From assembly GCF_003627155.1 (NCBI RefSeq), contig NZ_CP032621.1, positions 1,488,001-1,552,000 on the forward strand: 64,000 nucleotides of DNA, given 5' to 3'. Source of the stretch: Streptococcus gwangjuense (GTDB taxonomy: Bacteria > Bacillota > Bacilli > Lactobacillales > Streptococcaceae). Of this stretch, positions 1 to 64,000 are shown piece by piece (the first letter of the stretch is position 1; each line of letters starts with the position of its first letter). The notes under the pieces were generated by a model. It was not told the origin of the DNA, searched no databases, and saw only the letters and a list, made by a program, of their open reading frames with translations. Made by a program: the position numbers and the translations under genes.

Positions 1-575
1 AAATTATGAATTGAAGCATTGTTTCTCTGGATATAGTCTTCAATAGCCGATTTAATTTGACCTTCTTTATTAGGGAAATACTCACGCAAGAGATCCAATA
101 AACGAAAATACAAGGCTTGCTTTGAAACTTCTAGGCTATTTTGTACTTTTTGGAAGCTTTCACAACTGTAATAAATTTTAGACAATAGCACAATATCGGG
201 CATCAATACAACAGCTAAAAAGATATTCGCCTCTCTTTCTAATACATTTTCCTGATTATATACAGATTCAGTAAAGCACGTACCACTATGGTTAAGAATA
301 AAATGGCCTAGTTCATGACAAAGAGTAAAATTCTGCTTAACTTTTGGATTATCTCTTTCATAGGAAAAGCTTATTCCATCTTGGTCAATTATTGTCAATC
401 CTTCAATCTTACGATTTGTAAAATGATGACTCATAACCTGAATTTTGTTTTCTTTAATACAATACTGAAAAAAGTCCGTAAAGTGATAATCCAGTAGGGA
501 GATATTCTGATCTTTTATGTACTGATACAGTTTCTGTTTTATAACATTACTTACTCTTGCATACAATTCATCCAA
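1..575 (-). CDS. ImmA/IrrE-family metallopeptidase, C-terminus cut by window edge
   Basis: The frame stays open from a TTG start at 573-575 to the left edge, giving about 191 residues with no stop. The start is chosen because an AAGGAGG ribosome binding site lies about 9 bases upstream and no ATG is in frame there. Near residue 86 it has the zinc-peptidase motif HELGH, followed about 30 residues later by an EREAN segment that can give the third metal ligand. ImmA/IrrE proteins cleave CI-like repressors to induce phages and ICEs. A CI-like gene lies nearby at 2061-2402 on the same strand, with a membrane protein gene between them. The target is inferred from this context. It is probably part of a mobile-element lysogeny module. 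Confidence 0.8.
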   Translation of the reverse strand, partial: MDELYARVSNVIKQKLYQYIKDQNISLLDYHFTDFFQYCIKENKIQVMSHHFTNRKIEGLTIIDQDGISFSYERDNPKVKQNFTLCHELGHFILNHSGTCFTESVYNQENVLEREANIFLAVVLMPDIVLLSKIYYSCESFQKVQNSLEVSKQALYFRLLDLLREYFPNKEGQIKSAIEDYIQRNNASIHN

Positions 576-668
576 AGAACTGTACCTCCTTTAAGTATAA
601 ATAACAAAAATAAACCAAATTGATTGAGTTCATTATATAAAAAAAGTAGACAATTGTCTACCATTTTA

Positions 669-1934
669 TTAACTATTAGCGTTTGTAGAGTGGCTTACCT
701 CAGAATTATTATCCTGACTATTATTAATTTCTGGAGACCAACGTATAGACATAAAAATAACAAATGCCGGGGGCAACAGACTAAAGTATAAGAACCAATG
801 AATGTTATGGAATGTGTATGCTACACAACCATAGATAAGGCAGGCTAAAATTATTTGAGAATAATTGACTTTGGACATCTTTCTAACGTTCACAGAAGTA
901 TTAGGCATTGATTTATATTTTTCGAATGTTGATTTAAACATTCCGAAATACATCATGGAAATAATCACTATCATAATCAATAAAAAAGCTGATGTAATTA
1001 CCGCAATAACAAAAGTTAAATTAATAACGCCACACCAAATCAAGATAAGAAGAGAGGTGATTGAATACAAAGCTAAACCCAGTATGTTTGGAAGCAAAAT
1101 CGCTAATATAAACTGAAGAATTATTTTTACTTTATCATTTAAATTATCTAGCATAGTAACGAATTTATCATAGATAGCAAAAAAATATTTATCAGTGTTT
1201 TCTCCTAAAGAAGTAACAATAAATTCATCTGTTTTTGATTTTCCAAACTTTAAGTTCACATATACCGTTTCAGCTTCCGGCTCATTAATATCTGATATTT
1301 TTTCTACAACTTGATTCTCTTTATAATTCCACATATTGAGAAGACCATTTAAAACAAATAGTCTTTGACTTTTTTTATGAATAGTATCTAGTGTAGCCAC
1401 TTTTATCATCACCCAAATAACAGCAAACAAGACTACTATTGCTATAAAAATTATCAATGCATTTATGGCTTGATTAACATTTTCAGGGTTAGAAAGATAT
1501 GTATTGATCGCCTTGACAATGCTATCCTGATTATTTTTTACATAATCGGTTACTAGTGAGTTTGTAGTAACAAAAGTTAGTATTCCAATTAATACATCTT
1601 TAATACCAAATTGGACATTTTCTTTATATGCCTTAAGCATTTCTATATAAGATTTAATGTCATTTTCAGAAATACCAACATCCTTCAATTCTTCTTTTAA
1701 TGAATATAACAATTTATCAATCTCGTATATAGTTGTACTTTTTCTATTCAATAGATAGGCACTTGTTCTATACCACTTTGAGTAAATTAGATCAATTTTT
1801 TTATTAACTGGAGAATTACCGTATTTTCTAAATTTGTTTTTTGCAAAAGTATAATAGATAGAGAAAGCAGCAATTAAAATAAATATTGTTATTAACGATT
1901 CCAAAATATCCTTCTTTCCATTTATTATAGACAA
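669..1934 (-). CDS. Multi-pass membrane protein of unknown function
   Basis: This encodes 421 residues and I do not recognise the family. Hydrophobic segments lie near residues 12-30, 160-180, 275-300, 305-335 and 365-400. A long hydrophilic region of about 85 residues lies between the second and third segments (about 190-270) and is probably cytoplasmic. The C-terminal tail is polar and rich in Asn and Ser. It lies between the ImmA-like gene and the CI-like repressor, on the same strand as both, and is AT-rich like them. Membrane proteins in this position of prophages and ICEs sometimes act in superinfection exclusion, but nothing in the sequence shows that here. Confidence 0.6.
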   Translation of the reverse strand: MSIINGKKDILESLITIFILIAAFSIYYTFAKNKFRKYGNSPVNKKIDLIYSKWYRTSAYLLNRKSTTIYEIDKLLYSLKEELKDVGISENDIKSYIEMLKAYKENVQFGIKDVLIGILTFVTTNSLVTDYVKNNQDSIVKAINTYLSNPENVNQAINALIIFIAIVVLFAVIWVMIKVATLDTIHKKSQRLFVLNGLLNMWNYKENQVVEKISDINEPEAETVYVNLKFGKSKTDEFIVTSLGENTDKYFFAIYDKFVTMLDNLNDKVKIILQFILAILLPNILGLALYSITSLLILIWCGVINLTFVIAVITSAFLLIMIVIISMMYFGMFKSTFEKYKSMPNTSVNVRKMSKVNYSQIILACLIYGCVAYTFHNIHWFLYFSLLPPAFVIFMSIRWSPEINNSQDNNSEVSHSTNANS

Positions 1935-1971
1935 ATTTTTAAGAATTTTATATACATGTTATCATACTGTG

Positions 1972-2027
1972 AATAAAAAATCAAACAGCATTTTCAACCA
2001 TCTTGGTTGTTTGATTATATAACACAT
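1972..2027 (-). terminator. Intrinsic terminator after the CI-like repressor
   Basis: Read on the minus strand, an ATCAAACA arm is followed about 20 bases later by TGTTTGAT and then a T-run. An inner ACCAAGATGGTT hairpin lies between the arms. It sits just after the repressor stop and suggests that the repressor is transcribed alone. Confidence 0.6.
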
Positions 2028-2060
2028 TATCTGACCATCATTAAGCCTATTAGTTGTATT

Positions 2061-2402
2061 TTACTCTCCTTTATTAAAAGCCTTCTTCCGCTCCTTCATA
2101 AACTCAATCAACTCTTTTTTGAAAATTTCCTTTTCTTCGTCGGTCAGTCCTTTTGAGTTCATACGGAAAAGCAATTCAATATTGTCTAAATCATTTGATT
2201 TTTCTTCTGAATTTCCAACTAAATAGTCTATTGAAACACTCAATACTTGCGAAATTTTAACTAGATTTTCTTGGGTCGGTTTTTTCCTACCTCTCTCCCA
2301 ATCTGCATAAGAAGATTGTCCTATTCCTAATCGCTTTGCTAGTTCGACTTGAGTTAGATTAGCTTGTTTTCGTAATTCCTTTAAACGTTCTGCAAACGCC
2401 AT
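2061..2402 (-). CDS. XRE/CI-like transcriptional repressor
   Basis: The product has 113 residues. The N-terminal HTH_3 domain (about 5-60) includes QVELAKRLGIGQSSYADWE, a typical Cro/CI recognition helix. The C-terminal half is charged and helical and lacks a full LexA-type peptidase domain. It is short for lambda CI and resembles phage or ICE repressors of the ImmR type, which work with an ImmA peptidase such as the one at 1-575. Two near-identical 17-bp sites lie upstream at 2455-2471 and 2481-2497 and are probably its operators. No divergent cro-like or early gene is present on the other side, so the module looks incomplete. Confidence 0.85.
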   Translation of the reverse strand: MAFAERLKELRKQANLTQVELAKRLGIGQSSYADWERGRKKPTQENLVKISQVLSVSIDYLVGNSEEKSNDLDNIELLFRMNSKGLTDEEKEIFKKELIEFMKERKKAFNKGE

Positions 2403-2454
2403 AGTTGTTCCTCTTCAAAATTTTTTAAAAAAGTTTCAAAAATCTCTTGAAAAA

Positions 2455-2471
2455 TATCGCTTATAGCGATA
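2455..2471. promoter_or_regulatory. Probable repressor operator 1
   Basis: The 17-mer TATCGCTTATAGCGATA is a near-perfect palindrome with ATCGCT/AGCGAT arms, upstream of the CI-like gene. It matches the second site at 15 of 17 positions. Binding by the adjacent repressor is inferred. Confidence 0.6.
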
Positions 2472-2480
2472 AAATTTAGT

Positions 2481-2497
2481 TATAGCTGATAGCGATA
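2481..2497. promoter_or_regulatory. Probable repressor operator 2
   Basis: The 17-mer TATAGCTGATAGCGATA has its centre 26 bp from operator 1, about two and a half helical turns away. Two tandem sites suggest cooperative binding, as in phage control regions. From here to about 2744 I see no gene. Confidence 0.55.
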
Positions 2498-2743
2498 TTC
2501 AAAATTAAAATAATAATCCCTATCGATTGAGATCATTGACAATTAAATAAAAAGTGCATCTGACAACCAGATGACTAATCATCAGAACAACACATAAACT
2601 TCGTACCTTCATTGTAATTGTTTTGGAAAGAAAAGTCAAGTCCCTAAATGGTTGAAGTGAAGATATAAAACATTTGGTAACTTTGTTTAAAATCTGTACT
2701 ATATACCATAAATTTATTATAACATACTTTTTTAAAACTAAGC

Positions 2744-2960
2744 AACTATATTATGAATAATGCAAGATTCCATAGAATGGGGTAAGCTAGAGCGCTTATG
2801 TGAATAATTTGGGCATAAACTTTTACCACTTCATCTCTACTCACCTGAGTACAATCCTATTGAGAAAACATGGGCTCATATCAAAAAGCACCTCAAAAAG
2901 GTATTACCACGTTACAATACTTTTTTTAAGGCTCTTTTGTCTTGTTCTTATTTCAATTGA
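2744..2960 (+). pseudogene. IS630-Spn1-type transposase remnant, C-terminal fragment
   Basis: Translating across two frames recovers the end of an IS630-family DDE transposase. It gives NARFHRMG at 2756-2782, then after a +1 shift HKLLPLHLYSPEYNPIEKTW and a basic tail ending at a TGA at 2958. In the second frame a TAA replaces a Glu codon just before the HKLLP segment. The YSPEYNPIE motif carries the final catalytic Glu of the family. The N-terminal three quarters is missing and no terminal repeats were found, so this is an inactive relic. Confidence 0.75.
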
Positions 2961-2991
2961 CTATAATTTCCCTAAAACAATAAGGTAAACT

Positions 2992-3032
2992 TTTAAAAAA
3001 ACACCCCATAGTGTAAACCATGAAGTGTTTCG
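2992..3032 (-). terminator. Imperfect terminator-like hairpin
   Basis: On the minus strand, imperfect arms ACACTTCAT and ATGGGGTGT are followed by TTTTTTTA. It lies between the IS630 remnant and the repeat next to rpsI. Confidence 0.4.
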
Positions 3033-3054
3033 AAACGTTGATATAATAGCATTG

Positions 3055-3068
3055 ATTAACGTTTTGAG
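3055..3068. repeat. Second copy of the rpsI 3'-end sequence (possible att scar)
   Basis: ATTAACGTTTTGAG repeats exactly at 3209-3222, where it spans the rpsI stop codon. The 3' end of rpsI is a known integration site for streptococcal ICEs, so the pair may be attachment-site remnants. The 140 bases between them hold the rpsI terminator and two small hairpins. Confidence 0.45.
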
Positions 3069-3155
3069 GCAACTGACTTCGTCAGGTTGCAGCCACATTT
3101 GTAAGCGACTAAAGTCGCAACAACTGTGTCAATTGCACCAATTTAGTAAGAAAAT

Positions 3156-3187
3156 ACAAAAAAGAACACCCCGAAAGGTGCTCTCTG
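3156..3187 (-). terminator. rplM-rpsI operon terminator
   Basis: Read on the minus strand, GAGCACCTTTCGGGGTGTTC is followed by TTTTTTG. It is a short GC-rich hairpin about 25 bases after the rpsI stop. Confidence 0.8.
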
Positions 3188-3209
3188 TAAGTATAGTAAT
3201 TCTTTCGAA

Positions 3210-3602
3210 TTAACGTTTTGAGAATTGTGATGCTTTACGAGCTTTCTTAAGACCTGGTTTCTTACGTTCAACTTTACGTGAGTCACGTGTAAGAAGTCCT
3301 GCGCGTTTCAATGAATCGCGGAAGTCTGGGTCTACTTGAAGAAGGGCACGAGCGATACCGTGACGGATAGCTCCTGATTGACCAGCGTATCCACCACCTA
3401 CAACGTTAACGAAAACGTCGTATGAACCTGCAGTTGAAGTAACTGCGAATGGTTGGTTGATTACAAGACGAAGGTCAGCGTGTGGGATGTACTCTTCAAC
3501 ATCTTTTTTGTTAACAGTGATTTTACCAGTTCCTGGAACAAGGCGAACGCGTGCAACAGCGTTTTTACGACGTCCAGTACCTGCATATTGTGCTTGTGAC
3601 AT
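3210..3602 (-). CDS. rpsI: 30S ribosomal protein S9
   Basis: The 130 residues are full length for bacterial uS9. The N-terminal [14 protein letters not shown] segment and the basic C-terminal tail ending SKR are diagnostic. The tail reaches the P-site tRNA in the 30S subunit. It follows rplM by 18 bases on the same strand, the standard bacterial L13-S9 operon. The last codons and stop lie within a 14-bp sequence repeated at 3055-3068, consistent with its use as an attachment site by integrative elements. The coding sequence itself is intact. Confidence 0.98.
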
Positions 3603-3620
3603 ACTTTATTGTTCCTTTCC

Positions 3621-4067
3621 TTAGATAAGTCCTGAAATGTCAAGAACTTCTGGTTGTTGTGCAGCGTGAGTGTGCTCAGCTCCAACAAATACTTTCAACT
3701 TCATACCTTGAGCGCGTCCAAGTGTATTGTGTGGAAGCATACCTTTAACTGATTTCTCAATCAAACGTACTGCATTTTTAGAACGAAGTTCACCTGCAGA
3801 GATTTGTTTCAATCCACCTGGGTGGTTTGAGTGAGTGTAGTAGATTTTATCAGTTGCTTTTTTACCAGTCAATTTAACTTTTTCAGCATTGATAACAATC
3901 ACAAAGTCACCTGTATCAGTGTGTGGTGTAAATGTTGGTTTGTTTTTTCCGCGAAGTACGCTAGCAACTACTGCAGAAAGACGTCCAAGTGGTACATCAG
4001 TTGCGTCAACTACGTACCATTTACGTTCAACTTGGCCTGGTTTAGCCATAAATGTTGTTTTGTTCAT
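3621..4067 (-). CDS. rplM: 50S ribosomal protein L13
   Basis: The product has 148 residues, the normal length for uL13, and contains [20 protein letters not shown] near the N-terminus and [19 protein letters not shown] near residue 110. L13 is an early-assembling 23S rRNA-binding protein. The ATG follows a TAGGAG ribosome binding site. It heads the rplM-rpsI operon, with a clear sigma-A promoter (4182-4211) and a structured leader of about 110 bases. Confidence 0.98.
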
Positions 4068-4069
4068 GA

Positions 4070-4160
4070 TTTCTCCTATATATAGTTCGATTTTTGTTTA
4101 CGATGATGGGTGTTCCTTCCCATCGAAAAGTATTTGGAAGGTTCCGGGGCCTTTCAAATG
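4070..4160 (-). ncRNA. rplM 5' leader, possible L13-type ribosomal leader
   Basis: Between the promoter and the rplM ATG, the transcript can fold around a GATGGG/CCCATC helix enclosing AAGGAACA, with a further CCCCATTTGAAAGGCC segment upstream. Autoregulatory L13 leaders are known upstream of rplM in Firmicutes. I assign this by position and structure, not by a covariance match. Confidence 0.45.
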
Positions 4161-4181
4161 GGGTAAACAATACCGCCTACT

Positions 4182-4211
4182 ATAATACCAAATTTCACCC
4201 CTAAAAGTCAA
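4182..4211 (-). promoter_or_regulatory. rplM-rpsI sigma-A promoter
   Basis: Minus-strand TTGACT (4206-4211) and TATTAT (4182-4187) are separated by 18 bases, about 115 bases upstream of the rplM start. Confidence 0.7.
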
Positions 4212-4247
4212 TAGATATGAAAAATATTTTTCTGAATTCCACTCTTT

Positions 4248-4281
4248 TTATCTCTAAAAAACCTCGCTTTCGCGAGGCTCT
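4248..4281 (-). terminator. Terminator of the ABC-2 exporter operon
   Basis: Minus-strand GCCTCGCGAAAGCGAGG is followed by TTTTTTAG, a tight tetraloop hairpin directly after the permease stop. Confidence 0.85.
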
Positions 4282-4282
4282 T

Positions 4283-5482
4283 CTATTTATAAGATAAGGC
4301 ACGTTTAAAGGTTTTCCAAGGACCTAAATCATCTGTTTGCAGAACGAGACTAGCATACATACGTCCGATAAAGACTGTTGCCGTTACTGCAAAAGCAATC
4401 GTAATAGCAAGCGAAATCCATGATTCTAACCCATTTGCATAACCATTAATAGCTCTAAACGGCATGAAGAAAGTCGAAATAAAGGGAATATATGAACCAA
4501 TCTTCAAGATGAGATTGTCACCAGCTGCACCTAGAGCTGTCACTCCAAAAAAACCACCTATAATCAAAATCATCAAAGGCGACAAGGCTTTTCCTGCATC
4601 CTCAGGACGAGAAACCATAGAACCTAGGAAGGCTGCTAAAACAACGTACATAAAGAGGCTAACCAAGACAAACAATAAGGTGTTGAGCGAGAAAGCCTCT
4701 CCTATATGGTTTAAAATACCAGATTGTGCCAAGATTGGTAGGTCTTTAAAGAGAAGAATGGCAGCAAGTCCACCCACGACGTAAATGCCAATATGGGTCA
4801 AAATCACAAGAAGCAGAGCCAGCATGCGAGCGTAGAAATAATGACTAGCTCGGATACTAGAGAAGACCACCTCCATAATTTTGGTTCCTTTCTCACTAGC
4901 CACTTCCTGAGCAGTGACACTAGCATAGGTAATCAAAATCATATAAAGGAAGAAACCAAGCCCTGCGGCCGCAATGGTTTGAACAATTTTTTTGTTTTCC
5001 TTAGATTCATCAATCTTCTCAGTAAAATCAACGGTTTGACTCAGGCGTTTTTCCTGTTCTTGAGACAAATTAGCCGCCGAGCGATTGAGTTGACCTTGAA
5101 GCTCATTGAGTTTATTGGTCACTGCTAGCTTGATGCCTGTTTCAAGAGAAGTTTCACCATGGTAAACGGCTTTGATGACACTATCCTCTTGATCAATAGT
5201 TAGGTAACCCTTGATTTTCTCATCTTTGATAGCAGCTTGGGCACTGGCTTCATCCTTATAATCAAAGTTGATACCATTAGTACCCTTGAGCCCATCTTCC
5301 ACAGATGGCACAGTTGTTACTACTGCTATCTTACTATTTTTGGCCATAGAAGAGCCTTGGAGATAGCCAATTCCTCCAGAGAGACCGATAAACAAGAATG
5401 GTGAAATCACCATAAAGAAGAAACTCCACGATTTGACATGTCGAAGATAGGTTTCCTTCATTACAACCCACATATTGCTCAT
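4283..5482 (-). CDS. ABC-2 type exporter permease (NatB-like)
   Basis: The 399-residue protein has one N-terminal membrane segment (about 18-38), a large extracytoplasmic region (about 40-165), and then five or six membrane segments from about residue 170 to 385. This is the classical NatB/ABC-2 layout. Its start overlaps the stop of the upstream ATPase gene by 4 bases, so the two are translationally coupled. NatAB exports sodium in Bacillus, but the substrate cannot be read from the sequence; drug or peptide export is equally possible. Confidence 0.85.
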   Translation of the reverse strand: MSNMWVVMKETYLRHVKSWSFFFMVISPFLFIGLSGGIGYLQGSSMAKNSKIAVVTTVPSVEDGLKGTNGINFDYKDEASAQAAIKDEKIKGYLTIDQEDSVIKAVYHGETSLETGIKLAVTNKLNELQGQLNRSAANLSQEQEKRLSQTVDFTEKIDESKENKKIVQTIAAAGLGFFLYMILITYASVTAQEVASEKGTKIMEVVFSSIRASHYFYARMLALLLVILTHIGIYVVGGLAAILLFKDLPILAQSGILNHIGEAFSLNTLLFVLVSLFMYVVLAAFLGSMVSRPEDAGKALSPLMILIIGGFFGVTALGAAGDNLILKIGSYIPFISTFFMPFRAINGYANGLESWISLAITIAFAVTATVFIGRMYASLVLQTDDLGPWKTFKRALSYK

Positions 5483-6372
5483 ACTTCCACCCCTGATTCT
5501 AGTTTAAAGATTTCATCAATTGTTGGCGCTTGCTGGTCAAAGGTTGTGATGTATTGCCCCTGAGTCAAGATTGGGAAGAGTTCCCTTCCAGCGCTCTCAT
5601 CCTCTAAGATCAATTTCCAACTACCTTGTTTGGTCAAGCTCACCTGTTTGACATGAGGAAGGTTTTCCAATTCTTCCTTGCTTCGTTCACTTGAAACAAA
5701 GAGACGCGTTTTCCCGTATTGATTGCGGACATCCTGAACTGGCCCATGCAAGACCACACGACCATCTCGAATCATGAGAATATCGTCACAAAGCTCCTCG
5801 ACGTTGGTCATGACATGGTCAGAAAAGATAATGGTTGCTCCGCGCTCTTTTTCCTGAAAAATAACTTGTTTGAGCAATTCTGTATTAACTGGGTCCAATC
5901 CACTGAAAGGCTCATCCAAGATAATCAAGTCTGGTTCATGAATCAGAGTAATAATGAGCTGAATCTTCTGCTGATTTCCTTTTGACAGACTCTTAATTTT
6001 ATCTGTCAGCTTCCCTTTCACTTCCAACCTCTTCATCCATTGAGGAAGTTTTTCCCTGATTTCCTTAGCATCCATACCTTTTAGAGTCGCCAAATAGCGA
6101 ACTTGTTCAAGGACTGTCAATTTAGGCATGAGACTGCGTTCTTCAGGCAGATAGCCAATCCGAGCATAGGTCTCTTGACGAATATCCTGACCATCTAGAC
6201 TGATTTCTCCTTGGTATTCTAAAAACTTCAAAATACTGTGGAAAATCGTTGTTTTCCCAGCACCGTTTTTCCCTACTAATCCCAAAATACGACCTGGTCG
6301 TGCTTGAAAGTCAATACCAAACAAAACTTGCTTGGGTCCAAAACTTTTCTCTAGACTTCTTACTTCTAGCAT
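5479..6372 (-). CDS. ABC transporter ATP-binding protein (NatA-like)
   Basis: The 297-residue protein has Walker A GKNGAGKTT near residue 34, signature LSKGNQQK near 134, Walker B LIILDEPFSGLD near 154 and a switch His in FSDHVM. The C-terminal 80 residues form the extra domain typical of NatA and CcmA-type exporters. It is the energising subunit for the membrane protein encoded immediately downstream with a 4-base overlap. Transcription probably begins in the gap at 6373-6600. The substrate is unknown. Confidence 0.88.
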   Translation of the reverse strand: MLEVRSLEKSFGPKQVLFGIDFQARPGRILGLVGKNGAGKTTIFHSILKFLEYQGEISLDGQDIRQETYARIGYLPEERSLMPKLTVLEQVRYLATLKGMDAKEIREKLPQWMKRLEVKGKLTDKIKSLSKGNQQKIQLIITLIHEPDLIILDEPFSGLDPVNTELLKQVIFQEKERGATIIFSDHVMTNVEELCDDILMIRDGRVVLHGPVQDVRNQYGKTRLFVSSERSKEELENLPHVKQVSLTKQGSWKLILEDESAGRELFPILTQGQYITTFDQQAPTIDEIFKLESGVEV

Positions 6373-6571
6373 CTTTCACCTCCGAAATGTCTTGCACTCA
6401 TTATACTCCTTTTTGATAGCCTTTACAATGATTTCTGTCCATTTTTATCATCCTCATTTTAGTAAAAAATCTTAGGGTACTTTGAGTTATGAGTACATTA
6501 TACAGTGCTAAATTCTAATTTATCTCTTCTGTTCCTCAACTGTCTATTTTTGATCCTGAATGGTTATTTGA

Positions 6572-6604
6572 AAAGCAAAAATCCACCCCAAAGGATGGAT
6601 TGAT
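6572..6604 (-). terminator. pheT terminator
   Basis: Minus-strand AATCCATCCTTTGGGGTGGATT is followed by TTTGC-rich sequence just after the pheT stop. The remaining 200 bases to the next gene hold no recognisable feature. Confidence 0.75.
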
Positions 6605-6607
6605 ACT

Positions 6608-9013
6608 TTAACGTACTTCTGCATTGACTTTTTCTTCAAGAGACGCTTGGATTTTTTCCATATAGCGTGCGACTTCTTCGTCCGTTAAGCTATCTTCTGG
6701 ATTTTGGAAAGTCAAGCTATAAGCCATTGACTTCATACCAAGTCCCAATTTTTCGCCTGAGAAAACGTCAAAGAGTTTGATATCTGTCAAACGTTTCACG
6801 CCGGCAGCTTGGATAGCGTCCACAACTTCTTGGTGGGTCACTTCTGCCTTGAGAAGGAGTGCAACGTCACGGCTGACTGCTGGGAATTTGGTGATTTCCA
6901 CAAATGGAGCAGCTGGTTGAAGGGCAGCTTCGATGGCTGAAAGGTTGAGCTCAGCTACATACGTTTCTGGAATATCGTAAGCCTTAGCAGTGACTGGATG
7001 CACTTGGCCAAGGAAACCAAGAACTTGGTCACCGAGTGAAATCATAGCTGTACGACCTGGATGAAGGCTAGCGATTTCAGATGTTGCTGTATAAGTTACT
7101 TGGAGTCCCAAACGAGCAAAGAGGGATTCAAGGATTCCCTTAGCATAGAAGAAATCAACTGGAACTGCTGCTGTTTGGAAATCTTTTTCAGCAACCAAGC
7201 CTGTCAAGGCAAAGGCAAAGCTGTTGATTTCATTTGGAAGTTCTTCTTTTGGATTACCTGTTTGTTCAAAGACTTTTCCAATCTCGTAAAGAGCCAAGTT
7301 TTTATTCTTACGAGCCACGTTGTAAGCAACTGTATCTAGGATACCAGAAATCATATTTTGACGGAGGACAGAACGGTCCACAGTCATGGGCCACATAAGT
7401 TCTGTAAGGTTACTTGGTTGAGCTGTAAACTCAACTGCTTTTTCAGGAGTTGTTAGAGCGTAGGTGATGATTTCTGTCAAACCTGCCCCTTCAGCAATCG
7501 TACGAACTTGACGGCGGAGTTTTTGTGTAGCTGTCAATTCACCAGCTGTACCATCATCTTTTGGAAGGCTGGTTGGCAAGCGATCATAACCATAAATACG
7601 AGCGATTTCTTCAAAGAGGTCTGCCTCGATTGTGATATCCCAACGACGACGTGGGACGCTGACTGTAAAGCTGTCTGCATTTCCAGAAAGACCAAAGCCA
7701 AGACGACGGAAGACGTCTTCTACATCAGCGTATGAAAGCTCTGTTCCAAGGACACGGTTAACATCAGCAAGAGTTGAAGAAACTTCCACATCAGAGGTAT
7801 CAAGCTCACCCGCTGAAACGATGCCTTTACGCACAGTCGCACCTGCAAGCTCTGCAATCATGCTAGCTGCCGCATCAAGAGCTTCGTTAACAGTTGCCAC
7901 ATTGATCCCTTTTTCAAAGCGAGAAGACGATTCTGAACGAAGGTTAAGGCGACCGCTGGTCTTACGGATAGATTTGCCATTGAAAACAGCAGCTTCAAGG
8001 ACGACACGACTAGATCTTTCAGAGATTTCTGTTGCTTGACCACCCATAACACCTGCAAGAGCAACTGGCTTGTCTGCGACAGTGATAACTAAGTCATTCA
8101 CGTCCAAGTCACGTTCTTCACCATCCAAGGTCACCAATTTTTCACCGACGCGCGCTTCACGTACACGGATGTCGCTCCCTTCAAAGGTATCCAAGTCAAA
8201 GGCGTGCATTGGTTGACCAAAGTAGAGCAGAATATAGTTGGTCACGTCCACTACGTTATTGATTGGACGGATTCCTTCGTTCATGAGAAGGTTTTGCAAC
8301 CATTGTGGACTTGGTGCGATAGTCACATTGTCCAAGATACGAGCTGCATAGTAAGGCGCCTTGTCTGTCTCAATGCCCACAGAAAGAGCATCTGTTGCAG
8401 CTTGGTCAGTTTCTGAAAGAGTAAATTCTTTAAAGTTGACTGCCTTATCATAGATAGCTGCCACTTCGTGAGCCACTCCACGCATAGAAAGGGCATCTGC
8501 ACGGTTTGGTGTGATAGACAGTTCGATGATTTCATCATCCAAGTCTAGATATGAGAAGACTTCCTCACCTGGAACGGCATTTTCTGGCAAGATTTGGATG
8601 CCATCTGCGAATTCCTTAGGCACAACTGAGTCAGAAATACCCAATTCACCAAGTGAACAAATCATTCCAAGTGACTCCAAGCCACGGATTTTTCCTTTTT
8701 TGATTTTGTAGTTGTCAGCGATACGAGCTCCCGGAAGAGCCACCATAACCTTGATACCAGCACGCACATTCGGTGCACCACAAACGATTTGACGAGCTTC
8801 TTCCTCGCCAACGTTAACCTGACAAACATGAAGGTGAGTTTCTGGCACATCTTCGCAAGACAAGACCTCACCGACGACAATTTTTGAGAGACCGGCAGCC
8901 GGTGATTCCACACCTTCTACCTCGATCCCTGTAGTTGACATTTTTTCAGCCAACTCTTGTGATGGCACATCAATGTCCACCAATTCTTTTAACCATTTAT
9001 AAGATACAAGCAT
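6608..9013 (-). CDS. pheT: Phenylalanyl-tRNA synthetase beta subunit
   Basis: The 801 residues match full-length bacterial PheT. The domains in order are an EMAP-II-like tRNA-binding domain (about 39-150, with ICGAPNV), the B3/B4 editing domain (about 210-390), B5 (about 405-475, with [11 protein letters not shown]), the inactive synthetase core, and a C-terminal anticodon-binding FDX-ACB domain ending about residue 800. It pairs with PheS as an alpha2beta2 enzyme charging tRNA-Phe. An acetyltransferase gene separates it from pheS, an arrangement I know from pneumococci. The start follows a gap of about 75 bases, and transcription is presumably from the T-box leader upstream of pheS. Confidence 0.97.
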
Positions 9014-9089
9014 AATTTAGTTTTCCAGAATGACAGTTGTCACTCTGGTTCTTTTCCTTTCCTATCATTTCAATAGAAGAATCATCTTC

Positions 9090-9599
9090 TTACCTTAATT
9101 TCTTTCTCAGTAACCAATCCGTATCTACTTTTTGACCAACCATAAAATGATGTTGGCTAAATTTTTCAAAACCATATCGATTATAAAATGCTTGAGCTTT
9201 TGTATTATGCTCCCAAACACCTAGCCAAGCCCAAGAAAAACTATTTTTTGTAGCAAGTTCAAGAGCGAATTCAAACAATTGCTTACCTAGTCCAAATCCT
9301 TGGAATTTTTGTAGCACATAGAGGCGTTGAATTTCAAAAGCATCCTCTAATTCTCTCTCAGTCTGAGCACTTCCCCAGTTGACTTTGAGAAAACCAGCTA
9401 TCTCCTCTTCGCGCATAATGAAATAGGTTTCGGAGTCAGAATTTTCCAACTCAGTTGATAAAGTTTTCAGACTATAAGCCTCTTCAAAGTATTCCTGTAA
9501 CTGCTCTTCCGTATTATCATGAGCAAATGTTTCACGAAAGGTTTGTTTGGCTATTTTAGCCAACACCTCAACATCTGCCATTTCTACTTTTCTAATCAT
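9090..9599 (-). CDS. GNAT-family N-acetyltransferase between pheS and pheT
   Basis: The 169 residues form one GNAT domain. The acetyl-CoA loop is LQKFQGFGLGKQLFEFAL near residue 95, and WEHNTKAQAFYNRYGF is the usual C-terminal helix-strand. Its ATG overlaps the pheS stop by one base (TAATG), so translation is coupled to pheS. The substrate is unknown. Placement in a T-box operon means it is induced when tRNA-Phe is uncharged, which hints at a role in handling amino acids, aminoacyl compounds or tRNA, but this is inference. Confidence 0.85.
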   Translation of the reverse strand: MIRKVEMADVEVLAKIAKQTFRETFAHDNTEEQLQEYFEEAYSLKTLSTELENSDSETYFIMREEEIAGFLKVNWGSAQTERELEDAFEIQRLYVLQKFQGFGLGKQLFEFALELATKNSFSWAWLGVWEHNTKAQAFYNRYGFEKFSQHHFMVGQKVDTDWLLRKKLR

Positions 9600-10645
9600 T
9601 ATTTAAACTGTTCTGAGAAGCGGACATCTCCTTGGTAGAATCCACGGATATCGTTGATTCCATAACGGAGCATAGCTACACGCTCTTGTCCAAGACCAAA
9701 GGCAAAGCCCGAGTAAACAGTCGCATCGATACCACTCATTTCAAGGACACGTGGGTGAACCATACCGGCACCCATAATTTCGATCCAACCTGTTTTCTTA
9801 CATACGTTACAGCCTTCTCCACCACACTTGAAGCAAGAAACATCCACCTCAACAGATGGCTCTGTGAATGGGAAGTAAGATGGACGCAGACGGATTTGAC
9901 GCTCTTCACCGAACATTTTTTGAACGATCAATTGAAGCGTTCCTTGAAGGTCAGCCATAGAAATATTTTTCCCAACAACCAAACCTTCGATTTGGTGGAA
10001 CTGGTGACTGTGAGTCGCATCGTCTGTGTCACGACGGAACACACGCCCTGGCGAGATCATCTTCAAAGGACCTTTAGAAAAATCATGGGCATCCATGGCA
10101 CGCGCTTGAACTGGAGACGTGTGGGTACGGAGCAAGATTTCTTCAGTAATATAGAAAGTATCCTGCATATCACGAGCTGGGTGGTCTTTTGGAAGGTTCA
10201 TACGTTCAAAGTTATAGTAGTCTTGCTCCACTTCAAAACCATCCACGACTTGGTAACCCATTCCAATGAAAATATCTTCGATTTCTTCACTTGTTTGTGT
10301 AAGAACATGACGGTGACCAGTCGCAACAGGACGCCCTGGAAGTGTCACATCAATGCTCTCGCTAGCCAATTGAGCTGCAACTTTCTTTTCTTCCAAAAGC
10401 TTAGCTGTTTCTTCAAAGGCTGCTGTTAAGACATCACGAGCTTCATTGACGTGTTTCCCGATGATTGGACGCATCTCAGCAGAAACATCTTTCATCCCTT
10501 TGAGGATTTCAGTGAGCGAACCCTTTTTACCAAGGACAGAGACACGCAAGTCTTGCATCTCTTTTTCATTTTCAGCAGTAATCTGCTTCAAGCTAGCCAG
10601 CGTTTCTTCGCGAAGCGCTTTTAATTGTTCTTCAATAGTTGACAT
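9599..10645 (-). CDS. pheS: Phenylalanyl-tRNA synthetase alpha subunit
   Basis: The protein has 348 residues from the ATG at 10643-10645, which has a GGAGG site 6 bases upstream. An upstream in-frame ATG at 10726 lies inside the T-box leader and is rejected. It has an N-terminal coiled-coil tRNA-binding arm (about 1-90), then the class II core with motif 2 and the motif 3 segment [15 protein letters not shown] four-Cys cluster, [12 protein letters not shown], lies in the core as in many bacterial PheS. It catalyses phenylalanine activation with PheT. Confidence 0.97.
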
Positions 10646-10659
10646 AATTCCTCCATCAG

Positions 10660-10880
10660 TCGCTCGTAGATAAAAAGAAAACCACATGCCAAAAACTCCA
10701 CTCGGAGCGTTGACACGCGGTACCATCCGTTTTTATCTGACAAGTCAGACCTTCATTTCTAAATCCATGCGCAAGTGAATTCGCCCAGCTTTCATATGGA
10801 GAGCTTTCAGTCACGGCTCTCCTCCCTGATATACTTCCCTTGAGTTACTAGTCTTGCAGATTTCTATTCAATTACTACTT
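10660..10880 (-). promoter_or_regulatory. T-box leader upstream of pheS
   Basis: The minus strand carries the T-box antiterminator core GGTACCGCG at about 10714-10725, followed by a terminator-like GCTCCGAGTGGAGTTTTT. Upstream lie a long stem with GGAGAGCCGTGAC and paired AGCTCTCC. In Firmicutes, uncharged tRNA pairs with such leaders to prevent termination. With pheS downstream the specifier should read tRNA-Phe, though I did not map the specifier loop with certainty. Confidence 0.85.
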
Positions 10881-10915
10881 AGTTTATCAGATTTTTAGTT
10901 AAAAAACAAGTTAGA

Positions 10916-11395
10916 TTAGACTAATTTCAATACAAAACTCGTTCCTTTTTCTGTTGCTCCATTTTCCACAAATCCAAGCGACTTGAAACAGCGCCTAGAT
11001 ACATGATTGTAAGTGTAGATTTCCTTGACTCTCAATTCTTTCCATCCTTTTATTCGAGCCAATTCAATCAAAGTACTTAGGATCTTTTTTCCAAGTCCTC
11101 GATGTTGGTAAGCGGGATTTCCAATCACAATGGGGAGATTGTCCTGAGATAGTGTAACATCCCCAATTGGAAACCATTCACCCTTCTCCTTGACTTCAAT
11201 CCAAAAAAGCTCACCATGCTGATCCAAATAGGAATACATGGCTTCCAAAGTTTCTTGACTATAAGGAAGCTTCACCCCATCTACGAGGTAAACTAAGTCC
11301 ACATTCTGATACCAAGCAAAAGCTTCATCACAATGATTGACCTTATAATAAGGAACCAGACGCAGTGAATTATCTATTTGTAGGGTCTGTTTCAT
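10916..11395 (-). CDS. GNAT-family N-acetyltransferase
   Basis: The 159-residue GNAT domain has acetyl-CoA motif A at YQHRGLGKKILSTLIELA, near residue 95, and a C-terminal VSRRCFKSLGF helix. The N-terminal 40 residues, with NHCDEAFAWYQN, resemble acetyltransferases acting on small molecules or ribosomal proteins. It overlaps the upstream ParB-like gene by 26 bases, so the two are probably co-translated. The substrate is unknown. Confidence 0.8.
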   Translation of the reverse strand: MKQTLQIDNSLRLVPYYKVNHCDEAFAWYQNVDLVYLVDGVKLPYSQETLEAMYSYLDQHGELFWIEVKEKGEWFPIGDVTLSQDNLPIVIGNPAYQHRGLGKKILSTLIELARIKGWKELRVKEIYTYNHVSRRCFKSLGFVENGATEKGTSFVLKLV

Positions 11396-11789
11396 CTGCT
11401 TTCCTTTTCAACAAAAGAGTTGCTGCTTGATTAAAACCATCACACCAGTTATACCATTTTGCTTCATACTCATCTTGAGCTAAGATATGATTTTTTAAAT
11501 CCAGAACAGAGTAGATTTTTCTTTCTTCGCAGGCTTGCGCATAGAGATGATATAGTTCATCACCACCATCTCTATCCCACTCAGCAGAAATCGTATCCCG
11601 ACCTGCCAATAAAGCCTGATAAGCCCTGTGATGCCCATCTGTAATCAACAAGTAATCTCCGAACGCAAGAATACTGATTGGAGCAACATGGATTATTTCT
11701 GCCGACTGATAAAGTGTCTGGATGCCTGCTAGTTTCTTTTCTGATAAGTATAGTTGAGTCGGATTGAGAGCTTTTATGTTGACTTTCAT
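11370..11789 (-). CDS. ParB/Srx-superfamily-like protein of unknown function
   Basis: The 139-residue protein contains ITDGHHRAYQALLAG near residue 50, the signature of the ParB N-terminal / sulfiredoxin fold, in which this loop binds nucleotide. No HTH domain follows, so it is not a chromosome-partition ParB. Small stand-alone proteins of this fold are common beside acetyltransferases, as here (26-base overlap). Function is unknown; nucleotide binding is inferred from the fold. Confidence 0.7.
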   Translation of the reverse strand: MKVNIKALNPTQLYLSEKKLAGIQTLYQSAEIIHVAPISILAFGDYLLITDGHHRAYQALLAGRDTISAEWDRDGGDELYHLYAQACEERKIYSVLDLKNHILAQDEYEAKWYNWCDGFNQAATLLLKRKADETDPTNR

Positions 11790-11816
11790 TTCCTTCTCCT
11801 CAAGAGAATTTGATAT

Positions 11817-12467
11817 TCACTTCTGCTTGCCTTTAAATCGCCATTGGAAGCGGAGCTTGTCATAGAAGGGAAATTCGATAAACAAAACTCCCAAACCCAC
11901 ACAGAGACTGGCAAGAACGTCTGATGGATAATGAACTCCCAGATAGACCCTTGATACCAACACACTGACTAGGTAGAGGCCAAGGACGATTTGTACGATT
12001 TTTCTCCAGACTGGATTTTTCATCCGTTGACTGAGAATGACAATCAGAGAACCGACCATCAAGGTTACAGCCAGAGAATGGCCGCTTGGAAAGGAAAATC
12101 CCTTCTCCTCAACCAAGTGTAAAATAGCTGGTCGTGGGCGCTGGTAGATATTTTTAAAGGTAACGATTAAAAGAGCTGCCAAAGCCAGATTTCCCAGCAT
12201 GAAGAAACTTTCTATCTTCCATCTCTTAAAATAAAAGATAAAGGCTGTAATGACAACCCAAGTAATAATCACTGGAATATCAATCAGACGTGTGATGGCC
12301 TTGAACAGAATAGTCAAGTAATCTGGCAAGTCTCCTCGAACGGCAGTCTGTATTGGTTGGTCAAAACCGACTAGCGTTTCAGGGTAAAATTTGACCATGT
12401 AGCCAAGAATAACGAAAAGTAAAAGGGCAAAACTGCCCTTCATTAAAAATGTTTGTTTATCTTTCAT
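11817..12467 (-). CDS. PAP2-family membrane phosphatase
   Basis: The product has 216 residues and about six membrane segments. The three PAP2 motifs are present: KNIYQRPRPA (about 98), PSGHS (about 128) and SRVYLGVHYPSDV (about 172), which carry the catalytic His residues. Such enzymes dephosphorylate phosphatidic acid, undecaprenyl pyrophosphate or related lipids at the membrane. It overlaps the ribU stop by 11 bases and probably shares the FMN-riboswitch transcript. The link to riboflavin uptake is positional only. Confidence 0.88.
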   Translation of the reverse strand: MKDKQTFLMKGSFALLLFVILGYMVKFYPETLVGFDQPIQTAVRGDLPDYLTILFKAITRLIDIPVIITWVVITAFIFYFKRWKIESFFMLGNLALAALLIVTFKNIYQRPRPAILHLVEEKGFSFPSGHSLAVTLMVGSLIVILSQRMKNPVWRKIVQIVLGLYLVSVLVSRVYLGVHYPSDVLASLCVGLGVLFIEFPFYDKLRFQWRFKGKQK

Positions 12468-13020
12468 AATGTTTTAAGGTTGGTTTCAAAAGAACATACA
12501 ACAACCAGAATGAAACGGAAAAGATGACACCCTCAATCAAGTTAAAAGGTAATACCATGGTCATTAGGTAGTTGGAAAGTCCCAAAATTTTTCCAATATC
12601 AAAGTTAGCAAACTTAGCGTACAAAGGAACAGCGTAAACATAGTTGAGAACCAACATAGCCACGGTTAAACCAATAGTTCCAGCTAGAGAGCCTAGTAGG
12701 AAACGAAGGGTTGTCCGTTCCTTTTTCCAAATCAAAGCAAAGACGATGACAAAAACTCCCAAAGCTACGATATTCATCGGCAAACCAATGTAAGTATTCA
12801 CTCCTTGACTATTAAGAAGCAATTTCAAGAGTGAGCGAAGCAAGAGAATTCCTAGAGCAGCAGGCAAATCCATGACCACCAAGCCCACAAGGACTGGCAA
12901 GATACTAAATTCGATCTTGAGGAAGGACGCCGCTGGTAAAAGCGGAAAGTCAAAGTACATCAGCACAAATGAGATGGCTGATAAAATCGCAATGGTCGAA
13001 AGTCGACGTGTGTTTGTCAT
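12457..13020 (-). CDS. ribU: Riboflavin transporter, ECF S-component
   Basis: The protein has 187 residues from the ATG at 13018-13020, chosen because GGAGGA lies 7 bases upstream; five residues of upstream frame are ignored. It has six membrane segments. The N-terminal IAILSAISFVLMYF and the LKIEFSILPVLVG segment are typical of RibU. It captures riboflavin and works with a shared EcfA/A'/T module encoded elsewhere. An FMN riboswitch lies upstream, which strongly supports the substrate. Confidence 0.93.
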   Translation of the reverse strand: MTNTRRLSTIAILSAISFVLMYFDFPLLPAASFLKIEFSILPVLVGLVVMDLPAALGILLLRSLLKLLLNSQGVNTYIGLPMNIVALGVFVIVFALIWKKERTTLRFLLGSLAGTIGLTVAMLVLNYVYAVPLYAKFANFDIGKILGLSNYLMTMVLPFNLIEGVIFSVSFWLLYVLLKPTLKHYER

Positions 13021-13187
13021 AACAGGTTCCTCCAATTTTCTATAAAATCAGAAGAAGTTAGAAAGGACTCCTCTATCTATTCTCACTTTTTATATCCCAA
13101 AAGTTCCCTCTCACTCTATCAAGGAAATTCAAGCAAGCGGTTACAGTTTAGCTATAAATCTATCAGAACAGACAAAGCTATTCTTTC

Positions 13188-13418
13188 GTCTTCTCCCATC
13201 CAGACTATACTGTCGGTTGTGGAATCTCACCACATCAGCTTGCGCTCGCGGACTTCTTTAAAGAGAAGGAAATAGAGATTTTTCTTTTAGACTAGGCGAC
13301 AAGCTGTAGGCATAACTTCTGGTTAGGCAAAGCTTGTCAACAAAGTATAAAAGGAAAAGATCATTTCCTAGTTAAAGTCACCGCCGGTCGGGAATCACAC
13401 CCTGCCCTGAAGACTCTT
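13188..13418 (-). promoter_or_regulatory. FMN riboswitch (RFN element)
   Basis: On the minus strand the conserved blocks appear in order: CTTCAGGGCAGGGTG, GATTCCCGACCGGCGGT, AGTCCGCGAGC, then TGTGGTGAGATTCC and a final CAGTATAGTCTGGATGGGAG. The variable stem between the second and third blocks is long. It lies about 170 bases upstream of ribU and should shut the gene off when FMN is abundant. The gap between ribU and trmL is fully explained by this element and the trmL terminator. Confidence 0.95.
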
Positions 13419-13425
13419 TTATCAT

Positions 13426-13458
13426 AACAAAAAACGCTTGCAAGCGCAAGCATTTTGT
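13426..13458 (-). terminator. trmL terminator
   Basis: Minus-strand GCTTGCGCTTGCAAGC is followed by GTTTTTTG, about 20 bases after the trmL stop. Confidence 0.8.
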
Positions 13459-13477
13459 TCATTTTCATTTTCATTTT

Positions 13478-13981
13478 TTATTTCAATTTATCCACTTCAT
13501 AGGTGTGGACGAGCTCAAGACCTGCAAAGTTCTGCTGGCGGAGGGCCTCATAGACAATCATGCAGACGGTATTAGACACATTGAGACTGCGGACATGTTC
13601 ATCATTCATAGGAATACGGAGAGCTTTCTCAGGATGTTCGCGCATAAAGTCCTCAGGCAAGCCCTTGTCTTCACGTCCAAATAGAAAATAATGGTCTTCA
13701 TCAGTCGATAAATCCACCTCAGAATAGACTTTTTCCGCGAATTTAGAAATCAGATAGAGTTTGCCCTTCATCTGAGACATGAAATCCTCCAAACTCTCGT
13801 AAAAATAAATCTCTAGTTTATCCCAATAATCCAATCCAGCTCGCTTCATCTTGCGGTCATCAATAGGAAAGCCCATTGGCTTGATGATGTGGAGGGGAGA
13901 ATTGGTCGCAGCGCAAGTACGCGCGATATTGCCTGTATTTTGTGGAATTTGTGGTTCAAATAATACAATGTGATTTGTCAT
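13478..13981 (-). CDS. trmL: tRNA (cytidine/uridine-34 2'-O) methyltransferase
   Basis: The protein has 167 residues from the ATG at 13979-13981, with AAAGGAAG upstream; the 13 in-frame residues before it are ignored. It is a minimal SPOUT enzyme, with the N-terminal [19 protein letters not shown], the [11 protein letters not shown] loop and the knotted C-terminal [16 protein letters not shown] that binds S-adenosylmethionine. It methylates the wobble ribose of certain tRNA-Leu species. A promoter and an unassigned structured leader lie upstream (13990-14140). Confidence 0.92.
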
Positions 13982-14004
13982 GACTTGCTTCCTTTCACCA
14001 TTGC

Positions 14005-14108
14005 AAAAAAATAGCCACACTGCCCGGAGTCAAGCTCAGCAAACAGCGTGGTTAAGGCATCGTTAACTTACCTCACAACAGGTTTGAAGTAAATCAGCGA
14101 AACTACTT
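14005..14108 (-). promoter_or_regulatory. Unassigned structured leader of trmL with internal terminator
   Basis: Between the promoter and trmL, about 125 bases are transcribed. The minus strand holds CCACGCTG pairing with CAGTGTGG (8 bp, one G-U), followed by TTTTTTT (14005-14051), a factor-independent terminator before the coding region. Just upstream, GGTAAG and CTTAACC can form an alternative stem that takes bases from the terminator arm. This is the layout of an attenuator or riboswitch. I do not recognise a known class. Confidence 0.5.
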
Positions 14109-14112
14109 TCTT

Positions 14113-14140
14113 AGTATAACACTTTCAGAATCATTGTCAA
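14113..14140 (-). promoter_or_regulatory. Promoter of the trmL leader
   Basis: Minus-strand TTGACA (14135-14140) and TATACT (14113-14118) are 16 bases apart. Confidence 0.65.
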
Positions 14141-14173
14141 TAGAAACGACTTGATTTTTTCAATTTTTTCAAG

Positions 14174-14671
14174 CTATTTCCAAGGGTTGTAAAATCGTCC
14201 CTGATTCTGCAAGATAAGTAGTAAACTAGCTACTAAAAACAAGGCTGCCAAGAACAAGGTAAGATAGTCTCCTTTTTTCAAAGCCTGATAACTATACCAA
14301 GTGCGTTTTTTCTCTTTCCCAAAGCGGCGAAGCTCCATGGCAGTCGCGATGGTATCAATGCGTTCTAACGAGCTAAAAATCAAGGGAGTAATAATGCGCA
14401 GATTGCCTTTGATTCGTTGCATAAGAGAAGCTTTCTTGGATAATTCCATCCCACGCGCTTCCTGAGACATCTTGATGGTAAAGAATTCTTCCTGCAAATC
14501 TGGAATATAACGCAAGGTCAGGCTGACTGAATAGGCAATCTTGTAAGGCACACCAATTTGATTTAAACTGGAAGCAAACTGACTAAGGTGGGTTGTCATC
14601 AAAAAGATAATAGCCAGAGGAATAGTGCAAAGGTACTTAATGGCCAGATTTAACAGGTATAGGGTATAGTT
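14174..14671 (-). pseudogene. ecfT: EcfT transmembrane subunit, N-terminally truncated
   Basis: The frame is open from 14671. The first plausible ATG gives 142 residues, about half of a normal EcfT of roughly 260. The remaining part contains the coupling motif MSQEARGMEL and a second ERIDTIATAMELRRFG motif, which contact the Ecf ATPases. It continues upstream into an in-frame membrane segment (LAIKYLCTIPLAIIF) and then stops at 14672, without the normal N-terminus. The EcfA and S-component genes that should accompany it are absent; trkA begins next. I read this as the relic of an ECF operon removed by deletion. A short product is possible but unlikely to work. Confidence 0.7.
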
Positions 14672-14778
14672 TTACCTTATAGCAAATTTCCTACTAAAAA
14701 CTCTGGTTATAAGCTAGTAGGTGCATTTTTTATTGAAAAAAGGTATGATAGTTACATAATGAAGAAGTAGGTTTTATT

Positions 14779-16128
14779 ATGAAAATTATCCTTGTCGGAG
14801 GGGGAAAAGTTGGTTTTGCCCTCTGCCGCTCCTTGGTTGCAGAAAAGCATGATGTTTTGCTGATTGAGCAAGACGAAGCTGTTCTCAATCATATTGTTAA
14901 TCGCTTTGATATCATGGGTATCCTTGGTAACGGGGCCGATTTTACCATCCTTGAGCAAGCCAGTGTCCAGGATTGTGATATCTTTATCGCCCTGACCGAA
15001 TACGATGAAGTGAATATGATTGCAGCCGTTCTCGCTAAGAAAATGGGAGCTAAAGAAACCATCGTTCGGGTGCGGAACCCTGAATATTCTAACTCTTATT
15101 TCAAGGAAAAGAATATTCTCGGTTTTTCTCTTATCGTTAATCCTGAGCTCTTGGCTGCCCGCGCTATCGCAAATATCATTGACTTTCCCAACGCCCTCTC
15201 TGTCGAACGTTTCTTTGGTGGACGCGTTAGCCTCATGGAATTCACTGTTAAATCCTCCAGTGGTCTTTGCCAAATGCCCATTTCTGATTTTCGGAAAAAA
15301 TTTGGCAATGTCATTGTCTGTGCTATAGAAAGAGATCATCAAATTATCATTCCAAGCGGTGACATGACTGTACAGGATAAAGATAGAATCTTTGTCACTG
15401 GTAACCGTGTTGACATGATGCTCTTCCATAATTATTTCAAGTCTCGTGCCGTAAAGAGTCTTCTTATTGTTGGAGCTGGTAGAATTGCCTATTATCTACT
15501 AGGTATCCTCAAAGACAGTCGTATCGATACCAAGGTTATTGAAATCAATCCTGAAATCGCTAGCTTCTTTAGCGAGAAATTCCCAAACCTCTACATCGTT
15601 CAAGGAGATGGTACCGCAAAAGATATCCTGCTGGAAGAAAGTGCTCAAAACTATGATGCCGTTGCGACTCTAACAGGGGTCGATGAGGAAAATCTGATTA
15701 CCTCTATGTTCCTTGACAGGGTAGGTGTACAAAAAAATATCACCAAGGTCAATCGTACCAGTCTCCTCGAGATTATCAATGCGCCTGATTTTTCAAGTAT
15801 CATCACACCTAAAAGCATTGCTGTAGATACAATCATGCACTTTATTCGTGGTCGGGTTAATGCCCAGTATTCAGACCTTCAGGCCATGCACCATCTAGCA
15901 AATGGCCAAATCGAAACCCTGCAATTCCATATCAAGGAAGCTAATAAGATGACTGCCAAACCTCTTTCTCAACTCAAACTGAAAAAAGGGGTTCTGATAG
16001 CAGCTATCATTCGAAAGGGCAAGACTATTTTCCCTACTGGAGAGGATATGTTGGAAGTTGGAGACAAGCTCCTAGTAACAACTTTGTTGCCAAACATCAC
16101 CAAGATTTATGACTTGATCGCGAGGTAA
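14779..16128 (+). CDS. trkA: Trk-type potassium uptake regulatory protein TrkA
   Basis: The 449-residue protein has two tandem RCK units. Each begins with a Rossmann nucleotide-binding loop, VGGGKVGFALC at residue 5 and VGAGRIAYYLLG near 231, and each is followed by an RCK_C ligand-binding domain. It sits in the cytoplasm on the TrkH channel and gates potassium uptake in response to NAD(H) or ATP. trkH follows after 3 bases. It is divergent from the truncated ecfT. Confidence 0.95.
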   Translation: MKIILVGGGKVGFALCRSLVAEKHDVLLIEQDEAVLNHIVNRFDIMGILGNGADFTILEQASVQDCDIFIALTEYDEVNMIAAVLAKKMGAKETIVRVRNPEYSNSYFKEKNILGFSLIVNPELLAARAIANIIDFPNALSVERFFGGRVSLMEFTVKSSSGLCQMPISDFRKKFGNVIVCAIERDHQIIIPSGDMTVQDKDRIFVTGNRVDMMLFHNYFKSRAVKSLLIVGAGRIAYYLLGILKDSRIDTKVIEINPEIASFFSEKFPNLYIVQGDGTAKDILLEESAQNYDAVATLTGVDEENLITSMFLDRVGVQKNITKVNRTSLLEIINAPDFSSIITPKSIAVDTIMHFIRGRVNAQYSDLQAMHHLANGQIETLQFHIKEANKMTAKPLSQLKLKKGVLIAAIIRKGKTIFPTGEDMLEVGDKLLVTTLLPNITKIYDLIAR

Positions 16129-16131
16129 GAA

Positions 16132-17571
16132 ATGAATAAAAGTATGATTCGTTATCTCCTTTCAAAGTTACTTTTGATTGAAGCTGTTCTCCTTTTGGTT
16201 CCTGTTGCGATTGCTATCTATTACCATGAATCGAGCCAAGTCTTTACAGCCCTCTTTACAACAATTGGGATTCTCGTATTACTAGGCGGTTCAGGAATTT
16301 TACAAAAGCCAAAAAATCAACGAATTTATGCCAAGGAGGGAGTCTTGATTGTAGCCCTCTGTTGGATCCTTTGGTCTTTCTTTGGCGGTCTCCCCTTTGT
16401 TTTTGCTGGGCAAATTCCCAGCGTTATCGATGCCTTTTTTGAAATCAGTTCGGGCTTTACAACTACCGGAGCAACTATTCTGAACGACGTTTCGGTTCTC
16501 AGTCGTTCCCTCCTCTTCTGGCGAAGTTTTACCCACTTGATTGGAGGGATGGGAGTGCTTGTTTTTGCACTTGCTATTATGGATAATGCCAAAAATAGCC
16601 ACCTAGAAGTGATGAAGGCTGAGGTTCCTGGTCCTGTCTTTGGTAAGGTTGTATCCAAACTAAAAAACACTGCCCAGATTCTCTATCTCCTTTATCTAGC
16701 TCTCTTTTCCCTCTTTGTCATCCTCTATTATCTGGCTGGTATGCCCCTATTTGATAGTTTTGTCATCGCTATGGGTACTGCGGGTACAGGAGGCTTTACC
16801 GTCTATAACGACGGGATTGCTCACTATGGTAGCTCACTGATTACCTATCTGGTTAGTATCGGAGTTTTGGTTTTTGGGGTAAATTTCAACCTCTACTACT
16901 ACCTCATACTCCGTCGCGTTAAAGCCTTCTTTGGAGATGAAGAACTTCGTGCTTATTTGGTCATCGTGCTGGTTTCTACAGGCTTGATTAGCCTTAATAC
17001 TCTCTACCTCTACCCAGGCTTTTCCAAGAGCTTTGAAATGGCCTTCTTCCAGGTTTCCAATATCATTACAACGACTGGTTTTGGTTACGGAGATATTACC
17101 AACTGGCCCCTCTTCTCCCAGTTTATCCTTCTCTTCCTCATGGGAATCGGTGGTTCTGCTGGTTCAACCGCAGGTGGACTCAAGGTTATTCGAGGCCTTA
17201 TCCTTTCAAAAATTGCCAAAAATCAAATTTTGTCAATCCTATCGCCCCACCGTGTTTTGACCCTCCATGTTAATAAAACGGTGATTGACAAGGATACCCA
17301 GCATAAGATTCTCAAGTACTTTGTCATCTATGCTATGATTTTGCTAGCGCTTATCTTTATTGTCAGCCTAGATAGCAATGATTTTCTGGTTGTGACCAGC
17401 GCTGTCTTTAGCTGTTTTAATAATATCGGGCCTATTCTAGGAACCACTTCTAGTTTCTCAATCTTTAGTCCTATCTCAAAAATTCTCCTCTCCTTTGCAA
17501 TGATTGCAGGGCGCTTGGAGATTTATCCAATCCTACTTCTCTTTATGAAGAGAACTTGGTCTAAGAGATAA
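16132..17571 (+). CDS. trkH: Trk/Ktr-type potassium channel subunit
   Basis: The 479-residue integral membrane protein has four M1-P-M2 repeats. The pore loops are visible at SSGFTTTGATIL, GTAGTGGFTVYN, ITTTGFGYGDI and FNNIGPILG, each supplying a filter Gly. It imports K+ and is controlled by the TrkA protein encoded directly upstream with a 3-base gap. A strong terminator follows. Confidence 0.95.
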   Translation: MNKSMIRYLLSKLLLIEAVLLLVPVAIAIYYHESSQVFTALFTTIGILVLLGGSGILQKPKNQRIYAKEGVLIVALCWILWSFFGGLPFVFAGQIPSVIDAFFEISSGFTTTGATILNDVSVLSRSLLFWRSFTHLIGGMGVLVFALAIMDNAKNSHLEVMKAEVPGPVFGKVVSKLKNTAQILYLLYLALFSLFVILYYLAGMPLFDSFVIAMGTAGTGGFTVYNDGIAHYGSSLITYLVSIGVLVFGVNFNLYYYLILRRVKAFFGDEELRAYLVIVLVSTGLISLNTLYLYPGFSKSFEMAFFQVSNIITTTGFGYGDITNWPLFSQFILLFLMGIGGSAGSTAGGLKVIRGLILSKIAKNQILSILSPHRVLTLHVNKTVIDKDTQHKILKYFVIYAMILLALIFIVSLDSNDFLVVTSAVFSCFNNIGPILGTTSSFSIFSPISKILLSFAMIAGRLEIYPILLLFMKRTWSKR

Positions 17572-17573
17572 AA

Positions 17574-17612
17574 TACAACCACACCTTGTACCTAACAAAG
17601 TGTGGTGTTTTT
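17574..17612 (+). terminator. Terminator after trkH, between convergent genes
   Basis: ACCACACCTTGT and ACAAAGTGTGGT pair around a short loop and are followed by GTTTTTC. The flanking sequence is A-rich on the other side, so it may also serve the convergent ABC operon. Confidence 0.8.
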
Positions 17613-17614
17613 CT

Positions 17615-18418
17615 TTATCCCAAAACTAATTCATCACTAACTAGACTTTGGCCACTATTTTTCTGGAAGAGATGCATAAGGTCTTCAACTGTCAGATGCT
17701 TTTTCTCCTCTCCTTTGACATCTACCACTATCTTGCCTTGATAGAGCATAATGAGACGATTGCCGTACTCAATAGCATGGTTCATATCGTGGGTAATCAT
17801 CAAAGTCGTCAACTGATGGTGTTCCACAATCTTTTGCGTCAAGTCCATCACCATTTGACTAGTTTTCGGATCAAGTGCCGCAGTGTGTTCATCCAACAAC
17901 AAGAGCTTAGGTTTCACCAAGGCTGCCATGACTAGAGTCAAGGCCTGCCTTTGTCCTCCTGAAAGGTATTGAGTATCCACTTTCAAGCGTTTTTCAAGGC
18001 CAATATTCAACTCCTTCAAGGCCTCTTGGAACTGGATTCTATCCTTCTCCTTCACGCCCCAACCAAGCCCTCTCTTCTGCCCGCGTCTCAAGGCAATAGC
18101 CATATTCTCCTCAATCGTCAGACGAGAAGCTGTTCCCATCTTAGGATCTTGAAAAACACGGGCGATATCCTTGGCTCTCTTTCTTACACTCAGATTTTTA
18201 ATGGATTTCCCTGCCAGTAGAAGGTCCCCTTCATCCACCGATAGATTGCCAGCCAAGATATTCATCAAAGTGGATTTCCCTGCTCCATTTCCACCAATCA
18301 CAGAGATAAAATCTCCCTCTTCAACCTCTAAGTCTAATCCTTTGAGGACATGGTTCTCATTGACCGTCCCTGCTTCAAAGGTTTTATGAATATTTTCAAG
18401 TGTTAACAAACTTGCCAT
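17615..18418 (-). CDS. ABC transporter ATPase (TrpZ-type)
   Basis: The 267-residue protein has Walker A GGNGAGKST near residue 43, signature LSGGQRQALTL near 153 and Walker B LLLLDEHTAALD near 175. The Glu-His pair in DEHTAAL is characteristic of the family annotated with YcjX/TrpX-type periplasmic proteins. It energises the permease encoded 12 bases upstream. Members in streptococci have been predicted to import tryptophan. Confidence 0.85.
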   Translation of the reverse strand: MASLLTLENIHKTFEAGTVNENHVLKGLDLEVEEGDFISVIGGNGAGKSTLMNILAGNLSVDEGDLLLAGKSIKNLSVRKRAKDIARVFQDPKMGTASRLTIEENMAIALRRGQKRGLGWGVKEKDRIQFQEALKELNIGLEKRLKVDTQYLSGGQRQALTLVMAALVKPKLLLLDEHTAALDPKTSQMVMDLTQKIVEHHQLTTLMITHDMNHAIEYGNRLIMLYQGKIVVDVKGEEKKHLTVEDLMHLFQKNSGQSLVSDELVLG

Positions 18419-18430
18419 AACTTTCTCCTC

Positions 18431-19324
18431 CTATTCATTTCTCAATTTCAGACCACGAATCTTTAATCTCTTTTGCAATTCTGGTGCAAATAAAACTAAG
18501 GCGAGCAAGATTGCATTAAAGAGACGAACTAGATTTTGATCTAGATTTGGAATTTCATAGATATTTAAAATAATCAAACGATAAACAATAGCACCAATTC
18601 CGATGGATAACAAGCGGCCTCCAATGGTCAAGTCGTGTATCAAGACTTCCGCAATAATCACTGCACTCAAACCAACAACAATGGTTCCTGTCCCAGAAGT
18701 CACATCTGAAAATCCATCATTTTGGGCAAACAAGGAACCACATAGGGCAATCAAACCGTTTGAAATCATGTAACCAACAATCTTCATGGTGTCTACATTG
18801 ACCCCATTGGCCTCACTCATCGGAATATTGTCCCCAGTCGAACGCAAGACAAGGCCAATCTCTGTTTTCATCAAAAGGGTCAAGACCAAACAAACAAGTA
18901 AGAGACAGGCTAAACTGAATGAGAAAACAGCTCCTTCATTTGTCAGTCCCAAGCTCGCCAACTGTTTAAAGACAGTTGAAGAATCTCCCAAGGAAAGATT
19001 GGGCACGCTTCCCATGATTTTAATATTGATGGAATAAAGCCCTGTCAAGGTCACAATCCCTGTCAAGAGAGCTGGAATTTTCATCTTGGTGTGAAGCATT
19101 CCTGATACAAGACCTGCTACCATACCTGCAAACAAAGCAAGTAAAGTCGCAATCCAAGGATTTGTCCCTGCCTGTATCTGAGATACGACGACAGCCGCCC
19201 CCAGTGGAAAGGCTCCTTCAGCAGTCATATCCGCAATATCCAAAATACGGAAAGTCAAGTAGACCCCAATAGCCATAATCGACCATAGCAAACCTTCTGA
19301 TAAACTAGATAACACAAAATTCAT
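18431..19324 (-). CDS. ABC transporter permease (TrpY-type)
   Basis: The 297 residues form about eight or nine membrane helices of the branched-chain/ribose-type permease fold. The N-terminal LLWSIMAIGVYLTFRILDIADMT motif and the SGTGTIVVGLSAVIIAEV segment are typical. It is encoded 11 bases after the binding protein and 12 before the ATPase, so the three form one operon. Confidence 0.85.
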   Translation of the reverse strand: MNFVLSSLSEGLLWSIMAIGVYLTFRILDIADMTAEGAFPLGAAVVVSQIQAGTNPWIATLLALFAGMVAGLVSGMLHTKMKIPALLTGIVTLTGLYSINIKIMGSVPNLSLGDSSTVFKQLASLGLTNEGAVFSFSLACLLLVCLVLTLLMKTEIGLVLRSTGDNIPMSEANGVNVDTMKIVGYMISNGLIALCGSLFAQNDGFSDVTSGTGTIVVGLSAVIIAEVLIHDLTIGGRLLSIGIGAIVYRLIILNIYEIPNLDQNLVRLFNAILLALVLFAPELQKRLKIRGLKLRNE

Positions 19325-19335
19325 CTTAAACCTCC

Positions 19336-20313
19336 TTATTCCTTGCCTTCTAACTTACTAATATCAATTCCCAATGCTTCTGCCATTTCTTGATTGGTAT
19401 GCAATTCCAGTTTTCCAGGCAACTCAACTGCTATATTTTCTGGCTTCTCACCTTTTAAAACACGAACCAGCATTCGTGCTGTCTGCCGTCCCAATTCTTC
19501 ATAATTGGTTCCGTAGTTATACAAGCCACCAACAGCAATCATTTCTGTGGAACCACCAAATACTGGAACCTTGTGTTTAATAGAAACCTGCTTGACTGTT
19601 TCCATGGTTGATGAAATGATATTGTCCGTTGGTACAAAAACCATATCCACCTCTGTCATCAAGCTTTCTGCTGCCGCCTTGACGTTGTTACTGTCCAAGA
19701 TTGTTTTTTCAACAACGGTAAATCCTTTTTCTTCCAGAAGTCGTTTGGCTTCATCCTTTTGGACAACCGAATTTGGCTCACTCTGAGTATAGAGAATTCC
19801 AATTGTTTTAGCCTTTGGTAGGACTTTCTTTATTAAGTTAATTTGAGTTGAAATGGCATCTGATGACTGATCGCTTGTCCCAGTTACATTGCCCCCAGGA
19901 TGTTCTCGTGTCTCAACCAACTTGGCGCTGATAGGGTCTGTTACAGCTGAAAAGACAACCGGTGTCGTTTGCGTTGTATTGGCCAAGCTCTGAGCAGAAG
20001 GCGTTGCGATGGCTAGAACGACATCACTGGATTCTGCTAGTTGCTGGGAAATGGTTTTTAGATTTCTCTGTTCTCCTTGTGCATTTTGCAAATCAATCTG
20101 AATATTTTTCCCCTCCACATAGCCTTGTTTAGCCAGCTCATCCACAAATCCTTCTCTAGTAGCATCTAGAGACTGGTGGGTAATAAATTGCGAAATACCG
20201 ATACGAAACACATCTTTTTTCTTATCTGCCTTCAACTGATGCAAACTAATCAGAGAGGTCAAGAGAATCCCCACTACCAAGAGGGGGGCTAGTAATTTTC
20301 GAACAACTTTCAT
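19336..20313 (-). CDS. trpX: ABC transporter substrate-binding protein (TrpX-type)
   Basis: The 325-residue protein has an N-terminal hydrophobic anchor (about 7-25) and no lipobox Cys, so it is probably held by an uncleaved signal-anchor. The body is a periplasmic-binding-protein type I fold with RIGISQFITHQSLD and AIATPSAQSLAN. This family is predicted to bind tryptophan or other aromatic amino acids. The upstream leader encodes an aromatic-rich peptide (20516-20575), which fits such a substrate. The symbol rests on family resemblance only. Confidence 0.75.
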   Translation of the reverse strand: MKVVRKLLAPLLVVGILLTSLISLHQLKADKKKDVFRIGISQFITHQSLDATREGFVDELAKQGYVEGKNIQIDLQNAQGEQRNLKTISQQLAESSDVVLAIATPSAQSLANTTQTTPVVFSAVTDPISAKLVETREHPGGNVTGTSDQSSDAISTQINLIKKVLPKAKTIGILYTQSEPNSVVQKDEAKRLLEEKGFTVVEKTILDSNNVKAAAESLMTEVDMVFVPTDNIISSTMETVKQVSIKHKVPVFGGSTEMIAVGGLYNYGTNYEELGRQTARMLVRVLKGEKPENIAVELPGKLELHTNQEMAEALGIDISKLEGKE

Positions 20314-20341
20314 AATGAAACTCCTTCTCAGAAAAGATAAA

Positions 20342-20376
20342 ACAAAAAACCGCCTAGATAATACCTAAACGGATGC
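20342..20376 (-). terminator. Intrinsic terminator in the leader of the trpX-type operon
   Basis: Minus-strand CCGTTTAGG and CTAGGCGG pair around TATTAT and are followed by TTTTTTG. It lies before the substrate-binding protein gene rather than after a gene, so it is likely an attenuator. Confidence 0.7.
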
Positions 20377-20515
20377 CTGAAATAATCTAACAAGTTACAA
20401 CTTAGCTAGTCCATTTAGATATTCATCTATATGGACCACAATCAAAAATCTTAGCCACATAGATACAAACAAATTGCTTGAACTGTTTGCATCCATGGTG
20501 ACATGTCTACAAACA
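20377..20515 (-). promoter_or_regulatory. Body of the attenuator-type leader RNA
   Basis: About 140 bases lie between the candidate leader peptide and the terminator. They contain several complementary segments, for example CCATATAGATGAATATC and CTAAATGG, and GCAAACAGTTCAAGCAATTTG. No T-box core sequence is present. Together with the leader peptide and terminator this suggests translation-coupled attenuation. Confidence 0.45.
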
Positions 20516-20575
20516 CTATCTAAAGTAGCTAAAGTAAAAGTTTTGAGTCATCGTTACAGCTTGTCTCTTATTCAT
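20516..20575 (-). CDS. Candidate leader peptide rich in Phe and Tyr
   Basis: The 19-residue open frame MNKRQAVTMTQNFYFSYFR begins about 25 bases after the predicted transcription start. Five of seven consecutive residues are aromatic (FYFSYF). Ribosome stalling at such codons controls attenuation in aromatic amino-acid operons such as pheA. The ribosome binding site is only A/G-rich, so translation is unproven. It was too short for a standard gene finder. It precedes a leader with a terminator and an ABC importer. Confidence 0.4.
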   Translation of the reverse strand: MNKRQAVTMTQNFYFSYFR

Positions 20576-20607
20576 TTCTTTTTCTGCTTTCTTTTTTGAT
20601 GTTTCCT

Positions 20608-20636
20608 ATCTTACCACCTTTTTCATTAGCTGTCAA
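20608..20636 (-). promoter_or_regulatory. Promoter of the trpX-type operon
   Basis: Minus-strand TTGACA (20631-20636) and TAAGAT (20608-20613) have an ideal 17-base spacer. The predicted start near 20600 gives a leader of about 285 bases. Confidence 0.75.
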
Positions 20637-20715
20637 GAATATTTCAGAATTTTTTAAAATTTTTCGAAAATTCTTTCAGGATACTTTCAAAGCCTTCCAA
20701 ATCAATCCAACAAAA

Positions 20716-20762
20716 AAAGGTTTATAATTTCCATAAAAGTTGACATGGAAATTATAAAACCA
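20716..20762 (-). terminator. ami operon terminator
   Basis: Long minus-strand arms, ATAATTTCCAT and ATGGAAATTAT, extend to GGTTT/AAACC and are followed by TTTTTTT just after amiF. Confidence 0.85.
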
Positions 20763-20765
20763 TTA

Positions 20766-21692
20766 TTAGTTTAACCCTTGTTGATAACGCGCTAATTCGG
20801 CTTGGTTAGCCCAAACATAGTGACCTGGACGGATTTCTACCATAGATGGCTTATCTGTCTCATAATCATGTTGATCTGGATCATATACTTTCAAGACCTT
20901 CTTGCGTTCCAAGATTGGATCTGGGATAGGTACCGCTGAAAGCAAAGCCTGAGTATATGGATGAATTGGATTGTTAAACAATTCTTCTGTTTCTGCAACC
21001 TCTACAATAACACCCTTGTAAATAACCGCGATACGATCTGAAATAAAACGAACAACCGACAAGTCATGGGCGATAAAGAGATAGGTCAAGCCAAGTTCTT
21101 TTTGGAATTTTTTGAGCAAGTTTAAGACTTGAGCACGAACAGAAACGTCCAAGGCTGAAATGGGCTCATCCGCAATAACAAAGTCTGGTTGCATAACCAA
21201 GGCACGGGCAATACCGATACGTTGACGTTGACCACCTGAGAATTCATGAGGGTAACGAGTCAAGTGCTCAGCAAGAAGACCTACTTCACGGATAATATTT
21301 TGAACTTTCTCTTTACGTTCTTCTTCATCCTTGAACAGATGATGATTGTAAAGACCTTCAGAAATAATATAATCAACAGTCGCACGTTCATTCAAACTTG
21401 CGGCAGGGTCTTGGAAAATCATCTGGATACGACGAATCAATTCCGCAGCTTGTTCACGCGATTTCTTACCATTAATCTTTTGACCATCAAAAATGATATC
21501 TCCATTACTTGTATCATTTAGACCGATGATGGCACGACCAATAGTTGTTTTCCCACTACCTGACTCACCAACAAGCGAGAATGTTTCTCCCTTGTTGATA
21601 AAGAAGTTAGCATTTTTAACCGCGACAAACTTCTTACTTCCTTCACCGAAGGAAATTTCTAAATCTTTGATTTCTACTAATTTTTCAGACAT
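20766..21692 (-). CDS. amiF: Oligopeptide ABC transporter ATPase AmiF
   Basis: The protein has 308 residues from the ATG at 21690-21692, preceded by AGGAAGG; 23 upstream in-frame residues overlapping amiE are ignored. It has Walker [10 protein letters not shown], signature [15 protein letters not shown], Walker [13 protein letters not shown] and the C-terminal oligopeptide-transporter extension with [15 protein letters not shown]. With AmiE it powers import through AmiC-AmiD. The operon brings in peptides for nutrition and for sensing. Confidence 0.96.
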
Positions 21693-21702
21693 TTCCTTCC
21701 TC

Positions 21703-22770
21703 CTAGTCAGCCAGATGGGCAAATCCCATTTTTTCACGAATCTTATCATGGAGATTTGCAATCACAGCTGGTTTTTCTACTTTTGGAGCATCCTCATGAA
21801 GTAGCCAAGTTTTAGCCCAATGTGTCTCTGATACTGAGAATTGAGGAGCTTTTTGTTCAAAGTCAATCTGCATTGCATAGTCAGAACGCAAGGCAAAGGC
21901 ATCCCCTTTCAAGTCAGTATAAAGTGACGGAGGTGTTCCTGGGATTGAGTAAAGATCCCCTTTATCATCAGCAAGCTGAGGCAAGCTAGACAAGAGACTC
22001 CATGTATATGGATGGCGAGGGTCATAGAAGACTTCCTCAACAGTTCCATACTCAACAATTTCTCCTGCATACATAACCGCTACCTTATCCGCAATACTTG
22101 CCACCACACCAAGGTCGTGGGTGATAAAGATTGTTGTGAAATGGTACTCGTTTTGTAAAGATTTTAGCAAATCAATAATCTGTGCTTGGATGGTTACATC
22201 CAAGGCAGTCGTTGGCTCATCACAGATCAAGACATCAGGTCGGCAGGCAAGGGCAATAGCAATAACGATACGTTGACGCATCCCTCCAGAATATTGGAAT
22301 GGGTATTCATCAAAACGTCTATCTGCGTCTGGAATCCCAACCTTATTCATGTAGTCAATGGCCAATTCTTTCGCTTCTTTAGCTGTTTTTCCTTGGTGTT
22401 TTACAATAACTTCTGTAATCTGACTACCAATTGTTTTAATTGGGTCCAAACTAGTCATTGGATCTTGGAAGATAGTCGCAATCTTAGCACCACGAATTTG
22501 TTCCCAATCCTTGTGAGAAGATAAAGCTGTCAAATCTTGACCACGGTAGTCAATACTTCCTTGGGCAATGCGACCATTTTCTTCAAGCATACCTGTGAAA
22601 GTCTTTGTCAAAACAGATTTCCCTGATCCTGACTCACCTACCAAGGCTAATACTTCTCCTTCAACTAGTTCAAGGGAAACGCCGCGAATGGCTGTCAATA
22701 CTTTGTCACGAACGTCAAATTCCACGACAATATCGCGAGCAGTCAAAATTACATTTTTTTCTTTTGTCAT
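21703..22770 (-). CDS. amiE: Oligopeptide ABC transporter ATPase AmiE
   Basis: The protein has 355 residues, with Walker [11 protein letters not shown] near 46, signature [15 protein letters not shown], Walker [13 protein letters not shown] and a C-terminal OppD-type domain with [15 protein letters not shown]. It lies 8 bases downstream of amiD and 10 upstream of amiF. It is the partner ATPase to AmiF. Confidence 0.96.
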
Positions 22771-22778
22771 TTCTACTC

Positions 22779-23705
22779 CTATCTATGTGTACGTGGATCA
22801 CTAGCATCCGCTAAGTTTTGACCAACTACGAAAAGGGATAAGGATACCAAGACAAGAGTTGTCAATGGAATCCAGAACAAGTAAGCATTGGTTGTTACGT
22901 TTTGTGAATAATCTGAAATCAAACGACCCAAACTTGGCACTGTAATCGGTAATCCAAGACCGAAGAATGACAAGAAGGCTTCGTATGAGATAAAGCTTGG
23001 AAGCATTTGAGTCATGGTTGTCACAATAACAGATACCAATTGTGGCATGATGTTTTTGGCAACAATCTTCAAGGTTGGTGTTCCCAAGGTACGTGACGCC
23101 AAATTGTATTCCAAATCACGATAACGCAAGATTTGCACACGGATCATGAAGGCAATTCCAATCCATGTTGTCACACTCATGGCGAAAATCAGATTCCAGA
23201 ATCCAGCTCCGATTGAGTAAGTCAAGACAATGACAATCAAAAGAGATGGAATGTTTGAGATGACGTTATAAACTTCCATCATCACACGGTCAACTGATTT
23301 TGAAATTCCCCAAATACCACCGACAAAGACACCGATAACCAAGTTAATCACTGTCGCAATCACAGAAATGAGGATAGAGTTACGAGCTCCGAACCAAACA
23401 CCGTCAAAGAGCGATTTACCGTTACTGTCAGTACCGAACCAATGCTCCGCATTTGGTTTGATATAACGAGCACTAAAGTCATTTACCTTGCTGACATCAT
23501 TGAAATCAAACTTAGAAAACATTGGGTAGATGAAACTCATCAAAATGATAGCTACCAAGATTCCCAACATGACTACCGTTGATTTCTTCTTCATAAATTG
23601 TCTAAACACTGAACCCCAGTATGAATAAGCTGGCGCATCAATGGCTTCAGAGGCAAAATCGTCACGTTTTACAAACTGAAATTTTTCTTTATCGATTGTA
23701 GACAT
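22779..23705 (-). CDS. amiD: Oligopeptide ABC transporter permease AmiD
   Basis: The 308-residue permease has an N-terminal cytoplasmic tail, a first membrane helix near 45-65 and a DPP/OPP-type transport domain. The EAA loop is near 200 ([20 protein letters not shown]). Its start overlaps the amiC stop by one base. It forms the channel with AmiC. Confidence 0.95.
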
Positions 23706-25201
23706 TATTTGCCTCCTTTCTCAGTCAATTTAATACGTGGGTCGATAATCGTCATCCAAATATCTCCCAAAAGAAGTGAGAAGATAGAAATACATGTAAA
23801 GATGAAGACAAGACCTACGACCATAGAGTTATTAGATGCTTTTACAGAGTCAATCAACATTTTACCCATACCTGGGAAGGCGAAGACTGTTTCAGTAAGG
23901 GTTGCACCACCGATAACCCCGATAACAGCACCAGGAATCCCTGAAACCAGCGGAACCATGGCATTTTTAAAGATGTGTTTGTTTGAAATTTCTTTTTCAG
24001 ACAAACCTTTTGCACGAGCAAAACGTACAAAGTCTTGTGATTGCAAGTCAATCATATAACGACGAATCCAAATAGCTGTACCAGGAGCACCCAACAAACC
24101 AAGGATAACTGCTGGTAAAACATACGAACGCCAATCTCCAGCACCCAAGATAGGGAATGAATCTGGCAAGCCGATTGAAGAACCAGCTAAACGAACGATA
24201 TAAACCAAGGCAATTGTTGGAAGAGCCATCAAGAAGGTCAAAGCCCCTGTTGAGAAACTATCAATCCATGTGTTCTTGAAGCGAGCCATAGCTGAACCAA
24301 GTGGCACAGCAATCGCATAAGAAATCACCAAACCGATCAATCCAACGACAGCAGAGCTGGCAATCATAGAAGGATATTGGTAGTTGCTTTCAGTTGCAGT
24401 ATATGGATCATCTTTCCCATAGTTAGCTACTTCACGAGAGTCAGCCTGACTAGGTGATTTGTAGGTTCTTGAGTAAATATTTACAGAAGAAGTTTTCTTA
24501 CCTGTTGGGAACTGAACTTGAGATGTTTTTGTTTGCCCTTGTCCTTGAGTAATAACCTGTAAAACAGGACTATTAGCATAGGTTGGATAAGAGTCACCTA
24601 AATTAATGTTCACAAAGTTTTGATGCACAAATGGGAACTGACTGTTGAAGTACAAGAGATATTTGTGTTTTGTTCCTGAACCGACCAAGGACCATCCGAT
24701 AGCTGGATCGTTTTCGAAACGAAGGTAACGTTTCAAGTCTGGATTTTCAGGGTCTTGAATTTTATTTGTATGATCAATGTCAATCAAGTTAGCATAGAAT
24801 TTGAAAACACGTTCAAAAATTGGGATTTCACGAGTAGCATAGAATTGGCCACTTTCAGTAAATTCTCCCAAGGTCCAACCATGACCGATTTGTTTAATGT
24901 ATTTTTCATAGATGGCCTTGTTGGTGTCATTTGCTTCAACAGTTACAGAGGCATCCATCTGACTAGCTTTCTCTTGCAACTCTTTGGTATCGTAGTACTC
25001 GATATAACCCATACGCTCATAAACAGTATTCTCATAGTTATCACGTTTATCAGCAGTTGTCGCAATCTTGTTATAGTTGGTATCCTGTTTGAAAATCAAT
25101 TTTCGAGGAACCATTGTATAGATAATCGTGTAAGTCAAGGTTGTTACTAAGAAGATAGAAACCAATGACCGCAAAACACGCATAAAAATATATTTTTTCA
25201 T
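23705..25201 (-). CDS. amiC: Oligopeptide ABC transporter permease AmiC
   Basis: The 498-residue protein is much longer than the roughly 310 of a usual OppB. After the first membrane helix (about 10-30) there is an extracytoplasmic insert to about residue 270, then five helices with the EAA loop [20 protein letters not shown] near 385. The insert is a known feature of streptococcal AmiC. It pairs with AmiD. Confidence 0.95.
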
Positions 25202-25213
25202 ATCATTTCCTTT

Positions 25214-25258
25214 AAAAATCCCAAAAGAACCTTCTCCTCATGGAGAGAAAGTTCTATT
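25214..25258 (-). terminator. Weak terminator between amiA and amiC
   Basis: Minus-strand AGAACTTTCTCTCC and GGAGAAGGTTCTTTTGG form an imperfect hairpin with a short T-run. Partial termination here would make amiA more abundant than the channel genes, as is usual for binding proteins. Confidence 0.5.
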
Positions 25259-25267
25259 GAAAATTAT

Positions 25268-27256
25268 TTACTTCACATGACTTGCCAATTCTTTTTGAGC
25301 TTTCTCGTTTGACTCAGTCTTTTCTTTCAACCATTTTTCACGAGCTTTTTCATACTCTTCTTTGGTGATTGCTTTTTCACCAACTTCAGTGTACTTCAAG
25401 TATCCTGAATTTTCACCTTTAAGGCCGGCTACTGAATATGAAGAGCTAAATGGTAGAACTTTTGAAACATATGAAACGGCTGTTTCTTTAGGAGAAGCCA
25501 TTACTGGAATTGTCAAAGCATTATCAGTCAACCAAGCTTGTGCCACCGCGTATTTTTCATAACGTTTTTGAACATCTTGGTTTTCGCTGTTTGCGTCATC
25601 AAGTAATTTTCCATAGTCAGCTAAACCAAGTTTGCTTACTACTGATGCATCTGTGTTTTGGTCAATACCAAGGTAGAGACGAGTGCTTCCTCCCTTAAGG
25701 ACGAATTGATCCAAGAAAGTAGAAGGATCTTGATAGTCAGGGTTCCATCCTAGCAAGGTATGGATATCCCAGTCTTGTTCTTTAGCTGTTGGAGCGCTAA
25801 ATGAAATTGGTAAAGCTTCTGCTTGAGTCATTTGTTGTAAGTCTACAACAACATTATCTGAACCCAATACTTTTTCAATTGATTGTTTCAATGATTGAAC
25901 ACGGTTTACAACCGCTGTTGATTCTTGGATAACCAAGGCATCCAAGTGGATTGGAAATTCAACACCTTCAGCTTGTAGGCTTGATTTAGCTTTAGCAAAG
26001 GCCTCCTTCGCTTTTTCTTCATTGTAAAGGCCATTTTGAGAATCAGCTAGAGACACGTTTGACCAAGTAGAAGAATTTGTCTTAGCCAAGCTTTCTTGTA
26101 CCAACTCACCAAATGTTTTCTTACCAACTTGAAGATTATAAGGTGCAAACGTATTACGGATGGCTACTGCAGCTCCATCAGTACCATTTGTTTGAGCTGA
26201 ATAAGAAGCACGATCGACAGCAAAGTTCAAGGCTTGACGGAATTCCTTGTTTAGCAATGCTTTCTGAGTAGATGTCTTTTGGGCATCACTTGTTTTGGCA
26301 GTGTGATTATAGGTTGTACGGCCATAGTTCAAGCTGACAGTTGCAACACCCGCTCCTGGTTCATTAAAGTAAATGTTATCTTTGAAGTCAGCTGCATATT
26401 TTTCATATGTAGAACTTGTAGGGAAGATACGCGCCTTGCTATATTGACCATCAGCAAAACCTTTGGCAATGACATCTTGGTCCTTACCATCCCAGAAAGT
26501 GAACTTAACGTTCTCAATTTTTACATTTTCTTTGTCCCAGTAAGCATCATTTTTAGCCATCTCGATAGACGATTTTGGAGTTACAGATTTTAAGACAAAT
26601 GGACCGTTATAAAGAATAGAGTTAGCATCTGTTGGGGCACCAAAACCTTCCCCTTTTGAAGTTAAGAATTCTTCATTAACCGGCATCAAAACACCACTAG
26701 TGGTCTTGTCATTCCAGAAAGTTTCTGGCTGGTTCAAGGTATATTCTAGTGTTTGATCATCAAGCGCTTTTACTCCAACGGTTGAAAAATCGCTTGTTTC
26801 ACCCTTGATATAGGCTTCTAATCCCTTAATAGAAGAGCTAACGATTGAAAGTCCTTTTGATTTTCCATCTACGGCGTGTTTCAAACCAGTAACAAAGTCT
26901 TTAGCAGTTACAGGAGCGTATTCTTCTCCCTCTGCTGTAACCCATTTAGCATCCTTACGGATTTTATAGGTATAAGTCAAACCATCTTTTGAAACTGTCC
27001 ATGATTCAGCAATAGAAGGAACCAGGTTACCATATTTATCATTAGCCAACAAACCATCTACAGCATTTGTTGTGACGAATGATGTTGAATCGATATTGCT
27101 GACGATATAATCCAAAGTTTCTGGATCTGTTTGATAAACATATTGGTAATCTTTTGCTAGTTTAGCATTATTTGAACTAGTGTTTGAACACGCAGCTAGA
27201 ACTCCTGACGCTAATAAGGTAGCTCCCGCTACAGCAAGCACTTGACTTTTTTTCAT
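25268..27256 (-). CDS. amiA: Oligopeptide-binding lipoprotein AmiA
   Basis: The 662-residue protein has a signal peptide and lipobox ASGVLAAC with the acylated Cys at residue 23. The rest is a solute-binding family 5 domain with DPETLDYIVSNIDST near 45 and DGLTYTYKIRKDAKW near 90. It ends in a charged coiled segment. It captures peptides at the cell surface for AmiCDEF. It heads the operon, with a good promoter 40 bases upstream. A paralogue lies at 58526-60490. Confidence 0.95.
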   Translation of the reverse strand: MKKSQVLAVAGATLLASGVLAACSNTSSNNAKLAKDYQYVYQTDPETLDYIVSNIDSTSFVTTNAVDGLLANDKYGNLVPSIAESWTVSKDGLTYTYKIRKDAKWVTAEGEEYAPVTAKDFVTGLKHAVDGKSKGLSIVSSSIKGLEAYIKGETSDFSTVGVKALDDQTLEYTLNQPETFWNDKTTSGVLMPVNEEFLTSKGEGFGAPTDANSILYNGPFVLKSVTPKSSIEMAKNDAYWDKENVKIENVKFTFWDGKDQDVIAKGFADGQYSKARIFPTSSTYEKYAADFKDNIYFNEPGAGVATVSLNYGRTTYNHTAKTSDAQKTSTQKALLNKEFRQALNFAVDRASYSAQTNGTDGAAVAIRNTFAPYNLQVGKKTFGELVQESLAKTNSSTWSNVSLADSQNGLYNEEKAKEAFAKAKSSLQAEGVEFPIHLDALVIQESTAVVNRVQSLKQSIEKVLGSDNVVVDLQQMTQAEALPISFSAPTAKEQDWDIHTLLGWNPDYQDPSTFLDQFVLKGGSTRLYLGIDQNTDASVVSKLGLADYGKLLDDANSENQDVQKRYEKYAVAQAWLTDNALTIPVMASPKETAVSYVSKVLPFSSSYSVAGLKGENSGYLKYTEVGEKAITKEEYEKAREKWLKEKTESNEKAQKELASHVK

Positions 27257-27296
27257 TTATTTACTCCTCTTATAAATAAAGTATAGGTTATCATCA

Positions 27297-27325
27297 ATTA
27301 TATCATAGATTTCAAGAAAAGTAAA
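27297..27325 (-). promoter_or_regulatory. ami operon promoter
   Basis: Minus-strand TTTACT (27320-27325) and TATAAT (27297-27302) are separated by 17 bases. The -10 also has a TGA extension. Confidence 0.75.
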
Positions 27326-27377
27326 CGAATTTTCAGAATATTTAGGCTTATTGACACAAAAAAACTAAAAAAGCTAT

Positions 27378-27407
27378 TGACTGAAAACCATTTTCAAGGT
27401 ATAATAA
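27378..27407 (+). promoter_or_regulatory. tRNA-Cys promoter
   Basis: TTGACT and a consensus TATAAT are separated by 17 bases, ending about 12 bases before the tRNA. Confidence 0.8.
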
Positions 27408-27417
27408 TAAACGTTAA

Positions 27418-27488
27418 GGCGGTATAGCCAAGTGGTAAGGCACGGCTCTGCAAAAGCTTGATCGTCGGTTCAAATCCGTCTACCGCCT
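27418..27488 (+). tRNA. tRNA-Cys (anticodon GCA)
   Basis: The acceptor arm GGCGGTA pairs with TACCGCC, the T loop GGTTCAAATCC is standard, and the anticodon loop CTGCAAA reads GCA. The variable loop is short and no CCA is encoded. It stands alone with its own promoter and terminator. Confidence 0.95.
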
Positions 27489-27519
27489 TCTATAACTTGA
27501 TTTTTCAAGTTTCATTTAA

Positions 27520-27553
27520 ACAGAAAGCCCAGTTTAAAGGGCTTTTTTTATTT
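27520..27553 (+). terminator. tRNA-Cys terminator
   Basis: AAAGCCC and GGGCTTT pair around AGTTTAAA and are followed by TTTTTATTTT. Confidence 0.85.
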
Positions 27554-27587
27554 TCTTCGGATAAATACATATAACTTACAAAAACTT

Positions 27588-27608
27588 TTGGGGTGAATTT
27601 GGGGCAAA
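27588..27608. repeat. Tandem TTGGGGTGAA / TTGGGGCAAA, possible integrase arm-site scar
   Basis: Two similar 10-mers start 11 bp apart about 100 bases after tRNA-Cys. Repeats of this kind occur beside tyrosine integrase genes, and tRNA 3' ends are common targets. No integrase remains here. Confidence 0.3.
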
Positions 27609-27633
27609 CTTCTTTTTAGGAGACAATCTTTTG

Positions 27634-27738
27634 ATACTCAATGAAAATCAAAGAGCAAACTAGGAAACTAGCCACAGGCTGTACTTGCGTACGGCAAGGC
27701 GACGTTGACGCGGTTTGAATTTGATTTTCGAAGAGTAT
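27634..27738 (-). repeat. BOX element (A and C modules)
   Basis: The element begins ATACTCAATGAAAATCAAAG and ends TTTTCGAAGAGTAT, with the boxA core TACGGCAAGGCGACG inside. It lies between tRNA-Cys and the CorC-type gene. It has no boxB copies. Confidence 0.85.
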
Positions 27739-27787
27739 GAAATCAACTGAAAAAGCTTCGTCACACCTGGTGACAAAAGCCTCTAGT

Positions 27788-29119
27788 TTACTCTGTTTCT
27801 TCTTCTATTTCGACTTCGGTAATTTGGACTTTTACCTTGGTAACACGTCCATTTTTCACTTTATCATTGGTTAGGATAAGCTGTTTGTTTTGGCTGACTA
27901 ATTCATAACTGAGTTTCTCAGTCGTTGGAATGGTCCCAACTCCTGTCAAATAGTAACCAGCGATGGTATCAACGTCATCACTTTCCAGTTCAACATCAAA
28001 GTAGTCATTAAAATCATTGAGATTCATGGTACCTTGAACAATATAAGTATCTTCTCCAATTTTATGAACTTCGATTTCAGCCTTATCTGTTTCGTCATCG
28101 ATTTCGCCAACGATTTCCTCTAAGAGGTCTTCTAGGGTCACCAAACCAGCCATCCCACCGTATTCATCCAGCAAGATTGCCATTTGTCTTTGGGTATTGC
28201 GCAGTTCTTTTAACAAGTCATCCACAAAAATAGTTTCAGGAACAAAAAGTGGATCTTGTAAGATTTTCTTCCAAACAATATTGTCAAAACCGTCCACAAA
28301 GCCCGCATTAAGGAGACTCTTGGTGTGAATGATTCCAATCACATTGTCCTTATCCCCATCATAGACAGGGATACGAGAATAATTTTGTTTTAAAATACTT
28401 TGGATGATGGTTTGACTATCATCCTGAATATCGACCATAAAGGCATCCGTTCGAGGAACCATGACTTCTCTGGCCATTAATTCGTCCAGTGAAAAAATTC
28501 CTTGTAACATTTCAATTTCGTCAGCATCTAGTGTTTCTTCACTATTTGTCAGCATGTATTCAATTTCATCACGGGTCATTTTTTCATCAGCATCGTCAAA
28601 GGTCATAGGAGTCAAGCGACTCAAGAGATTGGTAGATGCAGACAAGAGCCAAACAAAGGGACTAACTAGTTTCCCCAGCCCAATGATAACTGGCGCTGTA
28701 CGAATCGCCAAGGCATCCTTTAGATTAAGAGCGATTCTCTTAGGATACAATTCCCCAAAAACGATGGAAATATAAGTCAAAAATGCTAAAGATAGAAAAC
28801 TTGCAACGGCATAAGCTGTTTCGCCATTTCCAAGCCAAGATGCAATTTCTCGTCCCAGAGTTTCTGCCAAACTCGCCCCTGATAAGATCGTAATCAGAGT
28901 AATCCCTACTTGAATGGTTGATAAAAAGTGGTTAGGATTTTCTAGTACCTTCAGCAGACGGATATAGCGTCTATCTCCTTCTTCTGCCTTTTGTTCAACC
29001 CGCGCACGGTTAAGTGAAACCATGGCCATTTCTGTGGCTGAGAAAAAGGCATTTAACACCGTCAAGATAAACAATAAAACAAATTGTAGCAACAAATTCT
29101 GACTACTTGGGTCTTCCAT
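27788..29119 (-). CDS. HlyC/CorC-family membrane protein with CBS domains
   Basis: The 443-residue protein has an N-terminal DUF21/CNNM membrane domain (about 8-190), a CBS pair (about 205-335, with VMVPRTDAFMVD and DEYGGMAGLVTLEDLLEEIVGEI) and a CorC_HlyC C-terminal domain (about 350-435). The family is linked to magnesium and other divalent cation transport. Names such as hemolysin are historical. It is probably monocistronic, lying between two BOX elements. Confidence 0.9.
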   Translation of the reverse strand: MEDPSSQNLLLQFVLLFILTVLNAFFSATEMAMVSLNRARVEQKAEEGDRRYIRLLKVLENPNHFLSTIQVGITLITILSGASLAETLGREIASWLGNGETAYAVASFLSLAFLTYISIVFGELYPKRIALNLKDALAIRTAPVIIGLGKLVSPFVWLLSASTNLLSRLTPMTFDDADEKMTRDEIEYMLTNSEETLDADEIEMLQGIFSLDELMAREVMVPRTDAFMVDIQDDSQTIIQSILKQNYSRIPVYDGDKDNVIGIIHTKSLLNAGFVDGFDNIVWKKILQDPLFVPETIFVDDLLKELRNTQRQMAILLDEYGGMAGLVTLEDLLEEIVGEIDDETDKAEIEVHKIGEDTYIVQGTMNLNDFNDYFDVELESDDVDTIAGYYLTGVGTIPTTEKLSYELVSQNKQLILTNDKVKNGRVTKVKVQITEVEIEEETE

Positions 29120-29193
29120 AGTTCTTCTCCTAAAATAGTATCTTATCCTTTATTATATCACAAAATATAGTCCAGTACATATTATTTTTTCTC

Positions 29194-29304
29194 ATACTCT
29201 TCGAAAATCTCTTTAAACCACGTCAGCTTCATCTGCAACCTCAAAGCTGTGCTTAAGCAAGCTGCGGCTAGCTTCCTAGTTTGCACTTTAATTTTCATTG
29301 AGTA
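29194..29304 (+). repeat. BOX element (A and C modules)
   Basis: The element starts ATACTCTTCGAAAATCTC and ends TTTTCATTGAGTA. Its orientation is opposite to the copy at 27634, so the CorC-type gene is bracketed by inverted BOX copies. Confidence 0.85.
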
Positions 29305-29336
29305 ACAGTATCTATTGTAGCCCGGCTTAAACTAGT

Positions 29337-29384
29337 AAGAAAGAACTCCTATATCCACAAGTGACATAGGAGTTTATTTTTGTA
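29337..29384 (-). terminator. endA terminator
   Basis: Minus-strand AACTCCTAT and ATAGGAGTT arms are followed by CTTTCTT directly after the endA stop. Confidence 0.65.
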
Positions 29385-29386
29385 TT

Positions 29387-30430
<1,044 letters not shown>

Positions 30431-30444
<14 letters not shown>

Positions 30445-31714
30445 CACTTGCCTCAATCCGTTGAATCTTAGCACCTAGCTGCGCCAACTTCTCATGGAAA
30501 CGGTAGTAACCTCTATCCAAGTGAACCAATTTACCAACTACAGTTTCTCCTTGTGCTACCAAACCTGTCAAAATCAAGGCTGCGCTGGCACGAAGGTCAG
30601 TTGAAAGAACTTCTGCCCCCTGCAAAGGTTGACCACCAACAATACGAGCTGTATCACGGATAATCTCAGAGTGCAAGCCCATGCGACGCATTTCTTCTAG
30701 ATGTTGGAAACGATTTTCGAAAACTGTCTCCACCATAGTTGACTCCCCTTTTGCGACGGTCATCAAGGCTGTAAATTGAGCCTGCATATCTGTTGGAAAT
30801 CCTGGGTGAGGCAAGGTTTTCACATGAACAGCTTTTAGATTTTCTAGTTGAGAGCGAACTCGAATCCCTTCAGTCTCCTCTGTCACTTCCACTCCCATTT
30901 CAAGCAACTTGGCAATCAAGGGACGGTTATGCTCCCAGACAGCGTCTTTAATCAAGACATCACCACCAGTCATGGCAGCAGCTACCATAAAGGTTCCTGC
31001 TTCGATACGGTCTTGGACTACATTGTGAGTCGTACCATGAAGTTTCTCAACACCGGTAATGGTAATGGTCTCTGTACCAGCACCCTTAACCTTAGCTCCC
31101 ATTTCATTGAGGAGAATGGCTAGGTCAACAATCTCAGGCTCACGCGCAGCATTTTCAATCACTGTCACCCCATCAGCTAGAGTCGCTGCCATCATCAAGT
31201 TCTGCGTAGCACCAACACTTGGGAAGTCCATGTAAATATGAGCTCCATGTAAGCGATCAGCCTTGGCTTCGATATAACCAGCTGTCTGACTAATCTTAGC
31301 CCCCATAGCTTCTAGACCTTTCAAATGAAGATCAATAGGTCGGCTACCAATCGTACAACCACCTGGCATGGATACCTTAGCATGACCCACACGGGCAAGA
31401 ATTGGCCCCAAGACAACGATGGAGGCACGCATCTTGCTGACATACTTGTAAGGAGCTTCCTCAGTGATATCTCCCGTTGCATCCACCTCAATAAGATGGG
31501 CTTCTTCATTAAAATCCACCTTGGCATTCAAACCACGAACCACCTGATTCATAGTGAAAACATCTGACAAGATAGGAACGTTCTGCAAGACGGTCTTTCC
31601 TTCACTTGCTAGAATAGTCGCTGCCAACAAAGGCAAGACTGCATTCTTTGCTCCTTCGATCGTAACACTTCCTACCAGACGATTATCGCCACCTTGAACC
31701 ACAATTTTTTCCAT
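30431..31714 (-). CDS. murA: UDP-N-acetylglucosamine 1-carboxyvinyltransferase
   Basis: The 427-residue EPSP-synthase fold contains the active-site Cys in [19 protein letters not shown] near residue 116, and [13 protein letters not shown] near 24. It catalyses the first committed step of peptidoglycan synthesis in the cytoplasm. Streptococci usually have two MurA paralogues; this is the copy next to endA. Its stop overlaps the epuA start. Confidence 0.95.
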
Positions 31715-31725
31715 ACTTATTTCCT

Positions 31726-32769
31726 TTACTCTTGATTTTGTAATAGACTTACTTTTTGAATAAACCTATTAACTAATTTGTTAATAATCCAAGCCAAAAT
31801 CAGACTTATCATCAATACAAAAAATGTAAATAACACATCATTTACTCTGGATGACACAAATATTTTTTCTAGAATAGAGATTACTAATCCATGTATCATA
31901 TATAATTCAAACGATATACTACCTAGTAAAATCAAATACATATTTGAAAAATTTATTTTTTTCAGAAAAACAATAATAAAGTAGATTGTAAAAATAATAT
32001 TATCTAAATTAGCAGCTAACGCATAACTATAACTATCTTCTAAATGCACATACCTCAACAAAATATCGTATTGATGTGAAATAAAGAGTAACACAGTTAC
32101 TAAAACAAGTATGATAAAATAATGTCTATCTAAAACTCCATCAATTTTCTCTTTATTTTTAGCCCATATTAAGCCAATAATGAAGGGAAAAACACTATTA
32201 TACCACCAAAAACCGTAACCTAATTTTATAGCTAAACAGATATAACCAATTATGAATACTGTATTGATAACAATAGAAATAAACTTATTTTTGAAAAACT
32301 TAAATGATATATAAAAAAATATATACATTAAAATTATAATATCGACAAACCAACCATTATAAATAATTGTACTTCCTTTTTTAAATAAATTAGCAAAAAA
32401 ATCTAAATCCATTAATTGACCGTTTACGAATCTGTAAAACATATAAATCAAAGATATAGAAAAAAATGGAACTAGAATTTTAGAAAGTCTCTTAACTAAA
32501 AAATTATCTAGGTAGTTTTTCTTATTTTCGTTCTGAAAATACAATCCATAGGCTGATAAAAAGAAGAAAATAGAAACGATATAAGTTCCCATATAGGAAA
32601 AATTAGAAAATTCATCACCAGATGTAACCCATTGTGACAAATGATGAAATATTATTCCTATAGCTAGAAATCCTCTAAGCCCTGATGTAGATTTAGCATT
32701 TAGATAATCCTTATTTTGAGGTAACAAATAAATTAATAGCGTTATCAATAATAAGATTATAATATCCAT
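31726..32769 (-). CDS. Acyltransferase-3 family membrane protein
   Basis: The 347-residue protein has about ten membrane helices. The family signature is present as [19 protein letters not shown] (about 28-46) with the conserved His pair, followed by [11 protein letters not shown] near 74. Such enzymes O-acetylate surface polysaccharides, peptidoglycan or exported lipids. The gene is far more AT-rich than its neighbours murA and sepM-like, and I do not recall it in the equivalent pneumococcal interval, so it is probably acquired. The substrate is unknown. Confidence 0.82.
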
Positions 32770-32830
32770 GAATTCTATTTCTCCCTATAAGTTTAATAAT
32801 ATCTTGAAAGTAATTTCTTAAACACGCAAA

Positions 32831-33061
32831 TTATAATAATCCTCTAAGCGCTTCTTGCCACAACTGATATAGGCTGATAAAGAAAGAACTCATGATATAG
32901 CCCATGACAATGCTGAAAAAGGCTACTAGTAAACGAACTTTTCCTGTATTCTCAGTTGTCACTTTTAAAACCTTTTCCCATCTAACAAGATTCTTTAAAA
33001 GGTAAAAACTCACATAAATAAAGAGCATGTGACTGCTTAGAGTGAATAATAATTGAACCAT
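32831..33061 (-). CDS. DUF1146-family small membrane protein
   Basis: The product has 76 residues from the ATG at 33059-33061. A longer TTG-initiated frame of 94 residues lacks a ribosome binding site, and its extra part does not fit the family. Two membrane helices (about 8-25 and 43-65) flank a short loop with LVRWEKVLK. YwzB of Bacillus belongs to this family; its function is unknown. The sequence TGGTATAAT ends six bases before the ATG, suggesting a leaderless transcript. Confidence 0.7.
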   Translation of the reverse strand: MVQLLFTLSSHMLFIYVSFYLLKNLVRWEKVLKVTTENTGKVRLLVAFFSIVMGYIMSSFFISLYQLWQEALRGLL

Positions 33062-33063
33062 TT

Positions 33064-33075
33064 GACTATTATACC
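33064..33075 (-). promoter_or_regulatory. Extended -10 promoter adjoining the DUF1146 ATG
   Basis: Minus-strand TGGTATAAT is followed by AGTCAA and ATG. No good -35 lies 17 bases upstream. Transcription would begin at or next to the start codon. Confidence 0.45.
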
Positions 33076-33118
33076 ATCTTCTCTGTTTGTGCGCTAGTTT
33101 GGAAACTTCACTCAAAAA

Positions 33119-34156
33119 CTAGGGATTGTTTTTCAAGTAATCAATTGCATCTTGTAGGGTTTTAACTGGCACGATTTTCATATCTGTCTTGATTGTTTTA
33201 GCTGCTTCTAGGGCTGTTTGGTAGTTGTTTTTCGCATCAGGATGTGCTTTTTGTTCTTCTTCGCTAACAGGGTTATCTGGAGCAAAGAAAATAGCAGCAC
33301 CTTCTCTAGCCGAAGCTACAACTTTCTTATCAATACCTCCAATGTCCCCCACATTCCCATCGCGGTCAATGGTTCCTGTACCGGCAACGATACGGCCATT
33401 TCGAAGGCCAGGGTCAGATATCTGGGTATAGATGGCCAGACTAAACATGAGACCAGCACTTGGTCCGCCGATACCGGCTGTTGAAAAGCGAATTGGGACA
33501 TCACTGGTCACTTCTGTACGGTCAATCAAGCCAATTCCAATTCCATTTTTGCCATTTTCCAAGGTAATAATCTTACCTTCTGCAGACTTGGTTTGCCCAT
33601 CCTCTTCATAGGTCACCTTGACGGAGTCCCCTAGTTTTTGAGAATTGACGTAATCAATCAAGTCTTTGGAACTGTCGAATGTCTGATCATTGACTGCTGT
33701 GACCGTATCAGAGATGTTGAGAATCCCTTTAAAGGTCGAATTATCCGTCACAGTCAAAACATAAACCCCAAGATATTTTAGTTCAATATCCTTACCAGCT
33801 GTTTTTAGCCCTTGATACTTGGCCATATTTTGCGATGTTTGCATGTAGAATTGATTGATCCGCATAAATTCAACATCAGAAGAGCCACCTGTAGTCTCTT
33901 GGGCACTACGAATATCTGTAAAAGGCGTCAACCAAGCATAAATCATATGGGCTAAAGTAGCGTGCTGGACACCAACCGTAACGAATTGATAGGCCCCAGC
34001 TTCCTTATCTTCTGTGTCATTTACTTTAAGGACTTGGCGAATATCTTCCGAACCACCTGGAACTTCTATATAGTAGGGCAAGGGCACTACAAATGCCAAG
34101 AAAGTCGCTATCAAGGCCGCAATGACGTATAAGGGCCATCTAATCTTTTTTTTCAT
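33119..34156 (-). CDS. PDZ-Lon serine protease, SepM/YlbL-type
   Basis: The 345-residue protein has an N-terminal membrane anchor (about 8-27), a PDZ domain (about 130-215) and a Lon-type protease domain. The catalytic Ser is in [14 protein letters not shown] near 234 and the Lys in [15 protein letters not shown] near 277. The S. mutans homologue SepM cuts the competence peptide pheromone outside the cell. It overlaps coaD by 17 bases. Confidence 0.9.
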
Positions 34157-34628
34157 TTCTTATTTCCTCCAAAATACTCTCAGGAACATAGCAGGCAACA
34201 TCCTGACCAAACTTCAGCAGCTCTCGAACACCGGATGAACTGATATAGAGATGTTCCGGTCGGCTATGCAAATATATGGTCTCTAAATCAGGAGACAGTT
34301 GATGGTTGTAGTAATCAAAACTGGCTTCATATTGCAAATCCGTTGCATTTCTCAACCCCCGCACTAGACAGGTAGCCCCCAGTCTTTTTGCGACATCAAC
34401 TACCAATTCATCATAAGAAGACACGACTGCAACATTTTCCAAATGTCCCAAAGCCTTTTCTAAACCCCGTTTACGATTTTCGATAGGGAGAAATCCTTGT
34501 TTGTGGGGATTAAAAAAAATACCGACATAGAGCTTGTCAAAAAGTCTACTCGCCCGTTCAATGATATCCAGATGCCCATTTGTCATCGGATCAAACGAGC
34601 CTGTGAATAAGCCAATCTTATCTGACAT
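34140..34628 (-). CDS. coaD: Phosphopantetheine adenylyltransferase
   Basis: The 162 residues are full length. The nucleotidyltransferase HxGH-type motif is in [17 protein letters not shown] and the second motif is [14 protein letters not shown]. It makes dephospho-CoA from 4'-phosphopantetheine and ATP. It overlaps rsmD by 11 bases and the protease gene by 17, forming a tight operon. Confidence 0.95.
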
Positions 34629-35157
34629 AGACTGTCACCTTACTAATTCCATAAATCTTTTCCTTCCAGATACCCAGGCAGGCAATTTCTTCTGGAAGTT
34701 CAACGGCTTTATCCGTCTCACACACGACCATGACATCTTCAGAAAAAAGGTCTCTCTCAGCCATTTTTTCAATATCTGCTACGATTTGTTCCTTGGCATA
34801 AGGAGGGTCTAAGAAAATGAGGTCAAATTCCCCAGATACCTGTTCCAATGCCCTTTCTGCATCCATCTTGAGGAGTTGAAATTTTTCAACTTCCTTGGTC
34901 ATCTGAATATTTTCAGCCACGATAGCCTGAGCCTTACGGTCACGCTCCACCAAAACAGCACTGGACATGCCACGTGAGACTGACTCGATAGATAAACCAC
35001 CACTACCTGCATAAAGGTCCAAGACTCGTCCCCCTTCAAAGTAGGGACCAATCATGTTAAAAATGGCGCCCCTAACCTTATCCGAAGTAGGTCTTGTCGT
35101 CTTGCCTTCTAGTGTCTTGAGGGGACGTCCCCCATAGATTCCTGATACGATTTTCAT
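34618..35157 (-). CDS. rsmD: 16S rRNA (guanine-966 N2) methyltransferase
   Basis: The 179 residues hold the Rossmann SAM motif [19 protein letters not shown] (about 45) and the catalytic DPPY in [12 protein letters not shown] (about 120). The rsmD-coaD pairing is conserved in many bacteria. The upstream gap of 60 bases contains the asnA terminator. Confidence 0.93.
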
Positions 35158-35191
35158 ACCGTTTATTATACCAAATTATGAGCGAAAAGAG

Positions 35192-35226
35192 AAAGAAAAC
35201 CGAACCTTGCGGTTCGATTCTCTACA
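35192..35226 (-). terminator. asnA terminator
   Basis: Minus-strand AATCGAACCGCAAGGTTCG is followed by GTTTTCTTTC. Confidence 0.75.
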
Positions 35227-36214
35227 AAATATTTTCGTAAGTATCGCGGACTTCCTGAGGCCAAACACTTGTTTGCACCTCTCCGATGTGTTTCTTGCGA
35301 AGTAGGAACATAGCCATTCGAGATTGTCCAATTCCTCCACCGATTGTCAATGGGAATAGGCCGTTCAACAAAGCCTTGTGCCATTCCAATTCCAAGCGGT
35401 CTTCATCACCTGTGATGGCAACCTGACGGCGAAGCGTTTCTTCATCTACACGGATTCCCATAGAAGACAATTCAAAGGCTCCACCTAAAGACTCATTCCA
35501 GACAAGAATATCGCCATTCAGACCCTTGTAGCCATTCTCAGACTCACTTGTCCAGTCATCGTAGTCTGGTGCACGTCCATCATGCGGTTTACCATCTGGC
35601 AACTCGCCACCGATACCAATCAAAAAGACGGCACCAAATTCTTTACAGATAGCATTTTCACGTTCTTTCGGTGTCAAGTCTGGGTAGCGTTCTACCAACT
35701 CTTCCGTATGGATGAAAGTGATTTGTTTTGGCAAGACAGACTCGATATCATAGCGGGCTTCTACTGCTAGCTCAGTCAGGCGAATAGCCTTGTAAATCTT
35801 CTCAACTGTTTCTTTTAGATAAGCGATATTGCGTTTACCATTTGGGATAACCTTCTCCCAGTCCCACTGGTCAACATAAACAGAGTGGGTCGCATCCAAC
35901 GAATCTTCGTCTGGACGAAGGGCCTTCATGTGGACAAAAAGACCTTCACCTTCACCGAAACCAAAACGAGCCAAGGTATGGCGTTTCCATTTAGCAAGGG
36001 AGTGCACCACTTCATAAGTAGCATCAGGGATTTGGAGAACTTTGACCGATACGGCATTCTCCACACCTGATAAATTATCCTGCATCCCGTCACCAACCCT
36101 ACTCAAGATAGGACCTTGAACTTCGACAACTTCTAGTTTATCTTTCAAGTACTGGGTAAAAGTGTTTTTGACAAAGGAAATTTCTTCTTGTTGATGGATA
36201 AAACTTTTCTTCAT
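35222..36214 (-). CDS. asnA: Ammonia-dependent asparagine synthetase A
   Basis: The 330 residues match AsnA. It is related to class II aspartyl-tRNA synthetases: [20 protein letters not shown] lies near 34 and the motif-3-like [16 protein letters not shown] near 293. It converts aspartate, ammonia and ATP to asparagine. It is monocistronic by its surroundings. Confidence 0.96.
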
Positions 36215-36286
36215 AAACTACTCCTCAAAAAATTAATTAAAAGCATTATACACCTATTTCCAAGAAAAGAAAAGAGCAAATATAAA

Positions 36287-36316
36287 AAAATCAGTGCTCC
36301 TTCGAACACTGATGTT
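36287..36316 (-). terminator. Terminator after the YccA-like gene
   Basis: Minus-strand CAGTGTTCGAAGGAGCACTG is followed by ATTTTTTTAT. Confidence 0.8.
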
Positions 36317-36325
36317 AGGGACCTT

Positions 36326-37009
36326 CTAGTCATTGCGACCAAAGATACGTAGAATACTTAGGAAAAGATTGATAAAATCAAGATAGATACTGAGAGCCAT
36401 TGACACAACCCAACCTGTCGCTACACGACCTTGTGATTGCTCATAGGCATAGCGAATCCTTTGGTTGTCCCAAGCAATCAGCCCAGAGAAGACCAAGACC
36501 ATGGCTACGCTAATCATATAATCAAAGAAACCACTAGCCAAGAAAATATTGACTACCATAGCAATCAGCAAACCGATAAGGGCAGCCATCATAGCACGAC
36601 CAAGTCCACTCAAATCTTTTTTAGTGAACATACCAACTGCCGCCATGACAAAGAAGAGAAGGGCGCTCGATACAAAGGCAGATAAAACTGTACCTGGAGT
36701 ATAGAAGGCCACCACAAAACTGAGGGTAAAGCCGTTTAATACTGAGTAAAGTAAAAATACTGGAAGAGCTGCTGGACTATTTCTTGAAGCCATACTACTG
36801 GCAACGAAAACCAAGGCCAACTCCGCAAAAGTAGCAATGGTCAACCAGAGACGTCCCTGCATCAAAAAGTAAACCAACTGAGATTGAAAGACCGTCAACA
36901 TAAGACCTGATACTAAAGCGGATAATCCAATCCCCAGACCAACAAAGGCATAAACCTTAGCGTAAAATTGATTGAGACCTGCGCGGTCATGAATAATAGT
37001 GTGATTCAT
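36326..37009 (-). CDS. Bax inhibitor-1 / YccA-family membrane protein
   Basis: The 227 residues form seven membrane helices, with DFINLFLSILRIFGRND at the C-terminus, the typical end of bacterial BI-1 proteins. Relatives include E. coli YccA, which inhibits FtsH, and B. subtilis YetJ, a pH-sensitive calcium leak channel. Acidic residues in helices 6 and 7 (SGLIAWDNQ and SIYLDFINLF) correspond to the pH sensor of YetJ. The role in streptococci is not established. Confidence 0.9.
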   Translation of the reverse strand: MNHTIIHDRAGLNQFYAKVYAFVGLGIGLSALVSGLMLTVFQSQLVYFLMQGRLWLTIATFAELALVFVASSMASRNSPAALPVFLLYSVLNGFTLSFVVAFYTPGTVLSAFVSSALLFFVMAAVGMFTKKDLSGLGRAMMAALIGLLIAMVVNIFLASGFFDYMISVAMVLVFSGLIAWDNQRIRYAYEQSQGRVATGWVVSMALSIYLDFINLFLSILRIFGRND

Positions 37010-37063
37010 CTTTTCTCCTTTTCTATGAACCTCTTTCCTTGATTATAACAAAGAAAGTTAAAA

Positions 37064-37804
37064 TTAGCTTAAATGGAAAATTAAAATACCAGCTGCAACG
37101 GCAACATTCAAACTCTCCGCCTGCCCCTTCATACTAATATGGACCAATTGATCTGCACTTTCAGCCATGAGGGGACTAATTCCTTGACCCTCATTTCCCA
37201 TGACTAGTACAAAATTTTCTATAGGGGACAGTTCTCTGTAATCAACAGAATCTTTAGATAGGGTTGTTGCCAACACTGGGATACCTGCCTCTTTAGCTTC
37301 CTCAAGCAGTGCTTGACTAGCCATACGATAAATGGGCAGATGGAAATGACTGCCTTGCATGGAACGCAATGTCTTGAGACTATAGATATCTGCCGATTTA
37401 TCTGAAACAATCACGCCAGTAAAACCTGCTGCATCCGCAGTCCGAATGATCGTTCCCACATTACCAGGATCTTGCACATCTTCCAAAAACAAGAACTTGC
37501 CCTGACTAAAATCAACTTGTCCTACTTCTTCTTTTTGAACCACCGCAACAATTCCCTGTGGAGTCTGAGAATCCGCCAAATCTAGCAAAATATCCTCTGA
37601 AACCCAGACAGTTTGCGGAAACGAGGCTAACTGATCTCGGTAATTTTCTAGGGCAAAGATTTTCTCAATCGTCACTCCAGCTTGAACAGCTTCTTCAAAC
37701 AAGTGCCAACCTTCAATCAAATAGGCAGACTTGCGGTATTTTTTTTTGTGTAATTTCTTGGCATTTTTTACCACAGAATTGGCTTTTGAGGTTATAATAG
37801 TCAT
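37064..37804 (-). CDS. SpoU/TrmH-family RNA 2'-O-methyltransferase
   Basis: The protein has 246 residues from the ATG at 37802-37804; six upstream residues lack a ribosome binding site. The N-terminal substrate-binding domain begins ITSKANSVVKNAKKLHKKKYR. The SPOUT motifs are EDVQDPGNVGTIIRTADAAG (about 110), VLVMGNEGQGIS and MKGQAESLNVAVAAGI. It probably modifies 23S rRNA or tRNA. It is divergent from acyP. Confidence 0.9.
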   Translation of the reverse strand: MTIITSKANSVVKNAKKLHKKKYRKSAYLIEGWHLFEEAVQAGVTIEKIFALENYRDQLASFPQTVWVSEDILLDLADSQTPQGIVAVVQKEEVGQVDFSQGKFLFLEDVQDPGNVGTIIRTADAAGFTGVIVSDKSADIYSLKTLRSMQGSHFHLPIYRMASQALLEEAKEAGIPVLATTLSKDSVDYRELSPIENFVLVMGNEGQGISPLMAESADQLVHISMKGQAESLNVAVAAGILIFHLS

Positions 37805-37837
37805 AGAAATATTATAACACAATCAAAGGGGTTTGGT

Positions 37838-38116
37838 ATGCAAAAGGTTAGAATGATCGCCCAAGGTAGGGTGCAGGGAGTCGGCTTTCGTTGGGGTGTT
37901 TACAGCTTGGCACTTGAAATTGGTGGCATCACAGGTCGAGTCTGGAATAATGACGACGGCACAGTGGAAATTTTAGCCCAAGCAGACTCATCTACTATCA
38001 TGGCAAAATTTATCCAAGAAATCCGAAAAGGACCCACACCTTTTTCAAAAGTCAGCTACTTAGATGTCAAACTAAGTAACTTTCCTCCTTACCCTGACTT
38101 TAAAATCGCAAATTAG
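37838..38116 (+). CDS. acyP: Acylphosphatase
   Basis: The 92 residues hold the signature GRVQGVGFRWGVYSLA (about 10-25), with catalytic Arg, and the VWNNDDGTVEI segment with catalytic Asn. It hydrolyses acyl phosphates such as carbamoyl and 1,3-bisphosphoglycerate forms. An AAAGGGG site precedes the ATG. It lies just before yidC. Confidence 0.94.
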   Translation: MQKVRMIAQGRVQGVGFRWGVYSLALEIGGITGRVWNNDDGTVEILAQADSSTIMAKFIQEIRKGPTPFSKVSYLDVKLSNFPPYPDFKIAN

Positions 38117-38132
38117 GTCTCTAGAACTATTG

Positions 38133-38161
38133 TATATTTTGTAAAAAAACAGTAGAATAGA
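38133..38161 (+). promoter_or_regulatory. Promoter of yidC
   Basis: TTGTAT and TAGAAT are 17 bases apart, about 35 bases before the yidC GTG. A second extended -10 GGTATAAT follows closely. Confidence 0.5.
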
Positions 38162-38193
38162 AAGGTATAATTTTTAAAGAAGGAATAAAAACA

Positions 38194-39120
38194 GTGAAAT
38201 CTATTAAACGTTTTGCACTCTCAGCTATGGGAGTGGCTATGTTGCTAGTCTTGACTGGCTGTGTTAGAGTCGATAAAGCCACAGGAAAGCCAATAGGATT
38301 TATTTGGAATACGATTGGAGCGCCTATGGCTGAAGCTATCAAGTACTTCGCTACTGATCAAGGTCTAGGCTTTGGTGTCGCTATCATCATCGTAACCATT
38401 ATCGTGCGCTTGATTATCTTGCCACTTGGTATCTACCAATCATGGAAGGCAACGCTTCACTCTGAAAAGATGAACGCCCTCAAGCACGTCCTTGAGCCAC
38501 ACCAAACACGTCTCAAGGAAGCGACTACTCAAGAAGAAAAACTCGAAGCCCAACAAGCTCTCTTTGCCGCTCAAAAAGAACACGGCATCAGCATGTTTGG
38601 TGGTGTAGGATGTTTCCCTATCCTCCTTCAAATGCCTTTCTTCTCAGCTATCTACTTTGCTGCCCAACATACTGAAGGGGTTGCTCAAGCAAGCTACCTA
38701 GGCATTCCTCTAGGTTCTCCAAGTATGATTTTGGTTGCCTGCGCAGGTGTCCTTTACTATCTTCAATCGCTCCTTTCACTTCACGGAGTAGAAGACGAAA
38801 CGCAAAGAGAACAAATCAAGAAAATGGCTTACGTGAGCCCAATCACGATTGTTGTCTTCTCCCTCATTTCACCAGCCAGTGTCACACTTTACTGGGTTGT
38901 CGGTGGTTTCATGATGATTCTCCAACAGTTTATCGTCAACTATATCGTTCGTCCAAAACTTCGCAAAAAAGTCCGTGAAGAACTGGCAAAGAACCCACCA
39001 AAAGCAAGTACTTTCTCTACACCAAGTGGACGAAAAGACGTTACCCCTGGACAACCAACTGCTATCACAAGCAAGAAAAAACATAAAAATCGCAACGCTG
39101 GAAAACAACGTTCGAGATAA
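38194..39120 (+). CDS. yidC: Membrane protein insertase YidC/SpoIIIJ
   Basis: The protein has 308 residues from a GTG start with AAGGA upstream. It has a lipoprotein signal with lipobox LVLTGC, Cys at about 23, then five membrane helices of the YidC/Oxa1 fold with the cytoplasmic hairpin (about 95-130) between helices 1 and 2. An Arg in VRLIILPLGIYQSW forms the hydrophilic groove. The C-terminal tail is strongly basic (KKKHKNRNAGKQRSR), as in forms that bind ribosomes. It inserts membrane proteins with or without SecYEG. Confidence 0.94.
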   Translation: MKSIKRFALSAMGVAMLLVLTGCVRVDKATGKPIGFIWNTIGAPMAEAIKYFATDQGLGFGVAIIIVTIIVRLIILPLGIYQSWKATLHSEKMNALKHVLEPHQTRLKEATTQEEKLEAQQALFAAQKEHGISMFGGVGCFPILLQMPFFSAIYFAAQHTEGVAQASYLGIPLGSPSMILVACAGVLYYLQSLLSLHGVEDETQREQIKKMAYVSPITIVVFSLISPASVTLYWVVGGFMMILQQFIVNYIVRPKLRKKVREELAKNPPKASTFSTPSGRKDVTPGQPTAITSKKKHKNRNAGKQRSR

Positions 39121-39126
39121 GAAGAA

Positions 39127-39196
39127 AAAGGCTTAGCTGATTTGCTAAGTCTTTTTGCAAGTCAAAAGCCCGATGTTTCCATCAGGCTTCTTTTTT
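39127..39196 (+). terminator. Tandem terminators between yidC and pflA
   Basis: AGGCTTAGCTGATTTGCTAAG followed by TCTTTTTG serves yidC. A second hairpin, AAGCCCGATG/CATCAGGCTT, has T-runs on both sides and can stop transcription from either gene. Confidence 0.75.
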
Positions 39197-39989
39197 ATCC
39201 ATGTACACGTTTCATATAGTCTTGATAACTTTCGGTATCCATGAGTTTTTTAGCGTTCTTGACGCGGTCTGCTGTTGGTGGTTTAACCCCTTCGAGCGAA
39301 TAAGGAATTCCCAATTCACGCCATTTGAACTCACCCATGGTATGATATGGTAGAATTTCAAACTTATCCACATTTTTGAGAGTCTTGACGAACTTACCAA
39401 GTTCAATCAAGTCATCATCTCTGTCTGTCAAACCTGGAACTAGCACGTGGCGAATCCAGACAGGTTTCCCGATATCTGATAGATACTGGGCACAGGCCAA
39501 GATATTTTTATTAGTTTGGCTAGTGACAATCTTGTGCTGTTCTTCGTTAATTTCCTTGATATCCAAGAGAACCAAATCAGTGACAGCCATGAGTTTGTCA
39601 AACTTCTCAAGGTAACGTGGTTTATTACGGAATGGAAGGGCACAGGTATCCAAGGTACAGTGGATTCCTTGTTCCTTTGCCTTGGTGAAGAGGGCAATCA
39701 GGAAATCAATCTGCAAGAGTGCTTCTCCTCCACTGACTGTAATCCCACCCTTATTTCCCCAGAAACCGCGGTAGCGCAAGGCTTCTGTCAAGACATCATC
39801 TACCGTCCGTTCACGTGATTTATTGGACTCCATAGCCCAAGTGTCCGGGTTGTGGCAATACTGGCAACGCATGTGACAGCCCTGCAAAAAGACAATAAAG
39901 CGAATACCAGGCCCATCTACTGACCCAAAGCTTTCTGTCGAATGCACCATTCCTGTCACTTGTCCATAATCAATTGTTTCTTCAGACAT
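39195..39989 (-). CDS. pflA: Pyruvate formate-lyase activating enzyme
   Basis: The 264-residue radical-SAM protein has its 4Fe-4S motif in CHMRCQYC (about 35-42) and VSGGEALLQ near 84. It installs the glycyl radical on pyruvate formate-lyase under anaerobic conditions. The pfl gene is not in the window. It ends in the tandem terminator shared with yidC. Confidence 0.95.
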   Translation of the reverse strand: MSEETIDYGQVTGMVHSTESFGSVDGPGIRFIVFLQGCHMRCQYCHNPDTWAMESNKSRERTVDDVLTEALRYRGFWGNKGGITVSGGEALLQIDFLIALFTKAKEQGIHCTLDTCALPFRNKPRYLEKFDKLMAVTDLVLLDIKEINEEQHKIVTSQTNKNILACAQYLSDIGKPVWIRHVLVPGLTDRDDDLIELGKFVKTLKNVDKFEILPYHTMGEFKWRELGIPYSLEGVKPPTADRVKNAKKLMDTESYQDYMKRVHG

Positions 39990-40114
39990 ATCGTTACCTT
40001 CCTTGAAAACGTTTTATAGTTTTATTATATCACGACTTGAAGGAAAAACAAGATTTTTGCCTATTTTTTAGAAAGCAATCTGTTTTTCAATTTCATTTTC
40101 AATTACTTATCATT

Positions 40115-41365
40115 TTACTCTTCAAAATCAAAACCATACAAGGTTGCAAAATAGTCCTCAGGGCGCTCTGCACGGCGGATTTGGCGGGCTTTACCTTCTT
40201 CAGTATAAAGGATTTCCGCAGAACGAAGTTTGGCATTATACTGGTAGCCCATTGAAAAACCGTGGGCACCTGTATCATGAATTACCAGCAAATCACCGAT
40301 TTCTGTATGAGGCAGTTCGCGATTCACTGCAAATTTATCATTGTTTTCACAGAGTGAACCAACCACATCTACTACTTCAGCTGGTCCTTCTGGATGGGTC
40401 ACGTTAGTAATATGGTGATAGGCTCCATACATGGCTGGACGCATAAGGTTGACTGCTGATGCATCCACACCTAGATAGGTACGGTAAGTTTTCTTCTTAT
40501 GAGTGACTCTTGTGACCAAAGCACCGTGAGGTGCCAACATAAAACGACCCAATTCGGTGAAAATCTTAACCTGACCAAGACCTGCTGGCGTAAGAACCTC
40601 TTCATACACCTTACGAACTCCCTCACCAATCAAGGCGATATCATTTGGCTCCTGGTCTGGACGATAGTTGACACCAATACCGCCAGAAAGATTGATAAAG
40701 TCTAGCGAAATGCCCAACTTTTCCTTGATTTCAACAGCCAATTCAAAAAGCTGACGAGCCAACTCTGGATAATAGAGATGGGTAACAGTATTAGACGCTA
40801 GGAAGGAGTGAATTCCAAAAGTCTTGGCTCCTTTTTCCTTCAAGATGGCAAAAGCTTCAAAGAGCTGGTCCTTGGTCATACCAAACTTGGCTTCTCCAGG
40901 ATTGTCCATAATGTCTGTCCCCAGTTCAAAAACGCCTCCAGGATTGTAACGACAAGAAATAATTTCTGGAATGCCTGCTGCACGCTCCAGATGTTCAATA
41001 TCTTCAAAGGCATCCAAGTTAATAGTCGCACCCAATTCACGCGCATAGGCGTATTCCTTATCTGGCGTGTTGTTTGAAGAGAACATAATCTCAGAACCAG
41101 GAAAATTCAGTTTATGACTCATCAAAAGCTCTACATAACTAGAGCAATCCACGCCACAGCCTTCCTCTTGAAGAATTTTCAAGATAGCTGGGGTTGGAGT
41201 AGCCTTAACTGCAAAATATTCCTTAAAGCCCTTGTTCCACGAAAATGCTTGGTTGACGGCTCTTGCCTTCTCACGAATCCCCTTCTCATCATACAAGTGA
41301 AAGGGAGTCGGGAACTCGGCAACAATCGCTTCTAACTCTTCTCTATTGATAAATGGTGTTTTCAT
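40115..41365 (-). CDS. lysA: Diaminopimelate decarboxylase
   Basis: The 416 residues form a fold-III PLP decarboxylase. The PLP Lys is in EYFAVKATPTP (about 54), the phosphate-binding Gly loop in INLSGGIGVNY (about 230) and the catalytic Cys in GSLCENNDKF (about 345). It makes L-lysine from meso-diaminopimelate. A related activity, carboxynorspermidine decarboxylase, is possible but the length and motifs fit LysA better. Confidence 0.88.
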   Translation of the reverse strand: MKTPFINREELEAIVAEFPTPFHLYDEKGIREKARAVNQAFSWNKGFKEYFAVKATPTPAILKILQEEGCGVDCSSYVELLMSHKLNFPGSEIMFSSNNTPDKEYAYARELGATINLDAFEDIEHLERAAGIPEIISCRYNPGGVFELGTDIMDNPGEAKFGMTKDQLFEAFAILKEKGAKTFGIHSFLASNTVTHLYYPELARQLFELAVEIKEKLGISLDFINLSGGIGVNYRPDQEPNDIALIGEGVRKVYEEVLTPAGLGQVKIFTELGRFMLAPHGALVTRVTHKKKTYRTYLGVDASAVNLMRPAMYGAYHHITNVTHPEGPAEVVDVVGSLCENNDKFAVNRELPHTEIGDLLVIHDTGAHGFSMGYQYNAKLRSAEILYTEEGKARQIRRAERPEDYFATLYGFDFEE

Positions 41366-41387
41366 AAGCTTCTTTCTATTCTATTTG

Positions 41388-41425
41388 CAAAGAAAGGCTG
41401 GGACAATCGTTCCAACCTTTAGTTC
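41388..41425 (-). terminator. Terminator after purR
   Basis: Minus-strand AAAGGTTGG and CCCAGCCTTT form an imperfect hairpin followed by CTTTG, between purR and lysA. Confidence 0.5.
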
Positions 41426-41431
41426 TATCTC

Positions 41432-42259
41432 TTATTTATCTTCGTCAAAGATATTACCAACCTCAACATCGATGGCTTGGTTCTTGACATCAATATTGGT
41501 TACCTTCAAGAGTGACTTGTAGTCAAACTGCTTTTCACGTTCTTCTTGAGCATTGTCCGCAAAGACCGCTACACCTGCCAGTTCTGAGTCGAACTCGCGC
41601 AAAAGACTAATCATCCCATTGACAGTTCCGCCGCCTTTCAAGAAGTCATCCACAATCAAGACACGGCTGCCTGCCTTGAGACTACGTTTTGAAAGGAACA
41701 TTTTCTCAATACGGTCACCACTTGAACCTGAAACATAGTTGACGCTGACAGTTGAACCTTCGGTAATTTTCAGGTCACGGCGCACAATGACAAAAGGAAC
41801 ATTGAGGACATTGGCAACTGCATTTGCAAGTGGAACACCCTTGGTCGCTACGGTCATAACCGCATCAATTTTTTGGTCCATAAAGCTCTTGGCAATAATA
41901 CGACCAATATTTTTCAAGATGGCTGGTGTGCTAAGCAAATCAGACAGGTAGATGTAACCACCTGGCAAGATACGGTCACTTTCTGACAACTTGTCACGCA
42001 AGTCCTCAACCATTTCCTTGGCATCATGGCTTGAGATTGATGGTGTGAAGATGACACCTCCACCAGCACCAGTTACTGTCTGGATATGACCAATTTCGAT
42101 TTCCTCAAAGGCACGTTTGATAATGACGATATCTTCTGAGATAGATGATTTAGCAGATTCATACTTTTCAGCAAAAGTATTAAGACTAGTTAGTTTATAA
42201 GGATTATTAATCAAATAGTTGGAAATGACAACCATCCGATCACTTCTTCTTAATTTCAT
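41432..42259 (-). CDS. purR: Purine operon repressor PurR
   Basis: The protein has 275 residues from the ATG at 42257-42259. The N-terminal winged-helix domain (about 1-75) begins MKLRRSDRMVVISNYLI. The rest is a phosphoribosyltransferase-like domain with the PRPP loop VLIVDDFLKGGGT near 203. In Gram-positive bacteria this protein controls purine synthesis in response to PRPP. It follows the yhaM-type gene on the same strand. Confidence 0.94.
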   Translation of the reverse strand: MKLRRSDRMVVISNYLINNPYKLTSLNTFAEKYESAKSSISEDIVIIKRAFEEIEIGHIQTVTGAGGGVIFTPSISSHDAKEMVEDLRDKLSESDRILPGGYIYLSDLLSTPAILKNIGRIIAKSFMDQKIDAVMTVATKGVPLANAVANVLNVPFVIVRRDLKITEGSTVSVNYVSGSSGDRIEKMFLSKRSLKAGSRVLIVDDFLKGGGTVNGMISLLREFDSELAGVAVFADNAQEEREKQFDYKSLLKVTNIDVKNQAIDVEVGNIFDEDK

Positions 42260-42364
42260 TTCTATTTCCCACTTCATTTAATTTTGATATTTTATCTATT
42301 ATACCATATTCACATAAAAAAACGAACATTCTTATCCTAAAAAATGCTCATTTTTCTTAAATTA

Positions 42365-43306
42365 TTAATCTAAATCTGGTTTATAGAAGGAACGATTGTC
42401 CATAGCGAAGATTTTATTGGTCATCTCTCCTTTATCCACCAAAGCCAGAGCTGTTGACATCATCATCATGCTTGCATCCAGATTATCAATCATATGGATA
42501 ATCTCTGCTTCCATAATGCGTGGACGGACTGGACTTCCATACTCAAGCAAGCCGTGGTGACTAAGGATGACGTGACGAAGCAGAACGACTTCTTCCTTGG
42601 TATCATCGATACCGAGTTCCATAACTGTTTTAGTAATTTCGCTATCAATCAAAGCAATATGCCCAAGGAGATTGCCTCGCACTGTATACTCGGTCTGGTC
42701 TGGTCCCGTCAACTCAATGACCTTAGCCAAGTCATGCAGCATAATCCCCGCATAGAGCAGGCTCTTATTGAGCTGAGGATAAACTTCGCTAATAGCATCT
42801 GCCAAACGCACCATGGTTGCAGTGTGGAAAGCCAAACCCGTTTCAAAGGCATGGTGGTTGGTCTTGGCTGCTGGATAGGAGTAAAATTCCTTATCATACT
42901 TGGTGTAGAGATTTCGGACAATCCGTTGCCAGACAGGATTTTCTATTTTAAAAATCATTTGCGACATATAGTCACGGATTTCCTTGACATCAACTGGCGA
43001 CTTGACCTTGAAATCAGCTGGATCATTGGGTTCACCAGGCTGAGGCAGGCGGAGGGTAATTTGATTGACTTGAGGGGTATTGTTATAAACTTCTCGGCGT
43101 CCTTTCATGTGGACAACCTTACCTGCGGTAAAGGCCTCAACGTTATGAGGTTGGGCATCCCAGAGTTTCCCTTCAATCTCGCCACTATCATCTTGAAAGG
43201 TAAAAGCTAGGTAATTTTTCCCAGCTCGAGTTTGCCTCAGGTCAGCTGACTTGATTAGGTAAAAGCCTTCAAATAGCTCATCTTTTTTCATGTGACTAAT
43301 CTTCAT
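42365..43306 (-). CDS. 3'-5' exoribonuclease YhaM / Cbf1
   Basis: The protein has 313 residues from the ATG at 43304-43306, which has GAGG six bases upstream and lies inside the end of rmuC; longer in-frame starts are rejected. It has an N-terminal OB-fold (about 15-95) and an HD phosphohydrolase domain (about 160-280) with HHAFETGLAFHT and LLYAGIMLHDLAKV. YhaM trims RNA 3' ends, and in pneumococcus Cbf1 acts on small RNA termini. Confidence 0.9.
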   Translation of the reverse strand: MKISHMKKDELFEGFYLIKSADLRQTRAGKNYLAFTFQDDSGEIEGKLWDAQPHNVEAFTAGKVVHMKGRREVYNNTPQVNQITLRLPQPGEPNDPADFKVKSPVDVKEIRDYMSQMIFKIENPVWQRIVRNLYTKYDKEFYSYPAAKTNHHAFETGLAFHTATMVRLADAISEVYPQLNKSLLYAGIMLHDLAKVIELTGPDQTEYTVRGNLLGHIALIDSEITKTVMELGIDDTKEEVVLLRHVILSHHGLLEYGSPVRPRIMEAEIIHMIDNLDASMMMMSTALALVDKGEMTNKIFAMDNRSFYKPDLD

Positions 43307-44552
43307 ATTCTTCCTCATCTTCTTGGAAATGGAGTAGATCAAGCGCAGGCTCACCTTCTGACAACTCAATGTGACGGAGCGTCCGCTCGATAGCTGTGGT
43401 ACGACGGTTTAATAGTTCATCAATATTGCCAGAGGCATGTTGGAGGTGTTTTTGTGCCTTGACCAGAATGCCACCAAACTTGCCAAACTCGGTCTTAACA
43501 CTAGCAAGAGTCTTACTAATATGGTCAGCACTCTTTTGGATATTAAGGGTTTTGAAACCAACTGATAGGGAATTGAGAAGAGCTGATAGGGTACTTGGAC
43601 CTGCGACAATAATCTGCTCTTCCCGTCTCAAGTCATCAAAGAAGACCGGATTGCGGACGATTTCTGAGTAGAGACCTTCTGTCGGAACAAACAAAACTCC
43701 AAAATTGGTAGTCCGAGGCGGTGCTATGTACTTGCTCTTGATATCCTTGGCAAAGCGTTTGACGCTGGCTAGGAGCGACTTACGACAGCGTTCGATCTCG
43801 TCCTTGTCACCCGCTTCATAGGCTTCTTCTAAGCGGTAATAATCTGCCAGTGGAAACTTGGAGTCAATCGGTAAGTAGACATATTCCTGGTCACCCTGTC
43901 CAGGCAACTTGATGGCATACTCCACTCGTTCACTAGAGTTTTCAACCGTTGCGTATTCTCGTTCGTACTGGGCAGGTGTCATGATGTCTTCGATGATTTG
44001 CCCCAGTTGCAATTCTCCCAGAATCCCTCGCGTTTTGGTTCCAGAGAGAACCTTGTTGAGGGCTCCGACATCGCGGGCAACTGTCTGCATTTCTCCAAGA
44101 CCACGATTGACAGACTCCAGTTGTTTGGAAACTGTCTCGAAGGAGGCTTGTAAGCGTGTCTGCAAGGTCTTTTCTAGTTTTTCCTCGACTGTCTGGCGCA
44201 TTTGTTCCAAACGTTGCTCATTTGATTCCTGCAGGGCTTGGAGACGTTGGTCAGTCTTATCCCTGGTTTGGAGGAGATTCTCCGTCATTTCTTGACGGAC
44301 CTGAGTTAAGCCTTGGTGCAACTCGATTCGCACTTCTTGCAAACGGTCACTGACAGCCACTTCCAAATCTTTTTGGTCCAACTGACTGGCTTGTCGGGCT
44401 TGTTCAAAGCGGTAGTCCAACTGGTCTGACAAGTGATCTGCCTGATCCTCCAAGCTCTTGCTTAGGTGTTTCTCCTGCTTATCCTGCCTTTGCCAAATCA
44501 GAAAGAGGCCAGCAAGGTTGGCAATCAATAATAGAACAAGTAAACTTTCCAT
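43296..44552 (-). CDS. rmuC: DNA recombination protein RmuC
   Basis: The 418-residue protein has one N-terminal membrane helix (about 2-18), a long coiled coil (about 25-170) and the RmuC nuclease-like domain (about 175-390). The domain contains GILGELQLGQIIEDIMTPAQYE and the acidic/Lys triad DSKFPLADYYRL of the restriction-endonuclease fold. It limits recombination between inverted repeats. It ends in an acidic EDEEEYED tail overlapping the yhaM-type start. Confidence 0.9.
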   Translation of the reverse strand: MESLLVLLLIANLAGLFLIWQRQDKQEKHLSKSLEDQADHLSDQLDYRFEQARQASQLDQKDLEVAVSDRLQEVRIELHQGLTQVRQEMTENLLQTRDKTDQRLQALQESNEQRLEQMRQTVEEKLEKTLQTRLQASFETVSKQLESVNRGLGEMQTVARDVGALNKVLSGTKTRGILGELQLGQIIEDIMTPAQYEREYATVENSSERVEYAIKLPGQGDQEYVYLPIDSKFPLADYYRLEEAYEAGDKDEIERCRKSLLASVKRFAKDIKSKYIAPPRTTNFGVLFVPTEGLYSEIVRNPVFFDDLRREEQIIVAGPSTLSALLNSLSVGFKTLNIQKSADHISKTLASVKTEFGKFGGILVKAQKHLQHASGNIDELLNRRTTAIERTLRHIELSEGEPALDLLHFQEDEEEYED

Positions 44553-44553
44553 C

Positions 44554-45216
44554 CTACCTCCTGTCCTTGCTATGCAGCACGACTACATAGCCATCTGGGC
44601 AAGTCACCGACACTTCCCTATCTATATATTCGTTAGAAGCGTACACTTTTTTAAAGAAAAAATTTTCCTCAGTCAACTCATACTTAGCACCGAGAATAGT
44701 CAGCTGGCTATCCCGAACTGGCATAAAGGCTAGATAGTCATAGTCTAAACGAGGTTCTAACTGACTGGTCCCTTCTGGACAATAGGCAATCAAATTTTGC
44801 CCATCTTCAATCGCTATCTGGCGCATATAGGGAGCCAACTTAGGATTGCTAGGTAGAAAGACGTTAGCTAGCATATGATCAATACGACCACCCAAAGCAC
44901 CGAAAATAGTGACCGCAGCCTGAGGATTTTGCTCAAAGATGGTTAAGAGAGCCAGTTCCAAATCTGTATCATCTTTTTCTGGTCGGGCTTGGACAAAATG
45001 CTGGGCACGTTTTTGAATCACCTGTCGCTCTTCTTCCGTCACAGAATCAAAATCTCCGACTGCTAGAGCAAGAGGCAAATCTTCTTCCAAGACCCAGAGA
45101 GAACCTCGATCCACACCGACAAATCTATCAAAGTCCGTCCGGTAATGACCGCGGTCTCCGCCAGCAAAAACAGCAACCCTAGTCCAGTTGTTTTCTGAGA
45201 GTTTGTACTCGCTCAT
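44554..45216 (-). CDS. thiN: Thiamine pyrophosphokinase
   Basis: The protein has 220 residues from the ATG at 45214-45216. Catalytic segments are VGVDRGSLWV (about 33), LAVGDFDSVTEEE (about 52) and IFGALGGRIDHMLANV (about 92). It makes thiamine pyrophosphate from thiamine and ATP. It overlaps rpe by about 38 bases. An ATG seven codons upstream is possible. Confidence 0.92.
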   Translation of the reverse strand: MSEYKLSENNWTRVAVFAGGDRGHYRTDFDRFVGVDRGSLWVLEEDLPLALAVGDFDSVTEEERQVIQKRAQHFVQARPEKDDTDLELALLTIFEQNPQAAVTIFGALGGRIDHMLANVFLPSNPKLAPYMRQIAIEDGQNLIAYCPEGTSQLEPRLDYDYLAFMPVRDSQLTILGAKYELTEENFFFKKVYASNEYIDREVSVTCPDGYVVVLHSKDRR

Positions 45217-45835
45217 TGACTTCTCCCTTAAAGACATAGGAACCTGCTACAAAAACAGTCGCACCAGCTTCTTTGGCCAGAGCAATAGTTTGGTCATCAA
45301 TCCCGCCATCCACTTCGATTTCAAAGTTCAAGCCTTTTTCCTTACGAAGTGCAACCAACTCACGAACCTTATCCATGGTTTCTGGCAGAAAGGCTTGCCC
45401 ACCAAAACCTGGATTAACCGTCATGACTAAAACTTGGTCAACTAGATGAAGGACGTGCTTGATAGCTTCAACAGGCGTACCAGGATTGATGACAACTGAT
45501 GGCTTGACACCGAGTGAACGAATTTTTTGGAGGGCACCATGAATATGGGGTGTTGCTTCCACATGGATGCTGATGATATCCGCTCCCGCACGCGCAAAGT
45601 CTTCTAAATGATGCTCAGGATTAGCTACCATCAAGTGGCAGTCAAAGACCATCTTGCTATGAGGGCGAAGAGCTTCGACCACACCTGCACCAAAACTGAT
45701 TTGTGGCACAAAGTGCCCATCCATGATATCGATATGGGCATATTCTGCCCCAGTTGCTTCTAGGCGTTTGATTTCACGTTCAAAGTTGGCATAATCTGCT
45801 GCCAGAATTGACGGAGCAATCTTGTATTGAGACAT
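45179..45835 (-). CDS. rpe: Ribulose-phosphate 3-epimerase
   Basis: The protein has 218 residues from the ATG at 45833-45835; 38 in-frame codons upstream belong to the end of rsgA sequence and are ignored. It is a TIM barrel with metal-binding HIDIMDGHFVPQI (about 33), VNPGFGGQAF (about 140) and EVDGGI (about 174). It interconverts ribulose- and xylulose-5-phosphate. Grouping of rsgA, rpe and thiN is conserved in Firmicutes. Confidence 0.95.
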   Translation of the reverse strand: MSQYKIAPSILAADYANFEREIKRLEATGAEYAHIDIMDGHFVPQISFGAGVVEALRPHSKMVFDCHLMVANPEHHLEDFARAGADIISIHVEATPHIHGALQKIRSLGVKPSVVINPGTPVEAIKHVLHLVDQVLVMTVNPGFGGQAFLPETMDKVRELVALRKEKGLNFEIEVDGGIDDQTIALAKEAGATVFVAGSYVFKGEVNERVQTLRKQLD

Positions 45836-45845
45836 AGGTTTCTCC

Positions 45846-46724
45846 TTATTTTGGAATTTTTTTGCTGACTTTTTTATAGGTTTCTCTGCGATTTTCAATC
45901 TCACTGAGGAATTGCAGGTAGTTGTCAAAACGGAAGGTGGCAATGGCACCCTCTTCTACTGCCGGCTTCACTGCACAGGACGGCTCATGGGTATGGGTAC
46001 AAGTGCGGAATTTGCAGTTTCGGCTGACACTAGCAATCTCTGGAAAGGCCTGATTGAGGTCTTCCGCCGTTGATACTTCATAATCCAATGATGAAAAACC
46101 TGGTGTGTCTGCGATTTTACCTCCATTGAGATTATAAAAACTAACTGCTCGAGTAGTGTGGCGCCCGCGACCCAGACTGTCTGAAATTTCTCCTGTTTCA
46201 AGATTGAGGTCTGGTGCGATTTTATTGAGAAGTGTTGACTTCCCAACACCTGTCTGCCCCATAAAGACCGTAACCTTGCCTGTCAATAAAGGCAGGAGTT
46301 CCTCTTTACTGGTCACAAAGTCATAGCCGATATCACCATAGGTCTGTTGGTAAAAATCCAGTTCCCCTCTATCTTCCAGTAGGTCCATTTTGGAAATATA
46401 AACGATAGGATGGATGCCCTTGTGCTCCAAAAGAACTAAGAAACGATCCAACAAATTGCTGTTAAAATCAGGTTCTTTGGCAGACATGATTACCACAGCT
46501 TGGTCAATATTGACAATAGGCGGACGGACCAGACTGTTTTTCCGTTCATGAATCTTGAGGATATAGCCTTCTGAATTTTCCTCGGCAGAAAAATCGACCC
46601 AATCCCCAACATAGGGTGTGTGCCCTTTTTTACGAAAATTTCCACGCGCCCGTGTCTGATAAACCTGGCCATCACTCTCTACATAGTAGAAGCCTGCCAA
46701 GGCTTTAATAATTTGTCCTTGCAT
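45846..46724 (-). CDS. rsgA: Ribosome small subunit-dependent GTPase RsgA
   Basis: The 292-residue protein has an N-terminal OB domain (about 1-65), a circularly permuted GTPase with G4 SKMDL (about 119), G1 [14 protein letters not shown] (about 170) and G3 DTPGFS (about 217), and a C-terminal zinc knuckle [14 protein letters not shown] (about 250). It checks late 30S assembly. It lies one base after ksgA's stop, which is also a 30S maturation factor. Confidence 0.95.
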
Positions 46725-46725
46725 T

Positions 46726-47598
46726 TTAGAGTCCTTGCCCTTTAAGCGCGTCTGCTAGACTGGCAAATTCTGCCAAGCTGAGAGCTTCCCCACGCACACT
46801 TGGTGACAAGCCTGCTTGGTCCAAAGCCTTGGTCAGTTTGTCCTTGACCTCTTCAGTCTTGCCAAAGTAACCTATCAAGTTATTCCACAAGGTCTTGCGG
46901 CGATGGGTGAAACTTGCCTTGGAAACCTTAAAGAAGAAGTTCTCGTCTTCCACTGCTACAGCTGGTTCTGGACGGCGCACCATTTTCAAAATAGCTGAGT
47001 CCACATTTGGCGCTGGCACAAAGACCGTACGAGGCACGATGAAGGCAACCTTGGCAGTCATATAGTACTGAACCGCAATCGACAAGCTACCATAAGCCTT
47101 GGTATTTGGTTGAGCCGAGATACGGTCTGCCACTTCTTTTTGCATCATGACCACAAACTCACTAAAAGGAATGCCACTCTCGATCAAGTGCATGAGAATA
47201 GGCGTCGTGATGTAATAAGGCAAGTTAGCCACTACCTTGATTGGCAGGTCAGGATTTTTAAAATTCTGGATATGTTGCGCCAAATCAACCTTAAGAATGT
47301 CCTCGTTGACTACGGTCACATTGTCAAAATCACGCAGGGTATCTGCCAAAATTGGTACCAAACGATGGTCAATCTCAAAAGCCATGACTTGAGCCGCACG
47401 CTCAGCCAAAAATTCCGTCAAGGCACCAATCCCTGGCCCGATTTCGATGACATTGACCTGATCATCAATCTCAGCTGTATCCACGATTTTTTGAAGGATA
47501 TTGGTATCCGTCAAGAAATTTTGCCCAAAGGACTTTTTAAAGGTAAAGCCGTGACGCTCCAGCACTGCCTTGGTCACGCTATAATCTGCAATTCTCAT
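46726..47598 (-). CDS. ksgA: 16S rRNA (adenine-1518/1519) dimethyltransferase
   Basis: The 290 residues include the SAM motif [18 protein letters not shown] (about 51), the catalytic [10 protein letters not shown] (about 124) and a helical C-terminal domain. It dimethylates two adjacent adenines near the 16S 3' end and is a 30S assembly checkpoint. It is also called rsmA. Confidence 0.95.
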
Positions 47599-47610
47599 CT
47601 ATTCTCTTTT

Positions 47611-47910
47611 CTAATCTATGCGACAATGTATCCAAACAAAATGACTCTCTCCTGAACTCTGGTACATCAGGTCTTTTAAATAGATATTTGGATTTGTCAA
47701 TTCTTTTGTTTTTGTATAATAAGTGGCCACTGTTTTTCCACCATGTAGGAGGTGCCATTCTGCCCAGTCTAAATTAGGCAAATATCTGTCCTTTTGAAGA
47801 AAACTACAAAGCTCCTCAACTGTCATATCCTCCGGGATATCAAGATCCATCTGATGAGAGAAAACATCATCCCCCATGCAGATCGAATCTCTGTCAACTT
47901 GTATTTTCAT
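47611..47910 (-). CDS. Conserved hypothetical protein between rnmV and ksgA
   Basis: The product has 99 residues with AAGGAAAGAG upstream of the ATG. It is acidic and Trp-rich in the middle (DWAEWHLLHGGKTVATYY), with no membrane segment or motif I recognise. A DMTVEELCSFLQK segment looks like a small alpha/beta domain. It sits in a run of rRNA and DNA maintenance genes, but spacing to rnmV (107 bases) allows a promoter of its own. Confidence 0.65.
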   Translation of the reverse strand: MKIQVDRDSICMGDDVFSHQMDLDIPEDMTVEELCSFLQKDRYLPNLDWAEWHLLHGGKTVATYYTKTKELTNPNIYLKDLMYQSSGESHFVWIHCRID

Positions 47911-48017
47911 TTCACTCTTTCCTTGTAAACATCTATTTAAATATTATCAAAGTGAAGCCACTGACATAAATCTACTTACTTCTATTGTAACACATTCCCC
48001 TTACATTTGGGGTCTGC

Positions 48018-48584
48018 TTAACTATTCTCATAAGATTTCATGGCTTCTTCTACTTCTGCCAAGGTAACCCCGAACAACTCTAAGCGTTTGAGGAGTTGCT
48101 TTCCGTTAGAATAGCCGATTCGGAGAGTCTCTCCCAGATATTCTCGTCGTTTACGGCTATCTGCCCCTGCTAGAAAACCAAGTCGAATCAAGTCGCTACG
48201 ACCGATATCAAACTGACTCTCATGTTCAAATTGTTCTGTAACCTGAGCTAGAGCTGTTTTCAGGTCTTCATAGCTAGCATGTTCGATTCCCAGAGAACGC
48301 CCCTTGGTCTTGGACTTGGGAACAGCTTCATCTCGTTTGAGGAAGGCATGCTGAACTGTTGGAATGGCCGTCATAATCATGCGACGAATCCGCTCCCCAT
48401 TAAAATCTGGGTCTGTAAAGACAATGACTCCATGGCGTTGGTGCAAGCGCTGAATACGCTCTATATCCTGATTATTAATGGCAGAACCTCGCGTTTCATA
48501 GGTCTCTACATCGAAGTAACGTTTGAGATTGGCCGTATCATCGCGGCCTTCTACCACGATAACTTGAGAAATTTTTTCCTTCAT
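48018..48584 (-). CDS. rnmV: Ribonuclease M5
   Basis: The 188-residue protein has an N-terminal TOPRIM domain, VIVVEGRDDTANLKRYF (about 8), with the acidic pair in VIVFTDPDFNGERIRR (about 54). It completes maturation of 5S rRNA with L18. Its ATG overlaps the tatD stop by one base. Its expression may therefore follow that of tatD, which has an element at its 5' end. Confidence 0.93.
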   Translation of the reverse strand: MKEKISQVIVVEGRDDTANLKRYFDVETYETRGSAINNQDIERIQRLHQRHGVIVFTDPDFNGERIRRMIMTAIPTVQHAFLKRDEAVPKSKTKGRSLGIEHASYEDLKTALAQVTEQFEHESQFDIGRSDLIRLGFLAGADSRKRREYLGETLRIGYSNGKQLLKRLELFGVTLAEVEEAMKSYENS

Positions 48585-49360
48585 TACTTGCTGTCCAATC
48601 CAAAAATTCGTTCTGCATTTGCAGTTGTTACTGCCGCTAGCTCTTCTGCCGTCATGCCACGCAAATCTGCGATAAAGTCCACTACATAACGAGTGTAGGC
48701 TGTTTTGTTTTCACGACCCCGTTTAGGAACTGGAGCCAGGTAAGGCGCATCCGTCTCCACCAAAATCTTGTCCAAAGGTAACTCTTTAGCCGCTTCTTGT
48801 ATATCAGTTGCCTTCTTGAAAGTCACCACTCCAGAAAAGGAAATAGTCATGCCCAGCTCGACAAACTTCTCTGCCCATTCAAGAGTCCCTGAGAAAGAAT
48901 GCATGATGCCACCACGTGGACCAACCCCCTCGCTCTTGATAATCTCATAAGTATCTTCCAGCGCATCACGGGTATGAACAACAAAAGGCAAATCTAAGTC
49001 CTTAGATAGCTGAATTTGACGACGAAAAACCTGCTCCTGCACCTCTTTTGGCGCTGTCATCCAATGGTAGTCTAAGCCAATTTCACCTAGAGCCACAACC
49101 TTGGGATGTTTTAACTTATCCAACAAGTAAACCTCGACTTCCTCCGTGTAAGTCCCTGCTTCTGTAGGATGCCAACCAATAGTCGCGTAAAGTTGGTCAT
49201 ACTCATCCACCAACTCCAAAGCACGCTCAATCGTCGGTTTATCAAAACCAACAATATTCATCTGTGTCACACTCATCTCAGCAGCCAAGGCAATCTCTTC
49301 TGCCTCACGACCTGCAAATTCTTCTACATTTAAGTGTGTATGTGTATCAAAAATATCCAT
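48584..49360 (-). CDS. tatD: TatD-family metal-dependent DNase, 5' end rewritten by an integrative element
   Basis: The 258 residues are full length and in frame. The TIM-barrel metallohydrolase has IFDTHTHL (2-9) with the metal HxH, GEIGLDYHW (about 95), VVHTRDA (about 129), HSFSG (about 157) and ETDAPY (about 204). Codons 2-8 coincide with a 17-bp sequence, GTATGTGTATCAAAAAT, that repeats at 57778-57794 at the other end of an integrative element. The present start (MDIFD) and AAGGA site come from the element; the native start (MIFD) is stranded at 57795-57797. The enzyme acts in DNA repair or degradation. Confidence 0.93.
   Translation of the reverse strand: MDIFDTHTHLNVEEFAGREAEEIALAAEMSVTQMNIVGFDKPTIERALELVDEYDQLYATIGWHPTEAGTYTEEVEVYLLDKLKHPKVVALGEIGLDYHWMTAPKEVQEQVFRRQIQLSKDLDLPFVVHTRDALEDTYEIIKSEGVGPRGGIMHSFSGTLEWAEKFVELGMTISFSGVVTFKKATDIQEAAKELPLDKILVETDAPYLAPVPKRGRENKTAYTRYVVDFIADLRGMTAEELAAVTTANAERIFGLDSK
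49338..49354. repeat. Left attachment site of the integrative element
   Basis: GTATGTGTATCAAAAAT lies inside the tatD start region and repeats exactly at 57778-57794, 8,440 bp away, in the same orientation. A tyrosine integrase gene begins 140 bases inside. Together these define the element. Confidence 0.88.
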
Positions 49361-49459
49361 ACTATATTTCCTTCTCTTTCCTCAATATTCCTTAACTACC
49401 AGAAGAAAAGAATTTCTTTCTTCTATACTTCCCTATATTTCCTCTAGTATCTATTCACT

Positions 49460-49491
49460 TTGGTTAGTACTTGGTTAGTTCTATGGTTAGC
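49460..49491. repeat. Left arm-type integrase sites, three TTGGTTAGT-like repeats
   Basis: TTGGTTAGT (49460), TTGGTTAGT (49471) and ATGGTTAGC (49483) occur at about 11-bp spacing next to the integrase stop. The last two form a 21-bp block matched at 18 positions at 57706-57726. Such repeats bind the N-terminal domain of tyrosine integrases. Confidence 0.7.
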
Positions 49492-49493
49492 AT

Positions 49494-50633
49494 CTACAGA
49501 TGAATTTGATTAAGTTTCTCTCTCAATTCATCCTGTATATTTTTTGTTACATGACTATAGATCCTTAAAGTGATAGATTCATCTCTATGTCCAACTCGCT
49601 CCATAATAGCCTTTATGGGTATCCCTAGTTCAGCCAACAAACTAATATGAGAATGTCTAAGCATGTGAATATTATAGGATCTGTGCCCACCTAACACTAC
49701 TTCACAAATATTTTTGATAAATCTATATAACAAAGGTTGTCTCATAATGTTACCTTGCTCAGTCACAAAGATGAACTCCTCATCAAAACAGTTACTACGA
49801 AAGTACTCGATAATTTCCAAGCAACGTTCACTTAGTACTATCGTCCTTACAGAACCTATTGTTTTCGTTGTCTGTAATATTCTCTCATCATATCCATGAG
49901 CAACATAATCTATAGTATGATCAATTGTTAAAAGATTCGCTTTGAAGTTTACATCTTGATAGCGAACCCCTATAAACTCTGCGAAACGAAGACCAGTTAA
50001 AAAGATAAATTCCATTGCCAAAGCATAACGCTTATCTTTATTGTGACTTTCACAATACGATAGAACCTGTCCTAGTTCCTCTCTACTAATGAAATTAGCC
50101 TTAGCTTTTTGCAACTTCTCGTAGTCCGCTTTCTGCTTCGGAATTACCACCCCTTTAACTGGTGAGTCAGAAATATATCCGACCTTTACAGCATAATCAA
50201 AGATACCATTCAAGTAAATTTTTCGATTTTTTCTTGTTGAATTTTGAACATTCAAATTCATTAGATATGTTTGAACTAGCTGAGTGGTGTAATCTGATAT
50301 TCTCAAATTTCCTACTATTCCCATGAAAAGCTCTAAACTTTTCACCTCACTTCTATAACTAGAAGATTTTATCTCACTGGAACGAATAGTTTTCCATTCT
50401 TCCAATAGTTGACTGAAATTCATTTCTTCTAGTTGTTTCTTTTCAACTTCCTCTTTTGTAGGGGCGGTTAGAAGTTTTTCAATTTTTAGCGCTAAACGAC
50501 GTTTTGCTTCTGCTTGAGAAACTCTAGATTTTGATTTTAGAGTCACAGAGACTTGTTTCCACTTTTCCTCTCGTTCATGATAGAATTTCTCATAATAACG
50601 GTATTTCCCATTATCCAATTCTTTAAAAAACAT
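49494..50633 (-). CDS. int: Tyrosine recombinase integrase of the element
   Basis: The 379-residue protein has an N-terminal AP2-like arm-binding domain (about 1-50), a SAM-like core-binding domain (about 68-165) and a catalytic domain (about 185-375). The catalytic residues are visible: Arg in LTGLRFAEFIGV, HMLRHSH, GHRDESIT and the nucleophile Tyr in LRIYSHV near the C-terminus. It directs insertion into tatD. It lies on the tatD side of the element with its arm sites just beyond its stop. A 13-bp inverted repeat separates it from the xis-like gene. Confidence 0.95.
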   Translation of the reverse strand: MFFKELDNGKYRYYEKFYHEREEKWKQVSVTLKSKSRVSQAEAKRRLALKIEKLLTAPTKEEVEKKQLEEMNFSQLLEEWKTIRSSEIKSSSYRSEVKSLELFMGIVGNLRISDYTTQLVQTYLMNLNVQNSTRKNRKIYLNGIFDYAVKVGYISDSPVKGVVIPKQKADYEKLQKAKANFISREELGQVLSYCESHNKDKRYALAMEFIFLTGLRFAEFIGVRYQDVNFKANLLTIDHTIDYVAHGYDERILQTTKTIGSVRTIVLSERCLEIIEYFRSNCFDEEFIFVTEQGNIMRQPLLYRFIKNICEVVLGGHRSYNIHMLRHSHISLLAELGIPIKAIMERVGHRDESITLRIYSHVTKNIQDELREKLNQIHL

Positions 50634-50665
50634 TTTTTCTCCTTGTACTTTTAAAGCAAAGGAAA

Positions 50666-50708
50666 GCTATGTAGCATAGCTTAATTATAACATAACTACA
50701 TAGCTTCC
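50666..50708 (-). other. Inverted repeat between xis-like gene and integrase
   Basis: Minus-strand GGAAGCTATGTAG pairs with CTACATAGCTTTCC across about 21 bases, overlapping the xis-like stop, and a TTTGCTTT run follows. It may attenuate integrase transcription or bind a recombination protein. Confidence 0.4.
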
Positions 50709-50905
50709 TCATATTTCTTTTGTTTATACTGCAAAAATTCCTTATAGCCTTCAACATCTATATAGACTCTCTTATGAGAAGGCTTTAAAATGTATCCTTG
50801 GAATTTTTCATTTCGTCTCATCTCTGTTAGATCATTATTTAAGGTTTTTAGCGGAATATCAAATAATTCCGTAATCCCTCTCTTACTTTTATATATATTT
50901 CCCAT
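50696..50905 (-). CDS. Small HTH protein, probable excisionase
   Basis: The product has 69 residues with AGGAG upstream of the ATG. It has a short winged-HTH with ELFDIPLKTLNNDLTEMRR followed by a beta wing ending HKRVYIDVEGYKEFLQ. Size and position next to the integrase fit a recombination directionality factor. The family was not identified. Confidence 0.65.
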   Translation of the reverse strand: MGNIYKSKRGITELFDIPLKTLNNDLTEMRRNEKFQGYILKPSHKRVYIDVEGYKEFLQYKQKKYEEAM

Positions 50906-50956
50906 AAAATTCTCCTATTTTGATATAATAGGGATGATAAAAGACAACTTCTTTTA

Positions 50957-51808
50957 TTACCTACTTAGCTTGTCAGTTGCTCCGATAAAAGTATCTGACA
51001 GGCTTTTTAAGTTGTCATAAAACTCCGTAGTATATTCTTTCACACCATAAGGAGTTTCATGTTTTGTGGTCCGTGAAAATGTAGGAGGGCTGTTAATTTT
51101 ATAAGTTTCTATAAGCTCACCCTTTGTTGTTGTAATTTCCAAAGGCTTTTTAATTCCTCTGCTAGTCCGATAAATTCTAATACCCTTGGGATACATGTAT
51201 AGGCGCGCACCTTTTATAATTGCTTTGTTTTGTGAACCCTCATCACCTATCTGTAAATTAGATAAATAAGCAATCAAATAATTCCCAACCTTATCAGCTC
51301 TCTTTAACCTCTTGGTCTTTGTAAAACCTTTCCTCCACATCTTAGCAAGGTCATTGTTAGGAATTGTTAGTTCGGAATCGTTCTTTAATAACACATGCAA
51401 ATGCCACCTTCCACTAGCTTGTGGTTCAATGACCGTAATATAATCAACATTTCCAAACTGATTACGAATGCGTCGAATGAACGCTTTGAAATCCATGTAA
51501 ACTATAGCAGGATCGGTAACATGGTCTCGATAAGTCAACGTTATCCATAACTGGTTGATACCTCCCGTAAAATTATGAGCTACTAGACGGCGTAGTTTTT
51601 TCATAGTCTGTTTAGTAGACTTCAAATTATCGAGTCGTGTACTACTGGAAGTATCCATGTCATGAATTTCTCCCGTCTCCAGATTTACATAACGTTTTCC
51701 AGATATTACCTTGATAGTCTGCTCCTGTTGTCCATTCGCAGTTGTCATTTCTATCGTATCACCATACAAGTAGCTCTTAACAAGTTTAGTTGAATCTATT
51801 TTATACAT
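50957..51808 (-). CDS. rep: HUH-type rolling-circle replication initiator
   Basis: The 283-residue protein contains LWITLTYRDHV (motif 1, about 85), the HUH metal motif in RWHLHVLLK (about 140) and a candidate catalytic Tyr in VGNYLIAYLSN (about 180). A GARLYMYPKGIRIY segment follows. It resembles small replication initiators of plasmids, filamentous phages and integrative elements. An origin-like inverted repeat lies immediately upstream. No coupling protein or secretion gene is present, so it more likely serves replication after excision than conjugation, though relaxase activity cannot be excluded. Confidence 0.75.
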   Translation of the reverse strand: MYKIDSTKLVKSYLYGDTIEMTTANGQQEQTIKVISGKRYVNLETGEIHDMDTSSSTRLDNLKSTKQTMKKLRRLVAHNFTGGINQLWITLTYRDHVTDPAIVYMDFKAFIRRIRNQFGNVDYITVIEPQASGRWHLHVLLKNDSELTIPNNDLAKMWRKGFTKTKRLKRADKVGNYLIAYLSNLQIGDEGSQNKAIIKGARLYMYPKGIRIYRTSRGIKKPLEITTTKGELIETYKINSPPTFSRTTKHETPYGVKEYTTEFYDNLKSLSDTFIGATDKLSR

Positions 51809-51836
51809 ATATATTTATACTTATCGTGCTTTTGTT

Positions 51837-52006
51837 TGACGCTTATCAAGTTAATAGCGTCAAAATTACGATGATTAAATTCAGATTTATTCCATGATTT
51901 ATTGATAATAGGTTCCCTAAGACAATTGAGCTGATTGTGTCGGCGCGGCGAAAAAAGTTCGACCGCACCGCCCCAACCAGTCTAATCTATCTTAGCCTAT
52001 TATCAA
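51837..52006. other. Origin-like region with nested inverted repeats
   Basis: TGACGC/GCGTCA (51837-51862) is a small hairpin. A larger one has arms TTGATAATAGG (51902-51912) and CCTATTATCAA (51996-52006), extended by CTAAGA/TCTTAG. Its loop is GC-rich (CGGCGCGGCG, CCGCACCGCCCC) in otherwise AT-rich DNA. It lies between rep and the upstream gene, where double- or single-strand origins of rolling-circle replicons are found. Confidence 0.55.
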
Positions 52007-52036
52007 CAACTTTCACGGCATAAAGAATTTAACCAT

Positions 52037-52603
52037 CTAAGACCACGGATGTTTCAATTTGAACAACGCCCCTTTAATCGTTCGTTTATCTGATTCATTA
52101 CATATGATGAATACTAGATAGCGCAACCCATTCTTTACATATAGATCAGCGAGACCATGAAGAGCATATTTGTGCAAATAAAAGATCCAAGTATCCTTTA
52201 TTCGTAATAGAACGTCTGAATCTATCTCTCCAAAAATTTGAAACCGAAAAACTACACACCTAGCTCCAAATTCTCGAATCCCATGGTTGCCCATTGTACA
52301 TATAGGAACTCTTTCATCTGCTACGTGCACTCTCTGTATTGACTTACTCCCATCAGCTTGATCAACTTTCTTATCTTCGTAAATTGGAACTAGTGTATAT
52401 GCGAACTGATTTTCCTGAATATTTTCTTTCACTAATTCTAACAATACATTTTGCGTAGAAGCTAGAAATCTATTCCAGTTTTTTTGATTTTCTTCTATCT
52501 GGACTTTCCTCTGGTACTCCTGAAGTTTTCTACTACAAAGACGATAAACTTCCTTAATACCTTTATAAAGCTTCATAGGTATTTCTTCGATGATTGATGG
52601 CAT
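52037..52603 (-). CDS. Element protein of unknown function upstream of rep
   Basis: The product has 188 residues with a strong AAAGGAGG site. The N-terminal half is helical and charged (about 10-65). The C-terminal half is an alpha/beta region with RVPICTMGNHGIREFGARCVVFRFQIFGE. There is no motif I recognise. It is encoded 11 bases after the small protein at 52615 and before the origin-like region, suggesting a role in replication or maintenance. Confidence 0.6.
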   Translation of the reverse strand: MPSIIEEIPMKLYKGIKEVYRLCSRKLQEYQRKVQIEENQKNWNRFLASTQNVLLELVKENIQENQFAYTLVPIYEDKKVDQADGSKSIQRVHVADERVPICTMGNHGIREFGARCVVFRFQIFGEIDSDVLLRIKDTWIFYLHKYALHGLADLYVKNGLRYLVFIICNESDKRTIKGALFKLKHPWS

Positions 52604-52614
52604 ATTTGCCTCCT

Positions 52615-52980
52615 TTAAAGTTCGACAACTTCAATGACTTTTGCAGTCAAACTAAGCTGATTACGGTACTCTCCGTATACAACTGCCTTCTCAATGTCTA
52701 CAATTTCTATAGCTGTGAGCATCGGTTGAAACGAGTCAAAATCCTTCATCGATGCAAACGGCACTTTTACAGTAAGTTGCTCTCCAATGTTGTTTTTTTC
52801 GTTTGGATAGTCACTTTCATCAGAATAGATGAGTACTCCCACTTTTACTCCTTTTTCAGTCTCTGAACCAGTCTCATTTCTTTCTATCCACCTTGTAGCC
52901 GAAATAAAGCGTAACTCTTTTTGAGCAAGGAATAACGAAGCATTGAACTCTGTAAAATGTGATAAATTTTTAAGTGCCAT
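52615..52980 (-). CDS. Small beta-rich element protein of unknown function
   Basis: The product has 121 residues from the ATG at 52978-52980, with GAAGG upstream; a longer frame is ignored. It is predicted beta-rich (VKVGVLIYSDESDYP, QLTVKVPFASMKDF, KAVVYGEYRNQLSLTAKVIEVVEL). Small proteins of this kind upstream of HUH initiators in Gram-positive elements may act as single-strand-binding or accessory replication proteins. That role is inferred from position. Confidence 0.6.
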   Translation of the reverse strand: MALKNLSHFTEFNASLFLAQKELRFISATRWIERNETGSETEKGVKVGVLIYSDESDYPNEKNNIGEQLTVKVPFASMKDFDSFQPMLTAIEIVDIEKAVVYGEYRNQLSLTAKVIEVVEL

Positions 52981-53100
52981 AATTAAAACCTTCTTTCTAG
53001 CTAGACTTAAAAGCAAATCGTCTACTTTTAATCAAATAAACACTGTGACGATTACAGATAACAACATTTAAAATTACCTCCTCAAGTATAAGGAGAAATT

Positions 53101-53532
53101 TCAGCAAAATTCGGAGGATATTATGAATTTTTTTATTCTCTCTATAATACGCTCATACTGTCTTTTGACAGTTTTGTCACTAAGTCCAACTTCTTTTGCA
53201 AGACTCGAGTACGATCTACCTTCAACCACTCCAAACAGAATTTCTCTGTCTTTGTCACTCAACAAACTCTCAATAGCATCATTTATAATAGCAATTTCTT
53301 CTTTTTTAATTAAGAGAGACAATGGGTCATTATAATCTGCTATCGTATCTAATAAAGAACCTTTATCAATAGAACTACTGTCTAAACTACACAGACCGTG
53401 CGATCTATCTTTTCTACATAAATTCTCATAAGACTGATTTAATAAGTTTTCTACCTTATCCCAATCACCAGATAATTTAGCTTTTTTAATTGCTTCTTCT
53501 CTACGTTGTTCTACTTTTGTTAAATCTACCAT
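53101..53532 (-). CDS. Sigma-70 region-4-like HTH protein
   Basis: The product has 143 residues from the ATG at 53530-53532, with AGGAGG nine bases upstream. The C-terminal 60 residues form a sigma region 4-type HTH: LLSDKDREILFGVVEGRSYSSLAKEVGLSDKTVKRQYERI. The N-terminal half is charged and lacks region 2, so it is not a full sigma factor. Similar proteins in Tn916-type elements and phages control late or transfer genes. It heads the replication gene cluster and may activate it. Confidence 0.7.
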   Translation of the reverse strand: MVDLTKVEQRREEAIKKAKLSGDWDKVENLLNQSYENLCRKDRSHGLCSLDSSSIDKGSLLDTIADYNDPLSLLIKKEEIAIINDAIESLLSDKDREILFGVVEGRSYSSLAKEVGLSDKTVKRQYERIIERIKKFIISSEFC

Positions 53533-53642
53533 ATGTTGGTACCTCCTGCTGGGGTTTACCAACACTACCCAAAGGGGCTCCATAGCCTCTCGTCAGTGGA
53601 AACTTACCTTATGTGATTTTAAAAAGAACATAGTAAGATGCA

Positions 53643-53690
53643 TAAAAAAATAGCAGTTATACAAAATCGTATAACTGCTATGCATTTTAA
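53643..53690. terminator. Bidirectional terminator, perfect 13-bp hairpin
   Basis: ATAGCAGTTATAC and GTATAACTGCTAT flank AAAATC. On the minus strand TTTTTTTATG follows. It separates the three-gene cargo operon from the replication module. Confidence 0.8.
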
Positions 53691-53789
53691 TCACTATATA
53701 TATCATAAAAAATTCATAATCATTCACCAATTTATGGACTTTCACATATCACTGACTGGTTAACTTACACATGAATATATTATATTCAA

Positions 53790-54320
53790 TCACTGAAAAA
53801 CATTCTCACTATCGAGCACTAATTCTGAATAAAAAACATCAGGTGTTTGTTTAATAATTTTTAAATGATTTGTTCTTTGTGACTGTGTAAATTTAATTTG
53901 TATTCCATGTTTACTATTATAATTAACAAAGTGTGTTTCTGAATTCTCTGCTAAACATTCTAACGTACTTAACTCAGCCATGATTATTCTGATTTTTCTT
54001 TTTTCCTCTTGACTATCAACAAATACAAATGAAACTGCTGGGATCATCCCTAGCATGTTAGCTGTATCTTTCAATTTGTTTATGTTGTTCCTATCAAAAT
54101 CAAACGATTTACTTTCTGTGTCTGGAAAATTCCTTCCCTTTACAGAAATAGCTAATCTTTTCGAATCTCCTCTCCTCCTGACTGCAACAACATCAGCACC
54201 GACGTGATCAATAAGAGCAACTGACCAATTATTTAATCCTAAAATATACATTACCAAAGATTCTGAAAAATCACCGAATTGTTTTGGGAAACGAAGATCT
54301 CTTTCATCTAAACTACTCAT
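53790..54320 (-). CDS. PD-(D/E)XK-like nuclease, cargo operon gene 3
   Basis: The product has 176 residues with GAGG upstream of the ATG. The N-terminal half has the layout of a PD-(D/E)XK nuclease: Glu in FGDFSESLVMYILG (about 20), Asp in HVGADVVAVRR (about 45) and Lys in AISVKGRNFPD (about 60). The C-terminal half is beta-rich. The canonical acidic residue two before the Lys is Ser, which occurs in some divergent members. It follows the 242-residue protein gene by 3 bases. Nuclease activity and a defence role are inferred. Confidence 0.6.
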   Translation of the reverse strand: MSSLDERDLRFPKQFGDFSESLVMYILGLNNWSVALIDHVGADVVAVRRRGDSKRLAISVKGRNFPDTESKSFDFDRNNINKLKDTANMLGMIPAVSFVFVDSQEEKRKIRIIMAELSTLECLAENSETHFVNYNSKHGIQIKFTQSQRTNHLKIIKQTPDVFYSELVLDSENVFQ

Positions 54321-54323
54321 AAT

Positions 54324-55052
54324 TTACCTCGACTCTAACTCCCAGTCCGAGAATGGTTTAGCAATTTTTTTATAAATAGATGCTCCTGAAATACTATCTT
54401 TAATATGATGGAAAAATAAAGAAATCACTCCATTTTCACCATAATAAGTAAATTGATCCTTTTTTAAACGAATATAGATAGTTGGGTGTCTTTTCTCATC
54501 ATAATCTATAGTTATGTTTTGGATATTTTCGAATGAAAATTTTTGAATTTGCGACAATTCAGCGTTCTCTTTTCCAAAATTATGAATGAACGAGATAATA
54601 AATTTAGATTCACAAACCGTAATCGAACATACTCTCCCATGAAAATCCGTAAATAATTCAAAATCCTTAAATTCAAATTCTTGAATTATATTATTTCGTA
54701 AGTACCATTTTATAATAGCTCTCTCATACTTATTACGAATCTTTAGAGGAGCTTCATTTTTATTTTCTTTAGCTATCATCCAATCAATAAATGTAATATT
54801 TTGATCATATGTTCCTTTAGGAAAAGCTGATATGAACTTATGTAAGTCATCTTTTTTTACTGGATTATATTTAATATCTGTGTTTGCTACTGAATAGCCT
54901 TGAAGAATTGCCGATACTCGACCACCATCTGAACTCCCATAGTATTCTTCCGTAATTCGTCCTCCACTTACACCATTATAATATCGAAATAAAACTTCTA
55001 CACGTTCATCATTATTTGTTTGTAAAAAAACATTCAACAAGGCAAAACTCAT
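54324..55052 (-). CDS. Unknown cargo protein, operon gene 2
   Basis: The 242-residue protein is not recognised. The N-terminal part has RYYNGVSGGRITEEYYGSSD and an FPKGTYDQNITFIDWMIA segment. The C-terminal 110 residues alternate strands and end in a helix (FHHIKDSISGASIYKKIAKP), reminiscent of a small PH-like or sensor domain. It is very AT-rich. It lies between the genes at 55069 and 53790 in one operon. It could be the sensor or partner of the nuclease-like protein. Confidence 0.55.
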   Translation of the reverse strand: MSFALLNVFLQTNNDERVEVLFRYYNGVSGGRITEEYYGSSDGGRVSAILQGYSVANTDIKYNPVKKDDLHKFISAFPKGTYDQNITFIDWMIAKENKNEAPLKIRNKYERAIIKWYLRNNIIQEFEFKDFELFTDFHGRVCSITVCESKFIISFIHNFGKENAELSQIQKFSFENIQNITIDYDEKRHPTIYIRLKKDQFTYYGENGVISLFFHHIKDSISGASIYKKIAKPFSDWELESR

Positions 55053-55068
55053 ATTATTTACTTACTTT

Positions 55069-55464
55069 CTACTTTTTAACTTTCCACATTGTAACACCAT
55101 TTTTATAATTATATTCTGCTTTATACCCAGCAGCTTTTATTAATGTTATAGTTCTTTTACATATTGTTTCTACATCTTTTCCAGTATTAAAATAAAGCCA
55201 AGTAGGTAATTTATCATATAAAGGCGTATCTCTGAAATATCTAGATTGATAAAAACTATAAAAACTAGCATTAAATACATTTCTAGAGAAAAATTTAGTT
55301 CTTCCATCATAGTTATAACTCATTAACTTTTCTGTTCTTTTAAACTCCTCTATAGCATACTTTTTAAAAGCCCTATATAATTGTTCTTTTTGACTGGTAC
55401 TCATAACTTTAGTTTTATGGTAAACACTATACGATTTTGCAGTTGCAGCAGAATATACTAACAT
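55069..55464 (-). CDS. Unknown cargo protein, operon gene 1
   Basis: The product has 131 residues, is basic and contains many Tyr and Phe residues (NYDGRTKFFSRNVFNASFYSFYQSRYF). A helix-rich N-terminus (QKEQLYRAFKKYAIEEFKR) precedes it. No family is recognised. It is divergent from the XRE gene at 55611, with shared operator-like repeats between them, and is probably the first gene of the operon under XRE control. Confidence 0.55.
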   Translation of the reverse strand: MLVYSAATAKSYSVYHKTKVMSTSQKEQLYRAFKKYAIEEFKRTEKLMSYNYDGRTKFFSRNVFNASFYSFYQSRYFRDTPLYDKLPTWLYFNTGKDVETICKRTITLIKAAGYKAEYNYKNGVTMWKVKK

Positions 55465-55523
55465 AAGACCACACTCCTTTTGTATTGTTTTTTATCTATT
55501 TTAACACAAAATTGTACAGTTTG

Positions 55524-55549
55524 CTATCCAATATCTTATTTTTGGATAG
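55524..55549. promoter_or_regulatory. Operator-like inverted repeat in divergent control region
   Basis: CTATCCAA (55524-55531) and TTGGATAG (55542-55549) form an inverted repeat, with TGTAC/GTAC half-sites outside it and a further GGATAG at 55578. It is probably bound by the XRE protein. Confidence 0.55.
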
Positions 55550-55610
55550 TTAATTGTACTTAAAAAATCATATAAAGGATAGTAGAATAGTATAAAAGAG
55601 GAAATTACGG

Positions 55611-55943
55611 ATGGAAGCTAATCAATTACAAAAATACATAGCAGAGCGTATACGAGAATGTAGAAAAGAACAGAATCTTAGCCAAGAACAATTATCCAAT
55701 CAAGCCGGGTTAGGTGTTAAAGCAATACAAAACATCGAGAATATGAAATACGATTTTAAAATACGCACACTTGAAAAGGTTCTTACAGCTTTAGGTATGA
55801 CCGTAGAAGACTTCTTTAATTTCCCGCTTTCAAATAATTCCGTCCCTATAACTACATTGATCGATAACATCTCAGATTTATCACACACAAAAAAATCTAA
55901 AATCATTTCTTTGTTCAATGAAATTGTCAAAAACATAGATTAA
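55611..55943 (+). CDS. XRE-family regulator of the element
   Basis: The 110-residue protein has an HTH_3 domain (about 8-65) with QNLSQEQLSNQAGLGVKAIQNIE. The C-terminal 40 residues are helical. It is the only rightward gene in the element, divergent from the cargo operon, which is the usual arrangement of a mobile-element master regulator. Its AGAGG site precedes the ATG. An inverted repeat in the shared control region suggests autoregulation. Confidence 0.85.
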   Translation: MEANQLQKYIAERIRECRKEQNLSQEQLSNQAGLGVKAIQNIENMKYDFKIRTLEKVLTALGMTVEDFFNFPLSNNSVPITTLIDNISDLSHTKKSKIISLFNEIVKNID

Positions 55944-55975
55944 AAGAGGAACTCTCAATGAATTCCTCTTTTTGT
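55941..55975. terminator. Bidirectional terminator after the XRE gene
   Basis: AAGAGGAA and TTCCTCTT pair around CTCTCAATGAA and are followed by TTTGT. On the minus strand a shorter T-run follows. Confidence 0.75.
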
Positions 55976-56006
55976 ATGCTACTTTAACCTTCTTTTGATT
56001 AGTTTT
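55976..56006. repeat. Left copy of a 31-bp direct repeat flanking the two-gene cargo
   Basis: This begins ATGCTACTTTAAC and ends TTAGTTTT. It matches 57687-57717 at 28 of 31 positions, in the same orientation. Both copies directly follow a terminator hairpin. The right copy contains an integrase arm site, so this copy looks like a former right end. Confidence 0.75.
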
Positions 56007-56020
56007 TTACTTTATAGATA

Positions 56021-57205
56021 CTAACTATTCTGATTAAAATTTAAAATTTCATATTTTTCAGAAATTACATTTCTATTTTTATCCAAAAAAGTTTGCTTTA
56101 TCCACCTTCCTCGTATTTCACTTGACACCGAAATGGTTCTATTCATTCTCTTAATTTCCCTAAATAATTCACTTGAAAACTTTGCCTTTACTATGCCAGA
56201 TAAAGTTTTTATAGAGACATTATTTCGAGCATTGGATGCACTAGACACTATTCCTTCAAAATAGAATTCTTCTGAAAATACTTCCGCATCATCTTGCTTT
56301 TGAACTAGAGAATTTAAGTCTTGAATAAATTTATCACTTTGTTCATTAACAATAATAGTGGATAGCTTTTTCTTGTCCTTTTCCAAAGTTACAGTAAGGC
56401 CGTTTTCTTTTATGACATTATAAAATTCAACGAAAGATTTTACTATTTTATTATTCTCAAAAATTACATCTGAGTAGACATCCGACGCCTCTTTGTAATT
56501 TATAGATTCTGTAAAAACAATAAAGTCATCAAAATAAAGTTCAAATTCATCCTCAAAAAGAGTAACCTCTTCCGGACGAACTATTTCAAAATTTATATTG
56601 AATGAACCGGGGGTAAATGGTGTTAGTACAAGTTTCCCATTAGTAAATATATTATGTTCCTTTAAAAATACTTTTGATCCCTCTATAAAATTTTCCATCA
56701 AATTTATCGCTTTAGCAACGACATCTAAATCTGCTGAGTGTGAATTATAAGAATCAACTAGCTTTATTGTCAGTTGTTTATTATTTAAAATATCTGAAAA
56801 TGTTGTGGTATATTCACTACATAGCATATTAAAACTTTTTCCACTAATCAAATCCCGCTCAAATTTTGAATCGTCCTCAGGGAAATATTCACTCGCATTA
56901 ATGTTATTCTCTAATTCGAAAATTTTAACACCATATTTAACAAAGATATTATTATTTTCTCTTTTTAGAATGGAAAAGTCATCTTCTAAATAAAACTCTT
57001 GAAGAAGTGTATTCGTAGAAATATCAGAAAATAGAGTTTTCAAATTCTTAATAGAAAGAGGTTTTACAAAAAATGTATCAAAATCAATTGCATATACAAA
57101 ATAATATTTATCATCGATCTTCTTAGTAATAAATGACAATGGAATATCATAGTAATCAAAAATATAAAGATATTCTACTGATTCAAAATCCAAAATACTA
57201 CTCAT
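56021..57205 (-). CDS. Cargo pair protein B, possibly DUF6575-like
   Basis: The product has 394 residues with a strong GAAGGAGG site. The N-terminus (YLYIFDYYDIPLSFITKKIDDKYYFVYAIDF) resembles, from memory, proteins grouped as DUF6575. The middle (about 130-270) is mixed alpha/beta with LVLTPFTPGSFNINFEI, and the C-terminus has a FEGIVSSASNARNNVSIKT strand-rich domain. No catalytic motif is evident. It overlaps the upstream small gene by 8 bases, so they are made together. Its position beside the attachment site and AT-rich composition suggest a transferred defence or toxin-antitoxin function. Confidence 0.6.
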   Translation of the reverse strand: MSSILDFESVEYLYIFDYYDIPLSFITKKIDDKYYFVYAIDFDTFFVKPLSIKNLKTLFSDISTNTLLQEFYLEDDFSILKRENNNIFVKYGVKIFELENNINASEYFPEDDSKFERDLISGKSFNMLCSEYTTTFSDILNNKQLTIKLVDSYNSHSADLDVVAKAINLMENFIEGSKVFLKEHNIFTNGKLVLTPFTPGSFNINFEIVRPEEVTLFEDEFELYFDDFIVFTESINYKEASDVYSDVIFENNKIVKSFVEFYNVIKENGLTVTLEKDKKKLSTIIVNEQSDKFIQDLNSLVQKQDDAEVFSEEFYFEGIVSSASNARNNVSIKTLSGIVKAKFSSELFREIKRMNRTISVSSEIRGRWIKQTFLDKNRNVISEKYEILNFNQNS

Positions 57206-57569
57206 TTTCTAAACCTCCTTCCTGAGCATCAAGAAAATTCACATCCTGAAACTCCCACAAATTTAAATGTTCTCCTTCTAACAGTCCCACACCATGACTA
57301 GGTAAAATATTTATCAACACAGCAACTTTATCTTTAAATTTAGGATAACGTTTTTTTAGTTTTTCAATTGCTTGCTCTGATGCAAAAAACGATAAAGCTT
57401 TGGCCTCACATAATTTTGGGGGCGGAAAATTCAAACCTAAATCTACGTGGGTTTTAAAATCATCTTTTTCAGGAACCTCACTATTACATATTCTATAAAA
57501 CGAACCTTCCATCTCTTTTGCTTCAGATGGCGGACAAGCATCTGGATAATCTTCACCATACTTCAACAT
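57198..57569 (-). CDS. Cargo pair protein A, small conserved hypothetical
   Basis: The product has 123 residues from the ATG at 57567-57569, with AAGGGG seven bases upstream. Its features are CPPSEAKEMEGSFYRIC, PEKDDFKTHVDLGL, CEAKALSFFASEQAIEKLKKRYP and a final glycine-containing strand region. I recall this as a widespread uncharacterised family with CPP, YR, DF and C..LS..F signatures, often next to a larger unknown gene. Its stop overlaps the start of the 394-residue partner. Function is unknown. Confidence 0.6.
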   Translation of the reverse strand: MLKYGEDYPDACPPSEAKEMEGSFYRICNSEVPEKDDFKTHVDLGLNFPPPKLCEAKALSFFASEQAIEKLKKRYPKFKDKVAVLINILPSHGVGLLEGEHLNLWEFQDVNFLDAQEGGLENE

Positions 57570-57656
57570 ATAATTCCCCTTCAAATTAAAACCAACTATT
57601 ATTATTTTACTCTATGCAAAGTAAGTTTTCAAGTATCTACAAATATTATAGTGAAA

Positions 57657-57684
57657 TAAAAAGAGAGATTTATCTCCCTCTTCG
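57657..57684 (-). terminator. Terminator at the right end of the element
   Basis: Minus-strand AAGAGGGAGATAAATCTCTCTT is followed by TTTATTT. It would stop leftward transcription entering from the stranded tatD promoter before it reaches the cargo pair. Confidence 0.7.
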
Positions 57685-57686
57685 TT

Positions 57687-57726
57687 ATGCTACTTTAACT
57701 TTCCTTTGGTTAGTTTTATGGTTAAT
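57687..57726. repeat. Right 31-bp repeat copy and right arm-type sites
   Basis: 57687-57717 is the second copy of the 31-bp repeat. Overlapping it, TTGGTTAGT (57706) and ATGGTTAAT (57718) match the left arm block at 49471-49491 at 18 of 21 positions, in the same orientation. Confidence 0.7.
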
Positions 57727-57773
57727 TTATGCCTTAATAATGTCATGAGTCCTTAAACTGTACTCCAAACACT

Positions 57774-57797
57774 CTAAGTATGTGTATCAAAAATCAT
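57774..57797 (-). pseudogene. tatD: Stranded native start of tatD
   Basis: ATG ATT TTT GAT ACA CAT ACT TAG reads MIFDTHT and then stops. The first six codons equal tatD codons around the attachment site, so this is the original start separated from its gene by the element. A GAGG site lies seven bases upstream. Excision would rejoin it to the gene in frame. Confidence 0.8.
57778..57794. repeat. Right attachment site of the integrative element
   Basis: This is an exact copy of GTATGTGTATCAAAAAT at 49338-49354. Outside it lie the native tatD ribosome binding site and promoter. Confidence 0.88.
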
Positions 57798-57824
57798 CTC
57801 TTCTAACCTCGTTTTCTATCTACT

Positions 57825-57833
57825 ATTATAGCA
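57825..57833 (-). promoter_or_regulatory. Stranded native tatD promoter (extended -10)
   Basis: Minus-strand TGCTATAAT is followed after about 27 bases by the stranded tatD ATG. There is no clear -35. It now points into the right end of the element. Confidence 0.55.
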
Positions 57834-57956
57834 AAAAAACTGACCTCTCTCCTCATCTGAAAAAAATATTCTAAAACCCATTATCATCTCTTGATGCTAT
57901 TTTCCCCAAAGCAGTATAATAGCTCTTTTTAAAATTCTCATTAAAGGAAATAACCA

Positions 57957-58239
57957 TGTTTACAAAATTAAAACAGACTTTTATCGATTGATCTCTCAAG
58001 TCCTTAACTGAATGCGAGAGGAGACAGCTGGGAAAAATGCAGGCATTTGCCATCTTGTCAAGCGACGCTCTGTCTTCTATTGCCAATGGACCTGAGCAAG
58101 TAGTCCTCATCCCCAGTTTATTATTAGTAAAGCTTGGCAACATATTCTACACAATCAGATGAGTCTCAAACTCAAATATGCCCTCCGTTGGCACCAAGAC
58201 GTCGTTGTCGCTAGCTATTCCTATCACTTAAAAGAATAA
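57957..58239 (+). pseudogene. Decayed APC-family amino-acid permease
   Basis: The frame begins MFTKLKQTFI, has a stop at codon 12, then continues SLKS...GKMQAFAILSSDALSSIANGPEQVV, the N-terminus of a large APC permease. A deletion and frame change then join it to a C-terminal WQHILHNQMSLKLKYALRWHQDV ending at 58239. Only about 90 codons of roughly 600 remain. It lies just beyond the native tatD promoter, divergent from it. Confidence 0.75.
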
Positions 58240-58242
58240 AGA

Positions 58243-58288
58243 AAAGGCCCTACCAGAAGCAAGAAGCTCTGGTAAGGCCTTTTTCTGA
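58243..58288 (+). terminator. Terminator after the permease remnant
   Basis: AAAAGGCCCTACCAGAAGC pairs with GCTCTGGTAAGGCCTTTTTC across a short loop, with T-runs suiting both directions. Confidence 0.75.
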
Positions 58289-58305
58289 ATCCAGCCACTA
58301 TGCTT

Positions 58306-58500
58306 ATACTCAATGAAAATCAAAGAGCAAACTAGGAAGCTAGCCGCAGGCTGCTCAAAGCACTGCTTTGAGGTTGTAGATGAAACTGACGAAGTCAGCT
58401 CAAAACACTGTTTTGAGGTTGCAGATAGAACTGACGAAGTCAGTAACATACCTACGGTAAGGCAACGCTGACGTGGTTTGAAGAGATTTTCGAAGAGTAT
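58306..58500 (-). repeat. BOX element with two boxB copies
   Basis: The element begins ATACTCAATGAAAATCAAAG and ends GATTTTCGAAGAGTAT, with the boxA core CTACGGTAAGGCAACGCTGA. Two 45-bp boxB-type units start at about 58354 and 58399, each ending ACTGACGAAGTCAG. An apparent 73-residue reading frame is entirely repeat. Confidence 0.9.
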
Positions 58501-58525
58501 TAACTGAAAAGCATGACTAGGAATA

Positions 58526-60490
58526 CTATTGAATATGGTTAGCTAAATCTTCCTGAGCTTTTTTATTTGACTCAGCTTTTTCTTTTAGCCATTTTTCATA
58601 AAGCTCTTGGTACTGTTTAGCAGTTACTGGTTCTTTTTGCAGTTCAACATATTTATAGTTGTCTGCATTTCCCTTATGACCAACGAATGAGAATGGACCT
58701 GTAAACGGTACAGTCTTACGGAAGATTGGGTTAGCTCCACCACTTTGAACTGGTAGGAAGAGGGCGCTATCTGTCAACCAAGCCTGGGCTTCAGCATATT
58801 TTTCATAGCGAGCTTGAGTATCTGTGATTTCCGCATCAGCCTGATCCAAGAGTTTCTTGTAGTCAGCAAGACCAATCTTGTCCTTGACTTCCTTGTCTTT
58901 TCCTTCAGACAAGCCCATGTTTTTCAACTGAGAACCTGTCTCTGGATCAAGGATGGCTAGGTAAGTCTTCGGATCTGAGTAATCTCCACCCCATCCTGAG
59001 ATGTCAATATCGTAGTCTTTTTGTTCTGCTGTATCTGCAAAGTAGGTTGCCTGGTCTTTTTCATCCGGAGATAGTTGGATAACATCGATAACCACATTAT
59101 CCTTACCAAGGGTTTCTTCCACTGTTTGTTTGAAAGATCCGGCCTGTTGCACATCTAATTTAGCAGTCTGGTCAACTGGCATATCCAAATGAATTGGGAA
59201 GGTTACTCCCTGTGCTTGCAGACTTTCTTTGGCCTTGGCAAACTTCTCTTTGGCCTTGTCAGGGTTCAAGAAGGCTTGCTTACCATCGTTTAGGTTAATA
59301 TTTGTCCAATCTTTACCGTAGTTGACAATTTTTTCATTGACAATGTCACCGAAGTTCTTATCGCCAACTTGGACAAAGTTACTTGGTGTAATCGTATTAC
59401 GCAAGATACGGTCTGCTCCATCTTCACCATTTGTCTGTGCTGCATAAGCATGACGGTCAAAGGCAAAGTTGATAGCCTGACGGAAATCCTTATTTTGCAT
59501 AGCTGCGCGTGAATCTGTCTTTTCCTTATCAGACTGTTTCATAGTCTGCTTGTAGCTTTGACGATTCACGTTGAAAAGATAATAGAAAGTAACTGAGTTT
59601 TGCGGTGTGTAGGTAATCTTGTCCTCATTCCCCTTCTTGAGTTCAGCAAAGACTGAACTTGTTGGGAAGATACGACCATCTGTATAGTTACCATCCAAGA
59701 AACCTCTAGCAATGCTGTCTTGGTCAGAACCGTCAAAGAAAGAGAGTTTCACTTTCTCGATTTTAACATTATCCTTATCCCAGTAATTAGGGTTTTTATC
59801 AAATTCAATCAAAGATTTTGATGTGAAGGATTTAAACAAGTAAGGACCATTTGACAAAATACTTGATGGTGTCACACTTCCAAAGTCATCTCCCTGAGAC
59901 TTCAAGAAGGCTTCATTTACAGGACTAAGGATACTTGCTGTTGTTTTAGAGTTCCAATAAGTCTCAGGTTGGTTGAGGGTGTATTGTAGTGTGTAATCAT
60001 CCACCGCCTTAACACCAACAGTTCCAAAATCAGATGATTTCCCTTCAACATAATCTGCTAGCCCCTTGATAGAGTCTTGTACCAAGTACAAGTTTTCAGC
60101 TTTTTTATCAGCCGCATACTTAAGTCCTGTCACAAAGTCATGAGCGGTTACGTCCGCATACTCTTCTCCTTCAGAAGTGTACCATTTAGCTCCCTGACGG
60201 ATCTTATAAGTGTAAGTCAAGCCATCTTTTGACACTGTCCATGACTCAGCCATAGATGGGATGAGATTGCCATACTGGTCATTTTCCAACAAACCATCAA
60301 TCAAGTTGGTTGTGATACTAGATGTAGAATCTCGTGTAGAGGTAATATAATCCAAGGTATCAGGGTTGCTGACAAAGATATAAGAGTATGTCTTGTCTGC
60401 ATTGCTTGATTGGGATGACCCGCATGCCGCTAGAGCTAGACCTGCTGTCAAAGCCATAGCTCCAAAAAGCATAACTTTTGATTTCTTCAT
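58526..60490 (-). CDS. Oligopeptide-binding lipoprotein, AliA/AliB-type paralogue of AmiA
   Basis: The 654-residue protein has a lipobox LALAAC with Cys at 23, then a family 5 solute-binding domain with NPDTLDYITSTRDSTSSITT near 45 and DGLTYTYKIRQGAKWYTSEG near 88. It ends in a charged KAESNKKAQEDLANHIQ tail like AmiA. In pneumococci, AliA and AliB feed peptides to the AmiCD channel without their own permease; this gene also stands alone. Which Ali type it is cannot be fixed without alignment. It is about 33 kb from the ami operon. Confidence 0.9.
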   Translation of the reverse strand: MKKSKVMLFGAMALTAGLALAACGSSQSSNADKTYSYIFVSNPDTLDYITSTRDSTSSITTNLIDGLLENDQYGNLIPSMAESWTVSKDGLTYTYKIRQGAKWYTSEGEEYADVTAHDFVTGLKYAADKKAENLYLVQDSIKGLADYVEGKSSDFGTVGVKAVDDYTLQYTLNQPETYWNSKTTASILSPVNEAFLKSQGDDFGSVTPSSILSNGPYLFKSFTSKSLIEFDKNPNYWDKDNVKIEKVKLSFFDGSDQDSIARGFLDGNYTDGRIFPTSSVFAELKKGNEDKITYTPQNSVTFYYLFNVNRQSYKQTMKQSDKEKTDSRAAMQNKDFRQAINFAFDRHAYAAQTNGEDGADRILRNTITPSNFVQVGDKNFGDIVNEKIVNYGKDWTNINLNDGKQAFLNPDKAKEKFAKAKESLQAQGVTFPIHLDMPVDQTAKLDVQQAGSFKQTVEETLGKDNVVIDVIQLSPDEKDQATYFADTAEQKDYDIDISGWGGDYSDPKTYLAILDPETGSQLKNMGLSEGKDKEVKDKIGLADYKKLLDQADAEITDTQARYEKYAEAQAWLTDSALFLPVQSGGANPIFRKTVPFTGPFSFVGHKGNADNYKYVELQKEPVTAKQYQELYEKWLKEKAESNKKAQEDLANHIQ

Positions 60491-60572
60491 GATTATTCTC
60501 CATTTTTTACAGTATGTGAAATATTATACACTATTTGAGCAAAAATATAAAGCCTTTTTGAACTTTTTTACA

Positions 60573-60617
60573 AAAATAAAAATCAGTAGACTCGAGTTCC
60601 TACTGATTTTTGATATA
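60573..60617 (-). terminator. rpmH terminator
   Basis: Minus-strand AAATCAGTAG and CTACTGATTT arms are followed by TTATTTTTG. Confidence 0.8.
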
Positions 60618-60628
60618 GTTCGTTTGGA

Positions 60629-60763
60629 TTATGCAGCCAAAACTTTGCGTCCTTTACGACGACGAGCTGCCAATACGCGACGACCGTTTTTAGTTGACAT
60701 ACGGTTACGGAATCCGTGTTTGCGCGCACGACGAAGTTTACTTGGTTGATAAGTACGTTTCAC
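60629..60763 (-). CDS. rpmH: 50S ribosomal protein L34
   Basis: The product has 44 residues from a GTG start preceded by GAGGAGG. It reads [18 protein letters not shown] at the N-terminus and ends in [18 protein letters not shown], an unmistakable L34. It is too short for many gene finders. It is not next to rnpA or yidC here, the usual bacterial neighbours. Confidence 0.97.
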
Positions 60764-60907
60764 GATGAATACCTCCTCATAGATTTTGTATTCGTTTAGC
60801 CGGCTATAAAGTGATCAGTTACTAAACATACTTTACTATTCTATCTGATTCTTTCACTTTTGTCAATAGCTCAAGGCAAATGTTTCCAGCTTTTTCGAAT
60901 GTAAGCC

Positions 60908-62122
60908 CTATCTACGATACTGTTTCAAGAATCGAGTCATCTTTTCTTGGATTTGGGCCAGTTCATCGACACGAGGAAGGTAAACAATACGGAAGTGGTC
61001 CGGTTCCTGCCAGTTAAAGCCTCGACCATGAACCAAGAGAACCTTTTCCTGCTTCAAGAAATCAAGGACAAACTGTTCATCATCATCGATACGGTACATA
61101 TTGCGGTCGATTTTAGGGAAGATATAGAGTCCAGCTTTAGGTTTAACCGCAGACAAACCTGGGATATCTTGAATGGCATTGTAGATGAAGTTTCTTTGCT
61201 CGTAAATTCGTCCACCAGGAAGGAGCAATTCATCGACTGATTGGTGACCACCCAAGGAAGTTTGTACGACTTGTTGAGCCAAAACGTTAGAGCAAAGGCG
61301 CATATTAGACAGCATATTGAGACCTTCGATATAGCCTTTAACATGTGTCTTAGGTCCAGACAAGACCATCCAACCCACACGGAAACCAGCGATACGATGC
61401 GATTTAGACAGACCATTCATGCTGACACAGAAAACATCTGGTGCCAAGCTCGCCACAGGCGTATGCACATGTCCATCCATTATCATGCGGTCGTAAATTT
61501 CATCCGCAAAGATAATCAAATCGTTTTGACGGGCAATCTCAATAATCTCCAACAAGAGTTCCTTAGGATAAAGGGCTCCAGTTGGATTATTTGGATTGAT
61601 AAGGACGATTGCCTTGGTATTGGAAGTGATTTTTGACTTGATATCGTCAATATCTGGATACCATTCTGCAGCTTCATCACAGATATAGTGAACGGCATTT
61701 CCCCCAGCTAGGCTGACAGCTGCTGTCCAGAGAGGATAATCTGGCATTGGCACTAAGACTTCATCCCCGTTGTCCAAAAGCCCCTGCATGGACATGACAA
61801 TCAGTTCACTAACACCATTTCCAAGGTAAATATCATCAATATCTACGTTTGGGAATTTCTTCAATTGGCAATACTGCATGATGGCCTTACGGGCTGAGAA
61901 AATCCCTTTGGAATCAGAGTAACCTTCACTGTCACGCGCATTCATAATCAAGTCATGAATGACCTCGTCTGGCGCTGTAAAACCAAATTCTGCTGGATTT
62001 CCTGTATTCAGACGTAAAATCTTTTCTCCGTTTGCTCGCATCCGCATGGCTTCTTCCAAAACAGGACCACGGATATCATAAGCAACATGCTCTAACTTAC
62101 TAGATTTGTTATATTCTTTCAT
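60908..62122 (-). CDS. Class I aminotransferase, AlaT-type
   Basis: The 404-residue fold-I PLP enzyme has LINPNNPTGALYPKE near 178 and the Schiff-base Lys in VSMNGLSKSHRIAGFRVGW near 240. The N-terminus KLEHVAYDIRGPVLEEAMRM is that of alanine-synthesising aminotransferases (AlaT/AlaA). It probably transfers amino groups between glutamate and pyruvate. Substrate preference is inferred from family. Confidence 0.9.
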   Translation of the reverse strand: MKEYNKSSKLEHVAYDIRGPVLEEAMRMRANGEKILRLNTGNPAEFGFTAPDEVIHDLIMNARDSEGYSDSKGIFSARKAIMQYCQLKKFPNVDIDDIYLGNGVSELIVMSMQGLLDNGDEVLVPMPDYPLWTAAVSLAGGNAVHYICDEAAEWYPDIDDIKSKITSNTKAIVLINPNNPTGALYPKELLLEIIEIARQNDLIIFADEIYDRMIMDGHVHTPVASLAPDVFCVSMNGLSKSHRIAGFRVGWMVLSGPKTHVKGYIEGLNMLSNMRLCSNVLAQQVVQTSLGGHQSVDELLLPGGRIYEQRNFIYNAIQDIPGLSAVKPKAGLYIFPKIDRNMYRIDDDEQFVLDFLKQEKVLLVHGRGFNWQEPDHFRIVYLPRVDELAQIQEKMTRFLKQYRR

Positions 62123-62211
62123 CTTGTTTCCTCAATTCATCGAGATAGTAACATTATACCACTAGAAAGGGATTGCGACAAGTTTACTGAAATGTGTTAT
62201 TAAAATCCCAC

Positions 62212-62247
62212 AGAAGAAAAACCTCACTAAGAGCGAGGCCAAGACAG
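62212..62247 (-). terminator. Terminator after the small membrane protein gene
   Basis: Minus-strand CCTCGCTCTTAGTGAGG is followed by TTTTTCTTC. Confidence 0.75.
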
Positions 62248-62278
62248 GGGAGATAGCAGGTATTTTGCGAAAGTCACA

Positions 62279-62581
62279 TCACATACCAAAAGATAAACCT
62301 AGAAAAAGCAGGCCTAAAAAGGAGTCATAAAGAAGATTGAACATGAGGAAAAGTCCCCATATCATCAAGTAATCCCAACGCCCACTTCGTTTAGCGACTA
62401 GGAATAATACCAAATGATAGAGTAAATGAAAGACTAAAAAGCCAACAAAACCTGGATAGAGAAGCGGAATTAGCTTCTCTAATTGCCAGACCATGATAAC
62501 TTCTAGCAAGACTGAAACTAGGATGATTTCATAATAAAGGAAATTTGATTTTTTTGCTTCTTGAAAAGAGTGATTCATCAT
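62279..62581 (-). CDS. Small hypothetical membrane protein
   Basis: The product has 100 residues from the ATG at 62579-62581, with GGGAGGG upstream; an ATG one codon later is also possible. It has three or four membrane helices with short loops (IILVSVLLEVIMVW, LYPGFVGFLVFHLLYHLVLFLV, YLMIWGLFLMFNLLYDSFLGLLFL). There is no charged motif or known family. It lies between alaT-type and the divergent usp. Confidence 0.65.
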   Translation of the reverse strand: MMNHSFQEAKKSNFLYYEIILVSVLLEVIMVWQLEKLIPLLYPGFVGFLVFHLLYHLVLFLVAKRSGRWDYLMIWGLFLMFNLLYDSFLGLLFLGLSFGM

Positions 62582-62742
62582 TCTCCCTCCCTTCACTTCT
62601 TTCCTGCTATCCTTTCTTTTATTTTATCATATATTTATATAGATTTTAAGCGCTAATATTCTTTTGAAAAATACTTTTTTTACTTTACTTCTATAGTGAA
62701 AAGGTTTACAATTATAGTAAGAAAATTTCAGGAGGTTTCATT

Positions 62743-63195
62743 ATGGCACAACGTTACCAAAATATCATGGTCGCAATCGATGGTTCTAAAGAAGCGGACT
62801 TGGCTTTTGTCAAGGGAGTTCATTCTGCTCTACGAAACGACGCTAAACTCACCATCGCACATGTCATTGACACACGCGCTCTCCAAAGCGTATCCACCTT
62901 TGATGCTGAAGTTTACGAAGAACTCCAAGTTGACGCTGAAAGTCTGATGAAAGAGTACGAAAAACGTGCTAAAGATGCTGGTGTGGTAGATGTTCACATC
63001 GTCATTGAAATGGGAAATCCAAAGACCCTACTAGCGCGTACCATTCCCGATGCTGAAGAAGTGGACCTCATTCTCGTTGGTGCCACTGGTCTCAACGCCT
63101 TTGAACGCCTTTTGGTCGGTTCTTCATCTGAATACATCCTCCGCCATGCTAAGGTTGATTTGCTGGTTGTGAGAGAACAAGAAAAAACCTTATAG
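62743..63195 (+). CDS. Universal stress protein, UspA family
   Basis: The 150-residue single Usp domain has the ATP-binding pattern in VGATGLNAFERLLVGSSSEYI (G-2x-G-9x-G-S/T), so it should bind ATP. The N-terminal strand NIMVAIDGSKEADLAF supplies the adenine-contacting Asp. It has an AGGAGG ribosome binding site. Its role is general stress and starvation survival; the partner is unknown. Confidence 0.92.
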   Translation: MAQRYQNIMVAIDGSKEADLAFVKGVHSALRNDAKLTIAHVIDTRALQSVSTFDAEVYEELQVDAESLMKEYEKRAKDAGVVDVHIVIEMGNPKTLLARTIPDAEEVDLILVGATGLNAFERLLVGSSSEYILRHAKVDLLVVREQEKTL

Positions 63196-63203
63196 TCACG
63201 AAG

Positions 63204-63232
63204 AAAAGGAGCCCAGAGCTCCTTTTTGTTTA
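63204..63232. terminator. Bidirectional terminator between usp and the HAD-MazG gene
   Basis: AAAAGGAGCCCAGAGCTCC is followed by TTTTTG, with an A-run on the opposite side, between convergent genes. Confidence 0.85.
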
Positions 63233-64000
63233 CGATTTATTTCTCTCTTTATGACGTTCATAAGCCTTGAGTTGGCGCTGCAGTTCCTTTTTAATAGCAG
63301 GTTCTGGAGCATATTTTTCTTCCCAATCATCTGGCTTTAAGATTTTATGGGTAACTGGATCAAAATGAGCCTTGCCATCTGGAAAAATTTTACCCATATT
63401 AGCCTGATGGACAATATCAAAAATACGTTCTGGGTCCACTCCCATCAAGACAAAACTACCATAAGTGAAGTAAAGTGTGTCAATCAAGGCATCCACCTGC
63501 CCTATCAAATCTTGCTGAGCAGGCGTCTTCTTAGCCACTTTATCTGCTGCCTTATCAAGAGCCTGATGAAGTTGCGATAGAGCCTGATCAAAGTCCTCTT
63601 CAGAGGGACTGGCTGCTCGAACAAACTCCACCAATTCTTCTATTTTAAAGCCAGCCCTGTGGGTTGCACCTTCTAAATCCCAAGCTCGAGGTTCTTCTTG
63701 GGTTCGCTCATCCATCATGTGGTGGAAGGTCTTGACCTTATTGAAATGATAGTCACGGCTGACAAAGACTTTTTCTGAGGCCAGAACACCAAAATGTTCC
63801 AAGGCCTTGTGGATTCCGTCTTGCTGATTGCTGGTGGTAATGTGCTTAGCAACTTCCTTAACACTGCTACTACCATTTCCCATAGCGACCGACATACCGA
63901 CACCCGCCAGCATTTCTAGGTCGTTATCTGAGTCACCAAAGGCCATCACTTGGTTGAGATCAAAACCATATTCTTTCCCAACTCGGCGAATACCTTCCAA
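63230..64000 (-). CDS. Cof-type HAD phosphatase fused to a MazG/PRA-PH-like domain, 5' end beyond window
   Basis: The 256 residues visible continue past the right edge. The first 65 are the C-terminal part of a Cof/YidA-type HAD hydrolase, with motif IV AFGDSDNDLEML and MGNGSSSVKEVA. Then follows an all-alpha nucleotide pyrophosphohydrolase-like domain (about 75-210) with FKIEELVEFVRAAS, QVDALIDTLYFTYGSFVLMGVDPERIF and HQANMGKIFPDGK. The EE and DxxxD acidic residues of MazG-like metal sites are present. The fusion suggests cleaning up unwanted nucleotides or sugar phosphates. The true start is not in the window. Confidence 0.85.
   Translation of the reverse strand: MEGIRRVGKEYGFDLNQVMAFGDSDNDLEMLAGVGMSVAMGNGSSSVKEVAKHITTSNQQDGIHKALEHFGVLASEKVFVSRDYHFNKVKTFHHMMDERTQEEPRAWDLEGATHRAGFKIEELVEFVRAASPSEEDFDQALSQLHQALDKAADKVAKKTPAQQDLIGQVDALIDTLYFTYGSFVLMGVDPERIFDIVHQANMGKIFPDGKAHFDPVTHKILKPDDWEEKYAPEPAIKKELQRQLKAYERHKERNKS

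Follow-up and report, generated by a model that had tools for sequence, protein, structure and literature searches.

The window analysed here, meaning the whole stretch of DNA, is 64,000 nt of Streptococcus gwangjuense (NZ_CP032621.1, GCF_003627155.1, positions 1,488,001-1,552,000, forward strand), and all coordinates are window-based. It contains a tatD gene whose first codons overlap a 17-bp core that is present in two exact copies, spaced by 8,440 bp, where only 0.04 copies are expected by chance with up to 2 mismatches allowed. The features at the two ends of this interval are:

48584..49360, minus strand: tatD, 258 aa, with a start from the element (TIGR00010, E 7.2e-81; solved-structure relatives include 2gzx and 6l25)
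49338..49354, minus strand: core adjoining tatD, here named attL, reading ATTTTTGATACACATAC on this strand; an exact repeat that agrees with empty sites
49355..49360, minus strand: ATG GAT from the element, start and second codon of tatD
49369..49373, minus strand: AAGGA, Shine-Dalgarno site from the element, 8 nt ahead of the start
49460..49489, no strand: direct repeats TTGGTTAG / ATGGTTAG of the left end
57706..57724, no strand: direct repeats TTGGTTAG / ATGGTTAG of the right end, a 95% match to 49471-49489
57774..57797, minus strand: native tatD start, stranded, reading MIFDTHT and then a stop
57778..57794, minus strand: far-end core, here named attR, an exact repeat
57825..57833, minus strand: TGCTATAAT, stranded extended -10 element from tatD's native promoter

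The core holds the codons for I-F-D-T-H and the first two bases of the following T codon, and the second His codon of the H-x-H motif falls just beyond it, so only the first His lies inside; the statement in the initial annotation that the repeat contains all of HxH is therefore wrong. That annotation also placed the insertion in codons 2-8 of tatD, which is right about the 5' end of the gene, but the core spans codons 3-8 (the last one partial) when the site is occupied and codons 2-7 when it is empty. Because the tatD-side end of the element carries a ribosome-binding site and a start codon in frame, tatD retains its whole catalytic sequence, and the 258-aa product begins MDIFD in place of the native MIFD, a gain of one residue that leaves the enzyme intact as originally proposed. 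On the minus strand of the far end, TGCTATAAT is followed by GAGG and then by ATG, the core and T TAG. The repeats present at both ends of the element are likely to be arm sites for its integrase. Downstream, rnmV (ribonuclease M5, identified by TIGR00334) begins on the tatD stop with a TAATG overlap, which agrees with the earlier description of this gene pair. NCBIfam models named rnmV, rnpA, tig, MnmL/YtqA and mutY.

Between the two cores the element carries the following genes:

49494..50633, minus strand: tyrosine integrase, 379 aa, pointing out towards tatD (PF00589, E 1.8e-23; phrog_1)
50696..50905, minus strand: excisionase-like protein, 69 aa (phrog_904, E 2.8e-9)
50957..51808, minus strand: rolling-circle-type Rep, 283 aa (PF23343, E 3.2e-21; phrog_3419)
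52037..52603, minus strand: backbone ORF, 188 aa, no family above the cut-off
52615..52983, minus strand: backbone ORF, 122 aa, no family
53101..53532, minus strand: sigma-70 region 4-like regulator, 143 aa (TIGR02937, E 2e-11; phrog_1740)
53790..55464, minus strand: cargo ORFs of 176, 242 and 131 aa, from the ORF list
55611..55943, plus strand: Cro/C1-type HTH regulator, 110 aa (PF01381, E 8.6e-12)
56021..57584, minus strand: additional cargo at the right end, two ORFs (394 and 128 aa) that lack a Pfam family

This gene content is probably that of an integrative and mobilizable element (IME) or a similar non-conjugative element. Features by which IMEs are recognized in PMC5357655 are found here: a complete integrase gene (379 aa, PF00589), flanking direct repeats (the exact 17-bp cores) and no Pfam match to VirB4 or other T4SS genes in the 12 main element ORFs; IMEs as defined there also have a complete relaxase, canonical or akin to rolling-circle initiators, for which the Rep (PF23343) would be a candidate; its gene lies directly before xis and int, in the order given there, and it may or may not correspond to the Rel_PHA00330 class of that paper. 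The Rep protein has 632 homologues at E<=0.001 (the best 120 of 632 are listed) and no solved-structure relative by sequence search at E<=0.01. Neither a TcpA-type coupling protein nor a relaxase Pfam match was found in the window's element. The 12 main ORFs also contain no head or packaging families at E<=0.1 (for the HTH protein, among the best 25 of 28 families), and a phage satellite of the PICI-like kind was rejected on this ground. No match to phage and plasmid records was found by megablast of 49361-57797, no relative of the integrase was found in viral contigs, and the single Rfam match fell under the gathering score and was read as chance. Among 17 loci compared, the 176-, 242- and 131-aa cargo is present in L025 and L028 only and is absent from L076, and the 394- and 128-aa right-end cargo is shared with L025, L028, L032 (= L071) and L076. 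When 8 ORFs were scanned with PADLOC models, the 110-aa regulator gave generic HTH matches and there were two weak hits (E 0.005 and 0.014), which lends no support to the idea that the cargo serves in defence.

The tatD loci of other streptococci reveal the state of the site before insertion. In a set of 29 (L036-L064), 26 were collinear with the joined flanks of the window (82-92% identity) and 3 were themselves occupied; all of the collinear sites read GAGATG ATTTTTGATACAC and carry the start that is stranded in the window. A native tatD start was also present in 19 of 20 further regions, the remaining one being a contig end, and an extended -10 was found in 44 of the 45 empty sites read. 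The initial annotation had proposed a site-specific insertion at the 5' end of tatD and had named empty sites without a matching start as evidence against it; since 26/26 share the native start, the empty-site half of this test is passed, and the insertion is confirmed.

An integrase of at least 69% identity was found in 17 of 284 Streptococcus genomes, and 16 junctions with tatD could be read. One locus (G227) was left out of these because its integrase is cut by a contig end and its tatD is on another contig, which begins 2 bases before the core; another (G219) was left out because its integrase is below the cut-off, with residues 166-301 not found. The tatD of G219 also has an in-frame ATG, 6 nt ahead of the core. 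At each of the 16 readable junctions, the attachment site lies at the 5' end of tatD with the integrase alongside, as in a tatD-specific element, an in-frame start (12 TTG, 4 ATG) is supplied by the element, and tatD is intact at 256-260 aa. A ribosome-binding site stands close ahead of the start in 15/16, that of G078 being weak and distant, and G113 and G147, whose integrases are 80 and 79% identical, have an in-frame ATG further upstream that could serve as the start in place of TTG. Replacement of both the start codon and the ribosome-binding site of tatD by the element is seen directly in the DNA. Between integrase and core, counting the integrase stop codon, the distance is 142, 143 or 152 nt (142-143 nt in 15/16), and in the most distant relative, at 69% integrase identity, the start lies one codon further out and is still in frame. 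The far-end core was located in 15 of 16 loci, including the window; G264 lacks the far end and was excluded from far-end counts. Comparison of attL with attR cores inside single strains shows differences that fit separate insertions, and the occupied arrangement is kept by relatives in several species. Common descent links these 16 junctions, which should not be counted as independent trials, and conservation beside the core may come partly from integrase binding and not from selection on the start. Some tatD matches carry a flag for one TGA inside the gene, which could point to a broken tatD; G183, the occupied locus with this flag, has an intact 256-aa tatD that ends in TGA, and the other flagged loci would be explained by alignments that extend past the stop.

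Candidate transcription signals lie in the element at three positions:

50664..50706, minus strand: inverted repeat AAGCTATGTAG / CTACATAGCTT spanning the integrase -10, present in 15/15 loci scanned
50684..50692, minus strand: TGTTATAAT, extended -10 in the probable promoter of the integrase gene, kept in 16/16 loci including the window
57660..57683, minus strand: terminator-like hairpin opposing the stranded tatD promoter (-11.5 kcal/mol, z -4.15)

The far-end hairpin was present in 12 of 14 loci scanned and, with G260, in 13/15 overall; it was not found in G113 and G078 by the criteria used. The gap between integrase and tatD had a terminator in 0/15 loci scanned and an extended -10 in 0/16 (the G260 gap was scanned for the extended -10 alone). 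A hairpin near 49412-49424 was rejected as a terminator, as it has no T-run and an ordinary fold (z -1.46). The window holds far more extended -10 sites than chance predicts (TGNTATAAT: 16 observed vs 2.9 expected). A consensus promoter scan returned 44 promoter-like sites vs 42.5 in shuffles, and such a scan could miss a promoter in the gap that lacks an extended -10. Since the native promoter faces a hairpin and the gap contains neither a terminator nor an extended -10, the conserved integrase promoter would be the likeliest source of tatD-rnmV transcripts, and it is the conserved integrase -10 that points to a new promoter for tatD.

These observations suggest a model in which the tyrosine integrase used the 17-bp core to place the ~8.4 kb element within the first codons of tatD. 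The promoter, ribosome-binding site and start that tatD had before were thereby stranded at the far end, where the start now opens a dead end of 7 codons. The transcript from the native promoter would halt at the hairpin just within the element, and the integrase transcript, starting from its extended -10, would meet no terminator and read on across tatD and the overlapping rnmV. In this way the operon would receive a new promoter, leader and start from the element while the host gene stays alive, and precise excision would bring back the native tatD arrangement. We hold this model as a whole with good confidence.

A less likely reading is that the occupied gene is driven by a separate weak promoter in the 133 nt that separate tatD from the integrase, in place of the integrase transcript. 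The published 5'-end integrator IMEVchUSA3 is described as bringing a new promoter to dusA (PMC8409611), and the conserved length of the gap would suit such a site; however, the minus strand of the gap has no sigma-70 match and none of the 16 gaps has an extended -10, despite the abundance of such sites in the window. A more elaborate and distinctly tentative proposal extends the preferred model, in which the integrase promoter reads into tatD. The conserved 11-bp inverted repeat around the integrase -10 is operator-like in look, so the promoter could be regulated and, with the host promoter terminated at the far end, genes for a DNase and for 5S rRNA maturation might become a reversible read-out of the state of the element.

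A third possibility is that insertion silences the tatD-rnmV operon, with expression back only upon excision, as reported for SpyCI and mutL in S. pyogenes (PMC3430984, PMC4689407). A promoter-like match does not prove activity, yet a silenced copy would need neither the in-frame start (16/16) nor the close ribosome-binding site (15/16) nor the open path from the integrase (terminator in 0/15), and we regard silencing as unlikely. That the element is fixed and decayed, its frame kept by shared ancestry and integrase-site constraint only, is very unlikely: the search for a circular junction found none, and parts of the element are missing in two relatives (the far end in G264, the middle of the integrase in G219), but the integrase, Xis and both att cores of the window are intact, the cores of single strains differ as after separate insertions, and the shifted start of the distant relative preserves the frame. 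The search for a circular junction covered 284 genomes (one mismatch allowed) and IMG/VR viral contigs (exact), with a pattern that suits the 97-100% group and not other right ends; as no junction was found, present mobility is unproven.

The locus is a clean natural case in which a mobile element lands in conserved codons of a housekeeping gene and the gene survives, and such a landing requires the element to bring its own in-frame start. It also suggests a rule for other 5'-end integrators, which would stop the incoming host transcript and pass the integrase transcript into the target. If the operator-controlled reading were true, tatD-rnmV would change at each integration, excision or induction of the element. 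Since the family offers 16 junctions, spread over several species, alongside 45 empty sites, the effect of integration on tatD-rnmV is directly measurable.

Streptococcal IMEs that integrate at the 5' end of tatD have been published, including IME_SanC238_tatD (PMC5704250), and tatD is also named in PMC5357655 and PMC7563491; the main text of a satellite-prophage survey (PMC6813308) does not contain the word tatD. By description, the tatD IMEs share with the window's element a tyrosine integrase, the tatD site, a streptococcal host and a non-conjugative nature, but the window's element differs in lacking both a TcpA-type coupling protein and a Pfam match to a relaxase, and a start swap is absent from the relevant passages of PMC5704250, PMC5357655 and PMC7563491. 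With its new in-frame start and ribosome-binding site, and a predicted new promoter, the element would belong with the 5'-end integrators that resupply both start and promoter. Exchange of the promoter and start of a target is shown for IMEVchUSA3 and dusA in PMC8409611, which cites the same for SXT and prfC, so the initial view that 5'-end integration with promoter exchange is less usual was overrated. IMEVchUSA3 likewise brings a promoter and an N-terminus of its own (61% identical over 35 residues) that puts dusA back in frame, as a lacZ fusion demonstrates (PMC8409611), whereas the window's element adds one residue, as read from its DNA, and the bacteria and elements are unrelated. The SXT/R391 ICEs in prfC, unlike the window's element, are conjugative and reside in Gammaproteobacteria (PMC8409611). 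SpyCI in mutL of S. pyogenes is likewise streptococcal and located at a gene's 5' end, and further genes follow on the shared mRNA; it differs as a phage-like island that silences the operon, except that in SpyCIM5 a promoter within the integrase ORF rescues expression after decay of the integrase (PMC3430984). Streptococcal ICEs in the 5' ends of ftsK, rbgA and ebfC replace the upstream sequence and promoter in some cases and, according to PMC4701971, leave the N-terminus unmodified, whereas tatD here gains one residue. The site and the start swap therefore each have precedents, and the element is a well-documented example and not a new kind.

The 17-mer at the two ends of the element occurs as two exact copies spaced 8,440 bp apart, as the initial annotation had proposed; the window comes from a genome of 1.97 Mb made up of a single contig. 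The relevant features are:

48584-49360, minus strand: tatD
49338-49354: left copy of the core, on the tatD side
49494-50633, minus strand: integrase, reading towards tatD
50664-50706: 11-bp inverted repeat around the integrase -10
50921-51008, plus strand: promoter-like and hairpin feature, antisense to the 3' end of rep
55975-56015 and 57686-57726: the two copies of the duplicated right end of the element
57778-57794: right copy of the core, in the stranded native tatD start

Along the tatD coding strand, the left junction is AGAAGGAAATATAGT-ATG-GAT-ATTTTTGATACACATAC-ACACTT and the right junction is TGCTATAAT...GAGGTTAGAAGAG-ATG-ATTTTTGATACACATAC-TTAG. The core had been read as encoding IFDTHT with the H-x-H motif; I F D T H is indeed its coding content, plus two bases of the Thr codon that follows, and it does not reach the second His of H-x-H. 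The core copies of one strain can be unequal at core positions 12, 15 or 17 (e.g. in genomes G134, G103, G183 and G049). These mismatches would fit exchange between the tatD genes of different hosts and the element, with the strand exchange itself presumably within or close to the invariant ATTTTTGATAC stretch of the core.

A search of 284 Streptococcus genomes found tatD in 282. Among the first 29 loci read besides the window's own (L036-L064), three were occupied and 26 aligned collinearly with the joined flanks of the window (82-92% identity over 813 bp or more); of 20 further tatD regions, 19 had the native start and one ran into a contig end, giving 45 empty sites. The predicted match between empty-site tatD starts and the stranded sequence was found at all 26 close sites, where the ATG immediately 5' of the core is the tatD start, as it is at the stranded end in the window. 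Of the 45 empty sites, 44 carry an extended -10 at 39-49 nt upstream of the core.

The integrase is present in 17 of the 284 genomes (at least 69% identity), and carriers among the nine close loci include S. pseudopneumoniae, S. infantis (two), S. hohhotensis, S. sanguinis and S. cristatus. Two further integrase matches, at 22-24% identity, were counted as unrelated in the sense of the tatD-site family. All 16 readable integrase-tatD junctions show the core followed by an intact tatD (256-260 aa) with an in-frame start available (TTG in 12, ATG in 4), placed 6 nt upstream of the core in 15 junctions and at 9 nt in the other. In 15 of 16 the start is shortly preceded by an AAGGA- or GGAGG-like site; at the distant junction of G078 the ribosome-binding-type site is weaker and farther from the start. 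The far end was located in 14 of 15 loci scanned (elements of 5,970-10,438 bp), plus G260 (8,162 bp), each with a short dead-end frame beginning at the native start. The tatD start swap stands and recurs across a family. In G264 (L070) the far end is absent and the locus is apparently rearranged; there, a putative amino-acid-permease-like gene, assigned by inspection, continues directly into the element backbone, and the start swap is retained. A decayed relative in G219 (L021) keeps integrase residues 1-165 and 302-379, without the middle, upstream of a tatD with in-frame ATG GAA ahead of the core.

Downstream of tatD lie rnmV (ribonuclease M5), an ORF without family, ksgA and rsgA, and rnmV does start at the tatD stop (overlap TAATG). 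The window contains 16 copies of the motif TGNTATAAT where 2.9 would be expected, and none of the shuffles had as many; one copy is the stranded tatD promoter and another ends 50 nt upstream of the integrase start. All 16 loci conserve this integrase extended -10, in the form TGTTATAAT or TGGTATAAT. In the gap between integrase and tatD, none of the 15 loci scanned has a terminator and none of 16 has an extended -10. It is therefore slightly more likely than not that the integrase promoter drives tatD-rnmV while the element is in place; the alternative, a promoter within the gap itself, would have to operate without an extended -10. The inverted repeat AAGCTATGTAG/CTACATAGCTT surrounds the integrase -10 in 15 of 15 loci scanned, at constant spacing in 14 and with a one-base shift in the 15th, and is a candidate operator or Xis/Int site. 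Facing the stranded promoter, 93-125 nt within the element, a terminator-like hairpin is found in 12 of 14 loci, plus G260 (in the window, -11.5 kcal/mol, z -4.15). Insulation from the stranded promoter may be a by-product, since the hairpin immediately follows the outward-reading HTH gene in nine of 14 scanned relatives. Separately, the plus-strand feature antisense to rep, an extended -10 (TGATATAAT) followed by a GCTTGTCAG/CTGACAGGC stem and T-run, is possibly a small antisense RNA or a two-way terminator.

From tatD, the element encodes an integrase, an excisionase-like protein, Rep (PF23343), two ORFs without family, a sigma-70-region-4-like regulator, cargo, an HTH regulator on the opposite strand and more cargo. 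Its right end is duplicated (41 nt, 83%), bracketing an extra cargo segment with ORFs of 394 and 128 aa; in nine relatives without this cargo the element stops right behind the HTH gene, and the cargo looks to have been acquired by accretion at the right end. The tatD-specific integrase-xis module seems to have been swapped between element types, because in G113 (L067) and G147 (L032) it is attached to a different Rep (PF01719 plus PF00910, the PF01719 match of G113 falling slightly under the cut-off). Distant integrases of 36-39% identity (L016-L020 and L023), each lying some 100-200 nt 5' of a host-like gene read in the same direction, perhaps form a clade of 5'-end integrators; the downstream genes are rnpA at L016 (NCBIfam) and L018 (by likeness) and, by NCBIfam, tig at L017, MnmL/YtqA radical SAM at L020 and mutY at L023, with no NCBIfam match at L019.

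In PMC5357655 the PF01719-PF00910 combination is listed as a relaxase class, and streptococcal IMEs with rolling-circle-type relaxases have the order relaxase-excisionase-integrase, usually with TcpA, which some lack. An IME is the best filing for the element, with its Rep as a candidate relaxase and its mobilization putative. Of the 128 tyrosine-integrase IMEs in PMC5357655, 19 are integrated at the ends of guaA, tatD or ebfC; other papers report IME_SanC238_tatD at the 5' end of tatD (PMC5704250) and, in S. salivarius, two tatD IMEs (PMC7563491). No description of the tatD start swap was found in the titles and passages of the literature searched, a scope outside which supplements and most subscription journals fell. 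Added here are the junction count, the one-way layout in which a terminator faces one end and the path is open at the other, and the conservation of the integrase promoter together with its inverted repeat. The kind of event, 5'-end integration with start replacement, is already known: re-supply of promoter and N-terminus is demonstrated for dusA with lacZ and cited for prfC (PMC8409611), SpyCI and mutL are a related 5'-end case (PMC3430984), and streptococcal 5'-end ICEs leave the N-terminus unchanged (PMC4701971).
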